64,000 bases of DNA from Alphaproteobacteria bacterium (GTDB taxonomy: Bacteria > Pseudomonadota > Alphaproteobacteria > SP197), in the NCBI GenBank assembly GCA_016869675.1, contig VGDP01000016.1, positions 1 through 64,000 on the forward strand, in the 5' to 3' direction. Under the pieces are notes generated by a model, which was given only the letters and a program-made list of their open reading frames with translations, had not been told where the DNA came from and ran no database searches. The translations under genes were made by a program, and so were the position numbers. Of the stretch, positions 1-64,000 are shown piece by piece; within the stretch, counting starts at the first letter, position 1, and the number at the start of each line of letters is the position of its first letter.

Positions 1-1
1 G

Positions 2-112
2 GAGGGACTGGTCATGAACCGCAAGAAGACGCAACGCCTCTACCGCGAGGAGGGCCTGCCGGTGCGCCGCCGGCGTGGCCGCAAGCGGGCGACGGGAGCT
101 CGGGCGCCGATC
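2..112 (+). pseudogene. IS3-family transposase fragment (OrfB)
   Basis: An open frame enters from the left edge and reads a Lys/Arg-rich stretch (NRKKTQRLYREEGLPVRRRR, residues from base 14) typical of the helix-turn-helix-to-integrase linker of IS3-family OrfB. The similarity stops around base 112 after GARAP, where the DNA becomes metK on the other strand. The DDE catalytic residues, which lie downstream in the family, are absent, so the piece is inactive. It is the left partner of the metK truncation. Whether the rest of the element lies left of the window cannot be seen. Confidence 0.7.
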
Positions 113-477
113 ATCGCCGTGACACGGTCCACGCCCTGGTTGATGTCGGCCGACTGTCCGTTGAAGCGGACCTGGATCTCGCAGCGCTCGGGGTCGATGC
201 CGGTTGTGCTGTCGCGATAGCCGGCGTCGCGCAGGACGTCGGACACGATTGTTACCGCCCGTTCGCGCACGGCGCGGAAGGTTTCGGGACTCCGGGTCTT
301 GAACTCGCCGGCGACCACGACGCACTGGTCGGCCAGCAGGGTTTCGCAGGCAACGCGGGCCGAAGGATCGTGGCGCAGGAACTCGTCGAGCACCGCATCG
401 GAAATGCGGTCGGCCAACTTGTCGGGGTGGCCCTCGGAGACGGACTCCGAGGAAAACAGACCATTACAAACAGACAT
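113..477 (-). pseudogene. metK: S-adenosylmethionine synthetase, 5' fragment
   Basis: MetK makes SAM from methionine and ATP in the cytosol. The first ~120 residues are clear: the start MSVCNGLFSSESVSEGHPDK carries the GHPDK ATP-binding motif, followed by VAGEF and the SADINQGVD motif. After INQGVDR the reading changes to Arg-rich sequence that is the antisense of an IS3 transposase, so about two thirds of the usual ~385-400 residues are lost. The ATG at 475-477 has an AGGAG Shine-Dalgarno six bases upstream, inside a SAM-II-like riboswitch. MetK is normally essential, so an intact copy must exist elsewhere, or this junction is an assembly artefact. Confidence 0.85.
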
Positions 478-483
478 CAGTCA

Positions 484-541
484 CTCCTCTTTAGCCGCTT
501 TGACGATGTGTCGGGGGCGGCAAGCTTGATCAAATCCCCCC
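484..541 (-). promoter_or_regulatory. SAM-II-like riboswitch upstream of metK
   Basis: Read on the minus strand, GGGGG (about 541-537) pairs with CCCCC (517-513) to form P1. The enclosed loop starts ATTTG and contains CTTGCCG. Downstream comes AAGCGGCTAAAGAGGAG. The loop GCCG (521-518) can pair with CGGC (497-494), giving the H-type pseudoknot of SAM-II. GATTTG, CTTGC and GCTAAA followed by a purine-rich Shine-Dalgarno match what I recall of the SAM-II consensus. The ribosome-binding site (488-484) lies at the 3' end of the aptamer, so SAM binding would hide it and repress translation. No covariance search was run; the call rests on motif order and pairing. Confidence 0.72.
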
Positions 542-543
542 AG

Positions 544-1059
544 CCCGTTGAGGTGGACCAGGCACTCGCCTACTACGAGCGCGACTACGAAGGTGTCTAC
601 CCGCAGTGGACGCAGCACGTCAGCTTCACGTGGACCCAGGTGTTTCCGGCGGGCCGGCTGATCTTGGTCGAGCACGCTTACAAGCCCGCGGTGGGCACGC
701 GCTTCATCAGCGGCTATTCGCTGATCGTCGACGACCAGGCGGAGTTCCGCGCGCGGTACTGCCTGGATGACGACCGCGTTGCGCTGGAGGAGAGACTGGC
801 CGCCGTGCCGGGTGGCGTGGCCGAGGGGCTGCTGGTCGCCGACGAGGTCGGCTACATCCTGACCACCGGCAACAACTGGGCCGGACCCATGGGCCGGCTG
901 TCGATCACGGTCGATCCGGGCGACGCGGGCAACCTGGCGCTGACGTGCTTCGAAGGACTGACGCGCTCGTCCGACGGACGGCTGCATGGTACCTTCGAGG
1001 CCGCCAACCCGAAGGACGACCTATGGATCCTGATCGTGCGGCGCGAGCCGGAGAGCTGA
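544..1059 (+). pseudogene. DUF4424 protein, C-terminal fragment
   Basis: From about base 560 the frame matches the C-terminal half of the secreted DUF4424 family: FTWTQVFPAGRLILVEHAYK, then VGYILTTGNNWAGPMGR, ending with DDLWILIVRRE. The family's signal peptide and N-terminal half are missing. The frame runs upstream through antisense metK and its riboswitch without a stop, which is coincidental in GC-rich DNA. A GTG at 553 could start a fragment, but nothing suggests a functional product. The function of DUF4424 is unknown; members are predicted periplasmic. The junction just upstream of the SAM-II aptamer suggests a deletion or rearrangement. Confidence 0.7.
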
Positions 1060-1067
1060 TTGCGGCG

Positions 1068-1627
1068 GTGCGTATCTTGTGCCTGACGGGCGCGCTAATG
1101 GTCGCGGCATCCGCCGCGTCCGCCCAGGAATGGCAGGCCGAGACCAACGAGAACGGCGTCACGACCGCCACCGTGACGGCCGACGCGATCCTGGGCGAGC
1201 ACGCGGCGCCGGCAGCGGTACGCTTTCAGTGCGCCGACGGCGAAGGCGCACCCTGTCGATCCTGCTGATAGTGCGCGACACGCGCTTCGTGCCCGACTTT
1301 CCGTTCGACACGTTCGAGGGCCCCGACGCGACGACCAATGGCGAGCCGCTGTTTCGCGTCGAGGTCGGCAGCGAATCGGTCGGCTTCGGTTTCGACCTGC
1401 CCATCGGCGGCTGGTACCTGGAGCAGTACGCGTTCGTCTTCGGCCACGCGGCCCTGAACGGCACCGACAGCCAGGTCGCTCACATCGCCGACGATGTACG
1501 CCAGGGCGCAACGACAATGACCGTGGGCGTCGCGATGCCCGACGGCGCGGACCGCTGGCTGCTCGCCACGGTGCCCATGACCAACGCGGTGGCCGCCGTC
1601 GCCAAGGCCATGGAGCCGTGCCGATAG
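1068..1627 (+). pseudogene. Frameshifted secreted protein of unknown function
   Basis: GTG at 1068 begins a signal peptide (RILCLTGALMVAASAASAQ) and a mature part that starts EWQAETNENGVTTATV. This frame ends at a TGA near 1266. The protein clearly continues in the neighbouring frame (TLSILLIVRDTRFVPDFPF and onward) to a TAG at 1627. Joining the frames near 1240-1252 gives one ~186-residue periplasmic protein, so one base appears missing there. I do not recognise the family. It follows the DUF4424 fragment by 8 bases and may have shared an operon with it. Confidence 0.6.
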
Positions 1628-1682
1628 CGCACGGCGACGCCGCGCGGGCTAGACTGCGTCCACCACGACAAGGGAGGTGACC

Positions 1683-2735
1683 ATGCGCGCGGCGGTGATG
1701 GAGAGCGTCAAGGTTCCCCTGGCGGTGCGGGACATGCCCGAACCGACCATCGAGCGGCACGGCGCGCTGATCCGCGTCGAGGCCAACGGCGTCTGCCGCA
1801 GCGACTGGCACGCCTGGGTCGGCGATTGGGAATGGATCGGGCTGCGCCTGCCCCTGCCCTGGGTGCTGGGTCACGAATTTTGCGGCGTGGTCGAGGACGT
1901 CGGGCCCGAGGTGCGCCGCTTCCGCAAGGGCGATCGCGTCATCATTCCGTTCGCCCAGGGCGAGGGCACGTGCGAGCAGTGTGTCGAGGGCCGGCCCAAC
2001 GTGTGCCTGCACGGCTTCCAGCCGGGCTTCACGTACTGGGGCGGGTTCGGCCGCTTTGTCGCGGTGCCGCACGCCGACGTCAACTTGGTGGTGCTGCCGG
2101 ACTCGATCAGCTTCGTCGAGGGCGCCAGCCTGGGCTGCCGCTTCATGACCTCGTTCCAGGGCGTGGCCAACCGCGCCCAGGTGCGCGCCGGCGAATGGGT
2201 GTCGGTGCACGGCTGCGGCGGCATCGGGCTGTCGGCCGTTCACATCGCCGCGGCCATGGGCGCCAACGTCATCGCCGTCGACATCGACCCGCGCAAGCTG
2301 GAGAAGGCCAAGGAGCTGGGCGCCATGGCGACCGTGCACGCGGGCAACGTCGATCCGGCCGAGGCGGTCAAGGACATCACCAAGGGCGGTGCCCACGTTT
2401 CGATCGACGGGCTGGGCATCAAGGCGACGTGCCAGAACTCTATCCGCAGCGTGCGCCGACGCGGCCGTCACCTGCAGATCGGCATGACGTCATCGGCCGA
2501 GAAGGGCGAGATCGCCATCCCGATCGACGTGATCGTCGAGTCCGAGATTACGATCTACGGCTCATCGGGCCTGCCGGCGCCGGCCTACGGGCCCATGCTG
2601 CGCATGATCGAGGCGGGCAAGCTGCAACCGGCCAGGCTGGTGGGGCGCCGGATCCCGCTGGAGGAGGCCGGCACGGTGCTCGCCTCCATGAGCGACTACG
2701 GCACGCTCGGCGTGCCGGTGGTCGACCGGTACTGA
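1683..2735 (+). CDS. Zinc-dependent alcohol dehydrogenase family protein
   Basis: This is a 350-residue medium-chain dehydrogenase/reductase. The N-terminal GroES-like domain has the catalytic zinc ligands (GVCRSDWHAW, GHEFCGVV). A CEQCVEGRPNVC segment fits the structural-zinc lobe, though with fewer Cys than the classic four. The Rossmann domain shows GCGGIGLSAVHIAAAMGA and an acidic residue after the second strand (VIAVDID), which favours NAD. ATG 1683 is chosen because AGGGAGG lies five bases upstream and overlaps the alternative GTG at 1677. The substrate is unknown. It is followed within 15 bases by a C45 peptidase, so the two probably share a transcript. Confidence 0.88.
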   Translation: MRAAVMESVKVPLAVRDMPEPTIERHGALIRVEANGVCRSDWHAWVGDWEWIGLRLPLPWVLGHEFCGVVEDVGPEVRRFRKGDRVIIPFAQGEGTCEQCVEGRPNVCLHGFQPGFTYWGGFGRFVAVPHADVNLVVLPDSISFVEGASLGCRFMTSFQGVANRAQVRAGEWVSVHGCGGIGLSAVHIAAAMGANVIAVDIDPRKLEKAKELGAMATVHAGNVDPAEAVKDITKGGAHVSIDGLGIKATCQNSIRSVRRRGRHLQIGMTSSAEKGEIAIPIDVIVESEITIYGSSGLPAPAYGPMLRMIEAGKLQPARLVGRRIPLEEAGTVLASMSDYGTLGVPVVDRY

Positions 2736-2750
2736 ATCAGGAGGACGGTG

Positions 2751-3878
2751 ATGGCCCGGTTCCATGTTGCCGAGATCACTGGCACGGCGCGCGAGCGCGG
2801 CCGCGCGCACGGCGAGAGCCTGCGTGATGTGGTACGCGAGCGCGAGCGCCGCTGGCGCGCCGCGCTGGAAGCCAAGACCAAGTTGCCCGCCGACACCGTC
2901 ATCGCGCGGTTCCTCGCCGAGACCGACTTCGTGCCGGCGATTCGGCGCCAAACACACTATCTGCTCGACGAGGTGCGCGGTATCGCCGAGGGCGCCGGCC
3001 TGCCTTTCGACGCGGTGCTGGCGGCCCAGTTCATGGACGAGGAGTGGTGGTACACGGACGCGCTCGCGGACCCCCATCACTGCTCGAGCCTCGGCGCGCT
3101 CGACGCGGGCGCCGGGCGCGCGCTGGTCGCCCAGACCATGGATCTGGTTACCTGGACCGACGGCTTCCAGACGATCCTACGCCTGCGCGGCGCGCGGCCC
3201 GAGCAGGACGCCGTGATCCTGACCATGGCGGGCATGATCGGGCTGTGCGGCATGACCGCGGCGGGACTGGGTGTGTGCGTCAACACGCTCGCGCAACTCG
3301 CCAGCCGCCGGGAGGGCCTGCCGGTCGCCTTCGTGACGCGCGGCGCGCTGGCGTGCGCCACGGCGGCCGAGGCGGCCGGGTTCGTGCGCAGGGTGCCCCA
3401 CGCCTCGGGCCAGAACTACGTGATCGGCGACGGCCGTGACCTCTACGACCTGGAGGCCTCGGCCAACGCGGTCGCGACTCATGCGGACGGCGCGGGTCGT
3501 GGTCTGGTCGTGCGTCACACCAACCATCCGCTGACCAGCCGCGACCTGGGCCCGGCGCCCTACGACCCGGCCAGCGAGCGCGAGCGCCATACGGTGCGGC
3601 GCCTGGGGTCCCTCGTCGCGAGGCTGCCGGACAACGGGGACTCGGCCAAGGTCGCCACGGCATCCGTCGCCTTGGCGGCCCAGGACGACCCCGAGTTTCC
3701 CGTCGCCATCCCGGCCGCGTGGGCCGAGGCGAAGGGCCGCTCGTACTTCACCTTTGCCACGGTCGTCTGGGAACTGACGCCCACGCCGATCGCCCACATG
3801 GCGCCGGGGGCGCTGACCGAGCACCGGCTGGACGCCTTGCCCGTGGGTCGGGCCGGCGCGCGCGCTGCGGCCGAATAG
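2751..3878 (+). CDS. C45-family peptidase / acyltransferase-like Ntn hydrolase
   Basis: The 375-residue protein resembles the acyl-CoA:6-aminopenicillanate acyltransferase/C45 family. These Ntn hydrolases self-cleave before a Cys to expose the nucleophile. The likely nucleophile is the Cys in DPHHCSSLGA, about residue 110, a position typical of the family. Supporting segments are an N-terminal GTARERGRAHGES, the FMDEEWW region, and QNYVIGDGRDLYDLEAS downstream. Start ATG 2751 has AGGAGGA six bases upstream. No signal peptide is seen. The natural amide substrate is unknown; penicillin chemistry should not be assumed. It is likely co-transcribed with the upstream dehydrogenase. Confidence 0.82.
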   Translation: MARFHVAEITGTARERGRAHGESLRDVVRERERRWRAALEAKTKLPADTVIARFLAETDFVPAIRRQTHYLLDEVRGIAEGAGLPFDAVLAAQFMDEEWWYTDALADPHHCSSLGALDAGAGRALVAQTMDLVTWTDGFQTILRLRGARPEQDAVILTMAGMIGLCGMTAAGLGVCVNTLAQLASRREGLPVAFVTRGALACATAAEAAGFVRRVPHASGQNYVIGDGRDLYDLEASANAVATHADGAGRGLVVRHTNHPLTSRDLGPAPYDPASERERHTVRRLGSLVARLPDNGDSAKVATASVALAAQDDPEFPVAIPAAWAEAKGRSYFTFATVVWELTPTPIAHMAPGALTEHRLDALPVGRAGARAAAE

Positions 3879-3953
3879 GAATACGCCACCCGGGCCTACG
3901 CGGCCGGGGCGGTAGGAGTCTCGGTCGGTGAAGGATCGGAGCCGGGGACCGAA

Positions 3954-4568
3954 TTACTTCGAGTAGAACTCGATCGCCAGGTGCGGCTCCATGTGCACCG
4001 GGTAGGGCACGTCGGAGAACTGCGGCCGCCGGGTGAAGGTGCCCTTCATAGCCTTGTGATCGACCTCGAGATAGCTGGCCACGTCGCGCTCGGGCGACTG
4101 GGCCGACTCGAGCACAAGAGCCATCTCCTTGGCCTTGAGGCCGAGTTCGATCGTGTCACCTTCGGTGCACGAGTAGCTCGGGATCGACACGCGCTTGCCG
4201 TTGACGCGCACGTGGCCGTGGCTGATGAGCTGACGCGCCGACCACATCGTGGGCGCGAACTTCATGCGGTACACGAGCGTGTCCAGCCGGCTTTCCAGCA
4301 GGCCGATCAGGTTCTCGATGGTGTCGCCGCGGCGGCGCGACGCTTCCTCGTAGGTGCGGCGGAACTGCCGCTCGCTCATGTTGGCGTAGTAGCCCTTCAG
4401 CTTCTGCTTCGCCATAAGCTGCGTGCCGAAATCGGTCGGCTTCTTGCGTCGCTGACCGTGCTCGCCGGGGCCGTACTCGCGCCGGTTGGTCGGGCTCTTG
4501 GGCCGGCCCCACAGGTTCTGGCCGAAACGGCGGCAGATCTTGTACTTCGACGCCAGTCGCTTGGTCAT
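3954..4568 (-). CDS. rpsD: 30S ribosomal protein S4
   Basis: The product is 204 residues, full length for S4, a primary 16S rRNA-binding protein of the small subunit. The N-terminal part has the [10 protein letters not shown] segment. The S4 RNA-binding domain is clear ([20 protein letters not shown], then [13 protein letters not shown]), and the protein ends EFYSK. The ATG at 4566-4568 lacks a strong Shine-Dalgarno. It stands alone rather than in the alpha operon with rpoA, as is common in Alphaproteobacteria. Confidence 0.97.
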
Positions 4569-4733
4569 GCGCGATCCACGAAAACCATGAACTCGCCCGG
4601 GGACCAGCCCCGCGCGGCCCGCGGGTTCTAGCCGCGCGGCCTGGATTTGTCAAACGGCGCGACGGAATCGGCGAGCCCGTGCGTTGGGGGGTCATACGAG
4701 CCGAGGGGAACCCCACCATCAAGGAGTATCAGA

Positions 4734-5132
4734 ATGAGACACACGATCCCCGCGCTCGCCCTCGCGCTACTTGCCGCCGTCGCGGTACCGGCCGAGGCCG
4801 GCCAGCGCCATCGTGGCGCCTTCATGGAGGATATGTTCAAGCAGGTCGACAAGAACGACGATGGCGCCGTGACCCGCGCCGAGATCGATGCCTTCCACGC
4901 CGAGCGTTTCGCAGCCGCCGACGCGGACGGCGACGGCCGCATCACGCTCGAGGAAGCCACCGCCTTCGAGATGACCCGCGCCGAGGATCACGCCAAGCGC
5001 TGGATCGCGCGGATGGACGAGAACGGCGACGGCGTCGTCTCGCGAGAGGAAATGGCCGAGCGTCACGGCCACTGGATGATGAAGGACGACGCCAACGACG
5101 ACGGCGCGGTCACGCTGGACGAGATGCGCTAG
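4734..5132 (+). CDS. Secreted EF-hand calcium-binding protein, possibly cut short by a stop
   Basis: A signal peptide (MRHTIPALALALLAAVAVPA, cleavage near AEA) is followed by four EF-hand-like loops: DKNDDGAVTRAE, DADGDGRITLEE, DENGDGVVSREE and DDANDDGAVTLDE. Ca2+ binding in the periplasm is therefore likely. The ATG at 4734 has AAGGAG upstream. The TAG at 5130-5132 is followed in the same frame by AMKRHWGDGDDG and a second TAG at 5171, a plausible natural tail, so the first stop may be a nonsense change removing 12 residues. The gene precedes an ECF sigma operon on the same strand; similar sets pair EF-hand proteins with metal-sensing sigma systems. Confidence 0.85.
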   Translation: MRHTIPALALALLAAVAVPAEAGQRHRGAFMEDMFKQVDKNDDGAVTRAEIDAFHAERFAAADADGDGRITLEEATAFEMTRAEDHAKRWIARMDENGDGVVSREEMAERHGHWMMKDDANDDGAVTLDEMR

Positions 5133-5189
5133 GCGATGAAGCGCCACTGGGGCGACGGCGACGACGGCTAGTCCGGGCTACCATGGCCC

Positions 5190-5741
5190 ATGGCGGCCGA
5201 TGCCCCCTGGCACGCGCGCTGGCCGGACGACGACGAGGCGGTGCGCGACGTGGTCGACGGACGGCTCGACCGCGTCGCGGCACTCGACCGGCGCATGCTG
5301 GGCGACGCCGCCTATGCCGAGGACGTGGCCCAGGAGACCTTCGTGCGGTTCTGGCGCGAAGCCGCGCGCTGGCGTGCCGGCGTGCCGATCACCCGCTGGC
5401 TCTTCCGCGTGGCGCACAACCTGTGCCTGGATCGCCTGCGCCGGCGGCGCTGGCAGGCCGCCCCGCCCTACACCGACCTGGCCGACCCGGCGCCCGAGCC
5501 CGACGACGCGCTCGACCGCGAACGGGTCGCCACGGTCGTGCGCGCGGCCATCGCCGCGCTGCCCGAACGGCAGCGCACGGCGATCACTCTCGCCTACGAT
5601 CTGCAACTCGACAACGGGACCGCGGCGGCGATCATGGACGTGAGTGTCGAGGCCCTGGAATCCCTGCTGGCGCGCGCCCGGCGTTCCCTGCGCGATCGCC
5701 TGGGCGACCAGCGCCTGATTTGGTTGGAGGCCCTGCCATGA
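5190..5741 (+). CDS. ECF RNA polymerase sigma factor
   Basis: This 183-residue sigma-70-family ECF factor has region 2 (DAAYAEDVAQETFVRFWREA) and the RWLFRVAHNLCLDRLRRRR segment. Region 4 carries LPERQRTAITLAYDLQLDNG and a helix-turn-helix ending SLLARARRSLRDRL. It would direct RNA polymerase to stress promoters. The region before DAAYAEDV is shorter than usual, possibly a small deletion or a divergent region 2.1. The gene overlaps the next one by four bases (ATGA), so sigma and putative anti-sigma are translationally coupled. I infer release of the sigma factor in response to an envelope or metal signal sensed by the downstream proteins. Confidence 0.9.
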   Translation: MAADAPWHARWPDDDEAVRDVVDGRLDRVAALDRRMLGDAAYAEDVAQETFVRFWREAARWRAGVPITRWLFRVAHNLCLDRLRRRRWQAAPPYTDLADPAPEPDDALDRERVATVVRAAIAALPERQRTAITLAYDLQLDNGTAAAIMDVSVEALESLLARARRSLRDRLGDQRLIWLEALP

Positions 5742-6139
5742 CGGCCGACGAGACCTCGGTGGACGCGAGGCGCCCGCGCGCGCTCGCAGCCGCCTAAGGC
5801 GCGGACCCGGAGCGCTGGCCGGCGATCGAACGCCCCGGGTACGACCGTGCCGTCGGGCTGGGCGAGGCAAGCGCCATCGACCGCGCGCTCGACCTGGCGA
5901 CACCGGAACCGGCGTCCTTCGCGTTGCGCCGGCGCGTGCTGGAGGCGGCACCCCACCGAAGGCGGCAGGCGTGGTGGCGCTCGACGCTCGCACTCGCCGC
6001 CGCCTTGTTCGGTTTCGTCATCGGCGCGACGGTCGCCCCGCCGCTGGACGACGGCTCCGATCCGTGGGTCGCGGCGAATGTCGAATCGCTGCTGCTGGGC
6101 CCGGACGAAGCGGATCCGGCGAATGGAGGTATCGGATGA
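5738..6139 (+). pseudogene. Membrane anti-sigma-like protein with in-frame TAA
   Basis: An ATG overlapping the sigma stop starts MTADETSVDARRPRALAAA, then a TAA at 5795-5797. The same frame continues GADPERWPAIERPGYDRA, a cytosolic segment, then a membrane helix (STLALAAALFGFVIGATVAP) and a short periplasmic tail ending at 6139. Family members I recall read AAYGADPxRWP here, so the TAA sits where Tyr is expected (TAC to TAA). The full frame is 133 codons. If the stop is real, translation could reinitiate or the anti-sigma is lost. The position between a sigma gene and a periplasmic sensor supports the role. Confidence 0.7.
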
Positions 6140-6579
6140 CGGCGACACCGCAACGCCGGCGCGGCTGGGTGACAGCCGCCCTGGTGGGATCGCTCGCGCT
6201 CAACATGTTCCTGGGCGCCATTCTGGTCACGGCCTGGGCGCGCCATCACGGACCGGGCTGGCACCGCAGCCCGCCCGACATGATGACGCTGATGCGCGGC
6301 CACGGCGACGAAGCGACTGAAGCGGCGCGCGCGGCGCACCGCGACACCCTGCGCGACCACTTCGACCGGGTCAGGGCGGCGCGCGGCGCGGTCGCCGACG
6401 CGCTGGTCGCCGAGCCGTTCGATGCCGACGCGCTGAACGCGGCGCTCGACGGCCTAAAGGCCGCGTCGATCGAGGCGCAGGAGGAGTTCCACCGCGCCTT
6501 CGCCGATGTGGCGGCGACCCTGTCGGCGGACGAACGGCGCGCCATGGCCGAGCGCATGCGCCGCCGCCGCGGCGACTGA
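6136..6579 (+). CDS. Periplasmic heavy-metal sensor-like protein (CnrX/CpxP type)
   Basis: The 147-residue protein has one N-terminal membrane helix (WVTAALVGSLALNMFLGAIL). A His-rich stretch follows (ARHHGPGWHR), then a long Arg/Glu/Ala helical region ending LSADERRAMAERMRRRR. This is the layout of the Spy/CpxP/CnrX-like heavy-metal resistance family: periplasmic, membrane-tethered, four-helix hairpin. The ATG at 6136 overlaps the preceding stop by four bases and has GGAGGT upstream. With the ECF sigma and anti-sigma genes it forms a CnrYXH-like set, where the periplasmic protein modulates the anti-sigma factor. The metal is not evident. Confidence 0.75.
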   Translation: MTATPQRRRGWVTAALVGSLALNMFLGAILVTAWARHHGPGWHRSPPDMMTLMRGHGDEATEAARAAHRDTLRDHFDRVRAARGAVADALVAEPFDADALNAALDGLKAASIEAQEEFHRAFADVAATLSADERRAMAERMRRRRGD

Positions 6580-6593
6580 CGCGGGTCGCCCCG

Positions 6594-7355
6594 TCAGCCG
6601 GCCTCGTCGGCGCCGCGACGTGCCAGTTCGGCGACGACACCGTGCAGGGTGCGCACTTCCTGTTCGGTCGGGCCGGCGCGCAAAAAGAGGGCGCGCAGGT
6701 TGCGCACCATGGAGGGGCGCTGCTGGCGGTTGGACAGGAACGGTGTCCTGTCGAGCTCGCGTTCCAGGTGGGCGAAGAAGTTCATCAGCTCCTCGCGCGT
6801 GGCGGGCCGCGCCCCACCCGCCTCGAAACGCTCGGCCGGCGAGGCGTCGGCCGCCTGCCGCCATTCGTAGGCGACCAGCAATACCGTCTGCGCCAGGTTG
6901 ATCGAGCCGAAGTCCGGGTTGGTCGGGACCGTCACCAGGGCGTCGGCCAGAACGGCCTCGTCGTTCTCGAGGCCCGTGCGCTCGGGCCCGAACAGCACGG
7001 TGGTCGGCTGGCCCGCCGCCTCGGCGGCGCGCAGGCGCACGGCGGCCTCGCGCAGCGTCAGCACCGGCTTGACGAAGTCGCGCGGCCGGGCCGTGGTGGC
7101 CAGGACGTAGCGGCGGTCGGCGATCGCCGCGGCCAGATCGCCGTGGACGCGGACGCGATCGAGCACGACCGTGGCGCCCACGGCGGCCGCCACCGCCTTG
7201 ACGTTTGGCCAGCCGTCGCGCGGCCGGACCAGACGCAGATCGACCAGACCGAAGTTGAGCATGGCGCGCGCGGCGGCGCCGATGTTCTCGCCCATCTGCG
7301 GCGCGACCAAGACGATGGCCGGGCCGGGCGCCGGACCGCTGGCCGGCGCGGTCAC
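6594..7355 (-). CDS. trmJ: tRNA/rRNA 2'-O-methyltransferase, TrmJ-like (SPOUT)
   Basis: The 253-residue SpoU/TrmH-superfamily protein would methylate the 2'-hydroxyl of a tRNA anticodon-loop nucleotide (position 32) using SAM. The trefoil-knot motifs are visible: APQMGENIGAAARAMLNFGL near the N terminus, VLFGPERTGLENDE in the middle, and PDFGSINLAQTVLLVAYEW. A C-terminal helical extension matches TrmJ. It starts at GTG 7353-7355, overlapping the cimA stop by four bases, so its translation is probably coupled to cimA. Confidence 0.9.
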   Translation of the reverse strand: MTAPASGPAPGPAIVLVAPQMGENIGAAARAMLNFGLVDLRLVRPRDGWPNVKAVAAAVGATVVLDRVRVHGDLAAAIADRRYVLATTARPRDFVKPVLTLREAAVRLRAAEAAGQPTTVLFGPERTGLENDEAVLADALVTVPTNPDFGSINLAQTVLLVAYEWRQAADASPAERFEAGGARPATREELMNFFAHLERELDRTPFLSNRQQRPSMVRNLRALFLRAGPTEQEVRTLHGVVAELARRGADEAG

Positions 7356-8944
7356 GGCGCCGGCGCGTTGTCGCGCAACAGCTTGAACACCAGGCTGTCG
7401 TGGAGCGCCTGGAACGAGGCGTCGATGATGTTGCCCGAGACGCCGACCGTGGCCCAGCGCGCGCCGGCACCGTCGGCGCTTTCGATCATGACGCGGGTGA
7501 CCGCCGCCGTACCGGCTTGCGGCGTCAGGATGCGGACCTTGTAGTCGACCAAGCGCCAGTCCTGCAGGTACGCCGAGAACATGCCCAGATCCTTGCGCAG
7601 CGCGGCGTTGAGCGCGTCGACCGGACCGTTCCCTTCGGCGACGTTCATGATCCGCTCGCCGTCCACGACGACCTTCACGGTCGCCTCGGACAGGCTGACC
7701 AGGGCACCGACCGCGTTGCGCCGCCGCTCGACGGTGACACGGAAGCCCTCGACCACGAAGTAGTCCGGCACGCCGCCGAGCGCGCGGCGCGCAAGCAACT
7801 CGAAGCTCGCCTCGGCCCCGTCGTAGGTGTAGCCGGCGAACTCGCGATCCTTCAGCACGTCGACCAGCTTGCCGACCGCCGAAGCGGCCGGCTTGATCGC
7901 GATACCCAGATCGGCCAACCGGGCGAGCACGTTGGCGCGCCCCGCCTGATCGGACACGACGACCGCGCGGTTGTTGCCCACGAGCGTCGGGTCGATGTGC
8001 TCGTAGGTGCGCGGGTCCTTGGCGACGGCCGAGGCGTGCAGCCCGCCCTTGTGCGCGAAGGCGGCGGCGCCGACATAGGGCGCGTGGCGGTAGGGCTTGC
8101 GCGTCAGCAGTTCGTCCACCAGGCGCGAGAGCGAGGTGAGCTGGCGCAGCCGATCCGGCGCGACGCCGGTGGTGTAGCCGAGCTTGAGCATGAGGTTGGG
8201 GATCAATGTCACCAGGTTGGCGTTGCCGCAGCGTTCGCCGAGGCCGTTGAGCGAGCCTTGCACCTGGCGCGCGCCGACGCGCACCGCCGCCAGTGAGTTG
8301 GCCACCGCGTTGCCGGTGTCGTCGTGGCAATGGATGCCCAGCCGGTCACCCGGAATACGCCGAATGATCTGACCCACGATCGCCTCGACTTCGTGGGGCA
8401 GCGTGCCACCGTTGGTGTCGCACAGCACGATCCAGCGCGCACCGGCGCGGGCGGCGGCCTCGAGGCAGGCGAGCGCATAACCCGCATCGGCCTTGTAGCC
8501 GTCGAAGAAGTGCTCCGCGTCGAACAGCACCTCGCGCAGCCGCGTGGCCGTGTGGCCCACGGAATCGGCGATCATCGCCAGGTTCTCATCGCGCTCGACG
8601 CCGAGCGCGGCGGTGACGTGATAATCCCAGGTCTTGCCGACCAGGCACGCGGACGGAGCGCCGCTGGCCAGGACCGCCGCGAGACCCGGGTCGTTGGCCG
8701 CGCTGCGCCCGGCGCGCCGGGTCATGCCGAACGCGGTCAGCGTGGCGCGGGCGAACTTCGGCGGATCGGCGAAGAACGCGTCGTCCGTGAGGTTCGCGCC
8801 GGGCCAGCCGGCCTCGACGTGATCGATGCCGAAGGCGTCCAGATGCTCGGCGATGGTGCGCTTGTCACCGACGCTGAAATCGACGCCCTGGGTCTGGGCC
8901 CCGTCGCGCAGCGTGGTGTCGTAGAGATAGATCCGCTCGGCCAT
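7352..8944 (-). CDS. cimA: (R)-citramalate synthase
   Basis: This enzyme condenses acetyl-CoA with pyruvate to make citramalate, the first step of the threonine-independent route to isoleucine. The 530-residue length fits the long CimA class. It has an N-terminal TIM barrel (LYDTTLRDGAQTQGVDFSV; HCHDDTGNAVANSLAAV with the metal-binding HxH; NGLGERCGNANL). A C-terminal LeuA-type allosteric domain begins near residue 390. Start ATG 8944 is divergent from the flavin oxidoreductase gene. Isopropylmalate synthase is the main alternative, but the overall architecture favours CimA. Confidence 0.92.
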   Translation of the reverse strand: MAERIYLYDTTLRDGAQTQGVDFSVGDKRTIAEHLDAFGIDHVEAGWPGANLTDDAFFADPPKFARATLTAFGMTRRAGRSAANDPGLAAVLASGAPSACLVGKTWDYHVTAALGVERDENLAMIADSVGHTATRLREVLFDAEHFFDGYKADAGYALACLEAAARAGARWIVLCDTNGGTLPHEVEAIVGQIIRRIPGDRLGIHCHDDTGNAVANSLAAVRVGARQVQGSLNGLGERCGNANLVTLIPNLMLKLGYTTGVAPDRLRQLTSLSRLVDELLTRKPYRHAPYVGAAAFAHKGGLHASAVAKDPRTYEHIDPTLVGNNRAVVVSDQAGRANVLARLADLGIAIKPAASAVGKLVDVLKDREFAGYTYDGAEASFELLARRALGGVPDYFVVEGFRVTVERRRNAVGALVSLSEATVKVVVDGERIMNVAEGNGPVDALNAALRKDLGMFSAYLQDWRLVDYKVRILTPQAGTAAVTRVMIESADGAGARWATVGVSGNIIDASFQALHDSLVFKLLRDNAPAP

Positions 8945-9039
8945 GACGGCCGTGTGGTAGACCGCGCCGTCACCCTTGGCAAGCGATTGCCGGCCCAGGG
9001 CGCCGACCGCTACATCTAACGCAGTCCGCGAGGAGCGCC

Positions 9040-11013
9040 ATGACCGCTACCGACACCCGTTTCCCGCTGCTTCTGTCGCCCCTGCAAATCGGCCCTCGCA
9101 CGGTGCGCAACCGCGTGCTGGTCACGGCGCACGAACCCCGGCTGGCCGAGAGTTTCATGGCGGGTGAGCGCTACATCGCCTACCAGCGCGCCCGTGCGCG
9201 CGGCGGCGTCGGCCTGCAGCTTTCGGGCGCGACGCCAGTCCACGAGTCCGGCCTCGGCGGCGCGGGCAGCGACGCGCTGGCGCTGATCGACGATCGCGCC
9301 GTGCCGTCGCTCGGGCGGCTGGCTGAGGCGATCCACACCGAAGGCGGGCGGTTCCTGGTGCAGCTCGCCCATTACGGCCAGACCGCGGAATCCAGCGAAC
9401 CGGGCAAGCCGCTGTGGGGGCCGTCGGCCGTCGCCTCGGAACTCAGCCGCGAGATGCCCCACGTCATGTCGACGCACGAGATCGCCGAGGTCGTCAAGGG
9501 CTTCGGCCAGGCGGCGCGGCGCGTGCGCGCCTCGGGGCTCGACGGGTGCGAGATCCTGGCCGCGTTCGGCCTGCTGGTCGCGGCGTTCCTGTCGCCCCTG
9601 TCCAACAAGCGCACCGACGCCTACGGCGGCTCGTTCGACAAGCGCCTGCGCTTCTGCCTGGAGGTCGTCGACGCGGTGCGCGAAGGCGCCGGCCCCGACC
9701 TGATCGTCGGCGTCCGCATCCCGGGCGACGAGCTGGTCGAGGGCGGGCTCGACCAACCGACCATGATCGATGTGGCGTGCCGGCTCGAGGCGACCGGCAG
9801 GCTCGACTACCTGAACGTTGCTGTCGGGACCAACCTGAACCGGGTGACGCGGGCCACCCATTGGGGGCCGACGCCCCTGCCCCACGGCGCCTATGTGCCG
9901 ATGGCCGCGACCATCAAGCAGGCGGTGCGCCTGCCGGTGTTCACCACGGGCCGCGTCACCGATCCGGCGCTGGCCGAGGCGATCCTGGCCGAGGGCAAGG
10001 CCGACATGGTGGGCATGACGCGCGCCCACCTGGCCGACCCCGACCTGGTACGCAAGCTGACCGAAGGGCGGCCGGCGGACATCCGGCCGTGCGTCGGCGC
10101 CAACGTGTGCATCGCCGCCGTGATGGGCGGCAAGCACGTACGCTGCGTGCACAACCCCGAAGCCGGACGCGAGCACGTTTGGGGTCCGCCGCGGCCGGCC
10201 GATCGGCCGAAACGCGTCGTGGTCATCGGTGGCGGGCCGGCGGGATTGGAGGCCGCGCGCACCGCCGCGTTGCGCGGCCATCGGGTCGAGCTCTACGAGC
10301 GCGAGACCGCCTTGGGCGGCCAAGCGCGTTGGACCGGCGCCGTGCCGTCCATGAACGAACTAGCCAAGATCGTCGCTTGGCAGGAAGCCCAGCTCGAGCA
10401 GCTCCAGGTCGTCGTCCATCGCGGCGTGGCCGTTATGCCCGCGCTGATCGCCGGTTGGAACGCCGAGGCGGTGATCGTCGCTACTGGCGCCAGCACACGG
10501 CGGACGGTCGTGCCAGGAGCTGAATCGGCGGGAATACCCGTGGTCACGCCGCAGGACGTGTTCGCCGGCGCGGGCGCCGACGCTCGGTGCGCCGTCGTCT
10601 CGGACGAGACCGGGCTCTACGGCGGGATCGGCGCGGCCGAGGTGCTAGCGGCGCGCGGTGCGCGGGTTCACGTCGCTACGCCGGCCTTCATGGTCGGCGA
10701 GGACATGGACGTGGTGCGCCGTGTGCCGATCTACCAGCGCCTAGTCGAGGCGGGCTGCCGCTTCCACACGACCCGCCGGCTCGCGCGCGTTGAGGTGGAC
10801 GCAGCGGTCCTAGTCAGCGCCTACGGCACGGACGAGGAGCGTGTCGGCGACGTCGACCTGATCGTCGCCTGGCACGGCCGCGATGCCGAGGACAGCCTGG
10901 CCGCGGCGCTCGAGGCGCGCGGCGGCGAGGTGCGCTGGATCGGCGATTGCGTCGCGCCGCGCAAGCTGGACATCGCCATGGCCGAGGGCGCCATGGCCGG
11001 CCGCGCGGTCTGA
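9040..11013 (+). CDS. NADH:flavin oxidoreductase / FAD-dependent demethylase-like protein
   Basis: The 657-residue protein has an N-terminal FMN-binding Old-Yellow-Enzyme barrel (LLLSPLQIGPRTVRNRV to ~370). An iron-sulfur linker follows, then a C-terminal FAD/NAD(P) domain (RVVVIGGGPAGLEAARTAAL; VIVATGAST). This layout is shared by 2,4-dienoyl-CoA reductase, trimethylamine dehydrogenase and N-methylproline demethylase. The cluster region reads RPCVGANVC then RCVHNP, so one of the usual four Cys is Ala, as I recall for the N-methylproline demethylase branch. It may act on a methylated amine, which would suit other genes in the window, but the substrate is not proven. GAGGAG precedes ATG 9040. 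Confidence 0.85.
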   Translation: MTATDTRFPLLLSPLQIGPRTVRNRVLVTAHEPRLAESFMAGERYIAYQRARARGGVGLQLSGATPVHESGLGGAGSDALALIDDRAVPSLGRLAEAIHTEGGRFLVQLAHYGQTAESSEPGKPLWGPSAVASELSREMPHVMSTHEIAEVVKGFGQAARRVRASGLDGCEILAAFGLLVAAFLSPLSNKRTDAYGGSFDKRLRFCLEVVDAVREGAGPDLIVGVRIPGDELVEGGLDQPTMIDVACRLEATGRLDYLNVAVGTNLNRVTRATHWGPTPLPHGAYVPMAATIKQAVRLPVFTTGRVTDPALAEAILAEGKADMVGMTRAHLADPDLVRKLTEGRPADIRPCVGANVCIAAVMGGKHVRCVHNPEAGREHVWGPPRPADRPKRVVVIGGGPAGLEAARTAALRGHRVELYERETALGGQARWTGAVPSMNELAKIVAWQEAQLEQLQVVVHRGVAVMPALIAGWNAEAVIVATGASTRRTVVPGAESAGIPVVTPQDVFAGAGADARCAVVSDETGLYGGIGAAEVLAARGARVHVATPAFMVGEDMDVVRRVPIYQRLVEAGCRFHTTRRLARVEVDAAVLVSAYGTDEERVGDVDLIVAWHGRDAEDSLAAALEARGGEVRWIGDCVAPRKLDIAMAEGAMAGRAV

Positions 11014-11027
11014 GGGGAACGTCGGCG

Positions 11028-11561
11028 CTAGATTCCGACCAAGCGATCGAGCGCGGCGGCGGGCGTCTCGGGGAAGGCGGCAGCGAGGAGCACGCGCAGA
11101 TCGGCTCGATCGCACGAGTCCGGTGCAAAGCCCTTGTAGCCCGCGTAGGCGAGCAAGCTGGCGGCGGCGTCCGCCGCGCGGTCCGTCGAGGGCACGGGGG
11201 CGATGGGCGCCTCGGCCAGGATCATGTGCGCCAGGCGCTCGCCTTCGATCTCCTGGCCGATGATGGCCTTGCGCAACGCCTCGGCGGGCTCGACCGGGGC
11301 GTGGGCGACGCCCGCCTTGATGGCGTTGCGCGCCGCGCGCAGCTGCTCGACCACCGTCTCGCGCCACAGCGCCACGCGTCCGTCGGCCAGCGCTAGCGCC
11401 GCGCGGTCGAGCGGCCCCTGGCCGTCCGCCGCGCGCCACAGGGCGAACAGCAGGAAATTGACGTCGAGCCCGCGCCGATCCTGCAGAGCCAGGCACGCGG
11501 CCGCGACGTCCGGCTTTCGGTAAATAGCCGAGGTGTGGTCCCAGAACGCCGCGCCGTTCAC
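11028..11561 (-). CDS. TIGR02444 family protein of unknown function
   Basis: A 177-residue all-helical-looking cytosolic protein begins (V)NGAAFWDHTSAIYRKPDVAA and has LQDRRGLDVNFLLFALW, the hallmark of the TIGR02444 family found in many Proteobacteria. No catalytic motif is recognisable. GTG 11559-11561 overlaps the stop of the upstream GGDEF gene by four bases, so the two are translationally coupled. No biochemical function is known to me. Confidence 0.8.
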   Translation of the reverse strand: MNGAAFWDHTSAIYRKPDVAAACLALQDRRGLDVNFLLFALWRAADGQGPLDRAALALADGRVALWRETVVEQLRAARNAIKAGVAHAPVEPAEALRKAIIGQEIEGERLAHMILAEAPIAPVPSTDRAADAAASLLAYAGYKGFAPDSCDRADLRVLLAAAFPETPAAALDRLVGI

Positions 11562-12286
11562 TGCAGCCCGCGGGACTTGCGCTTGTTCTCGTACATGGCG
11601 CGGTCGGCGTTGGCGAGCGCTGAGGTGGTGCCCTCGCCCGGTTGGAAGCAATAGGCGCCAAAGGCGGCCGACAATGGGATGTGCTCGCCTTCCCACAGGA
11701 AGGGCGTGGTCTCGATGGCGCGTGCCAGGGTCTGCGCCTTCTCGGCCGCCAACTGTTGGTCGGCGTTGGCCAGGATGACGCCGAACTCGTCGCCGCCGAG
11801 CCGTCCGATCAGGTCGGAACCGCGGATGCTTTCGATCAGCAGGTTGGCGACATGCAGCAGCACGGCGTCGCCCGCCACATGGCCGTGAGTGTCGTTGATG
11901 GTCTTGAGGCCGTTGAGATCGAAATAGATCAGGCTGCTGGGCACCTTGTAGCGCTGCGAGTAGGACATAATGCGGTTGAGTTCGCGCAGAAAGGCCCTCT
12001 TGTTGGCGATCGGCGCGAGCGTGTCCTCGTCCGCCAGCTTTTCCAGGTGCTGCATGCGGCTCTGGCTTTCGCGCAGCTCGCGCCGGAGCTGTTCGACTTC
12101 GCCCAGCAACGCCATGATCGCGTCGTGAACCTTGAGCGTCAGTTCGGTCTCGGGAATGCCCATGATGGTCGTGACGTCAGCCACGGCGCGCGAGCCCGCC
12201 GCCGCCGCGCCTTGAATCTCGGCGCGCGCCTGGACTGCCGACGGACCCTGGACGAACCGCCCCGTCCCCGTTCGTTCGATCTTCAT
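11558..12286 (-). CDS. Diguanylate cyclase (GGDEF domain)
   Basis: The 242-residue soluble protein has a ~75-residue N-terminal region with a helical stretch (VEQLRRELRESQSRMQHLEK, likely coiled coil) and a GGDEF domain. The domain shows DLNGLKTINDTHGHVAGD and the intact active site GRLGGDEFGVIL, so it should make c-di-GMP from two GTP. RGSD lies five residues before GGDEF and fits the inhibitory I-site (RxxD). No membrane helix or known sensor domain is seen. It is co-transcribed with the downstream TIGR02444 gene. Confidence 0.92.
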   Translation of the reverse strand: MKIERTGTGRFVQGPSAVQARAEIQGAAAAGSRAVADVTTIMGIPETELTLKVHDAIMALLGEVEQLRRELRESQSRMQHLEKLADEDTLAPIANKRAFLRELNRIMSYSQRYKVPSSLIYFDLNGLKTINDTHGHVAGDAVLLHVANLLIESIRGSDLIGRLGGDEFGVILANADQQLAAEKAQTLARAIETTPFLWEGEHIPLSAAFGAYCFQPGEGTTSALANADRAMYENKRKSRGLQ

Positions 12287-12447
12287 GCCTCACCTGGCGT
12301 CCGACCAGCATCCCGCCGCCGAACCACCCCCCCCCTGTCGGCCGCGTGATCGTCACGGCCACCTTGCTGCATGAGAGTTAAGGCCCCGTTAGAACCGACC
12401 GATCGGCCGTACCACCGTGCTTGGCGGGTCGGCAGGCGTGTTTGTGG

Positions 12448-12455
12448 TATACGAT
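12448..12455 (+). promoter_or_regulatory. Possible -10 element upstream of purE
   Basis: TATACGAT lies about 30 bases before purE and is preceded by TGTGG, resembling an extended -10. No convincing -35 hexamer sits 16-19 bases further upstream, so this is a weak suggestion only. Confidence 0.25.
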
Positions 12456-12486
12456 AGCGCCTTGAACGAACGGAGGACAACTCGAC

Positions 12487-12984
12487 ATGGCCGCGCCGTC
12501 ACCCTTGATCGGCCTCGTCATGGGAAGTGTATCTGATTGGGACACGATGCGCCATGCATCGGAGACACTCGGCCGCCTGGGCATCGCCCATGAACGGCGC
12601 GTCGTGTCGGCCCATCGCACGCCCGAACGGCTGTACTCGTACGCCCGAGCGGCCAAGGGACGTGGCCTGAAGGTGCTGGTCGCCGCCGCCGGGGGCGCCG
12701 CCCATCTTCCAGGTATGCTGGCGTCGCTGACGCCGCTGCCGGTTCTTGGCGTGCCCATCGAGAGCCAGGCGCTGAAGGGCGTGGACAGCCTGCTGTCGAT
12801 CGCCCAGATGCCGGGCGGCATTCCGGTCGGCACGTTGGCCATCGGCAAGCCCGGTGCGATCAACGCGGCCCTGCTGGCCGCGGCGATCCTGGCTCTGGGT
12901 GATGCGACCATCGCGGCGGCGCTAGATCAGTTCCGCGCGGCGCAGACCGCCGCCGTCCCCGAGGCACCGTCGAGCGATGGCTGA
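12487..12984 (+). CDS. purE: N5-carboxyaminoimidazole ribonucleotide mutase
   Basis: The 165-residue class I PurE converts N5-CAIR to CAIR in de novo purine synthesis. Motifs are [13 protein letters not shown] (substrate-binding loop), [33 protein letters not shown], and [20 protein letters not shown] (the flexible loop). The ATG has GGAGGA about eight bases upstream. purK follows with an eight-base overlap, the usual purEK pair. Confidence 0.97.
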
Positions 12985-14092
12985 ACGCATCGTCCCGGCG
13001 GGCGGGACGAAGGGTTCGACCAGGATCGTCCCGCCCGGCGGGACGATCGGCATCGTGGGTGGTGGTCAGCTCGGCCGCATGACGGCGCTGGCGGCGGCGC
13101 GCCTTGGGTATCGCTGCCACGTCTTCTGTCCCGAGCCGGCGAATCCCACTTCGCTTGTCGCGGCGGCGGCGACGGTCGCGGCGTACGACGATCAGCCGGC
13201 GCTCGAGGCCTTCGCCAGCGCGGTCGACGTGGTCACCTTCGAGTTCGAGAACCTGCCGCGCCCGAGTTTCGACGTGCTGGAACGGCTGGTGCCGGTGCGG
13301 CCGCGCCCGGCAGTCCTGGAAACGTCGCAGGACCGCGAACAGGAAAAGTTCCTTGTCGTCGGCCAGGGTATCGCGACGGCGCCCTTCGCCGTGGTGCGGA
13401 CGGCCGACGACGTGGAACCAGCCCTCGCCCGTGTCGGCGTGCCGGCGGTGCTGAAGACCGCACGGCTGGGCTACGACGGCAAGGGCCAGGCGATGGTTCG
13501 AACGCCCGGTGAGGCGCTGGAGGCGTTCGCCCGCTTAGGCGGGGTTCGCTGCGTCGTCGAACGTTTCGTCGACTTCGCGTGCGAGGTGTCGGTCATCGTG
13601 GCGCGTGGGTTGGACGGCGCCATCGCCCCTTACGACACGGTCGAAAACCGGCACAAGCACCACATCCTGGCGACCACGACCGCGCCAGCACGCATCGGAG
13701 CCGCATCCGCACGGGAGGCCCAGGCGATCGCGCGGCGGCTGGCCGAGGCGCTCGACCTGGTCGGTCTCCTGGCGGTCGAGATGTTCGTCGCGCGCGACGG
13801 CCGTGTGCTGGTCAACGAGCTGGCACCGCGGCCGCACAATTCGGCCCATTGGACCATCGAAGCGTGCGTCACCAGCCAGTTCGAGCAGTTCGTGCGCGCC
13901 GTGTGTGGCCTGCCGCTGGGCGACCCGTCACGGCGGTTCGACGCCGTGATGACGAACCTGATCGGGCACGACGTCGATGCCTGGCCGGCGCTGATCGCCG
14001 AACCCGGCGCCCATCTGCACCTCTACGGCAAGACCGAGACGCGGCCCGGCCGCAAGATGGGCCACGTGACGCGGCTCTACCCGCGCACCTGA
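12977..14092 (+). CDS. purK: N5-carboxyaminoimidazole ribonucleotide synthase
   Basis: This ATP-grasp ligase makes N5-CAIR from AIR, bicarbonate and ATP. The 371-residue protein begins with a ~22-residue extension and then [36 protein letters not shown] is the ATP-grasp loop, and [20 protein letters not shown] and [16 protein letters not shown] follow. The N-terminal extension is encoded by two similar GC-rich hairpin sequences (IVPAGGT and IVPPGGT), unusual inside a coding region. It overlaps purE by eight bases and converges with the osmC-like gene, overlapping by 16 bases. Confidence 0.96.
12991..13048. repeat. Paired inverted repeats within the 5' end of purK
   Basis: CGTCCCG (12991-12997) pairs with CGGGACG (13003-13009), giving a 7-bp stem and 5-base loop. 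GATCGTCCCGCC (13024-13035) is perfectly complementary to GGCGGGACGATC (13037-13048) around one base. The two units share CGTCCC...GGGACGA, so they look like a duplicated palindrome. They could slow ribosomes or tune purK expression, or be a small mobile palindrome; neither is shown. Confidence 0.7.
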
Positions 14093-14589
14093 ACGTCGAG
14101 CGCCATGGCGGGCGGCCGCGCGAGCGTCTGGTAGACGACGCAGTACCGTTCGGTGAGCTTGACCAGCGAGGCGATCTGGTCGGGCTTGGCGTCGGTGTCC
14201 AGATCGAAGCGCAGGCGCACGGTGCGGAAGCCGACCGGTGCCGCGCGATCGACGCCCAGCGTGCCGCGAAAGTCGAGCTCGCCCTCGGCGTGGACGCTGC
14301 CGCCGCGCACCTCGACGCCCAGCGCCGTCGCCACGGCGCGCAAGGTGACCCCCGCGCATGCGACCAGGGCCTCGAGCAGCATGTCGCCAGAACAGGCCTG
14401 CAGTCCCGTGCCGCCGGTCGCCGGATGCAACCCGGCCTCGACCAAGGCGCGGCCGGTGTCGACGCGGCAGGCGATGCCGTCGCCATCGAGGGATCCGTGT
14501 GCTCGCAGGGTGATGACGGCGGTCTCGGGCGCCTCCTCGTAGCGCGCCTTGAGCGGTGCCTGAAGCGCCTTGAGCTCGTCCGCCTTCAT
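14077..14589 (-). CDS. OsmC family protein
   Basis: The 170-residue protein has the OsmC/Ohr fold signature. A basic/acidic N-terminal helix is followed by GLHPATGGTGLQACSGDMLL, with the Cys in the QACSGDMLLEALVACAGVTL block. The two conserved Cys of OsmC (peroxide-reducing pair) map to CSGD and VACAG. A thiol peroxidase or related redox role in the cytosol is plausible but untested. ATG 14587-14589 overlaps the COQ9-like stop by four bases, with AGGAGA upstream. The 3' end overlaps convergent purK. Confidence 0.85.
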   Translation of the reverse strand: MKADELKALQAPLKARYEEAPETAVITLRAHGSLDGDGIACRVDTGRALVEAGLHPATGGTGLQACSGDMLLEALVACAGVTLRAVATALGVEVRGGSVHAEGELDFRGTLGVDRAAPVGFRTVRLRFDLDTDAKPDQIASLVKLTERYCVVYQTLARPPAMALDVQVRG

Positions 14590-15236
14590 GCCGGTCTCCT
14601 GGTTCGGGTCGCACGCGCCAGGCGCGCGACGATGCGGTCGGGATCGGGCAGGCGCTTGGCGAGGCGCCCCCGCGCCTTCTGGATGGTCATGACATCGTCG
14701 ATGCGGCGTTCGAGGAACGCCCACGTCGCCGCACCGCCTTCGCTGGTGTCGTCGAGCCAGAACAACAGGGTCGCACCGTAGACACCGGCCAGCAGCGCGC
14801 GCTTGGTGTAGAAGTTCATGTCGGTCGCCCGATCGCCCGCGGCACGCCAGATGGCATCGACCGTGCGGTAGAGGGCCCGGGTGCCGGCCGCGGCGTGGAA
14901 CGGCAGCGCGTGGTACGCCAGCGCGCGACGCACCGCCTCGCGGTGGGGCCGTGCGTGCTCGAGCCGCGTTCGCACCGCCAGCGCGATGCGGTCGCGCACG
15001 CGCAGGGAGCCGAGGTCGCGCTTCACCAGATCCTCGATCATCCGTCGGTCGGCCTCGGCGACGAATAGCGCGATCAGGTCCGAAGCACCGCCCGGGAACA
15101 GGCGCCGCGCCTCGGCCGGGTCCAGGTCGATGTCGGCCGCCGCGCGATTCAGGAGCCGATCGGTCCAGCCGTCGAACGGCACGTGGGGCAGCGCCGCCGC
15201 CAGCACGGCGCGGCGGAGCATCGCGCGCTCGGTCAC
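14586..15236 (-). CDS. COQ9 family protein (ubiquinone biosynthesis)
   Basis: The 216-residue protein matches the bacterial COQ9 family, formerly 'rpsU-divergently transcribed'. It has a TetR-like N-terminal fold and a lipid-binding C terminus (TDMNFYTKRALLAGVYGATL, then LFWLDDTSEGGAATWAFLE). COQ9 presents ubiquinone precursors to hydroxylases of the pathway. The location is diagnostic, since rpsU lies just beyond def on the opposite strand. GTG 15234-15236 overlaps the def stop by four bases. Confidence 0.93.
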   Translation of the reverse strand: MTERAMLRRAVLAAALPHVPFDGWTDRLLNRAAADIDLDPAEARRLFPGGASDLIALFVAEADRRMIEDLVKRDLGSLRVRDRIALAVRTRLEHARPHREAVRRALAYHALPFHAAAGTRALYRTVDAIWRAAGDRATDMNFYTKRALLAGVYGATLLFWLDDTSEGGAATWAFLERRIDDVMTIQKARGRLAKRLPDPDRIVARLARATRTRRPA

Positions 15237-15775
15237 GCCGCGCCCTCTTCCTCGACGTCATCGGCGCGCGTTGGTGCGTACCAGCGTGCCTCGGATTCGA
15301 AGATCAGCTTGCCCAGATCGGTCATGCGGCGCGGGTAGAGGATGCCGTCCAGGTGATCGCACTCGTGCTGCACGACCCGAGCGTGGAAACCGTCGGCGAC
15401 GCGGTCGATCGCCTCGCCGGTGGGCGTGGTGCCCCGGTAGCGGATGCGCGCGTGGCGTGTCACCAGGCCGCGCAGGCCAGGCACGGACAGGCAGCCTTCC
15501 CAGCCGTCCTCCATGGCGGCGTCGATCGGCTCGATGGTCGGGTTGACCAGGGTGGTCAGGGATGGGCGGCCGTCTTCGCCCGGCGCCAAGAAGATGACGA
15601 CGCACAACGGTACATGGACCTGGGGAGCGGCGAGGCCGCGCCCGCCGATATCCTCGAGTGTCTCGATCATATCGTGGACAAGGACGCGTATCTCGGCCGC
15701 CGTGGGGTCGGCGACGGGCGCCGCGGGGCGTGCTAGGACCGGGTGCCCCATGCGGGCGATCTTCAGGATGGCCAC
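15233..15775 (-). CDS. def: Peptide deformylase
   Basis: This metalloenzyme removes the N-formyl group from nascent proteins. All three motifs are present in 180 residues: GRGLAAPQV (the usual Ile of GIGLAAPQ is Arg), EGCLSVPG with the metal Cys, and HECDHLDG with the catalytic Glu and two metal His. The start is GTG 15773-15775, preceded by an A/G-rich stretch. It heads an operon with the COQ9-like and osmC-like genes and is divergent from rpsU. Confidence 0.94.
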
Positions 15776-15916
15776 GGCTTTTCCCTTTTCAGGACAAGGT
15801 CTTGGGCCGAACCTGGCGCGCGCGAGACCCTTTACGCCGCCACGCCGATATGGTACGTAGCGTGCCTCTCGTCAAAGGGCAACGTGGAACGCCCCCTTGG
15901 GGCCGGAGGAGAGCCT

Positions 15917-16126
15917 TTGCAAGTCGTCGTCCGCGACAACAACGTCGATCAAGCCCTGCGCGCGCTGAAGAAGAAGATGCAGCGCGAGGGCATCTACCGC
16001 GAAATGAAGTTGCGCCGCAGCTTCGAGAAGCCCTCGGAGCGGCGCAAGCGCGAGGCGGCCGAGGCGCTGAGGCGCGCCCGCAAGCTGGCGCGCAAGCGCG
16101 CCCAGCGCGAAGGCAACGCGGGCTGA
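15917..16126 (+). CDS. rpsU: 30S ribosomal protein S21
   Basis: The 69-residue basic protein reads [20 protein letters not shown], then [16 protein letters not shown] and an Arg/Lys-rich tail, a typical S21. TTG 15917 is taken as start because GGAGGA lies exactly six bases upstream and the family begins at this point; no ATG or GTG is available. It is divergent from def, with about 140 bases between the starts that must carry both promoters. Confidence 0.95.
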
Positions 16127-16196
16127 GCCCCGGGGACGCGCGCTTGACGGCGCCTTCGCGTCCCCTATTCCCATCGTTTGACGGCGGGCCCGTGCC

Positions 16197-17303
16197 GTGA
16201 AGGCACGGGTCGTTGTCCAGGTCGCCGACCGCCGATTGGAGCTGGCCGAGCACGACGTGCCGTGCGTCGGCGCCAACGAGGGCCTGCTGCGCGTCGAAGG
16301 CTGCGGCCTGTGCGGCAGTGATGTCGAGCAGTTCCGCGGCCACTTCACCGCCAAGGGCATCGTCCGCTATCCGCTGATCCCGGGGCACGAGCCGGTCGGC
16401 ACCTTGGTCGAGGTCGGCGCGAACGCAGCGCGCGCCTGGGGCGTCAAGGCAGGGGACCGGGTCGCGGTCGAGCCGCACCTGACGTGCGGGTTCTGCCGCG
16501 CGTGCCTGGACGGCACCTACCATCTGTGCAAGAGCGTGCGCGCTGAGGGACTACCCAGTTACGGCTTCTTGCCGCTCGACTTCGGGCGTGGGCTGAGCGG
16601 CGGCTACGCCGATTACCTGCACCTGCACCCGCGCACGATCCTGCACCGCATTCCCGCCGCCATGCCCATCGAGCTGGCCACCCAGTACCAAGCCCTGGCC
16701 GCCGGCGTGCGCTGGGCCGTGCAGGTGCCGCGCACCGCGCTGGGCGACGCGGTGCTGATCCTGGGTTGCGGCCAGCGCGGCCTGGGTGCCGTGGTCGCGT
16801 GCCGCGAGGCGGGCGCCGGCACGATCATCGTCACCGGGCTCGCGCGCGACAGGCACAAGCTCGCGCTGGCCCGCGCGCTCGGCGCCCACCACACCGTCCT
16901 GGTCGACCAGGAGGACACGGTCGCCCGCGTCCAGGCGATCACCGGAGGGCACGGCGCGGATGTGGCGATCGACGTGGTGCCAGCGGCGACCCAGCCGGTG
17001 ATCGACGCGGTCGAGGCCGTGCGCCCCGGCGGCACGATCGTCATCGCCGGAGTCAAGGGCGGGCGCAACACGGTCGCGCTCGACACCGACCGCGTGCTGT
17101 TCAAGGAGCTGACGGTCCACGGCGTCTATAGCCAGGGTCGCGCCGCATATGAGCAGGCGTTGCGCCTGCTGACCGAGAACCGCTACGGCCTCGAACGCCT
17201 GCACACGCACCGCTTCGGCCTCGACCAGGCGGCCCAGGCGATCATGACGCTGGGCGGCGAGATCGAGGGGCGCGAGGCAATCTGCGTCGCGCTGGTGCCC
17301 TAG
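16197..17303 (+). CDS. Zinc-binding alcohol dehydrogenase family protein
   Basis: The 368-residue medium-chain dehydrogenase has catalytic-zinc motifs EGCGLCGSDVEQFRGHF and GHEPVGTLVEVG. The structural-zinc lobe is CGFCRACLDGTYHLC with four Cys. The Rossmann fold reads LILGCGQRGLGAVVACREAG and HGADVAIDVV. The start is GTG 16197. It differs from the 1683-2735 dehydrogenase in keeping the full structural zinc site. The substrate is unknown. Its end overlaps the convergent MetE-like gene by four bases. Confidence 0.9.
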   Translation: MKARVVVQVADRRLELAEHDVPCVGANEGLLRVEGCGLCGSDVEQFRGHFTAKGIVRYPLIPGHEPVGTLVEVGANAARAWGVKAGDRVAVEPHLTCGFCRACLDGTYHLCKSVRAEGLPSYGFLPLDFGRGLSGGYADYLHLHPRTILHRIPAAMPIELATQYQALAAGVRWAVQVPRTALGDAVLILGCGQRGLGAVVACREAGAGTIIVTGLARDRHKLALARALGAHHTVLVDQEDTVARVQAITGGHGADVAIDVVPAATQPVIDAVEAVRPGGTIVIAGVKGGRNTVALDTDRVLFKELTVHGVYSQGRAAYEQALRLLTENRYGLERLHTHRFGLDQAAQAIMTLGGEIEGREAICVALVP

Positions 17304-18331
17304 ACCAGGCCAAGCTCGCGGTTGACCAGGCGGGCGCCGGCGGCGAGCGCCCTGAGCTTGCCCTCGGCGGCGTGGCGCGAGAGCGGCACCATGCCGCAAT
17401 CGGTGCACGCGATCAGGTGGTTCGGATCGCCGTGCGCCAGCGCGTGCCTGAGCCGCTGGGCGACGATCTCAGGCGTCTCGATCTCCTCGGTCGAGACGCT
17501 GACCACGCCGAGCATGACATCCTTGCCGCGCAGCGCCTCGATACACGTCACGTCGACGCCGGGCGCCGCCGTCTCGATCGAGACCTGCGCGACCGAGGAC
17601 TGGGCGATCAGCGGCAGCGTCGCGAAATAGTGGCCCCACTGGCGGTTGCTCGCCTTCCACGCCTTCACGATGTCGATGCCGTAGCCGTAGCACACGTGCA
17701 GCGCACGCTTGGCGGTGACGCCTTCGAAGGCGCGCTCGACCGCGGCCAGGCCCCACTCCTTGACCTCGTCGATGTAGATGTTGAAGCACGGCTCGTCGAG
17801 CTGGATCACGTCCGCGCCGGCGGCCGCGAGCGCGCGGGCCTCGCGGTTCAGTACGTCGGCGAACATCATGGCGATGTCGGCATCGGCCCGGTTGCGATGA
17901 AGGTCGGCCACGCTGTCGGCCGAGGTCATAGGGCCCGGCAACGTGACCTTGACCAAGCGATCCGTATTCGCCTTGGCGTAGCGCAAGGCCTCGAGCATCA
18001 CCGGACCGGACCACGTGACCTCGTCGACGATGCGCGCCACCGGCGTGGCCTTGGCGTAGCGCCCGCCCCGGCAGCGTTTCTCGGCCATCGTGGTCGTGTC
18101 GATACCGGTCAGGCCCTGAAGAAAACCCCAGATGTAGTGGCGGCGACGCTGCTCGCCGTCGGTGACGATGTCGAGGCCGGCGCTGCCTTGGGCCGCGAGC
18201 CAAAGCCGCACGGCGTCGTCCTGACCCTCGGCCAGCGTGGCGCCCTCGAGCCGCCACGGCGCGTAGAGCACGTTGGGTTGGGCGAGCCAGGTCGGCTTCG
18301 GCAGGCTGCCCGCGATGGTCGAACGGATCAT
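17300..18331 (-). CDS. Cobalamin-independent methionine synthase-like (core MetE) protein
   Basis: The 343-residue protein corresponds to the C-terminal catalytic half of MetE. It starts IRSTIAGSLPKPTWLAQP. Zinc-ligand candidates are in LHVCYGYG (His and Cys), IETAAPG (Glu) and IACTDCGMVPLSR (Cys). VKVTLPGPMTSADSV fits the substrate region. The MetE N-terminal half is absent, as in core-MetE proteins that take methyl groups from corrinoid proteins or other donors. Here it sits among transport and amine-related genes, so it may act on a compatible methylated substrate rather than in bulk methionine synthesis. GGGAGG precedes the ATG. Confidence 0.85.
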   Translation of the reverse strand: MIRSTIAGSLPKPTWLAQPNVLYAPWRLEGATLAEGQDDAVRLWLAAQGSAGLDIVTDGEQRRRHYIWGFLQGLTGIDTTTMAEKRCRGGRYAKATPVARIVDEVTWSGPVMLEALRYAKANTDRLVKVTLPGPMTSADSVADLHRNRADADIAMMFADVLNREARALAAAGADVIQLDEPCFNIYIDEVKEWGLAAVERAFEGVTAKRALHVCYGYGIDIVKAWKASNRQWGHYFATLPLIAQSSVAQVSIETAAPGVDVTCIEALRGKDVMLGVVSVSTEEIETPEIVAQRLRHALAHGDPNHLIACTDCGMVPLSRHAAEGKLRALAAGARLVNRELGLV

Positions 18332-18351
18332 GACGCCCTCCCGTGGTCATC

Positions 18352-18366
18352 TTGTATACTATCGAC
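18352..18366. promoter_or_regulatory. Candidate operator containing GTATAC
   Basis: TTGTATACT followed by ATCGAC lies between the divergent MetE-like gene and the binding-protein gene. It resembles TTGTATACAA-type sites of GntR-family regulators. A near-identical sequence (TGTATACTGGTCGAC on the minus strand, 23340-23326) lies upstream of the HD-domain gene. No regulator gene is visible nearby. Confidence 0.35.
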
Positions 18367-18438
18367 AACGGCGGCCCGAGATGCAAGAATGGCATTAGTT
18401 GTGGCGGTCATCGTCCTCTCACAATAGCGGAGGTTGTC

Positions 18439-20007
18439 ATGTTCGATTGGTTGCGTTTGCCGCGGCGCCATGTTCTGGCCGGATCGGCCGGCCTGGGGGC
18501 CGCGACGCTGGCCGGTCCGCGTCTGGCCGGCGCCCAGGATGCGAAGGTCGCCAAGGTTCGCTTCGTCTCGGATATCAAGGTGATCGAGCCGGCGGGCAAT
18601 TTCGTGGTCGACGAACAGTCGGTCATCTACGCCACGCAGCGCGGCCTGATCCGCCACATTCCCGGCGAGGCGTGGCAGTGGGGCCTGGACGCCGCCGAGT
18701 CCATCGAGCAGGTCGACCCTACCCACGTGAAGTTCACGCTGAAGAAGGGGATCATGTTCAGCGGTGGCTACGGCGAGATGACCACCGAGGACGTCAAGTA
18801 CTCGTTCGATCGCATGGCCAGCGAGGCGCTGCAGGCGACCGACCGCCAGGAGTTCGAGCAGTACGAGACGGTCGAGATCGTCGACAGCCACACCGGCGTG
18901 CTGGTGACCAAGGCGCCCATGGCGACCATGTTCACCACGTTCCTGACGCGGTACTTCTGCACCATCGTCTCGAAGAAGGCGTGGGAGGAGAAGGGCGGTG
19001 CGACCGTATCGCTGGGCACGGACATCCCGACCTTCAGCGGCCCCTATGTGCTGAAGGAGTGGGTGCCGCAGCAGAAGATCGTGCTGGCGCGTAACGCCGA
19101 GTACCTGGGCGATCCGGCGCCGTTCGACGAGGTTCAGTGCCTGATCATCGAGGACGACAAGGCGGCCGAACTGGCGTACCAGGCGGGCGAAGTGGACGTG
19201 ACCCGTGTCTCGATCGGCTCGGCGGCGGAATTCAAGAAGGACCCGCCGGCCGACACCCAAGTGGTGATCCGCCCGACCACGGGCTTCGTCTGGCTGGGCA
19301 TCAACGTCCAGCACGAGCCTTACGCCGACATCAAGGTGCGCCAGGCGATCCGCAAGGCGATCGACGTGCAGCAGATCATCGACGCGGCGTATTTCGGTGT
19401 CCCCAGCCCGTCCACCGGCATTATCGCGCCGGGTTTGATGGGTTGGCGCGACGCGGCTGTCGAACCGCGTGATGTCGAGGGGGCCAAGGCGCTGCTCGCC
19501 GAGGCGGGCCTGGGCGACGGCTTCTCCACCACCATCACGTGCCTCAACTCGACCGAGGACACCACGGCGGCCCAGGTCATCCAGGCGCAATTGGCCGAGA
19601 TCGGGGTGCAGGCCGAAGTGATGAGCTACGAGGAAGGCGTCTACTGGAACCTCGGCCTGGAATCGCAGGGCGAGGACTGGAAGAACCTGCAGCTCGTGTT
19701 GCAGGACTGGACGTCGGCGGCCGACCCGCGCCGCGCGACCATGTGGTTCGTCACGAGCCAGGTCGGCGAGTGGAACTGGCAGCGCTGGAGCAACGCGCGC
19801 TACGACGAGCTCGACGCCGCCGCAGCGTTGGAGACCGACCCGGAGGCGCGGGCGGCCATGTACCGCGAAATGATGGACATCCAGCACAACGACGCCGCGT
19901 TCATCAACATCACACACCGGCCGTGGGTGGTGCTGGTGCGCAACACCATCGTGCCGAACGCGATGCCCAACGGTTACGTCGAGCCGCGCTGGATCGGCGC
20001 CGCGTAA
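18439..20007 (+). CDS. Peptide/nickel-type ABC transporter substrate-binding protein
   Basis: This 522-residue periplasmic binding protein belongs to solute-binding family 5. The N terminus RLPRRHVLAGSAG plus a hydrophobic stretch ending LAGAQD suggests a twin-arginine-type signal. Family motifs include VKFTLKKGIMFSGG, MTTEDVKYSFDRM, TFSGPYVLKEW and VRQAIRKAIDVQQI. GGAGG precedes ATG 18439. No permease or ATPase gene adjoins it, and a strong terminator follows directly, so it is transcribed alone. It is clearly paralogous to the product at 24545-26107 (shared VGDGFSTTIT-type segments and C-terminal WNWxRW). Confidence 0.9.
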   Translation: MFDWLRLPRRHVLAGSAGLGAATLAGPRLAGAQDAKVAKVRFVSDIKVIEPAGNFVVDEQSVIYATQRGLIRHIPGEAWQWGLDAAESIEQVDPTHVKFTLKKGIMFSGGYGEMTTEDVKYSFDRMASEALQATDRQEFEQYETVEIVDSHTGVLVTKAPMATMFTTFLTRYFCTIVSKKAWEEKGGATVSLGTDIPTFSGPYVLKEWVPQQKIVLARNAEYLGDPAPFDEVQCLIIEDDKAAELAYQAGEVDVTRVSIGSAAEFKKDPPADTQVVIRPTTGFVWLGINVQHEPYADIKVRQAIRKAIDVQQIIDAAYFGVPSPSTGIIAPGLMGWRDAAVEPRDVEGAKALLAEAGLGDGFSTTITCLNSTEDTTAAQVIQAQLAEIGVQAEVMSYEEGVYWNLGLESQGEDWKNLQLVLQDWTSAADPRRATMWFVTSQVGEWNWQRWSNARYDELDAAAALETDPEARAAMYREMMDIQHNDAAFINITHRPWVVLVRNTIVPNAMPNGYVEPRWIGAA

Positions 20008-20030
20008 CGTCCGCGTCACATAATCGCGTG

Positions 20031-20058
20031 GGGGGCGGGCTTCGGCCCGCCCCTTCTT
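20031..20058 (+). terminator. Rho-independent terminator after the binding-protein gene
   Basis: GGGGCGGGC, a TTCG tetraloop and GCCCGCCCC form a nine-bp GC stem followed by TTCTTCGTT. It ends the 18439-20007 transcript 24 bases after its stop. The minus-strand side is not T-rich, so it is directional. Confidence 0.88.
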
Positions 20059-20073
20059 CGTTGCGAATGGTGT

Positions 20074-21477
20074 TCAGATCGTCGGGTGGCGGTCGCGCCA
20101 GGGCAGCACCTGTTCGATGCCGGCGGCGAGCGCCAGCAACCCCGCGTCGTCGAACCGACGGCCGACGACCTGCATGGCGAGCGGCAGGCCGTCGGCGGTC
20201 ATGCCCATCGGCACCGACATCACTGGGCACTGCGCCGTCAGGCTGAACTGCACGGTCAGGTCCACCGCCACGTAGCGGCCGTCGGGCCCGTCGAAGTAGT
20301 AGTCGAGGTCGGAGCCGGTGGCCGGCGGCGGCGGGATCGCGCTGGTCGGACCGATCAGCGCGTCGTACCGCTCGAGGACGGCGGCAAGCTCGTGCCACAG
20401 CTTGGTGCGCAGGAACTCGCCGCGCCGCAAATCGGCGGCCGAAACCTTGAGCCCCGCCTCGATCGCGGCGATGGTGGTCGGCGCCAGGTCGGCCCGCGAT
20501 TGCGCGAGCAGGTGCCCATAGAGTGCCACCGCGAGCGCGTTGTCCTGGTCGTACCAAACCTTGAGGAGCTCACTGGTCCAGGGCAGCACGACTGGCTCGA
20601 CTACGGCCCCGTGCCGGCGCAGGGTGTCGGCGGCCCGGTGCAGAACGCCGGTCACCTCGTCGCTCACCGCGTAGAAGCCATAGTCAACGCTGAGCGCGAG
20701 ACGCCGCCCCTTCAGGCTGGGCACCACGGGGATCGCGACATCGTCGATCGCCGGCAGCGACTGGATGTCGCGCGCGTGCGGCCCCTTGCACACGTTGAGG
20801 AACAGAGCCGCGTCGTCGACCGTGCGGGCGAGCGGCCCGAAGTGCATGCGATTGTCGAACGACGTCGGCATCAGATCACACGGAATGCGGCCGAGGCTCG
20901 GCTTCAGCCCGACCAGGCCGTTGGCCGAGGCAGGCCCGCGCACCGAGCCACCCATGTCGGAGCCTTCGGCCAGCGGCACGCAACCGGATGCGACCGCCGC
21001 GCCCGAGCCGCCCGACGAACCGCTCGGCGAGCGATCCGGTTTCCACGGGTTGCGTGTGACACCCCACAGCGGGCTCGACGTGAAGCCGGCCATGGCGAAC
21101 TCGGGCGTCGTGGTCTTGCCGACGATGATGGCGCCGGCCGCTTGGAGCCGATCGACGATCACGGGCTGCCAGTCGGGCACCCAATGCTCGTAGAGCTTCG
21201 AGCCCAAGGTCGTGCGCTTGCCCTTGATGGGCGTCAGATCCTTGATGGCGATGGGCACGCCGTGCAACGACCCCAACGGCCGACCGGCGGCCACCGCCGC
21301 CTCCGCAGCGCGGGCCGCGGCCATGGCGTCGTCCCCATGGACGAAGCAGAAGCAGTTGAGGGTTGGGTTGACCGTGGCGATGCGGTCGAGCGCGTGGCGC
21401 ACCGCCTCGACCGGCGAGACCGTGCGCGTCCGGATCGCGGCCGCGATCTCGGTCGCGCTGGCCCAGGCGAGGTCCAT
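20074..21477 (-). CDS. Amidase signature family protein
   Basis: The 467-residue protein has the amidase-signature fold with a Ser-cisSer-Lys triad. The Lys is in GVPIAIKDLTP, the structural Ser in PSGSSGGSGAAVASG, and the nucleophile region in GSDMGGSVRGPASANGLVG. Family members hydrolyse amides such as acetamide, aryl-amides, or Asn/Gln-tRNA when in GatCAB. The absence of gatB/gatC and the neighbours argue for a catabolic amidase. It is the last gene of an HD/enolase-superfamily/amidase operon, 13 bases after the previous gene. Confidence 0.9.
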   Translation of the reverse strand: MDLAWASATEIAAAIRTRTVSPVEAVRHALDRIATVNPTLNCFCFVHGDDAMAAARAAEAAVAAGRPLGSLHGVPIAIKDLTPIKGKRTTLGSKLYEHWVPDWQPVIVDRLQAAGAIIVGKTTTPEFAMAGFTSSPLWGVTRNPWKPDRSPSGSSGGSGAAVASGCVPLAEGSDMGGSVRGPASANGLVGLKPSLGRIPCDLMPTSFDNRMHFGPLARTVDDAALFLNVCKGPHARDIQSLPAIDDVAIPVVPSLKGRRLALSVDYGFYAVSDEVTGVLHRAADTLRRHGAVVEPVVLPWTSELLKVWYDQDNALAVALYGHLLAQSRADLAPTTIAAIEAGLKVSAADLRRGEFLRTKLWHELAAVLERYDALIGPTSAIPPPPATGSDLDYYFDGPDGRYVAVDLTVQFSLTAQCPVMSVPMGMTADGLPLAMQVVGRRFDDAGLLALAAGIEQVLPWRDRHPTI

Positions 21478-21490
21478 GGTCAGCGCGCCG

Positions 21491-22660
21491 TCAACCCAGC
21501 TTGACCGTGTACTTGCGCACGATCTCCTCGTTCAGCGTGATGCCCAGGCCGGGTTCGATCGGCAGCGCGATCGAGCCGTTGACAACCTGCGGCTCGGGCG
21601 ACACCAACTCGCGCCGGAGCGGCGATTCGAACAGGGCCGGCGGGAAGTACTCGATGACCGGGGCGTTCACCGCCGTCACCTGGAACTGGCGCGCCGCCGC
21701 AGCCGTGATGCCGGTGTGCCAGGCCAGCGTCACCACCTCGGCGCCGTAATACTCCGCCTGGTCGGCGATGCGCCGCAGCTCGGTGAAGCCACCGGCGCGG
21801 CTGATGCCGGCCTGGATGACCGAGACCTTGCCGCGCTCGAGCCATTCCAACGTCTCCCAGCGCGTCGCCGCGAACTCGGCGCCGCCGATGCGCACGGGGC
21901 AGGCCGCCGCCAGCCGGGCATGGCCAGCCAGGTCGTCGTGCTGCAACGGCGCCTCGGCGAAGAAGATGTCGCAGTCGGCGATGCGGTCGATCACCCACTT
22001 TGCGTCGTGCCAGTTGCGCCAGCGGTAGCCGAAGTCGATCGGCAGGATGATGTCGTCGCCGATCATGCGCCGGCCTTCCTTGATCAGTTCGACGAGCTGG
22101 GCGTCGGTGACGTGCTCGTAGAACAGCACTTCCATCTTGAGCGCGCGGAAGCCCATGGCGATCGCCGTATCGAACTGCTTGCCGATGGCGTCCATCACCT
22201 GGCGCATGGAGCGGTCGCCCACGAGGCCGGGGAAGATGGTGGCGTAGGGCGTGATCGCCGGGCGCCGGTGGCCGCCGAGCAGCTTGTAGACGGGAACGCC
22301 GATCTGCCGCGCCGCCAAGTCGTGCAAGGCGATGTCCACCGCCGATATGGCGTGCACGGCGATGCCGCGCCGACCGGGAAACAGGGTTCCCTCGTACATG
22401 CGGTCCCACAAGTGCGCGGTCTCCAGCGGGTCCTGGCCCACCAGGAGGTCGGGGATGTTGTGGCTCCACATGCTGGTCGTCGGCATGGTCAGAAAGGCGC
22501 CGACCGCGTCGATCGAGGCGTAGGCGTCGCCGAACCCGGTGCGGCCGTCCTCGTCGGTCAGGCGCACGACGATGGTCTCGTCGTAACCGGACGCGAACCA
22601 GGTGCGGTCGGCGGGCATGCGGATGGGCAGGACTTCGACTTTGGCGATGCGCGACGTCAC
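21491..22660 (-). CDS. Mandelate racemase/muconate lactonizing enzyme family protein
   Basis: The 389-residue enolase-superfamily enzyme abstracts a proton alpha to a carboxylate using a Mg2+ site. Expected ligands are Asp in LPIDFGYRW, Glu in FFAEAPLQ and Glu in RIGGAEFAATRWE. RALKMEV holds the Lys after strand two, and LAWHTGIT gives a candidate catalytic His near the C-terminal end of the barrel. The exact substrate (an acid sugar or other carboxylate) cannot be read from sequence. It starts at GTG 22658-22660 with GGAGG upstream. Confidence 0.88.
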   Translation of the reverse strand: MTSRIAKVEVLPIRMPADRTWFASGYDETIVVRLTDEDGRTGFGDAYASIDAVGAFLTMPTTSMWSHNIPDLLVGQDPLETAHLWDRMYEGTLFPGRRGIAVHAISAVDIALHDLAARQIGVPVYKLLGGHRRPAITPYATIFPGLVGDRSMRQVMDAIGKQFDTAIAMGFRALKMEVLFYEHVTDAQLVELIKEGRRMIGDDIILPIDFGYRWRNWHDAKWVIDRIADCDIFFAEAPLQHDDLAGHARLAAACPVRIGGAEFAATRWETLEWLERGKVSVIQAGISRAGGFTELRRIADQAEYYGAEVVTLAWHTGITAAAARQFQVTAVNAPVIEYFPPALFESPLRRELVSPEPQVVNGSIALPIEPGLGITLNEEIVRKYTVKLG

Positions 22661-22699
22661 GTCACGGCCTCCAAGAGCAACCGGAACGAGGATATGGCT

Positions 22700-23287
22700 T
22701 CAGGCGGCGCCGCGGGTCTCGCGCCACTGGCTGTGCGGCGGCCGGGCGAACACGCGGCGCACCATGGGCTCGAACGTTTCGAGCGGCAGGGTGTCGTATT
22801 TCGGATCGAACGACGGGCCGTCGTAGGCCTCGACGAAGTGCTTGGTCGCGGCGTACGCGGGATGGCCGACGAACTGCTTGTGCATGGCGCGGTCCATGCC
22901 GACGAACTGGAAGAAGTAGTACCCGGTGAAGTAGACGTGGTGCTTGAGCAGCCAGTGGTTCTGCTCCGAGATGTACGGCTTGAGGACGCCCGCCGCGACG
23001 TCGCAATGGTTCTCCGGCGCGATCAGATCGCCGATGTCGTGCAGCAGCGCCACCACGACCAGCTCCTCGTCGGCGCCGTCGCGGAGCGCCCGGGTCGCCG
23101 ACTGCAGGGAGTGTTCGTAGCGGTCGACCTGAAAGCCGAGCTTGGGCCCCTTCAGGCGCTTCAGCATGTCGAGCACGTCGTCGGCCAGATGACGCGGGTA
23201 ATGCGCCTCGTGCTCGCGCACGATCAGGTCCCAGTCCTTCTGGGTGATGTCCTTCATGCAGGTGAACGAGACGGTCTCGCTGGCCAT
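22700..23287 (-). CDS. HD-domain protein (phosphohydrolase or PhnZ/MIOX-like oxygenase)
   Basis: The 195-residue protein has the HD fold. YEHSLQSATRA supplies the first His, VVALLHDIGDLIAPENH the HD pair, and LKPYISEQNHWLLKHH further His. The architecture resembles HD proteins related to PhnZ and inositol oxygenase, which use a mixed-valent diiron centre, more than nucleotide phosphohydrolases. That is a resemblance, not proof. It opens the operon with the enolase-superfamily and amidase genes, and a GTATAC palindrome lies about 40 bases upstream. Confidence 0.78.
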   Translation of the reverse strand: MASETVSFTCMKDITQKDWDLIVREHEAHYPRHLADDVLDMLKRLKGPKLGFQVDRYEHSLQSATRALRDGADEELVVVALLHDIGDLIAPENHCDVAAGVLKPYISEQNHWLLKHHVYFTGYYFFQFVGMDRAMHKQFVGHPAYAATKHFVEAYDGPSFDPKYDTLPLETFEPMVRRVFARPPHSQWRETRGAA

Positions 23288-23325
23288 GGCGTTCCTCGCG
23301 GCGATGGGACCCGATCATAGCAGGG

Positions 23326-23340
23326 GTCGACCAGTATACA
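23326..23340 (-). promoter_or_regulatory. Candidate operator containing GTATAC upstream of the HD gene
   Basis: On the minus strand TGTATACTGGTCGAC lies ~40 bases before the HD-domain ATG. It matches the site at 18353-18366 (TGTATACTATCGAC) apart from one inserted base and one substitution, so one regulator could control both transcription units. Confidence 0.35.
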
Positions 23341-23355
23341 CCCGTCCTGGCACCC

Positions 23356-24357
23356 CTACCCGGCCGGTGTGATCCGTCCCACCGACAGGCGCCGGGCCGC
23401 CGCGGCCGTACCGTCGTGGAAGCTGCCGAACCAGCGATCGAGCGGCACGTAGTCAGCGCCGTAGTTGCAGGTGAAATGCCGGTGGTGCAGCTGGTGGAAG
23501 AAGTCGCCCAGCGCGAACACGGCCCGCCCGCGCCACAGCAGGTCCTGGAAGCCGCTGTGCGACTGCACGGCGCCGAACACCAGGAACAGCAGGTGGAAGA
23601 TCACGTGCACGGGGTGCGACGGAACGACCAGATGGATCAGCACGCTGCTGAAGTAGAGCGCATGCTCGACCGGGTGCATCGAGATGCCCGACCACGGCCC
23701 GATCACCACGTTGCGATGATGGATCGCGTGCACGGTCCGGTAGAGCAGCCGCCAGTGCAGCGGCTTGTGGATCAGATAGAAGTGGACCGTCTGCCAGAAT
23801 GGGATCAGCACGAACAGCGCCACGAACCAGTAGGGTGAGTCCTCCCAGGTCACCATCGGCAGGGCGCCGTTGGCGTAGCCCCACATGAACGCCACTTCGA
23901 ACGCGGTCCACAGCGGGACCCCGCTCAGGCAGCTCCACGCCATGTTGTCGATGACCTGATCGCGACGAAAGAAGCGGGGATCGTCCCGTCCGAGATCGCG
24001 CGCCTCGAACCGGTGCGTGGTGCCTTGCCGGCAATAGCCGTGGAAGTAGAGGTGCAAGGCCCCCGCGATCAGCAACATGAGCGCCAGGTTGCGCACGAAA
24101 ATCGCGAGGATCCAGCCCGGCTCCAGGTGCGTCGAGCGGGCCACGTCCGGGTGCGCCAGGAACCATACGGCCAGCGACAGGGCCACGTAGGGCAGCAGAT
24201 ACGATCCCAGGAAGCCGACCGAGAAGAACCAGCGCGCGGCGCGCGCCGGCTGCGGCGGCAGGGTGAACACCGGCGCGCATTCGATCGGCAACGCCGGGTG
24301 CCAGTTCCACCGCGCCGCGCTGTGGCTGGCCGTCGCTTCCATGGTCGTCTGGCTCAT
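23356..24357 (-). CDS. Membrane fatty acid hydroxylase / sterol desaturase family protein
   Basis: The 333-residue integral membrane protein has about four to five hydrophobic helices and the His clusters of the diiron family: HFYLIHKPLH, HAIHH and FHQLHHRHF, with a further SMHPVEH. These ligate two irons for O2-dependent hydroxylation or desaturation of a lipid. The substrate is unknown; carotenoid, sterol and fatty acid hydroxylases share the motifs. It lies upstream of the HD-domain operon on the same strand with a 68-base gap. Confidence 0.9.
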   Translation of the reverse strand: MSQTTMEATASHSAARWNWHPALPIECAPVFTLPPQPARAARWFFSVGFLGSYLLPYVALSLAVWFLAHPDVARSTHLEPGWILAIFVRNLALMLLIAGALHLYFHGYCRQGTTHRFEARDLGRDDPRFFRRDQVIDNMAWSCLSGVPLWTAFEVAFMWGYANGALPMVTWEDSPYWFVALFVLIPFWQTVHFYLIHKPLHWRLLYRTVHAIHHRNVVIGPWSGISMHPVEHALYFSSVLIHLVVPSHPVHVIFHLLFLVFGAVQSHSGFQDLLWRGRAVFALGDFFHQLHHRHFTCNYGADYVPLDRWFGSFHDGTAAAARRLSVGRITPAG

Positions 24358-24544
24358 GGCCGTGCTCTCGCCGCGCCGCGCCAGCCCTATCTAGGTGGGC
24401 GGCCAGGACCGGTGTCAAGCCGCCTGTATGCAAGTGGCGCGCCCCTCTTGGAGAGTCGCCCGGCAGGCCCTAACATCCGCTCGACAACACGGGAACCGCC
24501 GGGTGTCGACCGGGCGGATCGCCAACCTGCTGGGAGGGAGCATC

Positions 24545-26107
24545 ATGAGGGGCATCGCGTTCGGTCGGCGGTGGTTGCTGCAGACATCGGCGTTGGCGGG
24601 CGCGGCGTTCGCGGCGCCGCGCTGGGCTTCGGCGCAATCCTCGACCCTGAAGATCCGCTCGATCGTCGACATCCAGACGCTGGACCCGGCGTTCACGTAC
24701 GCCGTGCACGAGCACAACATCAACCGGGCGATGCTGCACAACCTGATCACCTGGAAGAAGCACCTGAGCTGGGAGTGGGAGCTGGACGCCGCCACATCGG
24801 TGGAGCAGGCCGACGCCACGCACATCAACTTCGCCCTGCGCGACGACCTGGGCTGGACCAACGGGTTCGGCGCCATGACCGCCGAGGACGTCAAGTTTTC
24901 ATTCGAACGCATCAAGGATCCCGAGCTGCAGTCGTCCTACCAGGCCGATTGGGCCCTGCTCGACCACGTGGAGATCACCGGCGAGCGCACCGGAACGATC
25001 GTCATGCAGCAGCCCTTCGCGCCGCTGTGGAATTCGACGCTGCCGTGGGTCTCGGGCTTCATTCTGTGCAAGAAGGCCATCGAGGTGCTGCCCGGCAAGC
25101 GGGTCGAGACCGAGCAGCCGGCGACCTCGGGCCCCTACAAGGTCACGAACTGGACGCCGAAGCAGTCCCTGACGCTGGGCCGCAACGACCTGTTCACCGG
25201 GCCCAAAGCCGATTTCGACGAGATCACGTTCTTCCCCGTGGACGAGGACAAAACCGCCGAGCTGGGCTTTGAGGCGGGCGAGTACGACTACACGGGAATT
25301 AGCGTCAGTTCAGTGCCGCGTTACCGCGACGCACTCCCCGAGGGCGCGGTGCTCGGGGAGTTCCCCGGGCTGGATTACTACTGGCTCGGCATCAATGTCG
25401 AGCACCCCAACTTCACCGACCAGCGCGTGCGCCAGGCGGTGCAGTACGCGCTGGACGTGCCGGCCATCCTTGAGGCCGCGTTCTTCGGCGTCGTCGGCCG
25501 GGCGACCGGCTATCAGACGCCCGGCGCCATTGGCTATCGCCCGGAAAACCAAGTCGGCGCGCGCGACGTGGAGAAGGCCAAGGCGCTGCTGACCGAGGCC
25601 GGCGTGGGCGATGGTTTCTCGACGACCATTACCCTGGTCAACGCCACGCTGTGGACCAGCATGGCCCAGGTCATCCAGGCGAACCTCGCCGACGTGGGCA
25701 TCCAGGTGGAGATCAAGCCGTACGATTCCGGCGCGTTCTGGACCTTGGGCCTGGAGTCCGAGGGCGAGGCCTGGAAGGACATCGAGCTGTACCTCCAGCT
25801 CTACAACGGCCTCCCGGACCCGGCGTATCAGACCCAGTGGTTCGTGCCCGAGCAAGTGGGTGTGTGGAACTGGGAGCGTTGGAACAGCCCCGAGTACAAA
25901 GAGCTCAACGACAAGCAGCTCGCCGAGTTCGACACCGCGAAGCGCGACGAGTACGTCCGGCGCATGCAGGACCTGATGGAGGCATCGGGCGCCTACACGT
26001 TCCTGACCAACGGCATGCAGCCGGCGCTCAGGCGCGCCTGGCTGCAGCCGTCGATTCGCCCCGACGGGCTCAGCATGTACCTGCCCGGCTTCAAGCGCAT
26101 GGCTTGA
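24545..26107 (+). CDS. Peptide/nickel-type ABC transporter substrate-binding protein (paralogue)
   Basis: The 520-residue solute-binding family 5 protein has a signal sequence (FGRRWLLQTSALAGAAFAAP, ending ASAQ) with a twin-arginine-like RR. Motifs include MTAEDVKFSFERIKD, TSGPYKVTNW and VRQAVQYALDVPAIL. It shares long blocks with the protein at 18439-20007, including the C-terminal VGVWNWERW segment. ATG 24545 follows GGGAGGGAG. No permease or ATPase gene adjoins. A bicupin and a methyltransferase follow within 25 and 5 bases, forming a three-gene unit. Confidence 0.9.
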   Translation: MRGIAFGRRWLLQTSALAGAAFAAPRWASAQSSTLKIRSIVDIQTLDPAFTYAVHEHNINRAMLHNLITWKKHLSWEWELDAATSVEQADATHINFALRDDLGWTNGFGAMTAEDVKFSFERIKDPELQSSYQADWALLDHVEITGERTGTIVMQQPFAPLWNSTLPWVSGFILCKKAIEVLPGKRVETEQPATSGPYKVTNWTPKQSLTLGRNDLFTGPKADFDEITFFPVDEDKTAELGFEAGEYDYTGISVSSVPRYRDALPEGAVLGEFPGLDYYWLGINVEHPNFTDQRVRQAVQYALDVPAILEAAFFGVVGRATGYQTPGAIGYRPENQVGARDVEKAKALLTEAGVGDGFSTTITLVNATLWTSMAQVIQANLADVGIQVEIKPYDSGAFWTLGLESEGEAWKDIELYLQLYNGLPDPAYQTQWFVPEQVGVWNWERWNSPEYKELNDKQLAEFDTAKRDEYVRRMQDLMEASGAYTFLTNGMQPALRRAWLQPSIRPDGLSMYLPGFKRMA

Positions 26108-26129
26108 TCGACGCCCCGGGGACCGCGTC

Positions 26130-27005
26130 ATGAGCAGCGGCGAGCGCGTGCAGGCGCCCAGGGGCGTCAACCCGTTCCGCGGGCCGACCCTGGTGCGTCA
26201 CGGCGAGGCGGTACGGTTCCTGTGGGGCGACGCGGAGAGCCAGCAGGTCAACGACATCGTCTACGGCCGCAACGAGAGGATCGCGTGCCTCTACTTCTCG
26301 TTGCGGCCGGGCGGGTTCTTCCGTTCGTCGAAGACCTGGAAATCGCGCTTCGACCAGCACCGCTTCTACTACGTCGTGCAGGGGCGGCTGGCGATCCACG
26401 ATCCGGAACGCGGCGACGTGGCCGTGGCGGAGGTCGGCGAGGCGGTCTACTGGCGCGGTGCCAAGTGGCACTTCGGCTACAACATGGCCGAGCAGGAGAC
26501 CATCGTCATCGACTGGTACGCGCCGCAGGAGCGACCGCCCGACGTACCCGAGGTGACGTTTGCGAAGACAAAGCCTGACCTGGGCCGCGCGCTGGACGGG
26601 CGCGACGACCTGATCGGCCAGTGGCCCGCGGCGGCGATCGTGACGCGGGCCGAGAACCTGCGCGACGGGCACGTGGTCACGCTCGGCCCGCGCGACGCGC
26701 TGCACCGCATGCACGGAACCCACGCGCCCGTCGTCGAAGCGCTCTACATCAGCACGGCCGACATCACGTGCGGGCGTGTCGCTCTGCGGCCGGGCCTGAT
26801 CGCCGAGCCAATGCGCCATCCGGGCGACAAGGTGATTTTCGTCCTGGAAGGTCGCGTGAACGTGCATCTTCCCGACGGCTTCGACTGGTTCGAGGTCAAC
26901 CGCTGGGATTGCCTCTACCTGCCGGGTGGCACCAACCACGTGCTGGTGAACTACACGGGCGAGCCGGCCGAGGTGCTGTTCTCGGTGGTACCCACGTACC
27001 GCTGA
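26130..27005 (+). CDS. Two-domain cupin protein
   Basis: The 291-residue protein has two cupin barrels, roughly residues 25-135 and 165-285. The first contains FDQHRFYYVVQGRLAIHD and AVYWRGAKWHFGYN. The second contains EPMRHPGDKVIFVLEGRVNV and LYLPGGTNHVLVNY. His residues that could bind a metal are visible in each half. Bicupins include dioxygenases, isomerases and decarboxylases, so the reaction is open. It sits between a binding protein and a small-molecule methyltransferase, which suggests action on the same imported compound. Confidence 0.75.
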   Translation: MSSGERVQAPRGVNPFRGPTLVRHGEAVRFLWGDAESQQVNDIVYGRNERIACLYFSLRPGGFFRSSKTWKSRFDQHRFYYVVQGRLAIHDPERGDVAVAEVGEAVYWRGAKWHFGYNMAEQETIVIDWYAPQERPPDVPEVTFAKTKPDLGRALDGRDDLIGQWPAAAIVTRAENLRDGHVVTLGPRDALHRMHGTHAPVVEALYISTADITCGRVALRPGLIAEPMRHPGDKVIFVLEGRVNVHLPDGFDWFEVNRWDCLYLPGGTNHVLVNYTGEPAEVLFSVVPTYR

Positions 27006-27009
27006 TGCC

Positions 27010-27840
27010 ATGACCGACGACGCGATCGATGCCGCTGCCCAGCGGGTCAAGCGCAAGTACGACACGCAGACCTTCGCGCTTCTGACCGAAGCGTGGGGCG
27101 AGAACCTGCACATGGGCCTGTTCGAGCGGCCCGACGAGCCCTTCGACGTGGCGTCGGCGCGGGCGACCGACGTGCTGGCGCGCGAGGCGGGCGTGCGCAA
27201 GGGCCAGCACATCGTCGAGGCGGCGTGCGGCATCGGCGGCACGGCGCGCCATCTGGCGCGCGTCTACGGCGTGCGCGTCGAGGCGACCAACATCTCGGAA
27301 GCGCAGATCGAGCGGGCGCGCGAACTGAACACCGCCGCAGGCCTGACCGAGATGATCAACGTCGGGTATGCCGACTTCCACGAACTGCCCTACGCAGCGC
27401 GCGCGTTCGACGGCTGGTGGTGCCAGGAGGCGATGCTCTATGCGGCGGACAAGCGGCGCATCCTGTCCGAAGCCGCGCGGGTCACCCGAGTCGGCGGGCC
27501 CCTGGTCGTCTCGGATTTGGTGTTCATTCCCGGCGCGCCCGACGCGTTCTACCAGGGCTTCATGAGGCGGCTCGGCGCCCACCACATCTGGACTATCGCC
27601 GTCTACGACGCCCTGATCGCGTCCATGGGGTTCGCGGTCGTGGCGCGCCATGATCGCTCGGCCCACGTGGCGCCCACCTTCACCAAGGTGCTCGACCGCT
27701 TCGTCGCCAAGTACGACCGCAACGTCGCCCTGGTGGGCAAGGCCGAGATCGACGAAGTGGTCGGCCGCATGTCCATGCAGCGCGACGCCGCGCGCGACGG
27801 CCGCCTCGGCTGGCTGACCATGGTGCTGCGCGCATCCTGA
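27010..27840 (+). CDS. Class I SAM-dependent methyltransferase (sarcosine/dimethylglycine N-methyltransferase-like)
   Basis: The 276-residue Rossmann-fold methyltransferase has motif I VEAACGIGGTARHLARVYGV, motif II VEATNISEAQIERAREL, and the post-motif region WWCQEAMLYAADKRRIL. The N-terminal LTEAWGENLHMGLFE and the QEAMLYA block resemble sarcosine/dimethylglycine N-methyltransferases, which make glycine betaine, and related tocopherol-type enzymes. A betaine/TMAO-type ABC transporter lies just downstream on the other strand, in line with a methylamine role. The assignment to a precise substrate is inference. Confidence 0.75.
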   Translation: MTDDAIDAAAQRVKRKYDTQTFALLTEAWGENLHMGLFERPDEPFDVASARATDVLAREAGVRKGQHIVEAACGIGGTARHLARVYGVRVEATNISEAQIERARELNTAAGLTEMINVGYADFHELPYAARAFDGWWCQEAMLYAADKRRILSEAARVTRVGGPLVVSDLVFIPGAPDAFYQGFMRRLGAHHIWTIAVYDALIASMGFAVVARHDRSAHVAPTFTKVLDRFVAKYDRNVALVGKAEIDEVVGRMSMQRDAARDGRLGWLTMVLRAS

Positions 27841-27887
27841 GGCGGAGGTGGCCTGGAGCGGTTTCAAGAGCCCTGGCGTCACCCTTT

Positions 27888-27997
27888 GTGTCATCCCTGG
27901 GCCGGCCGAAGGCCGGAACCGGGGATCCAGGGACCACGAACCGAGCGGACGCTCTGGATTCCCGGTTCGCCGCGTGCGCGGCACCCGGGAATGACAC
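27888..27997. repeat. Palindromic intergenic repeat with GTGTCAT/ATGACAC ends
   Basis: The element opens GTGTCATCCCTGG and closes CCCGGGAATGACAC. Two sub-hairpins lie inside: GGCCGGCCGAAGGCCGG, and GGTTCGCCGCGTGCGCGGCA. It fills most of the gap between the convergent methyltransferase and permease genes. Short dyads of this type recur between genes in many Alphaproteobacteria. Here it could end transcription from both sides or be a non-autonomous mobile repeat. Only one copy was noticed in the window. Confidence 0.72.
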
Positions 27998-28030
27998 GGA
28001 ACTTGGTGACGGCGCTTCTACTGGATCGGC

Positions 28031-30016
28031 CTAGGACGCCAGGCCGAGCTGACGCTTGCGCGTGCGGCTCCAGGCGCCGATCAGCCGATCCGCGGTCATA
28101 CCGATCAGGGCGATCGACAGGCCGGCCAGCACGCCACGGCCGGTGTCCGCGTCAGGCAGGGCCTTGAGGATCTCCTGGCCCAGGTCGCGCGAACCGATCA
28201 GGGCGGTGATCGCGGTCATCGCCAGCGCCATCATGATCGTCTGGTTGAGCCCGAGCATGATTTCCGGGAACGCCAGCGGCAACTCCACCTTCCACAGACG
28301 CTGACGCGCCGTGCAGCCGGCGGCGGTCGCCGCCTCGATCAGCGTCTCGGGCACGCGCTTCAGGCCCAGGTACGTCAGCCGCACCGCCGGCACGCTGGCG
28401 TAGCCGAGGATCGCGATGATGATCGCCAAGTCGCCGACCCGAAACAGCATGATCACCGGGATCAGATAGATGAACGACGGGAAGGTCTGCAGCGTGTCGC
28501 ACACCGCCTGGACGACACGGGCGACGGCTTCGTTGCGCGCCGCCCAGACGCCGATCGGAATGCCGATCGCCGAGCAAAGGATCACCGCGACGGTCGTGTA
28601 GTAGGCGGTGATCAGCGCCGGCGTCCAGAAACCCAGCGCGACGATCAGCGCGATCATCGCCATAACCAAGACGGCCAAACGCGCGCCACCCAGCCGCAGT
28701 CCCAACAGGCCCACCAGAGGCACCACCATCGCCCACGGCAGCCACTGGAAGGCATGGCGCAACGGGATCAGGACGTGAACCGTCAGGCCGTCGCGGAACA
28801 CTTCCAGCGCGTCGAACAGGTTGACCGTCATCCACTTGACCGCCGCGTCCCACAACGGCGCCGTGGTCACGGTCATCGCCTTGAGCGGCGCACCGACGCC
28901 GGGCACGACGAAGGACGAGGCGGCGGTCATCACCAGGATGCCCGCGAACGTGAGAAGGTGCGCGTGGCGCTTCGGCCAGCCTTCGGCGGCGGTCGCGTGC
29001 TCCGGTTTACGCCGGGCGTACGCCTGGCTGAGGCGGTCGAGCACCACCGCCATGATGACGATGGCGACGCCCTGCTCCACCGCCTTGCCGAGCCGGAGCT
29101 GCTGCAGCGAGAACAGGAGCTCGTAGCCGAGGCCGACCGCGCCGATCAGCGACGCGATCACCACCATGGCCAGCGACTGCATGATGACCTGGTTGACGCC
29201 GACCATCAGGGTTGGGCGGGCCGCGGGGATCGCGACCCGCCAGAGCAACTGGCCGCGGCTGCAGCCACACATGCGGCCCGCCTCGATGACTTCGGGCGGC
29301 ACGGTGCGCAAGCCCAGGATTGTGCAGCGCGCCATGGGCGGCATGGCGAAGATCGCCGTGGCGATCAGGCCCGGCACCTGGCCGAAACCGAACAGCACGA
29401 TGACGGGCGCCAGATACGCCAGGTGCGGCACGCTCTGCATGACGTCGAACGCGGCCGTGACGACGGCTTCGGTGCGTCGGTTGCGCGCCGCCGCGATGCC
29501 GAGGGCGAGGCCCAGCGCCGCCGCCAGCGGCGCCGTGACCACGATCAGCGAGAGGGTCTGCATGGACGGCTTCCAGAACCCAAACACGGCCAGGTAGAGA
29601 AAGCCGAGGCCCGCGAGCAAGCCGAGCCGGCGACCGCCGATCCAGTGGCCGAGCAGCGCGGCACCCGCCACGACGGCGACCCACGGCAGCGACCCCACGG
29701 GGACGGACCGGAAACCTTCGTAGAGCAGGGCCTCGCTCCAGGCGAGCGGCCAGTCGAGCAGCCAGCTCATCGCGCGCGTCAGGTCCCGGAACGTGACGAT
29801 GCCAAAGTCGAGGTCGCGGGCCAGCCACTTGAAGAATTGCGTCACCCACGCGCGCGTCGGCGGCAGGACCTCGGCCGGCGGCGTCCCCGCCCAGGGGGCA
29901 AGGCCGGTGAACGCGACGGCGACGAGGGCGACGACCGCCGCGATGGCGAGCCAGCCGGTACGGGTCAATCCGTGCCGGCCCTGGCGACCCCGGGTCGCGG
30001 CGCCAACGACGGTCAT
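28031..30016 (-). CDS. Betaine/TMAO-type ABC transporter permease, two fused membrane domains
   Basis: The 661-residue inner-membrane protein contains two ProW/OpuAB-type permease domains in tandem. The first is ~residues 150-330 (with QSVPHLAYLAPVIVLFGFGQ and GCSRGQLLWRVAIPAARPTL). The second is ~residues 460-640 (QTFPSFIYLIPVIMLF and GCTARQRLWKVELPLAFPEI). Each has the EAA-like coupling loop that docks with an ATPase. Double-length permeases of this family occur in glycine betaine and TMAO (TmoW-like) importers. It follows the binding-protein gene by 82 bases. No ATPase gene follows; a palindromic repeat does. Confidence 0.88.
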   Translation of the reverse strand: MTVVGAATRGRQGRHGLTRTGWLAIAAVVALVAVAFTGLAPWAGTPPAEVLPPTRAWVTQFFKWLARDLDFGIVTFRDLTRAMSWLLDWPLAWSEALLYEGFRSVPVGSLPWVAVVAGAALLGHWIGGRRLGLLAGLGFLYLAVFGFWKPSMQTLSLIVVTAPLAAALGLALGIAAARNRRTEAVVTAAFDVMQSVPHLAYLAPVIVLFGFGQVPGLIATAIFAMPPMARCTILGLRTVPPEVIEAGRMCGCSRGQLLWRVAIPAARPTLMVGVNQVIMQSLAMVVIASLIGAVGLGYELLFSLQQLRLGKAVEQGVAIVIMAVVLDRLSQAYARRKPEHATAAEGWPKRHAHLLTFAGILVMTAASSFVVPGVGAPLKAMTVTTAPLWDAAVKWMTVNLFDALEVFRDGLTVHVLIPLRHAFQWLPWAMVVPLVGLLGLRLGGARLAVLVMAMIALIVALGFWTPALITAYYTTVAVILCSAIGIPIGVWAARNEAVARVVQAVCDTLQTFPSFIYLIPVIMLFRVGDLAIIIAILGYASVPAVRLTYLGLKRVPETLIEAATAAGCTARQRLWKVELPLAFPEIMLGLNQTIMMALAMTAITALIGSRDLGQEILKALPDADTGRGVLAGLSIALIGMTADRLIGAWSRTRKRQLGLAS

Positions 30017-30057
30017 GGCTGGCCCTTCGGGCTCACGGCGTCAAAGCAAGGGAGGCC

Positions 30058-30082
30058 GGTCCCTCGCGGAACCGGCCCCCAC
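30058..30082 (-). other. Hairpin between binding-protein and permease genes
   Basis: On the minus strand GGCCGGTTCC, a GCGA-like loop and GGGACCGGCC form a stem of about ten pairs (one G-T) in the 82-base intercistronic gap. It is not followed by a T run. Such hairpins often protect the upstream binding-protein mRNA so that it is made in excess of the permease; that role is inferred. Confidence 0.5.
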
Positions 30083-30098
30083 GTATTGTCACGCGAAC

Positions 30099-31076
30099 CT
30101 AGGACCCGAGGTCGACGCCCTCGGGGATCCACGCGCGCCACGCGTCCTCGTTCTCCGCGATCCACTTGGTCGCGGCTTCCTCCGGCGACAGGCCGTCGGA
30201 GTCCACCATGTCGGCGGCCTTCGCGATCTGCGCGTTGGAGAAGTTCATTTTCACCAGGAACTCGTAGGCCTTGGGCCACTTCGCCTCCATGCCCGACCAG
30301 GCGCCCTTCTTCAGCCAGCCCTGCTTCGGCGCGCCGCAATCATAGATCGCGTCGGGGTTCGAGCCCCAGGCCGGATCTTCGTGGCACGCGGGGTCGAAGT
30401 CGGGGAACTCGACGAACTTGCCCTCGAACTTCGCCTCGATGAAGTTGGGCGTCCAGTTGAACAGGACGACCGGCTCCTTGCGCTCGACCGCCGAGACGAG
30501 CTCGGCCCACAGCGTCGCCGCCTGGCCCACGGGCACCTCGACGAAGTTCATGTTCAGGGCCGTGATGCGCTCGCTGTAGTGCTTGCCCCAGTCGGCGGGC
30601 GGGCCGACAAACCGACCCTTCGGCGAGGTCTCGGCGGTGGCGAACTTGTCGGCGCAGGCATCGAGCGCCTTCCAGTCCGGCAGGCCCGGGCAGACCTCCT
30701 CGATGTAGGTCGGGTACCACCATTCCTCGCGCGTCACGGCGTCGTGGGTCCCGGCGTCGACCAGGCCACCGGTATCAAGGGCTTCCTTGAACGCCGGCCA
30801 CATGCTGCCTTCCCAGACCTCGACCTGGAAATCCATGTCGCCGTTCGCCATGGCGGTGAACTGAAGCTGCGTGTCCGAGGGCTTGTACTCGACCGCGTAG
30901 CCCATGCGTTCCAGGAGCTGCCCCGCCACGTTGGCGAGCACGTTCTGACTGGTCCAGTTGTTGAGTACGACGCGGACCGGATCCGACGATTCCGGAACCT
31001 CCGCGTAGGCCGTGCCGCCGAGCGCGACGCCAAGGGCGACCACGCTGGCGGAAATACCCAATTTCCATCCTGTCAT
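30099..31076 (-). CDS. Betaine/TMAO-type ABC transporter substrate-binding protein (OpuAC/ProX family)
   Basis: The 325-residue periplasmic protein has a signal peptide (MTGWKLGISASVVALGVALG, cleavage near AYA-EV). Its OpuAC-type domain is rich in Trp (LNNWTSQN, QVEVWEGSMWP, VVLFNWTPNF), as expected for a cage that holds a quaternary ammonium group or TMAO. ATG 31076 is preferred over upstream in-frame ATGs because AGGGAGG lies seven bases before it and the signal peptide begins there. It is divergent from torR across a 178-base regulatory region. Glycine betaine, choline, proline betaine and TMAO are all possible ligands. Confidence 0.88.
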   Translation of the reverse strand: MTGWKLGISASVVALGVALGGTAYAEVPESSDPVRVVLNNWTSQNVLANVAGQLLERMGYAVEYKPSDTQLQFTAMANGDMDFQVEVWEGSMWPAFKEALDTGGLVDAGTHDAVTREEWWYPTYIEEVCPGLPDWKALDACADKFATAETSPKGRFVGPPADWGKHYSERITALNMNFVEVPVGQAATLWAELVSAVERKEPVVLFNWTPNFIEAKFEGKFVEFPDFDPACHEDPAWGSNPDAIYDCGAPKQGWLKKGAWSGMEAKWPKAYEFLVKMNFSNAQIAKAADMVDSDGLSPEEAATKWIAENEDAWRAWIPEGVDLGS

Positions 31077-31160
31077 CAAGAAACCTCCCTGCAGGCCAAG
31101 TTCATGGCACGTGTCGATCATCGTCTCGCCCACTGCGAGATGGGAGCACCCTAGGGGGGC

Positions 31161-31191
31161 GGTGTAAACGCGGTGTCAAATTGCGTGAAAA
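31161..31191. promoter_or_regulatory. 11-bp phased direct repeats, candidate TorR-type operator
   Basis: GGTGTAAAC (31161), GGTGTCAAA (31172) and the weaker GCGTGAAAA (31183) recur every 11 bases, one helical turn. This is the usual arrangement for OmpR-family response regulators binding as head-to-tail dimers. The site lies between the divergent torR-like and binding-protein genes. It does not match the E. coli tor-box sequence I recall. Confidence 0.5.
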
Positions 31192-31208
31192 TACACGCGC
31201 AATATGTT
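31181..31208 (+). promoter_or_regulatory. Candidate promoter for torR
   Basis: TTGCGT (31181-31186) and TATGTT (31203-31208) are separated by 16 bases in an AT-rich patch that stands out from the GC-rich background. The -35 overlaps the third phased repeat, so the regulator could contact polymerase or block it. Confidence 0.4.
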
Positions 31209-31254
31209 AAAATTTGCAAACAACCCAAACCGAAGGTCGGGACGGAACGAGCGA

Positions 31255-31959
31255 ATGGACACGGGGCGCTATCACATCATCGTCGTCGACGACGAGCCGG
31301 TGGCTCGCGCGCGCCTTTCCGCCTATTTCAGCAAGGAGGGCTACCGTATCAGCGAGGCTGATAGCGCGGCCGCCATGCGCCGCATCATCGAGCACGACCC
31401 GGCCGATCTGATGATGATCGACATCAACCTGCCGGGCGAGGATGGCTTGATGCTGATCCGCGACGTCCGCGCCCGTTCCAACGTGCCGATCATCCTGGTC
31501 ACCGTGCGCAACGACGACGTCGACCGCATCGTCGGGCTGGAGATCGGCGCCGACGACTACGTGACCAAGCCGTTCAACCAGCGCGAGCTGCTGGCCAGGG
31601 TCAAGAACGTGCTGCGTCGCTCGACGGGGCAGCGCTACGACGAAAGCGACGTGCGTCGTTTCCATGGCTGGTCGTTCGACATGCGCCAACGGCGCCTGGC
31701 GGACCCGGCGGGGGCCGCCGTCGAGCTTACACACGCGGAAGCCCTGCTCATCGGGCTGTTCCTGCGCCATCCGGGCCAGACGCTCAGTCGCGAGCGCATC
31801 GTCCACGAGATCGCACACCGCGACTGGTCGAGTTACGACCGTACCGCCGACGTGCTGGTCCAGCGGCTGCGCCGCAAGCTGGGCGATGCGCCGCGCAGCG
31901 GGCGCTTCATCCAGACCGCCCACGGCGAAGGCTACGTCTTCGTGGCGCCGGTTCGCTGA
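31255..31959 (+). CDS. torR: TorR-like OmpR-family response regulator
   Basis: The 234-residue regulator has a receiver domain (acidic pocket VVDDEPVARA, phosphoacceptor Asp56 in MMIDINLPG, Lys105 in YVTKPF). A C-terminal winged-helix follows (TLSRERIVHEIAHRDWSSYD, then VLVQRLRRKLGD and IQTAHGEGYVFV). The gene lies 7 bases from the convergent torS-like kinase gene and near a torT-like gene, which supports the TorR assignment over other OmpR-type regulators. ATG 31255 is chosen over ATG 31204 because the receiver begins right after it. Targets probably include the divergent transporter genes. Confidence 0.82.
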   Translation: MDTGRYHIIVVDDEPVARARLSAYFSKEGYRISEADSAAAMRRIIEHDPADLMMIDINLPGEDGLMLIRDVRARSNVPIILVTVRNDDVDRIVGLEIGADDYVTKPFNQRELLARVKNVLRRSTGQRYDESDVRRFHGWSFDMRQRRLADPAGAAVELTHAEALLIGLFLRHPGQTLSRERIVHEIAHRDWSSYDRTADVLVQRLRRKLGDAPRSGRFIQTAHGEGYVFVAPVR

Positions 31960-31966
31960 CCCCGCT

Positions 31967-34912
31967 CTATTCGGCGGCGGCCGTCTTCAGGCTGTCCCAG
32001 TTGCGCCGCAGGATGCGCGCGGTGCGCTCGTACGTGGCTGGCAGATCGACACCCAGAGGGGCAAGCGACGACACGTCACCCGCCCGCGCGGCCTCCTCGA
32101 TCGCGGCCACGGTCCGCGTCAGGCCAAACAGGCCGAGCGACGCGGACGAGGAGCGCAAGTGGTGCGCCAGGGCCGCCGCACCCGCCAAGTCACCCGCCGC
32201 GATCGCCTCGCCTAATCGACGCACCTGGGACGGCGCGGTGTGGAAGAACAGGACGACGATCTCCGCCGTGCGTTCGTGTCCCAGGGCGGTGTAATCGTCG
32301 CGCAGGACAGCAGCCTCGACGGTCGCCTCGTCGTCCCCGACTCCTTCGTCGTTCTTGATGAACACCCGGTTGGTACCGCCCATGAGCGCGGCGTCGATCG
32401 CGGCACCGAGCGTCTCAGGGAACACCGGCTTGCCGACGAACGCGTTCATGCCCGCCGCCAGGTGCTGGTTGATCTCGTCGGCGAACACATGGGCCGACAT
32501 GGCCAGGATGGGCACGTCCTTGCGTGTCGGATCTGCGAGAGCCCGAATGGCGCGGGTCGCCGCCATGCCATCCATCCCCGGCATCGAGATATCCATGACC
32601 ACCAGGTCGTAGCGCCCGTCCGTGACGGCCTGGACCGCGGCGGCACCGTCGACCGCCAGGTCGACGCGGTGACCCATGCGCTCGAGGAACGTGCGGACGA
32701 CGATCTGGTTGACCTCGTTGTCCTCGGCCAGAAGCACGGCGAGCGCTGGTCGCAAGCGCGGCGGGTCTACGACGCTCGGGCTCGACACAGTGTCCGACGT
32801 CGCCCAAACAAACGGCAACACGACCGTGAACGCGCTGCCGACGCCCGGCGTGCTGACCACGGACAGGGTGCCGCCCATGGCATCGACCAGGCGGCGACAG
32901 ATGGCGAGACCGAGCCCGGCGCCGCCGCGTCGGCGCGCGATTGAAGGATCGAGCTGGGTGAACGGCTCGAAAATGCGCTCCAGCCCGGCCGCGTCGATAC
33001 CAATGCCGCTGTCGGTAACGACGAAGCGCAGCGCCGGACGTTCGGGGTCGGGGTCGGCGGCCACGGCGACGTCAAGGGTCACGGTTCCGCGCTCGGTGAA
33101 CTTGACCGCGTTGCCGACCAGATTGAGCAGGATTTGGCGCAGTTTGCCCTGGTCGCCAAGCAGCCGCGCCGGCACGATGTCGGCCACGTGCAGCGTCAGG
33201 GCTAGCCCCTTCTCGATCGCCACGGGGCGCATCAGGCCGACGATCACTTCGGCCGTGGCACGCGGATCGAAGTCGACCGCCTGGACGTCGATGCGCCCGG
33301 CCTCGATCTTCGAGTAGTCGAGGATGTCGTTGAGGATCGCGAGCAGCGTTTCGCCCGACGTCGCGGCGTACGCGAGATGCTTCCGCTGCGCATCGTCCAG
33401 GTCCGTGTCGTGCAGCAAGCGCAGCATGCCAAGCAAGCCATGCATGGGCGTGCGGATTTCGTGGCTCATGGTCGAGAGGAAGTCGGACTTGGCCCGGCTC
33501 GACGCCTCGGCCCGCTCGCGCGCGACGGCGTGGTCCGAGACTTCGTGCCGCAGCTGGATGTTGGCCTCGGTCAATTGCGCGGTCCGTTCCTTGACAAGGC
33601 GTTGCAGCTCCTCGCGGTGGGCGCGCAGCTCGGCGTTGACACGTTCGCGCTCGGCCTCCAGCTCGCGCTTGCGGTGCGCCTCGTCCTTGAAGAACTGCAC
33701 GGCACGCGACATCTCGGCCAACTCGTCGGACCCGTCGGTGTTGACCGTCACGTCCAGGTGTCCGCGGGCTAGATCGCGCGTCGTCGCCGCTAGCACCGCA
33801 AGGCGACGCGACACGCGCCGCTCCACATAGAACCAGAGGATCGCGCCGGACAGCGCCACGGCAGCGATGGACGCGGCGACGAGGCTGAGGAGGCCCACGT
33901 CCACCGCGCGTTTGGCCGAGGCGCCGGCGGCTGCACTGAAGGCCCCGGTCTCGGCCACCGCGCGGTCGACCAGATCGTTGAGGTTCGCCGCCATGCTAAC
34001 GCTTTCCGCTTCGAGCGCGCCGAGCTGAGCCCGGATCGCGGCCAGGTCGCGGCGCACATCGAACACGGCCGCCGGTTCGCCGGTACCGTAGGCGCGCAGG
34101 ACCGCCAACTGAGCCTCGGCCTGCGTGCGGCGCACCGGATCGGCAATGCTGCCGACACGCCGGATCAGCACCCGGAGGTGGCCGCTGAAGTCGGCTTCAA
34201 GCACATCGATCCAGGCCGTGTCGTCGGTCTTGCTGAGCTGATTCAACAGCAGGCCCACCTGAGACGCACGCAGGCGCAACTCGAACATGCGCTCCATCAG
34301 GTAGATGTCTTCCTCGATCAGTCGGTCGAGGGCGTCGTATGCCGGCTCGCGGTCGCCCGGCGCCTCGACTAGCGCGTAGAGGTTCGAGACCACGGCGCTG
34401 GCGCCCGACGAGGCGTTCGAGACCAGTGTCTCGGATAGGGCGGTCAGGCCGACCGCCGCGTCCAGCGCCCGCTGGGCCTCGGCATCGAACCGAGCGGCCG
34501 TCGCGATGCGCTTGGAGACCAAGGAATCGAGCCGACCGATGTTGGCACTCAGGCTGGCCACCAGGCGGTCGATAGCCGCCAGCGTCGCCACGTCCAGTGC
34601 GGAATCATCAAGTTGGCTGACGCGCGTCCGCAGCCTCGTAGCGTGCACCTCCAGCCACCCCATTCTCACCTGGCGCGTATGGTCGTCCTCGGCCGCGATC
34701 AGGTCCGACATCGCCGTCGCCAGTTTGATGCTGGACACGGCGACGCCATGGGCCGCCGCCACGCCGGGGATCGCGCGCTCGATCAGCGCCGACTGGGTCG
34801 AGGCAACATCGCGCAACCCGAACCAGCCGATCAGCCCGGAGATCGACGACAGGGCCGCGATGGCGAGAAACGCCAGGAACAGACGACCGCCGATGCCTAA
34901 CTTGCCGACCAT
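31967..34912 (-). CDS. torS: TorS-like hybrid sensor histidine kinase with receiver and HPt domains
   Basis: The 981-residue inner-membrane phosphorelay kinase has these parts in order: TM1 ~10-33; a long periplasmic helical sensor ~34-335; TM2 ~340-362; HAMP ~363-415; a coiled coil to ~470; HisKA with His484 (SHEIRTP); an ATPase domain ([33 protein letters not shown]); a receiver with Asp774 (VVMDISMPG) and Lys828; and an HPt domain with His917 ([12 protein letters not shown]). This is the full TorS layout. In E. coli TorS binds TorT and signals TMAO. The gene is convergent with torR and divergent from torT, unlike the enteric order. Confidence 0.9.
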
Positions 34913-34972
34913 GGTTTGATTACAGCGCGTTCCTGCGCTCCTGAGAAGCGGCTAAACTGGCGCGTGTCACAC

Positions 34973-36046
34973 ATGATGAGTTGCCGGGACTTCGCGCGCG
35001 CCGCAACGCTGGTGCTGGGCCTGTTCGGCGCGGCCGACGGCGCCCTTGCCTGGACGTTGGATTCGTGGAACCCGCCGTTCAGCTACGACAGCCCCAAGGC
35101 GGTGCTGGAGTATGCGCCGGTCGATCGTGCCGTCCGGCCATGGCGCCTGTGTGCTTCTTACCCGCACCTCAAGGATTCGTACTGGCTGAGCGTCAACTAC
35201 GGGATGGTCGAGGAGGCCAAACGGCTCGGGGTCGCGTTGCGTGTGGTCGAAGCCGGCGGGTACCCCAACTTGGAACGCCAGCGGGGTCAGATCGAAGCGT
35301 GTGTCAACGAAGGCGCCGACGCCCTGATCGTGGGGACCGTGTCCTACGACGGCCTGACCGACTTGGTCGAACGCCTGGCCACTCATCTACCGGTCGTCGC
35401 GGCGGTCAATGATATCGACAACCGGGGCATTGCCGCGAAGTCCGGCGTCTCGTGGGTCGACATGGGCCACGCCATCGGCGCGTACTTCGCCGCCATGCAC
35501 CCCAAGGGCAGCACTCCGGTGCGTGTCGCGTGGTTCCCCGGCCCGCGCGGCGCCGGATGGGTCGGCTTCGTCGAGCGCGGGTTCCAGGCGGCCATGGCCG
35601 AGAGCTCCGCCGAGATCGTCGTCACCAAGTGGGGCGACACCGGAACGGAGATCCAGCTCCTGCTGATCGAGGAGGCGTTGGAGGAACACCCGGATATCGA
35701 CTTCATCATCGGCAGCGCCGTGACCGCCGAGGCGGCGGTCGGCGTGCTACAGGCGCGTGGCCTGACGGGGCGGATCGGCGTGCTGGCCGACTACTTCACC
35801 CACGCGGTCTACCGGGGCATCAAGCGCGGCAAGATCATCGCGGCGCCGACCGATTCGGCCGTCATCCAAGGCCGGCTGGCGGTCGATCAGGCGGTTCGCC
35901 TACTCCAGGGCGACCTGACGGTGCCTCATGCCGGCCCACGCATCACCATCATGGATGCCGCGACGATCGACGGGTTCGATCCGGGATCGTCCCTGGCTCC
36001 CGCCTGGTTCTCCCCGACCTTCGTGGTCGAGCCGCCGCCGGACTGA
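34973..36046 (+). CDS. torT: TorT-like periplasmic TMAO-sensor binding protein
   Basis: The 357-residue periplasmic binding protein of the sugar-binding type I fold has a short signal peptide (TLVLGLFGAADGALA). Core segments closely match what I recall of E. coli TorT: RPWRLCASYPHLKDSYWLSV, NYGMVEEAKRLGV, VVEAGGYPNLERQ, and later THAVYRGIKRGKII. TorT binds TMAO and contacts the TorS sensor domain. No clear Shine-Dalgarno precedes the paired ATGs at 34973 and 34976; the first is given. It is divergent from torS with about 60 bases between. Confidence 0.88.
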   Translation: MMSCRDFARAATLVLGLFGAADGALAWTLDSWNPPFSYDSPKAVLEYAPVDRAVRPWRLCASYPHLKDSYWLSVNYGMVEEAKRLGVALRVVEAGGYPNLERQRGQIEACVNEGADALIVGTVSYDGLTDLVERLATHLPVVAAVNDIDNRGIAAKSGVSWVDMGHAIGAYFAAMHPKGSTPVRVAWFPGPRGAGWVGFVERGFQAAMAESSAEIVVTKWGDTGTEIQLLLIEEALEEHPDIDFIIGSAVTAEAAVGVLQARGLTGRIGVLADYFTHAVYRGIKRGKIIAAPTDSAVIQGRLAVDQAVRLLQGDLTVPHAGPRITIMDAATIDGFDPGSSLAPAWFSPTFVVEPPPD

Positions 36047-36073
36047 GCGGCGGTCAACCCGCCGGCCACCGAC

Positions 36074-36694
36074 CTATCGGTCGCCCGAACCCTGGTCGGG
36101 CGTGCCGTCATCGTCGCCCGGCGCTTCAGTGCCCGGGGCGTCACCCAAACCCTGATCCGCCGTGCCGTCGTCGCCGTCACCATCGTCGCGGCTATCGTCC
36201 CTATCGTCGGCGCCGCCATCGTCATCGGCACCGGCGTCATCATCGCCGTCGTCGTCGCCGGCATCATCGCAGCCGTGGCCGCTGTTGGCGCTGCCCGGAC
36301 CCGAGTTGCCGCCATCGTCCGCGGGGTCGTCGCCCGAGCGTCCGCTGTTCCCGGACGAACCGGGGTCACTCGACGAGCCGCCCGAGTTGTCGCCGCCGGA
36401 ATCATCGCCACCCGAGTCGTCACCACCACCGGGGTCATCACCGCCGGGGTCATCGCCGCCGGAGTCGTCTCCGCCGTCGCCACCACCGCTGCCGTCGCCA
36501 CCGCCCTCGCCCGAGCCGCGATTGGCGTGCGCCGCCTTGAGCGCGATCGCGTTGTCGTAGAACTCCAACGTCACCGGCAGCGCTGCCACGATCGTAACCA
36601 CGGCCGCGCCGGCCAGCAGCCGGCCAGCCAGACGAACCAGTCGTCCCGCGCCACACACCGCGGGATCATTCTTAGTAATAAAAAGAACTTTCAA
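36074..36694 (-). CDS. Single-pass membrane protein with long Gly/Asp/Ser-rich acidic tail
   Basis: The product is up to 206 residues. A basic N terminus is followed by one hydrophobic helix (LLAGAAVVTIVAALPVTLEF). About 150 residues of low-complexity Gly-Asp-Ser sequence follow, with repeats such as GGDDSGGDDPGGDDPGG, ending in a Gly/Asp/Thr/Pro tail. The tail would be extracytoplasmic, highly negative and disordered, and may bind Ca2+. No family is recognised. Codons at the 5' end are AT-rich. The first in-frame start is TTG at 36694, almost on the predicted transcription start; a GTG near 36661 is an alternative. The nearby subtilase carries a similar acidic linker. Confidence 0.6.
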   Translation of the reverse strand: MKVLFITKNDPAVCGAGRLVRLAGRLLAGAAVVTIVAALPVTLEFYDNAIALKAAHANRGSGEGGGDGSGGGDGGDDSGGDDPGGDDPGGGDDSGGDDSGGDNSGGSSSDPGSSGNSGRSGDDPADDGGNSGPGSANSGHGCDDAGDDDGDDDAGADDDGGADDRDDSRDDGDGDDGTADQGLGDAPGTEAPGDDDGTPDQGSGDR

Positions 36695-36704
36695 TTTCGT
36701 TTTA

Positions 36705-36734
36705 CTTATAGAACCGACATTCTGTTTTTGTTAA
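36705..36734 (-). promoter_or_regulatory. Strong sigma70-like promoter for the Gly/Asp-rich gene
   Basis: On the minus strand TTAACA (36734-36729) and TATAAG (36710-36705) are separated by 18 bases within a markedly AT-rich island (~36660-36790). Transcription would start near 36698, only a few bases before the TTG at 36694, implying a leaderless message or a downstream start. Confidence 0.6.
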
Positions 36735-36869
36735 TCATCGATTAAACAAATAACGAATGGCAACAAAAAATATTACCCTTGTCGTCTATACAGATTTCAC
36801 GAGAAACGATGATGCTCTCGGACTGGAACGCGGAGGTCCCGCCTGGAGCGGCCCCACCAGAGCGAATAC

Positions 36870-38413
36870 TCAGTCGACCGCGCAGACGCCGTTCAACTTG
36901 GCTAGGCCCCAACCGTAGACATCGTCGCGGCCGGGGGCGCCAAGGTCGATCGCCTCGCGTTCGAGCCACGACACAGCTTCGTCGGGCGAAAGGTGGGCGA
37001 CGGTCGTTTCGGCCGCCAACAAGGCCGTGACGACGGGAGCCGCGAGCGAGGTGCCCGAACGGAGCATCGGCGTTGTGCCGTCGATCGTTGGAACGTCGAC
37101 GCCCGGTGCCGCCAGATCGATGTGGTCGCCGCGGTTGGCGCCGGGAAACGGATTGAACAGGCGGTCGATCGCGGTGACGGCGAGAACGCCATCATACACC
37201 GCCGGATAGGCCGGCGGCGCCTCGGGACCGCCGTGGCCCCCGCTGCAACCAGCATGGTGCCATGTTCGACGGCGCGGCGTACCGCGACGTTCATCAGCAC
37301 ATTGTCGCTGCCGGCCAGTGACAGATTGACCAAGCTGACGCCCGAGCCCACCAGCCAATCGAGCACCTCGGCGATCGAGGATGCTGTGGTGATGGTGGTG
37401 CCATCGTCGGCGAGCTGAAACACCGAGGCGACGCGCAACGACGAGCCGGGCACCAAGCCCGGGACCGCGTCGGCGCTAAGCAGCATCGCCGCCGTGCCCG
37501 TACCGTGTCCGGGATCGGCCGGGACGCCGTCGCCGATGAAGCCCTGCTGCACCACGTTCGCATCGGGCATCGCCGCGGTATCCACCGCAGTGTCCACCAA
37601 ACCGATGACACGGCCCGCGCCACAGTCGGCCACGCTGCTGTTCCACCCCACCATGCCGGCTGGATGATCCGCCGCAATGTCGGCCGACACGCTTTGGGAA
37701 CGGTAGACCGCGTTGACGTCGACCAGCAGCCCGGGAAAGGTCGCGCGCAACTGCCGGATCGCCTCGACAACGCCCATTTCCGCGGGCACGCACAGGCGGG
37801 TTATGGTGATCTTAAGGACGGAAAGCGGGCGCTGCTCGCGGACCGTCAGCCCGAGAGCGCTGGCGCCTTCGATGACATCCGGTCGGTCGTCGACCACGAC
37901 GATCTCGTGGGCCAAATGCTCGCCACCGCCGCCACCGCGGTCCGTCCCGGTCACACCTGCGCCGGCAACGCTTGCCGTGCCCGAGGCGACGCTCGCCTTG
38001 GCGCGGGCTACGCCGGCCGCTAGGGCGCCTTCGTCGTCATCCTCGGCGGGTTCGGCGATGTCCGTCTCGTTGTTGTCGTTCTCAGGGTCGTCGTCGCCGC
38101 GTTCGCCGGTCTTGCCGCTGTTGCTGCTGCCCTTGCCGGAATTGCCGCCGTCGTCGCCGCCATCATCCCCACCATCGTCGCCGCCTTCGCCCTTGCTGCC
38201 CTTGCTGCCCTTGCCGCCGCCATCGGACGAGCCCTTGCCCAGCCCGCGATCGGCCATGGCCATCGACGGGTCGAGGATGATGGCCACGGCGGCCAAACCC
38301 ACAAGCAGGGCCGCCGTAACGGCGAAAGCGGCTAGCGGCCGCGCCCACCAGTGATGGTTAGAGAATCTAGTCCCCTGGCCCGGCTTGGACCGACAAGGCC
38401 GCCCAATGGCCAT
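36870..38413 (-). pseudogene. Membrane-anchored S8 (subtilisin-like) serine peptidase, frameshifted
   Basis: One membrane helix (RPLAAFAVTAALLVGLAAVA) is followed by a Gly/Lys/Asp/Ser-rich linker (KGSKGSKGEGGDDGG) and a subtilase domain. The triad is visible: Asp in VIGLVDTAVD, His in DPGHGTGTAAML, Ser in RSGTSLAAPVV. The first two and the oxyanion region are in one frame. At ~37248, in GCGGGGGCC, the frame must shift by one base to continue GGPEAPPAYPAVYDGVLAVT through the Ser to the stop at 36870. A missing G in the run explains this. The gene follows an ECF sigma/anti-sigma pair and overlaps the anti-sigma end by 47 bases. Confidence 0.78.
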
Positions 38414-39038
38414 CCGCGCCGTGGCACGCGACGCCAACGGTGGCGATGGTCGCCGCGGCGTGCGCGACCTCGTCGCGGAACCCGCGACAGACGAGCCCTT
38501 CGGGCCCGTCGACCGCTTCCAAGGGTGTGAACCGCGCTGTGACCCCAAGATCGGACCGCTCGTAGTCCACGGCAACACCGGCCACCCCGGTCTCTAGCGC
38601 CGCGACCTGAACGGGCAGCAAACTGCCCGCCGTGGCCGGTTGCGCCGTCGGCGTCACCGACGCTGGCATGTAGACGTCCTCGACGATGGGCGCGTCGACG
38701 CGGCCAAGAGCCACGCCCATAACCAGCGTCGCGGCGCATGCCGCCGCCACCGTCAATGGCCCGAAACCGCGCTGCCCAACCGACGTCAGGGCCTGCCTCC
38801 ACCACGGTTGCGGGCGAACACGCGACGCTGTCGCCGTCTCGGTACGCGCAGCCTCGAACAGCTCGAGGAGACGTTCGGGCACCGGCCGATCGAAGACCTC
38901 ATCGTACGCGCCCTGCAAGGCACGTGCGCTCTGATGCATCAGCCGCACCTTCTCGTTCACTTCGGCGTCGGCGCGCAACCTCCGCTCCACCTCGCGGCGT
39001 CGCTGCGGGTCGAACTCTCCATCCACATAGGCAACCAA
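38367..39038 (-). CDS. Anti-sigma factor
   Basis: The ~223-residue protein has a cytosolic N-terminal sigma-binding segment (VAYVDGEFDPQRRREVERRL, the form seen in many alphaproteobacterial anti-sigma factors). A membrane helix follows (PLTVAAACAATLVMGVALG), then a periplasmic domain with two Cys (GLVCRGF, GVACHGADG). The annotated TTG at 39038 would remove the usual first helix. The frame is open upstream to ETLDDALLVAYVDG, and an AGGAG precedes an ATT near 39066, so a non-ATG start there is possible. It lies directly after the ECF sigma gene and before the subtilase. Confidence 0.82.
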   Translation of the reverse strand: MVAYVDGEFDPQRRREVERRLRADAEVNEKVRLMHQSARALQGAYDEVFDRPVPERLLELFEAARTETATASRVRPQPWWRQALTSVGQRGFGPLTVAAACAATLVMGVALGRVDAPIVEDVYMPASVTPTAQPATAGSLLPVQVAALETGVAGVAVDYERSDLGVTARFTPLEAVDGPEGLVCRGFRDEVAHAAATIATVGVACHGADGHWAALSVQAGPGD

Positions 39039-39081
39039 CAGCGCGTCGTCCAGGGTCTCGAAAATTGTTTCTCTTCAGCTC

Positions 39082-39609
39082 CTAGCCGCCCGACGCCGCC
39101 TGACCGACCGATTGCCCGAGCGCCAGACGCGCACGGGCCAGTCGGCTCATCACGGTTCCGATCGGAACCGACAGCACGTTCGCCGCCTCGCGGTAGGACA
39201 TGCCGTCAACGGTAACCAACATCAACACCGCCCGCTGTTCCTCGGGCAGCTTCGCCACGGCGCGCCGGACCTCGCCCAGGCACAGGCGCGCCTCGTCATC
39301 GCGCACGCCGTCGGCGCCGTGCAGTTCGCCGATCTCTTCGATCGGGACGCTGATCCCGCGCCGCTGACGTACGCGCCGGCGATCGATCCACACGGTCTGC
39401 ATGATGCGGAACATCCAACTGTTCAGCCGTGTCCCAGGCTCGAATTGGTTCATGCGTGAGAGCGCACGTTCGCAGGCGCTCTGCACCAAGTCGTCACCGT
39501 CGTCCACGGACCCCGTGAGGCCATAGGCGAAACGGCGCAACCTGGGAAGCAGGGCAATCAGTGCGTCGTGCGTCGTCCTGTCTATGGTCTCGGTTCGGCG
39601 TCGCGACAC
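39082..39609 (-). CDS. ECF RNA polymerase sigma factor
   Basis: The 175-residue sigma-70 ECF factor has region 2 (DGDDLVQSACERALSRMNQF; RLNSWMFRIMQTVWIDRRR). Region 4 reads LPEEQRAVLMLVTVDGMSYR, then EAANVLSVPIGTVMSRLARA, a clear helix-turn-helix. The start is GTG 39607-39609. It heads a unit with an anti-sigma factor and a membrane subtilase. It probably autoregulates the unit, though no promoter could be confirmed. Confidence 0.92.
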   Translation of the reverse strand: MSRRRTETIDRTTHDALIALLPRLRRFAYGLTGSVDDGDDLVQSACERALSRMNQFEPGTRLNSWMFRIMQTVWIDRRRVRQRRGISVPIEEIGELHGADGVRDDEARLCLGEVRRAVAKLPEEQRAVLMLVTVDGMSYREAANVLSVPIGTVMSRLARARLALGQSVGQAASGG

Positions 39610-39670
39610 CCCAACAACGCCGCGACGACCGATCTATTCCGACATTGCCGCAACAGGTGCGGCCAATCTG

Positions 39671-40147
39671 TCACGGTTTACGAGATATTGCGATGGCGCG
39701 GCCGGCGTTGGCTGGCCAAGGCAAGCCCTTGTGATCGTGTTGAATTCGCTCGATTTCGGCCACCACAGGCGTCGTGAAGGGTGCCACGCGCCGCGTCTTG
39801 AGGTTGAAGCCGAGCCCCAGGACCTCGTTGGTGGCCGCCAGGTAGCCCTCGTCGACCCGGTACATTTCGTGAAAGAGGCGAAAACGCTTCGCATCCGCGT
39901 CCAAGACCCGCGTCACGATGCGAAGCCGTTGTCCGACCGAGACTTCGCCGATGTAGTTGATGTGGGCCTCGACGACCGCGTAGGCCATCTCGTCGCGCTC
40001 GGCCTGGGGGCGGTCGCGCGTGACGTGGCTCCAGAAGCCGTAGGTGCCGTTGTCGAAGACCAGGACGTAGTAGGCCATGTTCATGTGGCCGAAGATGTCG
40101 ATCCACTCAGGTTTGACGGTCTCGAACGTCTCGAACGGCTCGGTCAT
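39671..40147 (-). CDS. Acyl-CoA thioesterase (4-hydroxybenzoyl-CoA thioesterase-like hotdog)
   Basis: The 158-residue hotdog-fold protein has the signature WIDIFGHMNMAYYVLVFDNG (catalytic Asp/His region), then VEAHINYIGEVSVGQRLRI and a C-terminal strand region. It would hydrolyse an acyl-CoA to free acid and CoA. The MaoC-like hydratase gene starts upstream in the same direction, suggesting a shared acyl-CoA pathway. ATG 40147 has GAGG five bases upstream. Confidence 0.85.
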   Translation of the reverse strand: MTEPFETFETVKPEWIDIFGHMNMAYYVLVFDNGTYGFWSHVTRDRPQAERDEMAYAVVEAHINYIGEVSVGQRLRIVTRVLDADAKRFRLFHEMYRVDEGYLAATNEVLGLGFNLKTRRVAPFTTPVVAEIERIQHDHKGLPWPANAGRAIAISRKP

Positions 40148-40169
40148 GGGGCCTCGGTCGGTTCCGTGG

Positions 40170-41015
40170 TCATGCGAATGTGACGTCGGCGGTCATGGCG
40201 ACGCGCCCCAGATCGTCCTCGGCCCAAAGCACGGCCGCCGACCCATTCCGCGGCGCGCCGCACAAGGCCATCGGGCGATCGACGTACAAGGGCCGCACGG
40301 CCCGGTAGTCCACCGTGGCGATGGCCCGCCCGCCGCCTTCGCGGCGCGCCAGGTCCAGCAGCAACGTCGCGGTCAGGGGTCCGTGGACCAGGATATCCGG
40401 GTACCCCTCGTGGTCGACCGCGTAACAGCGGTCGTAGTGGATGCGGTGGGCGTTGAAGGTCAAGGCGGAGAAGCGGAACAGCATGACCGGATCGGGCACC
40501 GCCACGCGCCGCCAGCGTGCCGTGGCCGGCGGCGCCATCCCCTGGTCCGCGCCGGCATAAGGCACGGGCCGCCGGAAAACGATCCGCAGCGCCTCGACTA
40601 GCGCCTCGCCCGCCTCGTCCGCGATGCGATGTTCGACCGTCGCGAACACCAGGGGCCCGCTGCGGCCCTCCTTGCGCTCGATGGCGGCGACGCGGCTGCG
40701 CCGAAAGGCGCGTTCGCCGACGCGCAGCGGCCGCGTTACATGGAACGCGCCACCCGCCCACATGCGCGCGAGCCCCGTGAAGGGGGGCAGCAGGTCACCC
40801 TCGGCGCCGCGGCCGTCGGGGGACAGCAACGAGGCTCGGGGGCTGGCGAGGAACAAAGTCCAATGCCAGGGCAACGGCAAGAGGTCGCCATCGCGCGGCG
40901 CGGGATCGTCGCGGTCGAGCGTGGCGGCCATGCGCGCGACCGGCCCGGCCGCCACAATGTCCTCGTCGAAGGATTCGCGCCCCACCCAGGCGCCGTAATC
41001 GTCGGGAGACGCCAT
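40170..41015 (-). CDS. MaoC/FAS1-like acyl-CoA hydratase (mesaconyl-C4-CoA hydratase-like)
   Basis: The 281-residue double-hotdog protein has an N-terminal FAS1-like dehydratase half (DGDLLPLPWHWTLFLAS, LPPFTGLARMWAGG, FHVTRPLRVGERA). The C-terminal MaoC half has FRFSALTFNAHRIHYDRCYA, with the hydratase Asn-His pair, and VHGPLTATLLLDL. The closest family I recall is mesaconyl-C4-CoA or itaconyl/3-methylfumaryl-CoA hydratase. It lies 8 bases from smpB and just before the thioesterase gene. Confidence 0.82.
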   Translation of the reverse strand: MASPDDYGAWVGRESFDEDIVAAGPVARMAATLDRDDPAPRDGDLLPLPWHWTLFLASPRASLLSPDGRGAEGDLLPPFTGLARMWAGGAFHVTRPLRVGERAFRRSRVAAIERKEGRSGPLVFATVEHRIADEAGEALVEALRIVFRRPVPYAGADQGMAPPATARWRRVAVPDPVMLFRFSALTFNAHRIHYDRCYAVDHEGYPDILVHGPLTATLLLDLARREGGGRAIATVDYRAVRPLYVDRPMALCGAPRNGSAAVLWAEDDLGRVAMTADVTFA

Positions 41016-41023
41016 GCCGCCGC

Positions 41024-41494
41024 CTACCCGCGCGCCTTCATCAAGCGCTGCCGGTCACGCTGCCACTCGCGCTCCTTGATGCTGGACCGCTTATCGTGCG
41101 CCTTCTTGCCGTGGGCCAGGGCCAGTTCGACCTTGGCCCGGCCGCGCGCGTTGAAATAGATCGACAGCGGCACCAGGGTCTTGCCCTCGCGGCGTACGGC
41201 GCCGATCAGCCGAGCGACCTGGCGCCGGTGCAGCAGCAGCTTGCGCGGCCGGCGCGATTCGTGGCCGAAGTGTCTGGCTGACGCGTACTCGGGGATGTGC
41301 GCGTTGATCAGCCAGATCTCGCCGTCCTGCTCGATGGCGTGGGAATCGGCGATGTTGGCGCGCCCGCCGCGCAGGGACTTGACCTCGCTGCCGGCCAGCA
41401 CGATGCCCGCCTCGAAGGTATCCTCGACGGCGTAGTCGTGACGTGCCTTACGGTTGCGGGCGACGACCAGCCCGGCGGATGTGACCTCGACCAC
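41024..41494 (-). CDS. smpB: SsrA-binding protein
   Basis: SmpB binds tmRNA and brings it to stalled ribosomes for trans-translation. The 156-residue protein has the typical [54 protein letters not shown] and a C-terminal basic tail ([18 protein letters not shown]). GTG 41492-41494 follows the dapA stop by about 12 bases, and dapA-smpB is a common alphaproteobacterial order. Confidence 0.97.
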
Positions 41495-41506
41495 GACGGT
41501 CCCGCG

Positions 41507-42382
41507 TCAGTTGAGCACCCCGGCGTGGCGCATGGCGGACGCGACGCGCTCCTTCGTGGCGGCCTGGGGCTCGACCAGCGGCAGGCGCACCTCGGCTGCG
41601 CAGTGGCCGAGCAGGCTTACCGCGTACTTGACCGGTCCCGGGCTGGTTTCCGCGAACAGCGCCCGGTGCAACGGCATCAGCCGTTCCTGGATGGCGAGCG
41701 TGCCCTTGGCGTCGCCGGCGCGCCACGCCTCGTGCATGGTCGCGCAGCTGCGCGGGGCCACGTTGGCGGTGACCGAGATGCAGCCGTCGCCGCCCGCGGC
41801 CAGAAGCGCCAGCACCGCCGGATCCTCGCCCGAGAGCTGGCAGAACGCCTTGCTGATCGCGAGCTTGGTATCGAGCGGCCGGGTCGCGTCGGCGGTCGCG
41901 TCCTTGACGCCGACGATGTTGGGCAGCGCGGCCAGCCGCGCCATCGTGGCAACTGTTATGTCGACCACGGAACGGCCCGGGATGTTGTAAATGATGATCG
42001 GGATATCCACCGCGTCGTGGATCGCCTTGTAGTGCTGGTAGAGCCCTTCCTGGGTCGGCTTGTTGTAGTAGGGCGTCACGATCAACACCGCGTCGGCCCC
42101 CGCCTTCTTGGCATGGCGCGTCAGGTCGATCGCCTCGGCCGTCGAGTTGGACCCGGTGCCCGCGACCACGGGAACCCGGCCCTTGGCCACCTCAATGCAA
42201 AGTTCGGTCACGCGCTTATGCTCGTCGTGGCTGAGCGTCGGCGATTCGCCGGTGGTGCCACACGGCACGACACCGTGGGTGCCTTCCTTGATCTGCCAGT
42301 CGACGAAGCGCTGAAAGCCCTTCTCGTCGATCTTGCCGCCCTGGAACGGCGTGATCAGAGCAACCAGCGACCCGTGCAACAT
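41507..42382 (-). CDS. dapA: 4-hydroxy-tetrahydrodipicolinate synthase
   Basis: DapA condenses pyruvate with aspartate semialdehyde in lysine and diaminopimelate synthesis. The 291-residue TIM barrel shows VALITPFQGGKIDEKGFQRF, the GTTGESPTL motif, ADAVLIVTPYYNKPTQEGLY, the catalytic Tyr in IIYNIPGRS, and Schiff-base Lys in VGVKDATAD. ATG 42380-42382 has GGGGAGG eight bases upstream, so longer upstream in-frame starts are rejected. Confidence 0.97.
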   Translation of the reverse strand: MLHGSLVALITPFQGGKIDEKGFQRFVDWQIKEGTHGVVPCGTTGESPTLSHDEHKRVTELCIEVAKGRVPVVAGTGSNSTAEAIDLTRHAKKAGADAVLIVTPYYNKPTQEGLYQHYKAIHDAVDIPIIIYNIPGRSVVDITVATMARLAALPNIVGVKDATADATRPLDTKLAISKAFCQLSGEDPAVLALLAAGGDGCISVTANVAPRSCATMHEAWRAGDAKGTLAIQERLMPLHRALFAETSPGPVKYAVSLLGHCAAEVRLPLVEPQAATKERVASAMRHAGVLN

Positions 42383-42513
42383 GGCAACCTCCCCGCCGCG
42401 CGCCGCGGCGATGCGTACGAAGACCTTCATAGTCGCGTCCGACAGGGCCCGCAAGGCCGCGCGGACTTGCGCGGCGAGGCGCCCGCCCACATGCTCGACG
42501 ACGGACGAGGATC

Positions 42514-42805
42514 ATGACCATCGATTCCGGCGCCATCGTGGCGTGCGTCTTCGACGCCTACGGCACATTGTTCGACGTCGCGGCCCCTGCCGCGGCGACC
42601 GATCGGCTGCGTCAGGACCAGACCACCGCGCTGGCAGAATTGTGGCGGCGCAAGCAACTCGAGTAAACATGGCTGCGCAGCCTCATGGGCGCATGCCGAT
42701 TTCTGGCGCGTCACCGGCGACGCCCTCGACTACGCGCTGGAAGCGCTCGGCCTGGTCGCATCGAGCCTCCGAGGCCCCCTGCTCGAAGCTTACCGCGCGC
42801 CTGCT
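42514..42805 (+). pseudogene. Haloacid dehalogenase type II, broken 5' fragment
   Basis: The ATG opens MTIDSGAIVACVFDAYGTLF, the HAD motif I with the nucleophile Asp, and continues LAELWRRKQLE. A TAA follows at 42664-42666 where the family has Tyr (LEYTWLRSLMG). After TWLRSLMG a +1 shift near 42690 restores HADFWRVTGDALDYALEALG. Similarity fades after LLEAYR around 42805. HAD motifs II-IV are missing. The gene is thus disrupted by a nonsense change, a frameshift and a 3' deletion that joins it to a truncated glycosyltransferase. Confidence 0.8.
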
Positions 42806-42914
42806 GGCGTGTGACGCCGGTGTCGTCGTCCTGTTCGTTAGCGGCGGCGCCGGCCGCGCGGCCGTCGAGCCCCGACGCCGCGCGCAACGGATGGTTTGCC
42901 ACGGGGCGTGGCGC
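42806..42914. other. Unassigned sequence at the deletion junction
   Basis: This short stretch lies between the last recognisable dehalogenase residues and the first recognisable glycosyltransferase residues. No motif, terminal repeat or RNA structure is evident, so the mechanism of joining is not visible. Confidence 0.4.
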
Positions 42915-43251
42915 GATCGCGTCGCCGCGCCGTACGCGCCAGGACCCACGCGGCGCCCGTCGCGAAGCTTGCGTAGTCGAACACCCGTCCGACCAGCCGG
43001 CCACGGCCGAACCGCGAGCCACCGACGCGCCGGATGGCGACGCCATCGACCGTCTCGCGCGCGGGCAGCAGCGCGCTGGGGTCCTCGTAGGTTTGGCGCC
43101 CCGTGACGACGGCGACCTCGGCGCCGGACCGCGCGAGCGCGAACGCCAGATCCGACGCCATCTGGCTGGTGGCGGAGTGATCGGGATGGAAGTAGCGGTT
43201 GACCAGGATGACGCGCGCCAAGCGGCCCTCGGGCGTCAGGGCGCCGGCCAC
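42915..43251 (-). pseudogene. Glycosyltransferase, N-terminal fragment (WbuB-like)
   Basis: From GTG 43249-43251 the frame reads ARVILVNRYFHPDHSATSQM, DLAFALARSGAEVAVVTGRQ and LPARETVDGVAIRRVGGSRF. This matches the first ~105 residues of GT4-type transferases that act on surface polysaccharides. Similarity ends near 42915, where an Arg-rich frame continues without family likeness. The nucleotide-sugar-binding C-terminal domain is missing. It overlaps the end of the YdcF-like gene and was probably in an operon with it and with surface-sugar genes nearby. Confidence 0.75.
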
Positions 43252-44063
43252 AGGGTATCGATGTGGCCCATGAAGCGGTACGCGACCAGCCCGATCACCT
43301 CATGCATCGCCAGGTTGAAGGCGCCGAGATTGCCTTGAGGGTCGAGGGTCAGGCCGATCGAGCCGGCACCCCCGGTCTGGTAGTCCATGGGCACCGGGAC
43401 AACGGCCCAGCCGGCCTTACGGAATGACGCGACCGCGCGGGGCATGTGGAAGGCCGACGTCACGAGCAACCAGGTCTCGCCCGGCTGGGGATCGACCAGC
43501 GCCTTGGTCTCGGTGGCGTTCTCGGCCGTGTTGCGCGAGCGGTCCTCGAAGGTGACGCGCTCGAGCGGCACGCCGAGATCCTCCAGCAGACGTCGCGCGC
43601 CTTCGGCCTCTGGCGGCTGGTCGCCGGTCAGCGCCGCCGAGCCGCCGCTGAACACGAGGCGCGCATCCGGATAGCGCCGTGCCAAGGCGACGAAGCCGGT
43701 CAGCCGATCGGCCATGGTGTTCAGTTCGACGGTACCGCGCTCGTGGCCAACGCCCACGCTTATGAACCCGCCAAGCAATACGATGCCGTCGACTGTGGCG
43801 GGCAGCGCGGGCGGCGGAAAGCGGTCCTCCAGCCGGGCAACCATCAAGGCGCCCACGGGCAGCAGACCGACCAGCAGCAGCACCACAGCGCCGACCGAAA
43901 CCAGCGCCCGGCCGAGAACGCACCAGCGCCGTGTCCACAAGAGAAGCGTGCCCAGAACCACCAGGACCTGGATCACCATGGTCGGGTTGGCGACCAGCCA
44001 GAAGATCTTGGAAAGGGCGAACACGAGCGACCACGGCAGACGTTGGTCGCCCGACTGTAGCAC
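43236..44063 (-). CDS. YdcF/ElyC-like DUF218 membrane protein
   Basis: The ~275-residue protein has two N-terminal membrane helices (FWLVANPTMVIQVLVVLGTL; ALVSVGAVVLLLVGLLPVGA). A DUF218 domain follows (DGIVLLGGFISVG, LVFSGGSAAL, FEDRSRNTAENATETKAL, LLVTSAFHMPRAVASFRKAG). ElyC-type members affect envelope polysaccharide metabolism. The GTG at 44063 is the longest start; an internal start just before the first helix is equally possible. It adjoins glycosyltransferase and flippase genes, fitting an envelope role. Confidence 0.85.
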   Translation of the reverse strand: MLQSGDQRLPWSLVFALSKIFWLVANPTMVIQVLVVLGTLLLWTRRWCVLGRALVSVGAVVLLLVGLLPVGALMVARLEDRFPPPALPATVDGIVLLGGFISVGVGHERGTVELNTMADRLTGFVALARRYPDARLVFSGGSAALTGDQPPEAEGARRLLEDLGVPLERVTFEDRSRNTAENATETKALVDPQPGETWLLVTSAFHMPRAVASFRKAGWAVVPVPMDYQTGGAGSIGLTLDPQGNLGAFNLAMHEVIGLVAYRFMGHIDTLWPAP

Positions 44064-44112
44064 GAGGTGCGCTCGACGGGCCCAGGGCCGTGGCCTCTGC
44101 TAACCTGCGCGG

Positions 44113-45354
44113 ATGAGAGACCAGGCCCCGCAACCCGGCGCGCGACCCGCCGAGAGTTTCGCCGCGCGCTTCGGCGACGGGGTTGTCGAGGCCCTGTTCC
44201 CGCTGGTGCCCTTGTTCTACCTGGTGCGCCTGCTGAGCCCTGCCGAGCTTGGACTTCTCGGCTTGGCGTTGGCGGGGACCGCCCTCTGGCAACACCTCAT
44301 CGCTCTGCGTGCCGAATCGGTCGTCGGCGGTGCCGACGGGCCGGACAGCGCCACCGCGGCGCGCGATCGGGCGGTCGTGACCGCCCTTGGCGTGTGCGGG
44401 CTGGCCGCCCTCGCCGTCGCCTGCTCCGTCCTGGCGATCGCGCTTCCGGCCTTTGCCCTGGTGTTCGCGCTCGCACCGGCGCTGGCCGCGATCCGGTTCG
44501 TGGATTCGCTCGAACTCGCCGGCGTGGTCGACGAAGGGTGCATCGCGCGTCACCGCATGATCTCCATGCTGGGCAATCTGATCGGACTGGTCCTGACGGT
44601 CGGGCTCATCTCGGGACTCGAACTCGGCTGGCCGGGGCGCATCCTGGCCCTCGTACTGGCCGAAGGTGGGGTCGTCATTGTGCGCGCGATATTGCTGGCA
44701 CGCCGGGGCCGTGGTCATAGCGTGGCGTGGGAGCCTTCGCGCGCGCGCGCGCTGATCGGCGCCGCCGCGCCGACACTGGCCGCCGCGCTGCTGCTGTTCG
44801 TGCTCGACCATTGCAACCGCTTGGTCGCGCTAGGCACGCTGACCATGACCGACGTTGGCGCCTTCGTCGTCGCCTACCGGGTCGGCTCGTCCGTGGTGGT
44901 GATCAACCGCTCGCTCGCCTTCGCCCTGGCGCCCCGCGTCAAGACGTGCCTCAGGCCCGACCGTCTTGGCGCTCTGCGCCGGCTGCATATCGCGTACGGC
45001 CTTGTGATCCTGGCGCTCGGCGCTGCCATCGCCGTGGCGTTCATGACCGCCGGCCCGTGGATTCTCGGACCCGTCTTCGCGCCGGTGGCGCCGATCGTCG
45101 CGATCGTCACGCTGGGCTATGGATTCCAGGGCGTCCAGCGCGTGGGCGGCATCATGCGCACGCGCTTTGGGCTGCCGGCACCAAGCCCCTGGCACCTGAA
45201 CGCTGGCGCTCTTCTCGGCCTAGCCGTTGGCCTGGTCCTGGCGCCGACCCTCGGGGCACCGGGCGTCGCGCTGGGCAGTGCGCTCGGCTTGGCGACTGTC
45301 GCGGTGCTGTCCGCCGTCACGGCCCACCGCGCCCTTCCTAGGTACGTGCGGTAA
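44113..45354 (+). CDS. Oligosaccharide flippase family protein (Wzx-like)
   Basis: The 413-residue polytopic membrane protein has about 10-12 hydrophobic helices and the N-terminal FLVPLFYLVRLLSPAELGLL-type signature (observed as LFPLVPLFYLVRLLSPAELG) of MATE-like O-antigen flippases. It would move lipid-linked oligosaccharide across the inner membrane. Neighbouring neuC, neuB and the glycosyltransferase fragment support a surface glycan containing a nonulosonic acid. It is divergent from the YdcF-like gene. Confidence 0.85.
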   Translation: MRDQAPQPGARPAESFAARFGDGVVEALFPLVPLFYLVRLLSPAELGLLGLALAGTALWQHLIALRAESVVGGADGPDSATAARDRAVVTALGVCGLAALAVACSVLAIALPAFALVFALAPALAAIRFVDSLELAGVVDEGCIARHRMISMLGNLIGLVLTVGLISGLELGWPGRILALVLAEGGVVIVRAILLARRGRGHSVAWEPSRARALIGAAAPTLAAALLLFVLDHCNRLVALGTLTMTDVGAFVVAYRVGSSVVVINRSLAFALAPRVKTCLRPDRLGALRRLHIAYGLVILALGAAIAVAFMTAGPWILGPVFAPVAPIVAIVTLGYGFQGVQRVGGIMRTRFGLPAPSPWHLNAGALLGLAVGLVLAPTLGAPGVALGSALGLATVAVLSAVTAHRALPRYVR

Positions 45355-45363
45355 GGCAACCGA

Positions 45364-46521
45364 TCAGTAGGCCAGGGACTTCTGCACGTTGAACGCGGCG
45401 CGCGCCAGCAGGTCGGCGATGCGCGGCCCACTGTGCCCATCGCCGTAGAGCGGGTCGCTCGGGTAGGCGCCGTGGCTCACCTGGCGGCGGATCGCTGTCT
45501 CGATGGCCGCATGGTCGTAGCCGACGTCCAGCACATTGGCGCCGCGCTCGCGCCGATGCTGGCGGGTGCCGATGTTGACCGCCGGTACGCCCAGGAAGGC
45601 GCCTTCGCGCAAGGCGCTCGACGAGTTGCCGACGATGCACGCAGCGCTGGCCATGACGCGCGCGTAGTCCTCGACCGCGAAGTTGCGGAACAGACGCAGG
45701 GGAAATCCCGGGTTCTGGGTCACGAACAGGCGCAGGCCCTTGGAAATGCTGTCGGAACCGGCGTCCACGTTGGGCCACAGCCACACCGTCGGCATGCCGA
45801 TCGCCTTGACCGCGGCAAGCGTCTCCTCGATTTGGGCGAAGGCCCCGCGGTACTCGGTGGTGACCGGGTGTTGCAGCACCAGCAGGAACGGCCTAGTCGC
45901 GTCGATCGCCGCGCCGCTGCCGCCGTGCGCCGCGAAGAAATCGCTGGGCAGGCCGCGCGCCAGGTCGCGTAGCGGGTCGAGCGACGGACAGCCCGTGACG
46001 AACACGGTCTCCGGGTCCTCGCCCATGCGCAGCACGCGCTCGCGGCTCAACTCGGTCGCGGTGAAGTGGATGTGCGCCAGCTTGGTGATGGCGTGGCGCA
46101 CGCTCTCGTCGATCGAGCCGGTGACCTCGCCGCCTTGGGTGTGGGCGAGCGGGATGTTCATGTAGGATGCCGCCACCGCCGTCGCCAGCGTCTCGAAGCG
46201 GTCGGCCACGGTCAGCACCACGTCGGGGTCCAGGGTCTCGAACTGCGTGGTCAGCTCGATAATGCCGAGACCGGTGGACTTGGCCATGGTCGACGGGTTC
46301 TCGCCCTCGACGATAGAATAGACGCGCGCGTGCACCTCGAAGCCGTCGGCCTCGATGACGTCCACCGCCTGGCCGTAGCGGAACAGCAGCGCCGAGGCAC
46401 CGACGATCAGCACGAGTTCTAGATCGGCATGGTCGCGCACTGCCGCCATGACCGACTTGATCCGGCCATAGTTGGCGCGGCTGCCGACGACGATGCAGAC
46501 CCTGCGGCGGGCGCGTGTCAC
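45364..46521 (-). CDS. neuC: UDP-N-acetylglucosamine 2-epimerase (hydrolysing)
   Basis: The 385-residue GT-B-fold enzyme releases ManNAc or a related sugar from UDP-GlcNAc-type substrates for sialic or legionaminic acid synthesis. Motifs are VCIVVGSRANYGRIKSVMAA, TVADRFETLATAVAASYMNI, HTQGGEVTGSIDESVRHAI, and GNSSSALREGAFLGVPAVNI with RQHRRERG. GTG 46519-46521 lies four bases after the neuB stop, so the pair is an operon. Confidence 0.9.
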   Translation of the reverse strand: MTRARRRVCIVVGSRANYGRIKSVMAAVRDHADLELVLIVGASALLFRYGQAVDVIEADGFEVHARVYSIVEGENPSTMAKSTGLGIIELTTQFETLDPDVVLTVADRFETLATAVAASYMNIPLAHTQGGEVTGSIDESVRHAITKLAHIHFTATELSRERVLRMGEDPETVFVTGCPSLDPLRDLARGLPSDFFAAHGGSGAAIDATRPFLLVLQHPVTTEYRGAFAQIEETLAAVKAIGMPTVWLWPNVDAGSDSISKGLRLFVTQNPGFPLRLFRNFAVEDYARVMASAACIVGNSSSALREGAFLGVPAVNIGTRQHRRERGANVLDVGYDHAAIETAIRRQVSHGAYPSDPLYGDGHSGPRIADLLARAAFNVQKSLAY

Positions 46522-46525
46522 GAGG

Positions 46526-47578
46526 CTACGTTTCCAGATCGTCCCAGGCGAGCACGCGGTCGGCCGGCACGTCGCGGGCAAGCCGGCGGCCGACGCAATC
46601 GCGGACGCGCGCGGCGGGAATGCCGTCGGCCGGCTTCTTGGCGGTCAGCATCGCCTTCATCAGCACCGTGCCGCGCGGCTGCGGCTCGAGCAGTGCCAAG
46701 CTCTTGTTAAACAGCGCGCGGATGTGGCCGAGCGCCGTGGCCGCCAGGTCCTTGTCGATAGGGTGGCTGTCCATGGCGTGGAACGCATCGCGGGCCTGGG
46801 CCAGCAGCGCGATTTGGTCGAGCGTCAGGGACGCCGGTACGTCGGGGCCGAACATCCGCTTGTGGAACGCCACGTGGACCTCGACCAGCGCGGCACCGCG
46901 CGCCATGGCGGCCAGTGCCGGAAACACCGTGCCCGAATGGTCCGACAGGCCGACCGGCGCGCCGAACCTCCGGCGCAGCTCGTCGAGCACGTTCAAGCCG
47001 ACCGCCTCGAACGGCGTCGGGTAGCGGCTGGTGCACTGCAGCAGGGCGTAAGGCACCTCGGCCCCGGTCAACCAGGCGACTGTGCCCGCTATCTCGTCCC
47101 AACCGCTGGCGCCCGTGCTGAGCAAAACGGGCTTGCCCGTGCTGGTCATGGCTTCGAGCAGCAGCGGGTTGTTCACCTCGCCCGAGGCGACCTTCCACGC
47201 CGCCATGCCGATGCCGTGCAGCATCTCGACGGCGGCGACCGAGAACGGCGAGGACAGGAAGACAAGGCCGCGTTCATCCGCATGGTTCTTGAGACCAGCC
47301 CACTGATCGGCGCTGAACTCAATGCGCTTCCAATAGTCGTAGCGGGTGGCGTCGGCGTAGCTGAAGGCGACGCGGAACGGCTCGGCCGGCGTGCTTTCCG
47401 CCGCAGCGATATGGGTCTGGAATTTGACGGCGTCGGCGCCCGCATCGCCGACCGCGTCGATGAAGCTGTGGGCGAGCCCGAGCGAACCGTCGTGGGTCTG
47501 GGCGACCTCGGCCACGATCAGGCACTTCTCACCGGCGCCGATGGCGCGGCCGCCGAGTTCGATACGGTCGGTGGACAT
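46526..47578 (-). CDS. neuB: N-acetylneuraminate synthase family protein
   Basis: The 350-residue enzyme condenses phosphoenolpyruvate with ManNAc or a similar sugar to give a nonulosonic acid. The TIM barrel has LIVAEVAQTHDGSLGLAHSF, GADAVKFQTHIAAAE, FLSSPFSVAAVEML, VASGEVNN, GLSDHSG and VEVHVAFHKRMFGPD. A C-terminal SAF-like antifreeze domain follows, with DGIPAARVRDCVGRRLARDV. The CMP-sugar synthetase (neuA) expected to complete the pathway is not in the window. Confidence 0.9.
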   Translation of the reverse strand: MSTDRIELGGRAIGAGEKCLIVAEVAQTHDGSLGLAHSFIDAVGDAGADAVKFQTHIAAAESTPAEPFRVAFSYADATRYDYWKRIEFSADQWAGLKNHADERGLVFLSSPFSVAAVEMLHGIGMAAWKVASGEVNNPLLLEAMTSTGKPVLLSTGASGWDEIAGTVAWLTGAEVPYALLQCTSRYPTPFEAVGLNVLDELRRRFGAPVGLSDHSGTVFPALAAMARGAALVEVHVAFHKRMFGPDVPASLTLDQIALLAQARDAFHAMDSHPIDKDLAATALGHIRALFNKSLALLEPQPRGTVLMKAMLTAKKPADGIPAARVRDCVGRRLARDVPADRVLAWDDLET

Positions 47579-47717
47579 GGCAACCCCGGGTCGTTGGGCC
47601 GCTGGCGTCGGGTCGTTGTGAACCGGCCGGACCAGCCGGTCAAGGGACACGACGGCGTCATGGACCGGCGCTCGGCCTTGGCTATGATCCCGCGTCCCGC
47701 GCAGGAGCCCCGATACC

Positions 47718-49805
47718 GTGACCCATCCGCTGACCCCTCTGCTCGCCCCCCGTTCCATTGCCTTCGTCGGCGCCTCGCCGCGCGAAGGCACGCTCGGCCA
47801 CGACATGCTGCGCGTCGTGCGCCGTGGCGGCTTCAACGGAGCCATCCACCCGATCAATCCGAAGTACGAGAGTATCGAAGGCCTGCCCTGCCTGCCCTCG
47901 CTGGCGGCATTGCCCGGCCCCGTGGACCACGTGGTGCTGGCCGTCGCCAACGCGCGCTTGGAGGCGAGCCTCGACGAGGCCATTGCTGCCGGCGCGCACT
48001 CGGCCACCATTTTCGCCAGCGGCTATCTGGAGAACGACGTCGAGCCAGCCCTGCTGGCGCGCCTGGCCGCCAAGGCGCGGGCCGCGCGCCTGCCGGTGTG
48101 CGGCGGCAACTGCATGGGCTTCTACAACCTGGACCAGGGAACGCGCATCTGCGGCTTCTACACGGAACGCGACCCGGTACCCGGCGGTATCGCGTTCATC
48201 ACCCATTCGGGGTCGGTGTTCAGCGCCATGGCGCACAACGACCGGCGCCTTGGCTACAACCTGGTGGTCTCGTCGGGCCAGGAGATCACCACCACCGCCG
48301 CCGACTACCTGGACTACGCACTCGACCAGCCCAGCACGCGCGTCGTCGGACTTTTTCTGGAGACCGTGCGTGACGTGCCCGGCTTCCTAACCGCCTTGGC
48401 CAAGGCGCGCGCGCTCCGCATTCCCGTGGTCGTGCTGAAGGCGGGCGCCACGGCTGAATCCGCGCGGCTCGCCGCCAGCCATTCAGGTGCCATCGCGGGC
48501 GACGACGCCGCCTACGAGGCGGTGTTCGACCGCCACGGCGTGATCCGTGTGGCCACGCTAGACGAGCTGATGGCGACGCTGCTGCTGCTGGCCCAGCCGC
48601 GCCGCGCCGGCGCGGGCGGCGTAGCGGCGATGCTCGATTCCGGCGGTGAACGGGGCATGCTGATCGACCTAGCCGCGCGCCAAGGAGTGCCGTTCGCCGC
48701 CATCGGCGCGGATACGCGCGCGCGCCTGGCGGCGCGACTCGACTACGGCCTGGAGCCGGTCAACCCGCTCGACGCGTGGGGCACGGGCAACGATTACGAG
48801 GGCGTGTTCCGCGATTGTTTCCAAGCGCTGGCCGAGGATCCGGATACCGCGGCCGCCGTCATCTTCGCCAACATCCGCGATTCGGGCTTCCTGGCCGGCC
48901 CCTACGAGCGCGTCCTGCGCAACGCCCACGACAAGGTCGACAAGCCGATTGTCATTGCGACGAACTTCTCGCGCTGCGTGCACGACCAGGTGGCGGCGCG
49001 GCTGACGGGCGCCAGCATCCCGGTGCTGGACGGCACGCAGAACGCGCTCGCCGCGCTCGGCCACCTGTTCGCCCTGCGTGATGTCTGGGCTCGACCCGAG
49101 CCCATACCGCCGGCGCCGCCGGCCGAAACGGTAGTGGTCTCGTGGCGCGAACGACTGGCGTACGGCGGCACGCTCGACGAGGTCGAGGGACTCGCGTTGC
49201 TCGAGGCGTTCGGCGTGCCGACGACCAGGCCCATGGTGGTCGAGAGACCGGAGGCCGCCCTGGCCGCGGCCGAACAGATGGGCTTCCCGGTCGCGCTCAA
49301 GACGGCGAAGCCCGGCGTCCTGCACAAGTCCGACGTGGACGGCGTGCGCCTGAACCTGGTCGACGGCCATGCCCTGGTCGCCGCCTATGTGGACATCGCA
49401 GAACACCTGGGCCGGCGGATGATCGTGGCACCCATGGCACGGCCGGGCGTCGAGATGACCTTTGGCATGGTGCGCGACGCGCAGTTCGGGCCGATCGTCA
49501 TGATCGGCGCTGGCGGCACCCTGATCGAGGTGCTGCGCGACCGCGTGGTCGCCGTGCCGCCGTTCGACGCGGCGATGGCGCGACGCCTGATCGACCGTCT
49601 GGCGATCCGCCGTGTCCTTGCGGGCGTGCGGGGCAGGCCCGCCGCCCACATCGACCGCCTGGCCGAGGCGTTCGCCCGCTTCTCGGTTCTGGCGGCGAGC
49701 CTCGGGCGCAGTATCGCCGAGCTCGACGTCAACCCGGTCATCGCCACCTCGGCGGGTGTCACGGCGGTCGACGCGCTGGTCGTGGCCCAGCCGCGCGGGC
49801 GGTGA
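47718..49805 (+). CDS. NDP-forming acyl-CoA synthetase (acetate-CoA ligase family)
   Basis: The 695-residue protein fuses the alpha part to an ATP-grasp beta part. The alpha part has a CoA-binding domain (LLAPRSIAFVGASPREGTLG), a succinyl-CoA-ligase-like domain with the phospho-His region THSGSVFSAM, and a second SHSGAIAG. The beta part includes GFPVALKTAKPGVLHKSDVD, then FGMVRDAQFGPIVMIGAGG. It makes acyl-CoA from an acid with ADP/ATP exchange, or the reverse. The substrate is not evident. GTG 47718 has GCAGGAG upstream. Confidence 0.9.
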   Translation: MTHPLTPLLAPRSIAFVGASPREGTLGHDMLRVVRRGGFNGAIHPINPKYESIEGLPCLPSLAALPGPVDHVVLAVANARLEASLDEAIAAGAHSATIFASGYLENDVEPALLARLAAKARAARLPVCGGNCMGFYNLDQGTRICGFYTERDPVPGGIAFITHSGSVFSAMAHNDRRLGYNLVVSSGQEITTTAADYLDYALDQPSTRVVGLFLETVRDVPGFLTALAKARALRIPVVVLKAGATAESARLAASHSGAIAGDDAAYEAVFDRHGVIRVATLDELMATLLLLAQPRRAGAGGVAAMLDSGGERGMLIDLAARQGVPFAAIGADTRARLAARLDYGLEPVNPLDAWGTGNDYEGVFRDCFQALAEDPDTAAAVIFANIRDSGFLAGPYERVLRNAHDKVDKPIVIATNFSRCVHDQVAARLTGASIPVLDGTQNALAALGHLFALRDVWARPEPIPPAPPAETVVVSWRERLAYGGTLDEVEGLALLEAFGVPTTRPMVVERPEAALAAAEQMGFPVALKTAKPGVLHKSDVDGVRLNLVDGHALVAAYVDIAEHLGRRMIVAPMARPGVEMTFGMVRDAQFGPIVMIGAGGTLIEVLRDRVVAVPPFDAAMARRLIDRLAIRRVLAGVRGRPAAHIDRLAEAFARFSVLAASLGRSIAELDVNPVIATSAGVTAVDALVVAQPRGR

Positions 49806-49869
49806 CAGCGGCGCCGGGCGCCTCTACCATCGCGCCATCGGTATACCGCGCGTCGGAGGAGTGATCGCC

Positions 49870-50796
49870 ATGCCCGCCCTGAACCTGATCACCAACCCGT
49901 TGCCCTGGCCGAACGGCGCACGCGTCGCCGCGTGCTTCAGCTTCGACATGGACGGCGAAAGCCTGATGCATATCGGGCGGCCGACCGACGCCAACCGCCA
50001 TGTCTGCGGGCTCAGCGACCTGCGCTACGGCCCGACCGTGGGCGTGCCCCGCCTGCTCACGATCTTTAAGCATTTCGGCATCAAGCAGACGTTCTTCGTG
50101 CCGGGCTGGTGCTGTGAGCGGTACCCGGCGGCGGTCGAGGCGATTCTGAAGGACGGCCACGAGATCGGCCACCACGGCTACATCCACGAGGATCCCTACG
50201 GCCTGACGCCCGAGGAGGAACGCTACTGGACCGAGCGCGGCATGGCCGCGCTGGTCAAGGCGACCGGCAAGCGGCCGGCCGGCTACCGGGCGCCATCGTT
50301 CGCGTCCTCGGACGTCACGCTCGACATCCTGCTCGACATGGGCGTCGCCTACGACGCCTCGCTGATGGGCGACGACGTGCCGTACCTGATCTCGAACGGC
50401 AAGGGCGATCTGGTCGAGCTGCCCTCGCCCATGGCCATGGATGACTGGCCCCACTACATGCACTCGTTCGATTTTCCCGGCACGACGAACCAGATCTCGT
50501 CACCGGCACGCGCCTTCGAGGTGTTCCGCTCGGAATTCGAGGCGATGTGGGAGCATCGCGGCCTGTGGATCGCCGTGTGGCACCCGTTCATCTCGGGCCG
50601 GCTGCCGCGCGCCCAGGCCATGGCGTCGATGATCGAGGCCATGCTGCTGAAGGGCGGCGTGTGGTTCGCGACGCTCGAGCAGATCGCGGCGCACGCGCAC
50701 AAGGTCGCGGCCGAGGGAACCTGGACGCCGCGCGTCGAACGTCTGCCCTACTACGCGGCGAGCCCGATCCCCGAACTCAAGCGCGCGTCGGAATGA
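49870..50796 (+). CDS. Polysaccharide deacetylase family protein (copy 1)
   Basis: The 308-residue NodB-homology enzyme has motif 1 CFSFDMDGES (catalytic and metal Asp), motif 2 HEIGHHGYIHE (metal His) and motif 3 GYRAPSFASS. The sequence resembles the PgdA/CDA1 and PuuE branches, which remove acetyl groups from amino-sugars or open cyclic ureides. ATG 49870 has GGAGGAG nine bases upstream. The next gene, starting five bases after its stop, is a close paralogue, so this is a tandem duplication. Confidence 0.9.
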   Translation: MPALNLITNPLPWPNGARVAACFSFDMDGESLMHIGRPTDANRHVCGLSDLRYGPTVGVPRLLTIFKHFGIKQTFFVPGWCCERYPAAVEAILKDGHEIGHHGYIHEDPYGLTPEEERYWTERGMAALVKATGKRPAGYRAPSFASSDVTLDILLDMGVAYDASLMGDDVPYLISNGKGDLVELPSPMAMDDWPHYMHSFDFPGTTNQISSPARAFEVFRSEFEAMWEHRGLWIAVWHPFISGRLPRAQAMASMIEAMLLKGGVWFATLEQIAAHAHKVAAEGTWTPRVERLPYYAASPIPELKRASE

Positions 50797-50800
50797 AGGC

Positions 50801-51718
50801 ATGATCCAGAACCCGATCCCCTGGCCCAACGGGGCGCGCTGCGCCGTGGCCTTCACCTTCGACGTGGACGCGGAAAGCCTCGTGCATCTGGGCTACCGCG
50901 ACGAGGCGGACAACAAGATCGCCGCGCTGAGCGAGCTCGGCTATGACGCCGAGATCGCGGTGCCGCGCATCATAGCGCTCTACCAGCGCTACGGCCTGAA
51001 GCAGACCTTCTTCGTCCCCGCTTGGTGCCTGGAGCAGCACCCGGCGATGACCGACCTGATCCTGCAGGACGGGCACGAGATCGCGCACCACGGCTACCTG
51101 CATGAGAACCCCAACAAGCTGTCGGCCGAGGAGGAGCGCGACTGGCTAGGGCACGCCATCGAGACGATCGAGCGCACCACGGGGCGCCGGCCGCGCGGCT
51201 ATCGCGCGCCGTCTTACGCGTTCTCGCGCAACACGGCGGGGTTCCTGATTGAGGAAGGTTTCGATTACGACGCCTCGCTAATGGGCGACGACATTCCCTA
51301 CGTGCTCGAACACCCCAGGGGCCGGCTCATCGAATTGCCGTCGACCCGGCAGCTCGACGACTGGACCTACTTTGTTACCAGCCGCGACTTCAATTGGATG
51401 CTGCCGACCCTGGCGCCGGAGCGCGCCTACGAGGTCTACCGGGCCGAGTTCGACGCGGCCTGGCGCTATGGCGGCCTCTGGATCGCCGTGTGGCACCCCT
51501 TCGTCAGCGCCCGGCTCGGCCGCATCGACGCCATGGACCGGCTGATCTGCGACATGCACGATCGCGGCGGCGTGTGGTTCGCCACCACCGAGCAGATCGC
51601 CCAGCACGTCCGCGCCGTGATCGACGCGGGCCAGTGGGTGCCGCGCGCGCAGAAGCTGCCCTACCCGCGCGGCCCGATCCCCGAGCTGACGCCGCGCATC
51701 GGGCGGGCGGCGGAATAG
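50801..51718 (+). CDS. Polysaccharide deacetylase family protein (copy 2)
   Basis: The 305-residue paralogue of the preceding gene shares NPIPWPNGARCAVAFTFDVD, HEIAHHGYLHENP, GYRAPSYAFS and the C-terminal LWIAVWHPFVSARLGR. Metal and catalytic residues are conserved in both copies. The pair differ mostly in loops (for example SRDFNWM against SFDFPGT), which suggests different substrates rather than recent amplification. Both lack a signal peptide, so a cytosolic small-molecule role (PuuE-like) may be more likely than wall modification. Confidence 0.9.
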   Translation: MIQNPIPWPNGARCAVAFTFDVDAESLVHLGYRDEADNKIAALSELGYDAEIAVPRIIALYQRYGLKQTFFVPAWCLEQHPAMTDLILQDGHEIAHHGYLHENPNKLSAEEERDWLGHAIETIERTTGRRPRGYRAPSYAFSRNTAGFLIEEGFDYDASLMGDDIPYVLEHPRGRLIELPSTRQLDDWTYFVTSRDFNWMLPTLAPERAYEVYRAEFDAAWRYGGLWIAVWHPFVSARLGRIDAMDRLICDMHDRGGVWFATTEQIAQHVRAVIDAGQWVPRAQKLPYPRGPIPELTPRIGRAAE

Positions 51719-51729
51719 CTGTCGTTCCC

Positions 51730-52674
51730 TCAGGTCCAGGCTCGGCGCGACCGCGCCTCGCGTTGGACCACCATCAGGCCCGCGCCGACGAACAGGGCCA
51801 GCCCCATTTACCTGTCGGAGGCCGGCAGGTCGCCGAAGAAGAGATAGCCGGTGAGCACCGCGACCGGCAGGCTGGAGAACTCGAACGGCGTCACCAGGCT
51901 GGGCGGCGCGACGCGGTAGGCCTGGGCCAGCAGCAGGAACCCCACCGCCGAGATTGGCCCCGTCGCGGCGAGCAGGACCAGGTCGAGACCTCGCGGGAAC
52001 GACCACGCGCGCAACAGATAGCCGAGCCCGACATCGTCGCCCGGGTCGAGCCTCCCGTCGCCGATCGCCAGGCCCGCCAGGCTCGACAGCACCAACAGGA
52101 TCGCGATGGAGTGGAGCGCGAAGCCCGTGGCCGGCACCTGCCTGCCCGCCTTGCGCGTCACCAGCATCGAGAGCGCGTAGGTGAACGCCGCCCTCAGCGC
52201 GACCAGCATCGCCGGATCGAGCGTGCCCGTGTCGGGCTGCAGCACGACCACGACTCCGGCGAACCCGACCAGCACCGCGGCCCATCGGCGCAAACCGACC
52301 GTGTCGCCGAGCAGCGGCACCGACAGCGCCGTGATGAACAGCGGGTTGGCGTAATAGAGCGTCGTGACTTCGGCGATCGGCAGGACCGCGAGGGCGAGGT
52401 AGTAGCAGGAGAAGGAGATGAAGTGCAGCACGCCACGGGCGATGCCGGCGCGATGAACGCGAAACGCCGCCGGGTTCCGCTGCGCGATCGCGATGGCCAG
52501 GACGAAGGGCACGCCGGTGATGCAGCGGATGAACAGCATCTCGTGCAGCGGGTAGGTGCCCGACAACAGCTTGATGATGACGTCCTGGGCCACGAAGACG
52601 ATGACGCCTGCCGCCAGCGACAGGATGCGCAAGATGGGCACGTCGGGCGCGGTCGCCGTTGACGGGGTGCACAT
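51730..52674 (-). pseudogene. DMT-superfamily (EamA) transporter with premature stop
   Basis: The ten-helix EamA-type exporter starts at ATG 52674. The frame reads QDVIIKLLSGTYPLHEMLFI, FYYANPLFITALSVPLL-like segments (observed LYYANPLFITALSVPLLGDT), and TPFEFSSLPVAVLTGYLFFG. A TAA at 51808-51810 ends it after LPASDR. The same frame continues MGLALFVGAGLMVVQREARS, clearly the tenth helix and basic tail, to TGA at 51730. The stop therefore removes the last helix. A Tyr or other residue at this point (TAC to TAA) would restore the family's length. Confidence 0.78.
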
Positions 52675-52805
52675 CGGAGCGACCAGACGGGTTGGCGGTG
52701 CCCAGGCGTCCGTGCCCCTGGGCACCGCCTGCGCGGCCGTATCTACGGCAAGCTCAGCGCGCGCAAACCGGCGGGTTGGGAAGGACCGGTAGTACCTTCG
52801 GAGTG

Positions 52806-52988
52806 CTAGAGAACGTCGGCTAGGACGACCAGCAGGCCCCACATGGCAGCGCTGACGGCGATCCATGTCAGAATCGCCGTGGCCGGACCCATGCGCGGCA
52901 GCGCGGGCCGGCCGTCGTCGCCGGGCTCGAAGCCGAGGGTCGGTTCCGCCAGGGTCTGGTCCATGGTGTCGTTTCTTAGTCTGGCCAT
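52806..52988 (-). CDS. Small single-pass membrane protein of unknown function
   Basis: The product is about 60 residues: a polar N-terminal half containing EPTLGFEPGDDGRPALPRMG and one C-terminal helix (AILTWIAVSAAMWGLLVVL). The frame is strongly compatible with a real gene by composition, but the start is uncertain (ATG 52988, or ATG 52964 giving MDQTLAEPT). No family is recognised. It lies in a ~570-base gap between the DMT and M20 genes that otherwise shows no coding content. Confidence 0.5.
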   Translation of the reverse strand: MARLRNDTMDQTLAEPTLGFEPGDDGRPALPRMGPATAILTWIAVSAAMWGLLVVLADVL

Positions 52989-53241
52989 CGTTTTCACCAT
53001 TGAGCACGGCAAGCGGGTCTTGTGCCGTCGCCTTGGTTAATAGTTCATGAATCCGGCGCCCACCCGACCACAAACGGGCGAAACCGTGGCAAGGCGGCAA
53101 CAACTTGGCCATGCCCGCCGCGCAGGATGCGCGCGTCTCCGGTCGGGCGAAAACGCCGGCTTTCTATCCGTTTCATGTTCGCCGTCTTGCGCCCCACCGA
53201 CACGGCGGCGATGATCCCACGCCGCGTGACAGGGGACCGTG

Positions 53242-54486
53242 ATGACCGACACCCGCCAGCAGCTGCTCGACTGGATCGAAGCCGATCGCGCCATGCTGAT
53301 CGAATTCTTCGCGGGCTTCGTGCGGGCGAAGAGCCCGAACCCGCCCGGCGACACGGGCGAGGCGGTGGCGCACATCCGCAGGTTCCTGGATGCGCGCGCC
53401 CTGCCCTACCGCATCATCGACCCCGAACCCCGCTTCCCCAACGTGGTCGGCACGTTCGAAGGCGGCGCCGGCGCCGGCCGGCATCTGGTGCTGAACGGCC
53501 ACATCGACGTTTTCCCCGTGGGCGAGGAGACGTGGACCCACGGTCCCTGGTCGGGCGCCGTGGCGGACGGCAAGGTGTGGGGGCGCGGCGCCTGCGACAT
53601 GAAGTGCGGCACGTCGGCGTCGATCTTCACGTACGCCTACCTGCACCGGGTGCGCGACCGGCTGAAGGGACGGCTGACGTTGACCGCCGTCTCCGACGAG
53701 GAGACCTTCGGCCCCTTCGGCGCCCGCTACCTAATGGAGCACCACCCCGAGGTCCACGGCGACTGCTGCCTTAATGGCGAGCCGTCCAGCCCCTACACCA
53801 TCCGCTTCGGCGAAAAGGCGCCGATCTGGCTGGCGGTGACCGTGACCACCCGCGGCAGCCATGGCGCGTACACCCACACCAGCGCCAGCGCGACCAAGAT
53901 CGCGGCCAAGCTGATCGGCGAACTCGAGGCGCTGACCGACATCCCGGTCGAGGCGCCGCACAACGTGGCCAGCGCGCTCACGGCCGCGCGCGAGGCCATC
54001 GACAAGGCGCAGGGGGCCGGCGCCGCCGATATCATCCAGAAGGTCACGGTCAACATCGGCCGCATCGAGGGCGGCCTGAAGGTCAACATGGTGCCCGGGC
54101 ATTGCCGCTTCGAGGTCGACATCCGCCTGCCGGTCGGCGCCACGAAGGAGCGGATCATGGCCGCGGTTCGCGCGATCGTCGGCTGCTTCCCCGAAGCCAA
54201 GGTCGAGGAGATCAACAGCCAGCTGCCGTCGTGGTGCGACCCCTACGGCGACATGGTCGGCATCCTGCAGGACAACGTGGAGGCGCTGCGCGGTTTCCGG
54301 CCGACCCCGATCGTCAGCCTGGGCGGCACGGACGCCCGCCTGTGGCGCCTGGCCAACGTGCCGGCCTACGTCTATGGGCCCAAGCCGACCAACATGGGCG
54401 CGGCCGACGAGCACGTGGAGATCGACGAGTTCCTGCACGTGGTGCGCACCCACGTGCTGTCGGCCCACGACTATCTGACGCGCTGA
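53242..54486 (+). CDS. M20/ArgE/DapE family metallopeptidase or deacylase
   Basis: The 414-residue di-zinc hydrolase has metal-ligand motifs LNGHIDVFPVGE (His, Asp), GRGACDMKCG (bridging Asp), SDEETFGPFGARYL (catalytic Glu pair), a Glu in CCLNGEPSS, and a terminal His in GAADEHVEIDEF. The inserted dimerisation domain includes RGSHGAYTHTS. Family members remove acyl groups from amino acids or cleave dipeptides. ATG 53242 is preferred over GTG 53239. Confidence 0.9.
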   Translation: MTDTRQQLLDWIEADRAMLIEFFAGFVRAKSPNPPGDTGEAVAHIRRFLDARALPYRIIDPEPRFPNVVGTFEGGAGAGRHLVLNGHIDVFPVGEETWTHGPWSGAVADGKVWGRGACDMKCGTSASIFTYAYLHRVRDRLKGRLTLTAVSDEETFGPFGARYLMEHHPEVHGDCCLNGEPSSPYTIRFGEKAPIWLAVTVTTRGSHGAYTHTSASATKIAAKLIGELEALTDIPVEAPHNVASALTAAREAIDKAQGAGAADIIQKVTVNIGRIEGGLKVNMVPGHCRFEVDIRLPVGATKERIMAAVRAIVGCFPEAKVEEINSQLPSWCDPYGDMVGILQDNVEALRGFRPTPIVSLGGTDARLWRLANVPAYVYGPKPTNMGAADEHVEIDEFLHVVRTHVLSAHDYLTR

Positions 54487-54496
54487 TGCACGCCGG

Positions 54497-54997
54497 TCAG
54501 GGGGCTGCCGCCGGGGCGTGCGACGGCTCGGCGGCGCCCACCGGCTCGACATAGACCTCGACGGCGACGCGCCCGACGCGCTCGAACACCAACGTCGCCG
54601 CGACCATCGTCTCGACGCGCAAGGGTGCCGCGAGGCCGAACAGCATCACGTGAAGCTCGCCGGGCTCGAGCTTCACCGTGGCGCCCGGCGCGATGTCGAC
54701 GGCCTCGACCATCCGCATGGTCATGACGCCGTTGGCGTCCATGGCGCTTTCGTGCAGTTCGGCACGCTCGGCGACCGGTGTTTCGATGGCGATCAGCCGG
54801 TCCGCCTCGGCGCCATGGTTGGTGATCGTCAGATAGAGGGCCCCGTTGGACGCCTGGCCAGCGCTGGCGCGCGCCCAGGGGTGGTCGATCACCAGATCGC
54901 CGACGGTCACCTCGTGCGCGCCTGCTTCCGGCGGCATCGTCGGAGCGAGAATCAGCGCCAGCAAGGCGCGCCGCGTCCAATGTCCGAGCAGCCGCAT
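54497..54997 (-). CDS. Periplasmic copper chaperone PCu(A)C
   Basis: The 166-residue protein has an N-terminal signal (RRALLALILAPTMPPEAGA) and the DUF461 copper-binding motif. HESAMDANGVMTMRMV (His and Met) is followed about 20 residues later by LHVMLFGL. The pattern H(M)x10Mx21HxM binds Cu(I) for delivery to cytochrome c oxidase. The gene is convergent with the M20 gene. No SCO or oxidase gene lies in the window. Confidence 0.92.
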   Translation of the reverse strand: MRLLGHWTRRALLALILAPTMPPEAGAHEVTVGDLVIDHPWARASAGQASNGALYLTITNHGAEADRLIAIETPVAERAELHESAMDANGVMTMRMVEAVDIAPGATVKLEPGELHVMLFGLAAPLRVETMVAATLVFERVGRVAVEVYVEPVGAAEPSHAPAAAP

Positions 54998-55108
54998 GGG
55001 CGCCTTATAGGGACCGCATCGGGCGACGGTCAAGCGCCAGGGGTGCTTGCCGGCCGCGCGGGCCTAGTAGTAAGCAAGCCCGGACTGCAACCGACCAAGG
55101 GCCCGACC

Positions 55109-56746
55109 ATGGCGACCGCGCTGCACGCCGACACGATCCTGACCGGCGGCCGGATCGTAACCATGGACGACAAGGGTACCGTAGCGGGTGCTTTGGCGAT
55201 CTGGCGCGACCGTATTGTCGCGCTGGGTGACGCGGCTGCCGTCGCCGACCTCAAGGGTGCGCGCACCAAGGTGATCGACCTGACGGGCCGCACGGTGATA
55301 CCCGGCATCGTCGATTCCCACTGCCACCCCGACAGCCACGCCGCCCACAAGGTGAAGTGGCACGACATCGGCTATCCCTCCGTGCGCTCGATCCCCGACA
55401 TGCTCGCCATGGTCGATCGCGCCACGCGCGCCCTGCCCGAGGGCCAGTGGTTCATGGGCTTCGGCTACAACGACCAGAAGTGCGGCGGCTACCCGACGCG
55501 CGACCAGCTCGACGCCGTGTGCCACGGCCATCCGGTGTGGCTGTACCGCACCGACGGCCACATCGCGATCGTCAACTCGGCGGCGCTCGCCTTCGCCGGT
55601 GTGACCGAGCAGACCCCCGACCCGCCCCATGGTCGTTACGACCGCGACCCCGCGACCGGCCGCATGACCGGGCTGCTGCGCGAAATGGCGGCGTGGGACA
55701 TCGACCGCGAGATGAACAAGCGGACCACGACCGCCGAGGAGTATATGCGCGGCTTCCCCGCCGTGTTCGACGACTACCTGCGCCACGGGGTCACCTCGCT
55801 GCACAACTCGCTGACCCAGGGCCGCGCGATCGACGCCTACCAACGCCTGCGCGCCGAGGGCCGCTTGCCTATGCGCATCGGCATCATCCTGGACGGCCGC
55901 GACGAGGTTCTGGTCGAGAGCTACCTGGGCGCCGGCGTGCGCACCGGCTTCGGCGACGAGTGGATTCGGGTCGTCGGCGTCGAATGGTGCCCGGACTGTT
56001 CGACCAGCGGGCGCACCGCCGCCTACTACGAGCCCTACGTGGGCACGCCCGTGCCCGGCGAGCCACAACCCAACTACGGCATGCTGCTCTACGAGAAGGA
56101 CGAGCTGGCGCCCAGGGTGGCGCGCGCCCACGCAGCGGGCCTGCGCGTCTGCGTCGAGGGCCTGGGCGATCGCGGCATCGACTTCGCGCTCGACGTCATC
56201 GAGGCGGCGCTGCAGGCGCACCCACGCGCCGACCACCGCAGCCGTATCGAGCACTGCTGCTACGTCACGCCGCCGATCTTGGAGCGAATCAAGAAGCTGG
56301 GTTGCGTCGACTCGTCGGCGACCGGGTTCATGTGGTCGCTGGGTGACGCCTATGCCGTGAACCGCGGCAGCCAGGCGATGCACTGGATGTTCCCGCACCG
56401 CGCCTTGATCGACGCCAGCGTCCCGGCGCCCGGCCATTCCGACGCGCCCGTGTGCGGCACCAACCCGTGGCCGATCATCCAGGCCATGGTCACGCGCAAG
56501 ACCGACACGGGCCAGGACTTCGGACCCGGCCAAGCGATCACGGTCACCGAAGCGCTGGCCGCCTACACGGTCCTGGGCGCCTGGGCGGGCTTCGAGGAGG
56601 CGCTCAAGGGCTCGCTCGAGGTCGGCAAGCTGGCGGATTTGGCTGTACTCGACCAGGACCCCTTCACCTGCGATCCCGAGACGATCAAGGACACGACGGT
56701 CGCGCTGACCATGGTCGGCGGCGCAATCCAATGGTCGGCGCCCTGA
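55109..56746 (+). CDS. YtcJ-like metal-dependent amidohydrolase
   Basis: The 545-residue amidohydrolase-superfamily protein begins TILTGGRIVTMDDKG and has the metal motif VDSHCHPDSH. RHGVTSLHNSL, SRIEHCCYVTPP and APVCGTNPWPIIQAM (C-terminal Asp/metal region) follow. It ends with a composite barrel segment VGKLADLAVLDQDP. Members hydrolyse amides, ureas or esters; the substrate is unknown. ATG 55109 is given. It may be co-transcribed with the diiron-type gene 80 bases downstream. Confidence 0.9.
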   Translation: MATALHADTILTGGRIVTMDDKGTVAGALAIWRDRIVALGDAAAVADLKGARTKVIDLTGRTVIPGIVDSHCHPDSHAAHKVKWHDIGYPSVRSIPDMLAMVDRATRALPEGQWFMGFGYNDQKCGGYPTRDQLDAVCHGHPVWLYRTDGHIAIVNSAALAFAGVTEQTPDPPHGRYDRDPATGRMTGLLREMAAWDIDREMNKRTTTAEEYMRGFPAVFDDYLRHGVTSLHNSLTQGRAIDAYQRLRAEGRLPMRIGIILDGRDEVLVESYLGAGVRTGFGDEWIRVVGVEWCPDCSTSGRTAAYYEPYVGTPVPGEPQPNYGMLLYEKDELAPRVARAHAAGLRVCVEGLGDRGIDFALDVIEAALQAHPRADHRSRIEHCCYVTPPILERIKKLGCVDSSATGFMWSLGDAYAVNRGSQAMHWMFPHRALIDASVPAPGHSDAPVCGTNPWPIIQAMVTRKTDTGQDFGPGQAITVTEALAAYTVLGAWAGFEEALKGSLEVGKLADLAVLDQDPFTCDPETIKDTTVALTMVGGAIQWSAP

Positions 56747-56827
56747 GCGGGACCAGGCACGAGGGACCTTGGCAAAGGAACCCCGCCGGATCATGCTTGC
56801 CGCGTCGCGGACGATGGAGGCACGCCG

Positions 56828-57538
56828 ATGGCCAAGAAGGACTTCTGGAAGGAGCTTCGTTCGGAGATCCTGACGCACAGCGTCGCGGATCACCCGATCA
56901 CCAACTCCATCGCGGCGGGCAAGGCGAAGCCCGAGACCATCGCCGAGATGTGCGCGCAACTGAAGTACTGCGTGATCGACGGCATCGGCTCGCTCGGCCT
57001 GATCATCCCGCAGGTGCCGCGCGAGCTAAAGCGCGCGCTGGCCGGCAACATTTTCGGCGAGCTGCACGGCACCAAGAAGGTGCCGAGCCATTGGGAACTC
57101 GCGCTCGATTCCGGGGTGGCCGCCGGGTTCAGCCGCGACAACGTCGATGCCCGGCCCATGATGGCCGAGACCAAGGTCTACCCGGACACCGTCTCGGCCT
57201 ACGCCGCGCGCGGCAAGTGGCTGGAGGCGCTCTGCTTCGTGGCGCTGGGCGCCGAGGACCCGTTCCCGGTGTTCTGCGCGAAGATGACCAAGGCCTTGAA
57301 GAAGCACTACGGCTTCGATGACCGCGAGGCCCTCTACTTCTCGGCCCACGTCGCGGCCGACGAGGAGCACGCCGAGACGGGCTGGGCGTTCGCCGCCGAG
57401 AACGCGACCACGTCCGAGGCACGCGCCAGCGTGCGCCGCGCCGCGCTCGAGGGCCGCAACATGTGGTGGAACATGTACTCGGCCGTCTATGCCAAGACTG
57501 AGGGAAAGAAGGTTCCCTACCTTCGATTCGATGCCTGA
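56828..57538 (+). CDS. Haem-oxygenase-like diiron oxidase / TenA-PqqC-like protein
   Basis: The 236-residue all-helical protein has FWKELRSEILTHSVADHPIT, FGELHGTKKVPSHWELAL and SAHVAADEEHAETGWAFA. The placement of Glu and His residues (ELHGT, SHWE, DEEHAE) is that of haem-oxygenase-like diiron oxidases (HDO family), which perform O2-dependent C-C or C-N cleavage and desaturation on small molecules. TenA and PqqC share the fold without iron. GGAGG precedes ATG 56828. The upstream amidohydrolase may act on the same substrate. Confidence 0.72.
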   Translation: MAKKDFWKELRSEILTHSVADHPITNSIAAGKAKPETIAEMCAQLKYCVIDGIGSLGLIIPQVPRELKRALAGNIFGELHGTKKVPSHWELALDSGVAAGFSRDNVDARPMMAETKVYPDTVSAYAARGKWLEALCFVALGAEDPFPVFCAKMTKALKKHYGFDDREALYFSAHVAADEEHAETGWAFAAENATTSEARASVRRAALEGRNMWWNMYSAVYAKTEGKKVPYLRFDA

Positions 57539-57618
57539 TCCGCGGCCACGGCACGTGGACCGTCTTGTCGCCAGCCCGCGACCAGTAGGCGTGCAGCCCC
57601 GGATGCCAGAGCGGCGCC

Positions 57619-59382
57619 GTGGTTGGGTCGAGAGAGCTCGCGGCGATCCTGGCCGCCGATGTCGTCGGCTTCAGCCGGCTGGCGGCGGCGGACGAAGAGC
57701 GCACGCTGGCTCGGTTGCGCGCCCTGCGCAGCGATCTGATCGACCCGATGATCGCCGTGCACGGCGGCCGCGTCATCAACCGCACCGGCGACGGCGCACT
57801 GGTCGAGTTTCGCAGCGTGGTCGACGCCGTGCGCTGCGCGCTGTAAGTGCAATCGTCGATGGTCGAGCGCAACGCGGGCGTGCCGCCGGACCGTCGCATC
57901 CAGTTCCGCGTCGGTATCCACCTGGGCAACGTGGTCGAGGAGGCCGCCGATGATCTGATGGGCGATGGCGTCAACATTGCCGCGCGCCTGGAGGGGGTGG
58001 CCGAACCAGGAGCGATCTGCCTGTCGGAGGACGCCTACCGCCAGGCCCGTTCCCGGCTCGACCTGGCGATCACCGACCTCGGCGAGACGTCGCTCAAGAA
58101 CATCGCCGAGTCGATACGCGTGTACGCGCTGAGCGTCGGTTCCGGGGCCCATGGATCCACGGTCCCGGTGGCGGCGACCGCAGCGCCGTTCCTGCCGGAT
58201 CGGCCTTCGATCGCGGTCTTGCTGTTCCAGAACATGAGCGGTGATGCCGAGCAGGAGTATTTCGCCGACGGCATGGTCGACGACATCATCACCGGCCTCG
58301 CCCGGATCAAGTGGCTGTTCGTCATCGCGCGGAACTCCTGCTTCACCTAAAAGGGCAAGGTGGTCGACGTGAAGCAGGTCGGCCGCGAGCTGGGCGTGCG
58401 GTATGTGCTCGAGGGCAGCGTCCGCCGCGCGGCGAACCGCGTCCGGGTCACCGGCCAGCTCATCGATGCCGAGACCGGCGCGCACGTCTGGGCCGAGGGC
58501 TATGACCGCACGCTAGACGACGTGTTCGCACTGCAGGACGAGCTGACTATGAGCGTGGTCGCGGCCATCGAACCGAGCCTGCGCCAGGCCGAGATCGAGC
58601 GGGTCAAGCGCAAGCGGCCCGAGAACTTGGACGCCTACGACCTGGTGCTGCGCGCCATCCCCCACGTCCACCCCGCCATGCCGGAAGGCGCGGTGATCGG
58701 ATTGAAGCTCCTGGAAGGCGCGCTGGCTAAGGAACCAAACTATGCGCTGGCTCACGGCTTCGCGGGCTGGTGCCACGAGATCTTGTTCGCACGGGGTGGG
58801 CACAGTGACGCGAACCGCGAAGGCGCGATCCGACACGCTCTTGCGGCTCTGGCGCACGGCCGCGACCACGCTACGGCGTTGTCCCTTGGTGCCTTCGTGA
58901 TGGGCATGGTCGCGCACGACCGCATCGCCGCGGAGCGTGGCTTCGAGGCGGCGCGGGTGCTCAGCGCCTCGTGCGCCCTGACCTACATCCTAGGGAGCGT
59001 GGTGATGGCCCTCGCCGGCGACGCCGATCGAGCGATCGCGTGGGGCGAACAGGCGCTGTGTTTGAGTCCGCTCGACCCGGTATCGTACGGGCCCTGGTTT
59101 TCCATCACGCTCGGCCGGTTCAAGCGAGGCGAGTTCGAGGCTGCGGCCGACGCGGCACACAAGGCGTTCCAGGCCAACCCGTTCTGGAGCACCGCCCACT
59201 TCCTCATGGCGGCGACGCACGTCAAGCTCGGACGAACCGACGCGGCCCGTGCATCAGCGCGCCGTGTTCTGGAATTGCAGCCCGATTTCACTATCGCGGG
59301 TGTCGTTCAATCCTTCGACATCCACCCGTCGTTGGCGGGACCCATCGCGGCGGCCCTGCGCGAAGCCGGGCTGCCAGAGTAA
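57619..59382 (+). pseudogene. Adenylate/guanylate cyclase with TPR repeats, two in-frame stops
   Basis: A single frame from GTG 57619 to TAA 59382 encodes a class III cyclase domain (AAILAADVVGFSRLAAADEE, GDGALVEF, FRVGIHLGNVV, GDGVNIAARL). A TolB-like segment follows (PSIAVLLFQNMSGDAEQEYF, GVRYVLEGSVRRAANRVRV), then tetratricopeptide repeats. The frame is broken by TAA at 57844-57846 (after VRCAL, where relatives have Glu or another residue before VQ/IQ) and TAA at 58348-58350 (NSCFT stop KGK; relatives read FTYKGK). The two interruptions are single codons with no frameshift. If real, no cyclase with regulatory tail is made. Confidence 0.85.
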
Positions 59383-59409
59383 CGGTCGGCGCCGGGTGCA
59401 GGCGCCGAA

Positions 59410-60294
59410 TCAGTGCCCGAGGCGCTGCTTGGCCGCGGCGTCCTTGACCGCGCGCTGGAGCTTTTCGAACGCGCGCACCTCGATCTGGCGGACACGCTCG
59501 CGGCTGATGCCGTACTCGGCGCTCAGCTCCTCGAGCGTCTTGGGTTCCTCCGTCAGGCGACGCTCGACCAGGATGTGGCGCTCGCGCGCGTTCAGCTTGC
59601 CGAGCGCGGCGTCCAGCATCGCGCGGCGCTGGCTGCACTCCTCGGATTCGCCCAGCGTCGTCTCCTGGTCCGGCCCCTCGTCCACCAGCCAGTCCTGCCA
59701 TTCGCCCTCGCCACCCGCCTGCAAGGGTGCATTCAGCGAATGGTCGGGGCTGGCCAGCCGACGGTTCATCTGCACGACGTCGTCCTCGGGGACGTTGAGC
59801 TGGTCAGCGATGCGCTTGACGGTCTCGGGCGGCAGGTCGCCTTCGTCGATCGCCTGGAGCTGGCCCTTGAGGCGGCGGAGGTTGAAGAACAGCTTCTTCT
59901 GGGCCGCCGTCGTGCCCATTTTCACCAGCGACCAGGAATGCAGCACGTACTCCTGGATCGAGGCGCGGATCCACCACATGGCGTAGGTCGCCAGCCGGAA
60001 GCCGCGGTCGGGCTCGAAACGCTTGACCGCTTGCATTAACCCTACGTTTCCTTCGGATATGAGCTCGGAGATCGGCAGGCCGTAGCCGCGATAGCCCATG
60101 GCGATCTTGGCCACCAGACGAAGGTGACTGGTCACCAAGCGATGGGCCGCGTCGGCGTCGCCATGCTCGCGCCAGCTCTTGGCGAGCATGTACTCCTCCT
60201 CCGGCTCCAGCATGGGAAACCGTCGTATCTCCTGGAGATAGCGCCCAAGGCCCGCATCACTCGCGAGCGCCGGAACCGCGGCTCGATTGGCCAT
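59410..60294 (-). CDS. rpoH: RNA polymerase sigma factor RpoH (sigma 32)
   Basis: The 294-residue heat-shock sigma factor has YLQEIRRFPMLEPEEEYMLA (region 1.2), HLRLVAKIAMGYRGYGLPIS and YAMWWIRASIQEYVL (region 2). The RpoH-specific box is QKKLFFNLRRLK, and region 4 ends EELSAEYGISRERVRQIEVR. It directs transcription of chaperone and protease genes. ATG 60294 is chosen because it begins the conserved MANRAAVPAL-type N terminus. It lies downstream of rluD on the same strand. Confidence 0.96.
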   Translation of the reverse strand: MANRAAVPALASDAGLGRYLQEIRRFPMLEPEEEYMLAKSWREHGDADAAHRLVTSHLRLVAKIAMGYRGYGLPISELISEGNVGLMQAVKRFEPDRGFRLATYAMWWIRASIQEYVLHSWSLVKMGTTAAQKKLFFNLRRLKGQLQAIDEGDLPPETVKRIADQLNVPEDDVVQMNRRLASPDHSLNAPLQAGGEGEWQDWLVDEGPDQETTLGESEECSQRRAMLDAALGKLNARERHILVERRLTEEPKTLEELSAEYGISRERVRQIEVRAFEKLQRAVKDAAAKQRLGH

Positions 60295-60400
60295 GACGTC
60301 TTCGCTTCTTCGTTGGAGGGGGTCCACGCCGGGACCCCCTATCTGTGGATTAGTCTACGGTATCGCAAGGGTTCGGGCAATACCCGATTGCTCAGATCAA

Positions 60401-61396
60401 CTATTTGTAATCTTTCTCCCGGGCAGCCCGATCGAGCGCCGCGACCAGCGCGGCCATGTCCGAAGGCAGGGGGCTTTCGAAAAACAGGCGCTGCCCGGTC
60501 GAGGGGTGGTCGAAGCCCAAGCTTTGGGCGTGCAACGCCTGCCGACCAAACATGCCGAGAAGCGTACCCGCCGAATGGGGCGACTTCATGACGCCGCGCG
60601 GCGCCCGTGCGTACAGCCGATCGCCGACAACCGGGTGACCGATCGACGCCATGTGCACCCGAATCTGGTGGGTGCGGCCCGTGGCCAGCCGGCAGGCGAC
60701 CAGCGCGGCCCGCCGATTGAACGCGCGCACGACTCGGTAATGCGTCAGCGCCGGTTTGCCTCCGACGGTGACCACTGCCATGCGCTTGCGGTTGCGCGGG
60801 TCCCGGCCGACGGCGCCGCGTACCTCGCCCGCCGCCGGCACGGGCACACCGCGCACGACAGCCAGGTAGACCCGCTCGATCGAACGCGCCGCGAACTGCC
60901 GCGCCAGGGCATGGTGCGCCGCGTCGGTCTTGACTGCCACCATGAGGCCGCTGGTGTCCTTGTCGAGCCGGTGCACGATGCCCGGCCGCCGCACGCCGCC
61001 GACCCCGGCCAAACGTCCGCCGCAATGGGCGATCAGGGCGTTGACCAGGGTGCCGGTGGGGTTCCCGGGCGCCGGGTGGACCACGAGGCCGGCGGGCTTG
61101 TCGACGATGATCAGGTCATCGTCCTCGTAGCGGATCGCGAGCGGGATCGCCTCGGGCCGCGCCACCGGATCCTCAGCTGGCGGGCACGCCAACCGGTAGA
61201 CGTGGCCCGGTTTGACCCTGTGGGAGGGGTCCTCTATGGTCGCGCCGCCCGTCGACAGCCCACCCGCCTTGATCAGCGCCTGGACGCGGGCGCGGGACAG
61301 ACGTGGCAGGGCGCGCGCCAGCACCTTGTCGACGCGCTCCCCGGCTTCCTCGGCAGCGACCCGGACCTCGTGATGAACGACCGCAGTCTCCGTCAT
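60401..61396 (-). CDS. rluD: 23S rRNA pseudouridine synthase RluD-like
   Basis: The 331-residue enzyme isomerises uridines in 23S rRNA. An N-terminal S4 domain (GERVDKVLARALPRLSRARV) precedes the RluA-type catalytic domain with GIVHRLDKDTSGLMVAVKTD (catalytic Asp in HRLDKDT), then ATGRTHQIRVHMASIGHPVV and GDRLYARAPRG. ATG 61396 is chosen; its 5' end overlaps the start of the divergent DUF6476 gene by 24 bases. Confidence 0.95.
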   Translation of the reverse strand: MTETAVVHHEVRVAAEEAGERVDKVLARALPRLSRARVQALIKAGGLSTGGATIEDPSHRVKPGHVYRLACPPAEDPVARPEAIPLAIRYEDDDLIIVDKPAGLVVHPAPGNPTGTLVNALIAHCGGRLAGVGGVRRPGIVHRLDKDTSGLMVAVKTDAAHHALARQFAARSIERVYLAVVRGVPVPAAGEVRGAVGRDPRNRKRMAVVTVGGKPALTHYRVVRAFNRRAALVACRLATGRTHQIRVHMASIGHPVVGDRLYARAPRGVMKSPHSAGTLLGMFGRQALHAQSLGFDHPSTGQRLFFESPLPSDMAALVAALDRAAREKDYK

Positions 61397-61708
61397 GACG
61401 CACCCTCGGCCCACGGCGGCGCCGGCCTCAAGATCCTAGTGATCGTCATGGGTCTCATGATCGCGGCCGGCGTCGCGGTTCTCGGCTACACCATCATCGT
61501 GCGCGCGACCAGCGGCACGATGGGAACGGGGCCCGACTTCGTCACGGCCGGCGTCACGCTGCCCTTGGGAAGTCGCGCTCTGTCCATGGGCGTCGAGGGC
61601 GACACCGCCGTCCTGCTGGTCGAGGAACCCGGCGGGCGCCAGAGCGTCGTCACCGTCGACCGGCGAAGCGGTGTGGTCCTGGGCACCCTGACCCTGGAGG
61701 CACGATGA
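61373..61708 (+). CDS. DUF6476 family small membrane protein
   Basis: The ~111-residue protein has one membrane helix (LVIVMGLMIAAGVAVLGYTI) and a small C-terminal domain (GSRALSMGVEGDTAVLLVEE, DRRSGVVLGTLTL). It matches a family found between rluD and downstream genes in many Alphaproteobacteria. The function is unknown. The likely start ATG 61373 lies inside the 5' end of divergent rluD, so the two genes overlap head to head. Its stop overlaps the next ATG by four bases. Confidence 0.78.
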   Translation: MNDRSLRHDAPSAHGGAGLKILVIVMGLMIAAGVAVLGYTIIVRATSGTMGTGPDFVTAGVTLPLGSRALSMGVEGDTAVLLVEEPGGRQSVVTVDRRSGVVLGTLTLEAR

Positions 61709-62700
61709 GCGCGTCGGTGGCGGCCTCGCCCGATATTGCGGCCATCGAGGCGGCCAGGGCCGCGCTCGGCGACCGGATCGTCGAGACACCGACGATACCG
61801 TGGCGCAGTCCGGTGGTGACGGCGCGGCTCGCCCCCGGCACCGACGTGCGCCTCAAGCTCGAGTTGATGCAGGTCACGGGTACGTTCAAGCCGCGCGGCG
61901 CGCTGACCGTGATGTTGAACCTGCCGGCCGAATCGCTGCGACGCGGCGTGTGCGCCGTCAGCGCCGGCAACCATGCCATCGCGGTCGCCTACGGCGCGCG
62001 CGTGCTCGGCACCAGCGCCAAGGTCGTCATGATGGCGACCGCCAACCCGGCGCGCGTCGCCCGCGCCGAGGGCTACGGCGCCGAAGTGCTGTTCGCCGAC
62101 GACGTGCACGCGGCGTTCGCCCTGGTCGAGCGCATCGCCGCCGACGAAGGGCGCACGTTCGTCCACCCCTTCGAGGGCCCTATGACCGCGCTGGGCAACG
62201 CCACGCTCGGCCTGGAGATCGTTCGCCAGACCGCCGACCTGGACGCGGTGATCGTGCCGATCGGCGGTGGCGGCCTGGCCGCCGGCGTCGCCGCCGCGGT
62301 CAAGGTGGCGAATCCGCGCATCGCGGTGCTGGGCGTCGAGCCCACGGGCGCCGACAGCATGCACCGCAGCTTCGCCCAAGGCGCCCCGGCGAAGCTGGAA
62401 GCCGTGCGCACCATAGCCGACAGCCTCGGGCCGCCAGGCTCCCAGCCCTACAGCTACGCGCTGTGCCGACGGCACGTGGACGACATCGTGCTGGTCGACG
62501 ACGACGCGCTGCGCCGCGCCATGGTGGTGCTGTTCGAGGAGGCGCGGCTCGCCGTGGAGCCGGCCGGCGCCGCGGCCACGGCCGCCTTGCTCGGCCCGCT
62601 GCGCGACCGGCTGGCCGGCCAGCGGGTCGCCGTCATCGTGTGCGGCAGCAACATCGATCTGGGCACGTGGAACCGGCTGGTTGCTCCGTCCGAGGCGTAG
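61705..62700 (+). CDS. Threonine ammonia-lyase / serine-threonine dehydratase family
   Basis: The 331-residue PLP fold-type II enzyme has catalytic Lys in QVTGTFKPRGALT, CAVSAGNHAIAVAYGARVL, and the phosphate-binding loop VPIGGGGLAAGVAAAVK. It lacks the C-terminal ACT regulatory domains of biosynthetic IlvA, so it resembles catabolic threonine/serine dehydratases or the EutB-type enzyme of hydroxyectoine use. The next gene is a threonine aldolase, suggesting beta-hydroxy-amino-acid catabolism. GGAGG precedes the ATG. Confidence 0.88.
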   Translation: MSASVAASPDIAAIEAARAALGDRIVETPTIPWRSPVVTARLAPGTDVRLKLELMQVTGTFKPRGALTVMLNLPAESLRRGVCAVSAGNHAIAVAYGARVLGTSAKVVMMATANPARVARAEGYGAEVLFADDVHAAFALVERIAADEGRTFVHPFEGPMTALGNATLGLEIVRQTADLDAVIVPIGGGGLAAGVAAAVKVANPRIAVLGVEPTGADSMHRSFAQGAPAKLEAVRTIADSLGPPGSQPYSYALCRRHVDDIVLVDDDALRRAMVVLFEEARLAVEPAGAAATAALLGPLRDRLAGQRVAVIVCGSNIDLGTWNRLVAPSEA

Positions 62701-62711
62701 GGAAAGGCATC

Positions 62712-63746
62712 ATGGATTTCCGCAGCGACAACACGGCGGGCGTGCTGCCCGAGATCATGGCGGCGCTGGCCGCCGCGAACCAGGGGACACAGCCGTCCTA
62801 CGGCGCCGACGCGGTGACGGCACGGCTGCGCAAGCGGCTGGCGGACCTGTTCGAGCACGGGGTCGCGGTGTTCCCGGTGGGCACCGGCTCGGCCGCAAAC
62901 GCGATCGGCCTGTCGGCGCTGACGCCGCCGTGGGGCGCCATCTACTGCCACCGGCTGGCGCACATCGAGTTGGACGAGACCAACGGGCCCGAACTGTTCA
63001 CCGGCGGCGCCAAGCTGCGCCTGGTCGACGGCGAGGACGCGCGCATCGACCCACGCGCGCTCGAGGAGGCGCTGCGCCTGGCGCCATCGGGCGGCGTGCA
63101 CAACCCGCAACCCGCGGCGGTCAGCATCACCCAGATAACCGAGCTTGGCGCGGCGTATCGGCCGGACCATCTGGCGGCGATCACCGATCTCGCGCGGCGC
63201 CGGGGCCTGCGCGTGCACATGGACGGCGCGCGCTTCGCCAACGCCATCGCGTTCCTCGGCTGCTCGCCGGCTTCGATCACCTGGAAAGTGGGCGTGGACG
63301 TCTTGTCCCTCGGCGCAACCAAGGGCGGGGCCATGGGTGCCGAAGCGATCGTCGTGTTCGACACGTCGCTGGCGACCGAGCTCGCGTTCCGCCACAAGCG
63401 CGCCGCGCAACTCTACAGCAAGATGCGCTTCGTTTCGGCCCAGCTCAACGCGTTCCTGACCGACGATCTGTGGTTGAAGGCGGCGCGCCACGCGAACGAG
63501 CGCGCGGCCGAGCTTGGGCGGGGCCTGGCGCAGGTACCCGACGTCAAGCTGGTGGCGCCCGTCGAGGGCAACATGGTGTTCGCCCAGCTCGGCGGCCGGA
63601 TCACCAAAGGCCTGCAGGATGACGGGATCATCTTCTATGACGGCGAGGGCGGCGCGAAGAACGCGGCGCGCTTCGTCTGCTCGTTCCGCACGACACCGGC
63701 CGAGGTCGAGGCTCTGATCGCCGCGACCCGCCGCCACGCGGGCTGA
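62712..63746 (+). CDS. ltaE: Low-specificity L-threonine aldolase
   Basis: The 344-residue PLP fold-type I enzyme splits threonine into glycine and acetaldehyde. Motifs are FRSDNTAGVLPEIMAALAAA, GADAVTARLRKRLADLFEHG, FPVGTGSAANAIGLSAL, GLRVHMDGARFANAIAFLG (Asp binding the pyridine nitrogen), and LSLGATKGGAMGAEAI with the Schiff-base Lys. It begins 11 bases after the threonine lyase stop, with GGAAAGG upstream. Confidence 0.93.
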   Translation: MDFRSDNTAGVLPEIMAALAAANQGTQPSYGADAVTARLRKRLADLFEHGVAVFPVGTGSAANAIGLSALTPPWGAIYCHRLAHIELDETNGPELFTGGAKLRLVDGEDARIDPRALEEALRLAPSGGVHNPQPAAVSITQITELGAAYRPDHLAAITDLARRRGLRVHMDGARFANAIAFLGCSPASITWKVGVDVLSLGATKGGAMGAEAIVVFDTSLATELAFRHKRAAQLYSKMRFVSAQLNAFLTDDLWLKAARHANERAAELGRGLAQVPDVKLVAPVEGNMVFAQLGGRITKGLQDDGIIFYDGEGGAKNAARFVCSFRTTPAEVEALIAATRRHAG

Positions 63747-63749
63747 TGC

Positions 63750-64000
63750 TCAGTAGAGCGTCGTCGCGCAGAACAGGCCGCGCGCCATCAGCGCAGCGCA
63801 GGTCTGCAGTGCGCTTGAGTCGAGTGGGCCGGCCGTGACCTCGAAGTAGACGCCGCGGTCGCCGCGATCGACCGCTGCGATGTTCGCCTTCAACGCTCCC
63901 AGCAGGTCGGCATTGGCGGACTGAAGCTCGGTCCAGCCCTGGCGCGCCTGTTCCGGCGTCCGGTAGGAAGCCAGGTGAATGCCGATCGCGGCGGGCACAT
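63750..64000 (-). CDS. SPOR-domain protein, C-terminal part
   Basis: The frame enters from the right edge and ends at TGA 63750. The ~80 residues IGIHLASYRTPEQARQGWTE, then ANIAAVDRGDRGVYFEVTAG and CAALMARGLFCATTLY, match a SPOR domain, which binds denuded peptidoglycan at division sites. The rest of the protein lies outside the window. An internal ATG at 63998 is probably not the true start. Confidence 0.75.
   Translation of the reverse strand, partial: VPAAIGIHLASYRTPEQARQGWTELQSANADLLGALKANIAAVDRGDRGVYFEVTAGPLDSSALQTCAALMARGLFCATTLY

Follow-up and report, generated by a model that had tools for sequence, protein, structure and literature searches.

A candidate ECF26 envelope-response module pairing a subtilisin-like protease with a low-complexity exported protein in Alphaproteobacteria

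The window analysed here, a stretch of 64,000 nucleotides from an alphaproteobacterium, carries on its minus strand the genes for an ECF sigma factor, an anti-sigma factor with a single transmembrane segment, an S8 peptidase, and a GD-rich protein. The pairing of the protease with the GD-rich protein appears to be a real regulatory and evolutionary association, inside a module with a known core. The unit is probably an ECF26 envelope-response module that exports a subtilisin-like protease together with a disordered protein of the surface or matrix. Computation shows the gene identities, the ECF26 promoters, the family relationship of the GD gene, recurrent co-regulation, and a match in composition within one clade. 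To our knowledge, loci that combine ECF26 with a serine protease, which are widespread and include those of rhizobia, have no known function. The recurrent control of an exported low-complexity protein is the first common output of these loci to test.

The four-gene unit of the window

The unit comprises the following features:

39616–39640, minus strand: ECF26-type promoter GGAATA-N15-CGTT 5′ of the ECF gene, perfect (10/10), spaced like the SMa0142 promoter published for S. meliloti
39082–39609, minus strand: ECF sigma factor of the ECF26 type (Pfam Sigma70_r4_2, E = 1.8e-16; Sigma70_r2, E = 6.6e-12); the GTG start is uncertain
38367–39038, minus strand: single-pass membrane anti-sigma factor directly 3′ of the ECF gene, transmembrane segment around GFGPLTVAAACAATLVMGVALG
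36870–38413, minus strand: frameshifted S8 protease gene with a signal or transmembrane segment, GD-rich linker, propeptide-like domain, and catalytic domain
38065–38254 (ends approximate), minus strand: low-complexity protease linker rich in GD, K, and S, DRGLGKGSSDGGG...GGDDGGDDGGDDGG...DDDPENDN
about 37226–37249, minus strand: frameshift site, the junction of frames A and B, where the VAAGN oxyanion motif is encoded
36752–36776, minus strand: ECF26-like promoter GTAATA-N15-CGTT 5′ of the GD gene (9/10), 57 bp before its TTG start
36074–36694, minus strand: GD-rich low-complexity protein, predicted to be secreted; TTG start, with an alternative GTG start at 36658
36074–36172, minus strand: C-terminal motif region DDGTADQGLGD ... 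GDDDGTPDQGSGDR; the Dongia homologues terminate in this double motif as well

The sigma factor is assigned by sequence to the ECF26 group because its promoter is perfect with a 15-base spacer and because it scores 169 bits against the RpoE6-type ECF of a Sinorhizobium genome and at most 108 bits against any of the remaining ECFs encoded there, among which RpoE1, RpoE3, and RpoE4 are not labelled individually. The downstream membrane anti-sigma factor and the neighbouring serine protease, which here is a co-directional, frameshifted S8 gene, also agree with ECF26; the tree of ECF proteins has open forks and long branches. The anti-sigma factor, the hydrophobic segment of which was identified by eye, matches an NCBIfam anti-sigma model with E = 8.9e-7, under the cutoff, and has weak Pfam matches to NepR and 17kDa_Anti_2, both also under cutoff (19.7 bits for NepR against a cutoff of 25.7). 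The matches to PhyR_sigma2 and NepR raised the EcfG/NepR general stress response (ECF15) as a candidate, which was set aside for ECF26: the NepR anti-sigma factor or PhyR partner expected of ECF15 was not recognised in the window, as the NepR match is below the cutoff and lies on a transmembrane protein.

The published ECF26 promoter consensus is GGAATA at −35 and GT at −10 (PMC6180224). Perfect ECF26 sites with a spacer of N15 or N16 occur nine times in the 3.49 Mb genome of the window, and the reversed pattern does not occur. Most of the other sites in this genome precede no clear gene. A 9/10 site such as that of the GD gene would arise by chance in its intergenic region with P of about 0.02, taken alone. 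The site is off the conserved GGAA core, and the promoter may be weak.

The protease gene is divided between two frames. Frame A (open reading frame 36902–38578, likely start ATG 38413) carries the catalytic aspartate and histidine, and frame B (36870–37358) carries the serine (SGTSLAAP); the C-terminal frame matches Pfam Peptidase_S8 with E = 3.4e-10. A single open frame spans the catalytic core in 65 of the 66 ECF-linked S8 loci, the window being the sole exception, and Asp, His, and Ser share one frame in all 65 others. Because the frameshift is absent from these 65 comparable loci, the window gene is either a pseudogene or the product of an assembly error. Programmed frameshifting seems unlikely, given that the frame is open in every relative and that a search by eye for a clean slippery heptamer gave none. 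The first-pass annotation had described a set of ECF, anti-sigma, subtilase, and GD genes with a GGDDGG-rich linker in the subtilase; the four genes and the linker are present, whereas the subtilase gene lacks a continuous open frame.

The position of the frameshift inside a catalytic motif and the mutated −35 element of the GD promoter are what would be expected of a decaying module, in which a pseudogenised protease and a drifted GD promoter would have left the unit non-functional here while the units of relatives still work. We consider this a serious possibility, though short of an even chance. The ECF and anti-sigma genes are intact, the ECF promoter is perfect, and the remainder of the protease frame is undamaged; moreover, a lone frameshift is a common assembly error too.

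In relatives, the protease usually consists of a signal or transmembrane segment, an acidic or glycine-rich low-complexity linker, a propeptide-like domain, and a catalytic domain. The structure predicted for the intact orthologue L082 (mean pLDDT 75) has a transmembrane helix formed by residues 21–36, a disordered linker (37–163), a prodomain (168–249), and a catalytic domain after residue 274, and its best match in the PDB is unprocessed pro-subtilisin E (3whi). The NCBIfam S8 models nearest to the protease are those of the processing proteases mycosin, QhpE, and PatA, all under cutoff.

The GD-rich gene, its relatives, and their promoters

Judged from its sequence, the open reading frame at 36074–36694 is a real coding gene, because the differences between its GGDD units are concentrated in the third codon position (33, compared with five in the first and none in the second) and because homologues are found in seven other genomes. 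The GGDDxGGDD repeat pattern is confined to this gene within the genome of the window, and the gene product matches no Pfam or NCBIfam model. The DGTxDQG family thus has members in eight genomes. Their alignment contains a common signal sequence ending in AxA, a G/D/S-rich middle, and the conserved motif DDGT[A/P]DQGxGD, and the window protein has all three elements. The degenerate DNA pattern of the motif occurs in six of 385 genomes of the class, which are that of the window, four Dongia genomes, and G166. The members in G408 and G417 came from loci with ECF26 sites; in them the motif is N-terminal to the low-complexity part, whereas in the window protein it forms the C-terminal end. In G166, the DGTxDQG gene adjoins an S8 protease gene with a G/D linker and without an ECF gene. 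The protease and the GD protein of the window each begin with a hydrophobic segment, the last residues of which form an A-x-A like that recognised by signal peptidase (AMA before DRG, AHA before NRG), and therefore both may be secreted rather than membrane-anchored. The gene for the "membrane-anchored tail" of the first-pass annotation is coding; the anchoring of its product is uncertain.

A profile search with the protease identified related proteins in a large number of genomes of the class, along with a named set of 80 loci. The linkage of ECF, anti-sigma, and S8 genes recurs in rhizobia, metagenome-assembled genomes of the Rhodospirillales type, Dongia, and some Gammaproteobacteria. The protease gene is divergent from the ECF gene in rhizobia and many others, and co-directional with it in the window, L009/L082, L046/L083, L105/L179, L180, L181, and Dongia. 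The partners adjoining the co-directional units are GN-rich in four Dongia loci, GD/E-rich in L046, and GD-rich in the window. The GN-rich partners of Dongia have a LGKLNGFxHASP C-terminal domain, which among 387 genomes is strong only in those four. Rhizobia, Elioraea, Taklimakanibacter, and others have a secreted (SSSN)n protein as partner, and the rhizobial linkers are D/G-rich. The (SSSN)n gene of locus L098 occupies the position of SMa0146, and the locus also carries a promoter, GGAATA-GACCGACGACTCAGC-CGTT, identical to that of SMa0142; gene order and promoter suggest that this gene is the counterpart of SMa0146. The tested members of the DGTxDQG, (SSSN)n, and LGKLNGFxHASP families match no Pfam or NCBIfam model, and a literature search returned nothing on the (SSSN)n motif or DUF6065.

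The partner does not always adjoin the unit, as no adjacent copy is present in L105/L179, L180, and L181. The genomes of L180 and L181 (G408 and G417) each contain a GD-family copy elsewhere (L219 and L224), under a perfect ECF26 promoter located 61 and 79 bp, respectively, from the likely ATG. The outcome is therefore mixed for the check proposed in the first-pass annotation, which was whether relatives that keep the unit lack the GD gene. In the nearest relative, L009/L082, the contig ends 370 bp past the protease gene, and a search of the rest of this 92%-complete genome for the exact DGTxDQG motif gave no match.

Among the 66 ECF–S8 loci, an ECF26 site with at most one mismatch is positioned 5′ of the S8 gene in 44 and of the ECF gene in 31. 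In 24 loci such a site, perfect in 22 of them, lies 5′ of a gene for a low-complexity secreted protein, a count that includes FecR-domain genes of Dongia. Twenty shuffled motifs applied to the same loci hit low-complexity secreted genes zero to two times, and never with a perfect match. The promoters of the low-complexity partners are perfect in L010, L043, L049, and L051, and match in 9/10 positions in L046 and the window. The same type of promoter is found in Dongia 5′ of FecR-domain and giant adhesin-like genes, and a gene for an RTX Ca2+-binding protein in G004 (L202) is under a perfect ECF26 promoter. The DGTxDQG copies of Dongia are distal and have no ECF26 site. The ECF control that had been proposed for the set is supported by ECF26-type promoters 5′ of the ECF gene and, in relatives, of low-complexity genes.

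Linker–partner similarity and the proposed function

In eight co-directional loci, the S8 linker and the partner of the same locus have a compositional similarity of 0.88, compared with 0.63 over all pairs. The match is significant in an exact permutation test for the eight loci (p = 2.5e-5) and for six lineages (p = 0.0014), with glycine omitted, segments delimited by hand, and the test limited by the shared ancestry of the loci. A universal match was rejected because the rhizobial partners are SSSN-rich and the linkers D/G-rich; the shared composition of linker and GD protein that had been noted in the window is a property of this clade and not a general rule.

The S8 protease might process or shed the GD protein, as it might process its own linker, by recognising either the low-complexity segment that the two have in common or the DGTxDQG tail. 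Such a protease–substrate pair is consistent with the likeness, genome by genome, between linker and partner, with the similar N-terminal regions of protease (LLSSVSLFALAT..) and partner (LLSSVSLFTLAT..) in L046, with the conservation of the DGTxDQG motif within an otherwise variable protein, and with the sub-cutoff resemblance of the protease to processing proteases. We nevertheless hold it to be unlikely, as D/G-rich sites are rarely favoured by subtilisins, and the partners and linkers of rhizobia differ in composition. Rather improbable, too, is a compositional address code, in which a matched linker and partner (GD with GD, GN with GN, GE/GS with GE/GS) would concentrate or direct the protease at a surface layer made by the partner. 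If functional, the matched composition would be a simple bacterial means of localising a secreted protease.

The GD protein is very acidic, its DxDGxPD core resembles by eye the Ca2+ loop of thrombospondin type 3, and the RTX protein of G004 and the giant adhesin-like proteins of Dongia are under perfect ECF26 promoters. These features could belong to a Ca2+-binding surface scaffold, a matrix of GD protein that holds the protease through like-with-like linker contacts. The scaffold is quite doubtful: the region 36074–36694 has no Pfam match to TSP3 or RTX repeats even at E ≤ 1, so a TSP3 or RTX identity was rejected; glycine-rich acidic stretches are not necessarily specific binders of Ca2+, and the repeats of the GN-rich Dongia partners are far less charged. 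The least probable reading, which treats the GD gene as an independent envelope gene lying by chance beside the ECF26–S8 unit and the composition match as lineage bias, would accommodate the degenerate GD promoter of the window, the distal Dongia copies without sites, and the three related units without an adjacent copy, but it is opposed by the distal homologues under perfect promoters in two genomes, the renewed adjacency of S8 and DGTxDQG genes in G166, the shuffled-motif control, and the permutation test.

In the envelope-response module that we favour, the membrane anti-sigma factor would hold the ECF26 sigma factor until its release, presumably in response to an envelope signal. The released sigma factor would then activate its own operon, encoding the ECF, the anti-sigma factor, and the S8 protease, together with the gene for the acidic G/D-rich exported protein. 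The protease would cross the inner membrane with its I9-like propeptide and long disordered GD linker, and the partner would be exported through a similar signal sequence. Both proteins would most likely act on the same structure in the periplasm or at the cell surface, perhaps in contact with each other, where the protease may trim or remodel an envelope or matrix layer that contains the disordered protein. The cell surface or matrix is indicated by the ECF26 promoters at the FecR-domain and giant adhesin-like genes of Dongia and at the RTX gene of G004. Against the module stand the frameshifted protease of the window, the GD promoter off the GGAA core, the distal and site-less DGTxDQG copies of Dongia, the G166 pair without an ECF, the three related units without an adjacent partner, and the variation of partner families by clade (GD, GN, SSSN).

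Comparison with known systems

The ECF, anti-sigma, and S8 part of the window is of a known kind, ECF26, like RpoE6–EcfR6–SMa0142 of Sinorhizobium, and the low-complexity partner is the new part of the module. In S. meliloti, RpoE6 (ECF26) is encoded divergently from the serine protease SMa0142, a layout widely conserved in ECF26, and its overexpression activates SMa0142, ecfR6, SMa0146, and SMa0148 (PMC6180224). The statement of the first-pass annotation that the set has no described function holds for the function, but the arrangement of ECF26, anti-sigma factor, and serine protease had already been described (PMC6180224). The two systems share an ECF26-type sigma factor, a membrane anti-sigma factor, and GGAATA-N15-CGTT promoters; their S8 proteases belong to one family, and each regulon includes a gene for a low-complexity secreted protein. 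They differ in the orientation of the protease gene, which is divergent in Sinorhizobium and co-directional in the window, and in the integrity of the protease, which is intact in Sinorhizobium and broken in the window. The partner differs as well: that of Sinorhizobium is of the (SSSN)n type, with its gene adjoining the anti-sigma gene, and that of the window is the GD-rich DGTxDQG protein, encoded on the far side of the protease gene.

The Dongia ECF26–S8 loci (L010, L043/L146, L049, and L051) resemble the window in their co-directional ECF, anti-sigma, and S8 genes, in the combination of a matching low-complexity linker with a neighbouring secreted partner, and in their ECF26 promoters. Unlike in the window, the low-complexity sequences are GN-rich instead of GD-rich, the partner has the LGKLNGFxHASP C-terminal domain, FecR and giant adhesin-like genes are present in three of the four loci (not in L049), and the DGTxDQG homologues are located elsewhere in the genome without an ECF26 promoter. 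With the S8A subtilisins pro-subtilisin E, fervidolysin, and thermitase, the protease shares the Asp, His, and Ser motifs and, in the model of the intact orthologue, a predicted propeptide-like domain and catalytic fold. In contrast to them, proteases of the window type have an additional N-terminal transmembrane or signal segment and, ahead of the propeptide, about 75–130 residues of disordered acidic linker.

Neighbours of the GD gene and S8 protease contexts

The gene of the GD-rich secreted protein (DGTxDQG family) adjoins a divergent pair (31967-36046):

31967-34912, minus strand, TorS-like hybrid histidine kinase
34916-36046, plus strand, sugar-binding/TorT-like periplasmic protein

In locus L249 (genome G166), a DGTxDQG gene adjoins an S8 protease bearing a G/D linker, and neither an ECF nor an anti-sigma gene was seen in this stretch. 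Two loci encode anti-sigma-like proteins upstream of the S8 protease:

L007, 41-700
L008, 128-985

The ectodomains of both proteins resemble a subtilisin propeptide, and possibly bind the S8 protease.

GN-rich secreted proteins

Loci L166-L173 encode an unnamed alphaproteobacterial secreted family with an AKGGGG../GN-rich stretch and an LGALNAAHASxxAxxNAAPNSxVG domain. The members tested matched no Pfam or NCBIfam models, and no ECF26 promoter was found for the family. The GN-rich partner protein of the Dongia ECF26-S8 units is its distant kin. In the Dongia loci (L010, L043, L051), genes for giant repeat adhesin-like and FecR-domain proteins lie under ECF26 promoters, L010 also has a TadG-like gene, and a CHASE2-cyclase-like gene is located close by.

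(SSSN)n, D-rich and DUF6065 proteins

The (SSSN)n secreted proteins, one of which was tested and matched no family model, occur at L098, L103, L106, L109, L112, L113, L115, L118, L121, L123-L125, L127, L131, L138, L140, L142, L147, L156, and L158. Nearly all are preceded by perfect ECF26 promoters. A small D-rich secreted protein is encoded beside the S8 protease, on the opposite strand, in L109, L140, and L156, with a perfect ECF26 site in the latter two. Homologues of a DUF6065 protein were found repeatedly in rhizobial loci; the protein itself, which resembles SMa0148 (an RpoE6 target of S. meliloti), is encoded behind a perfect ECF26 promoter:

L098, 3834-4547, DUF6065 protein (SMa0148-like)
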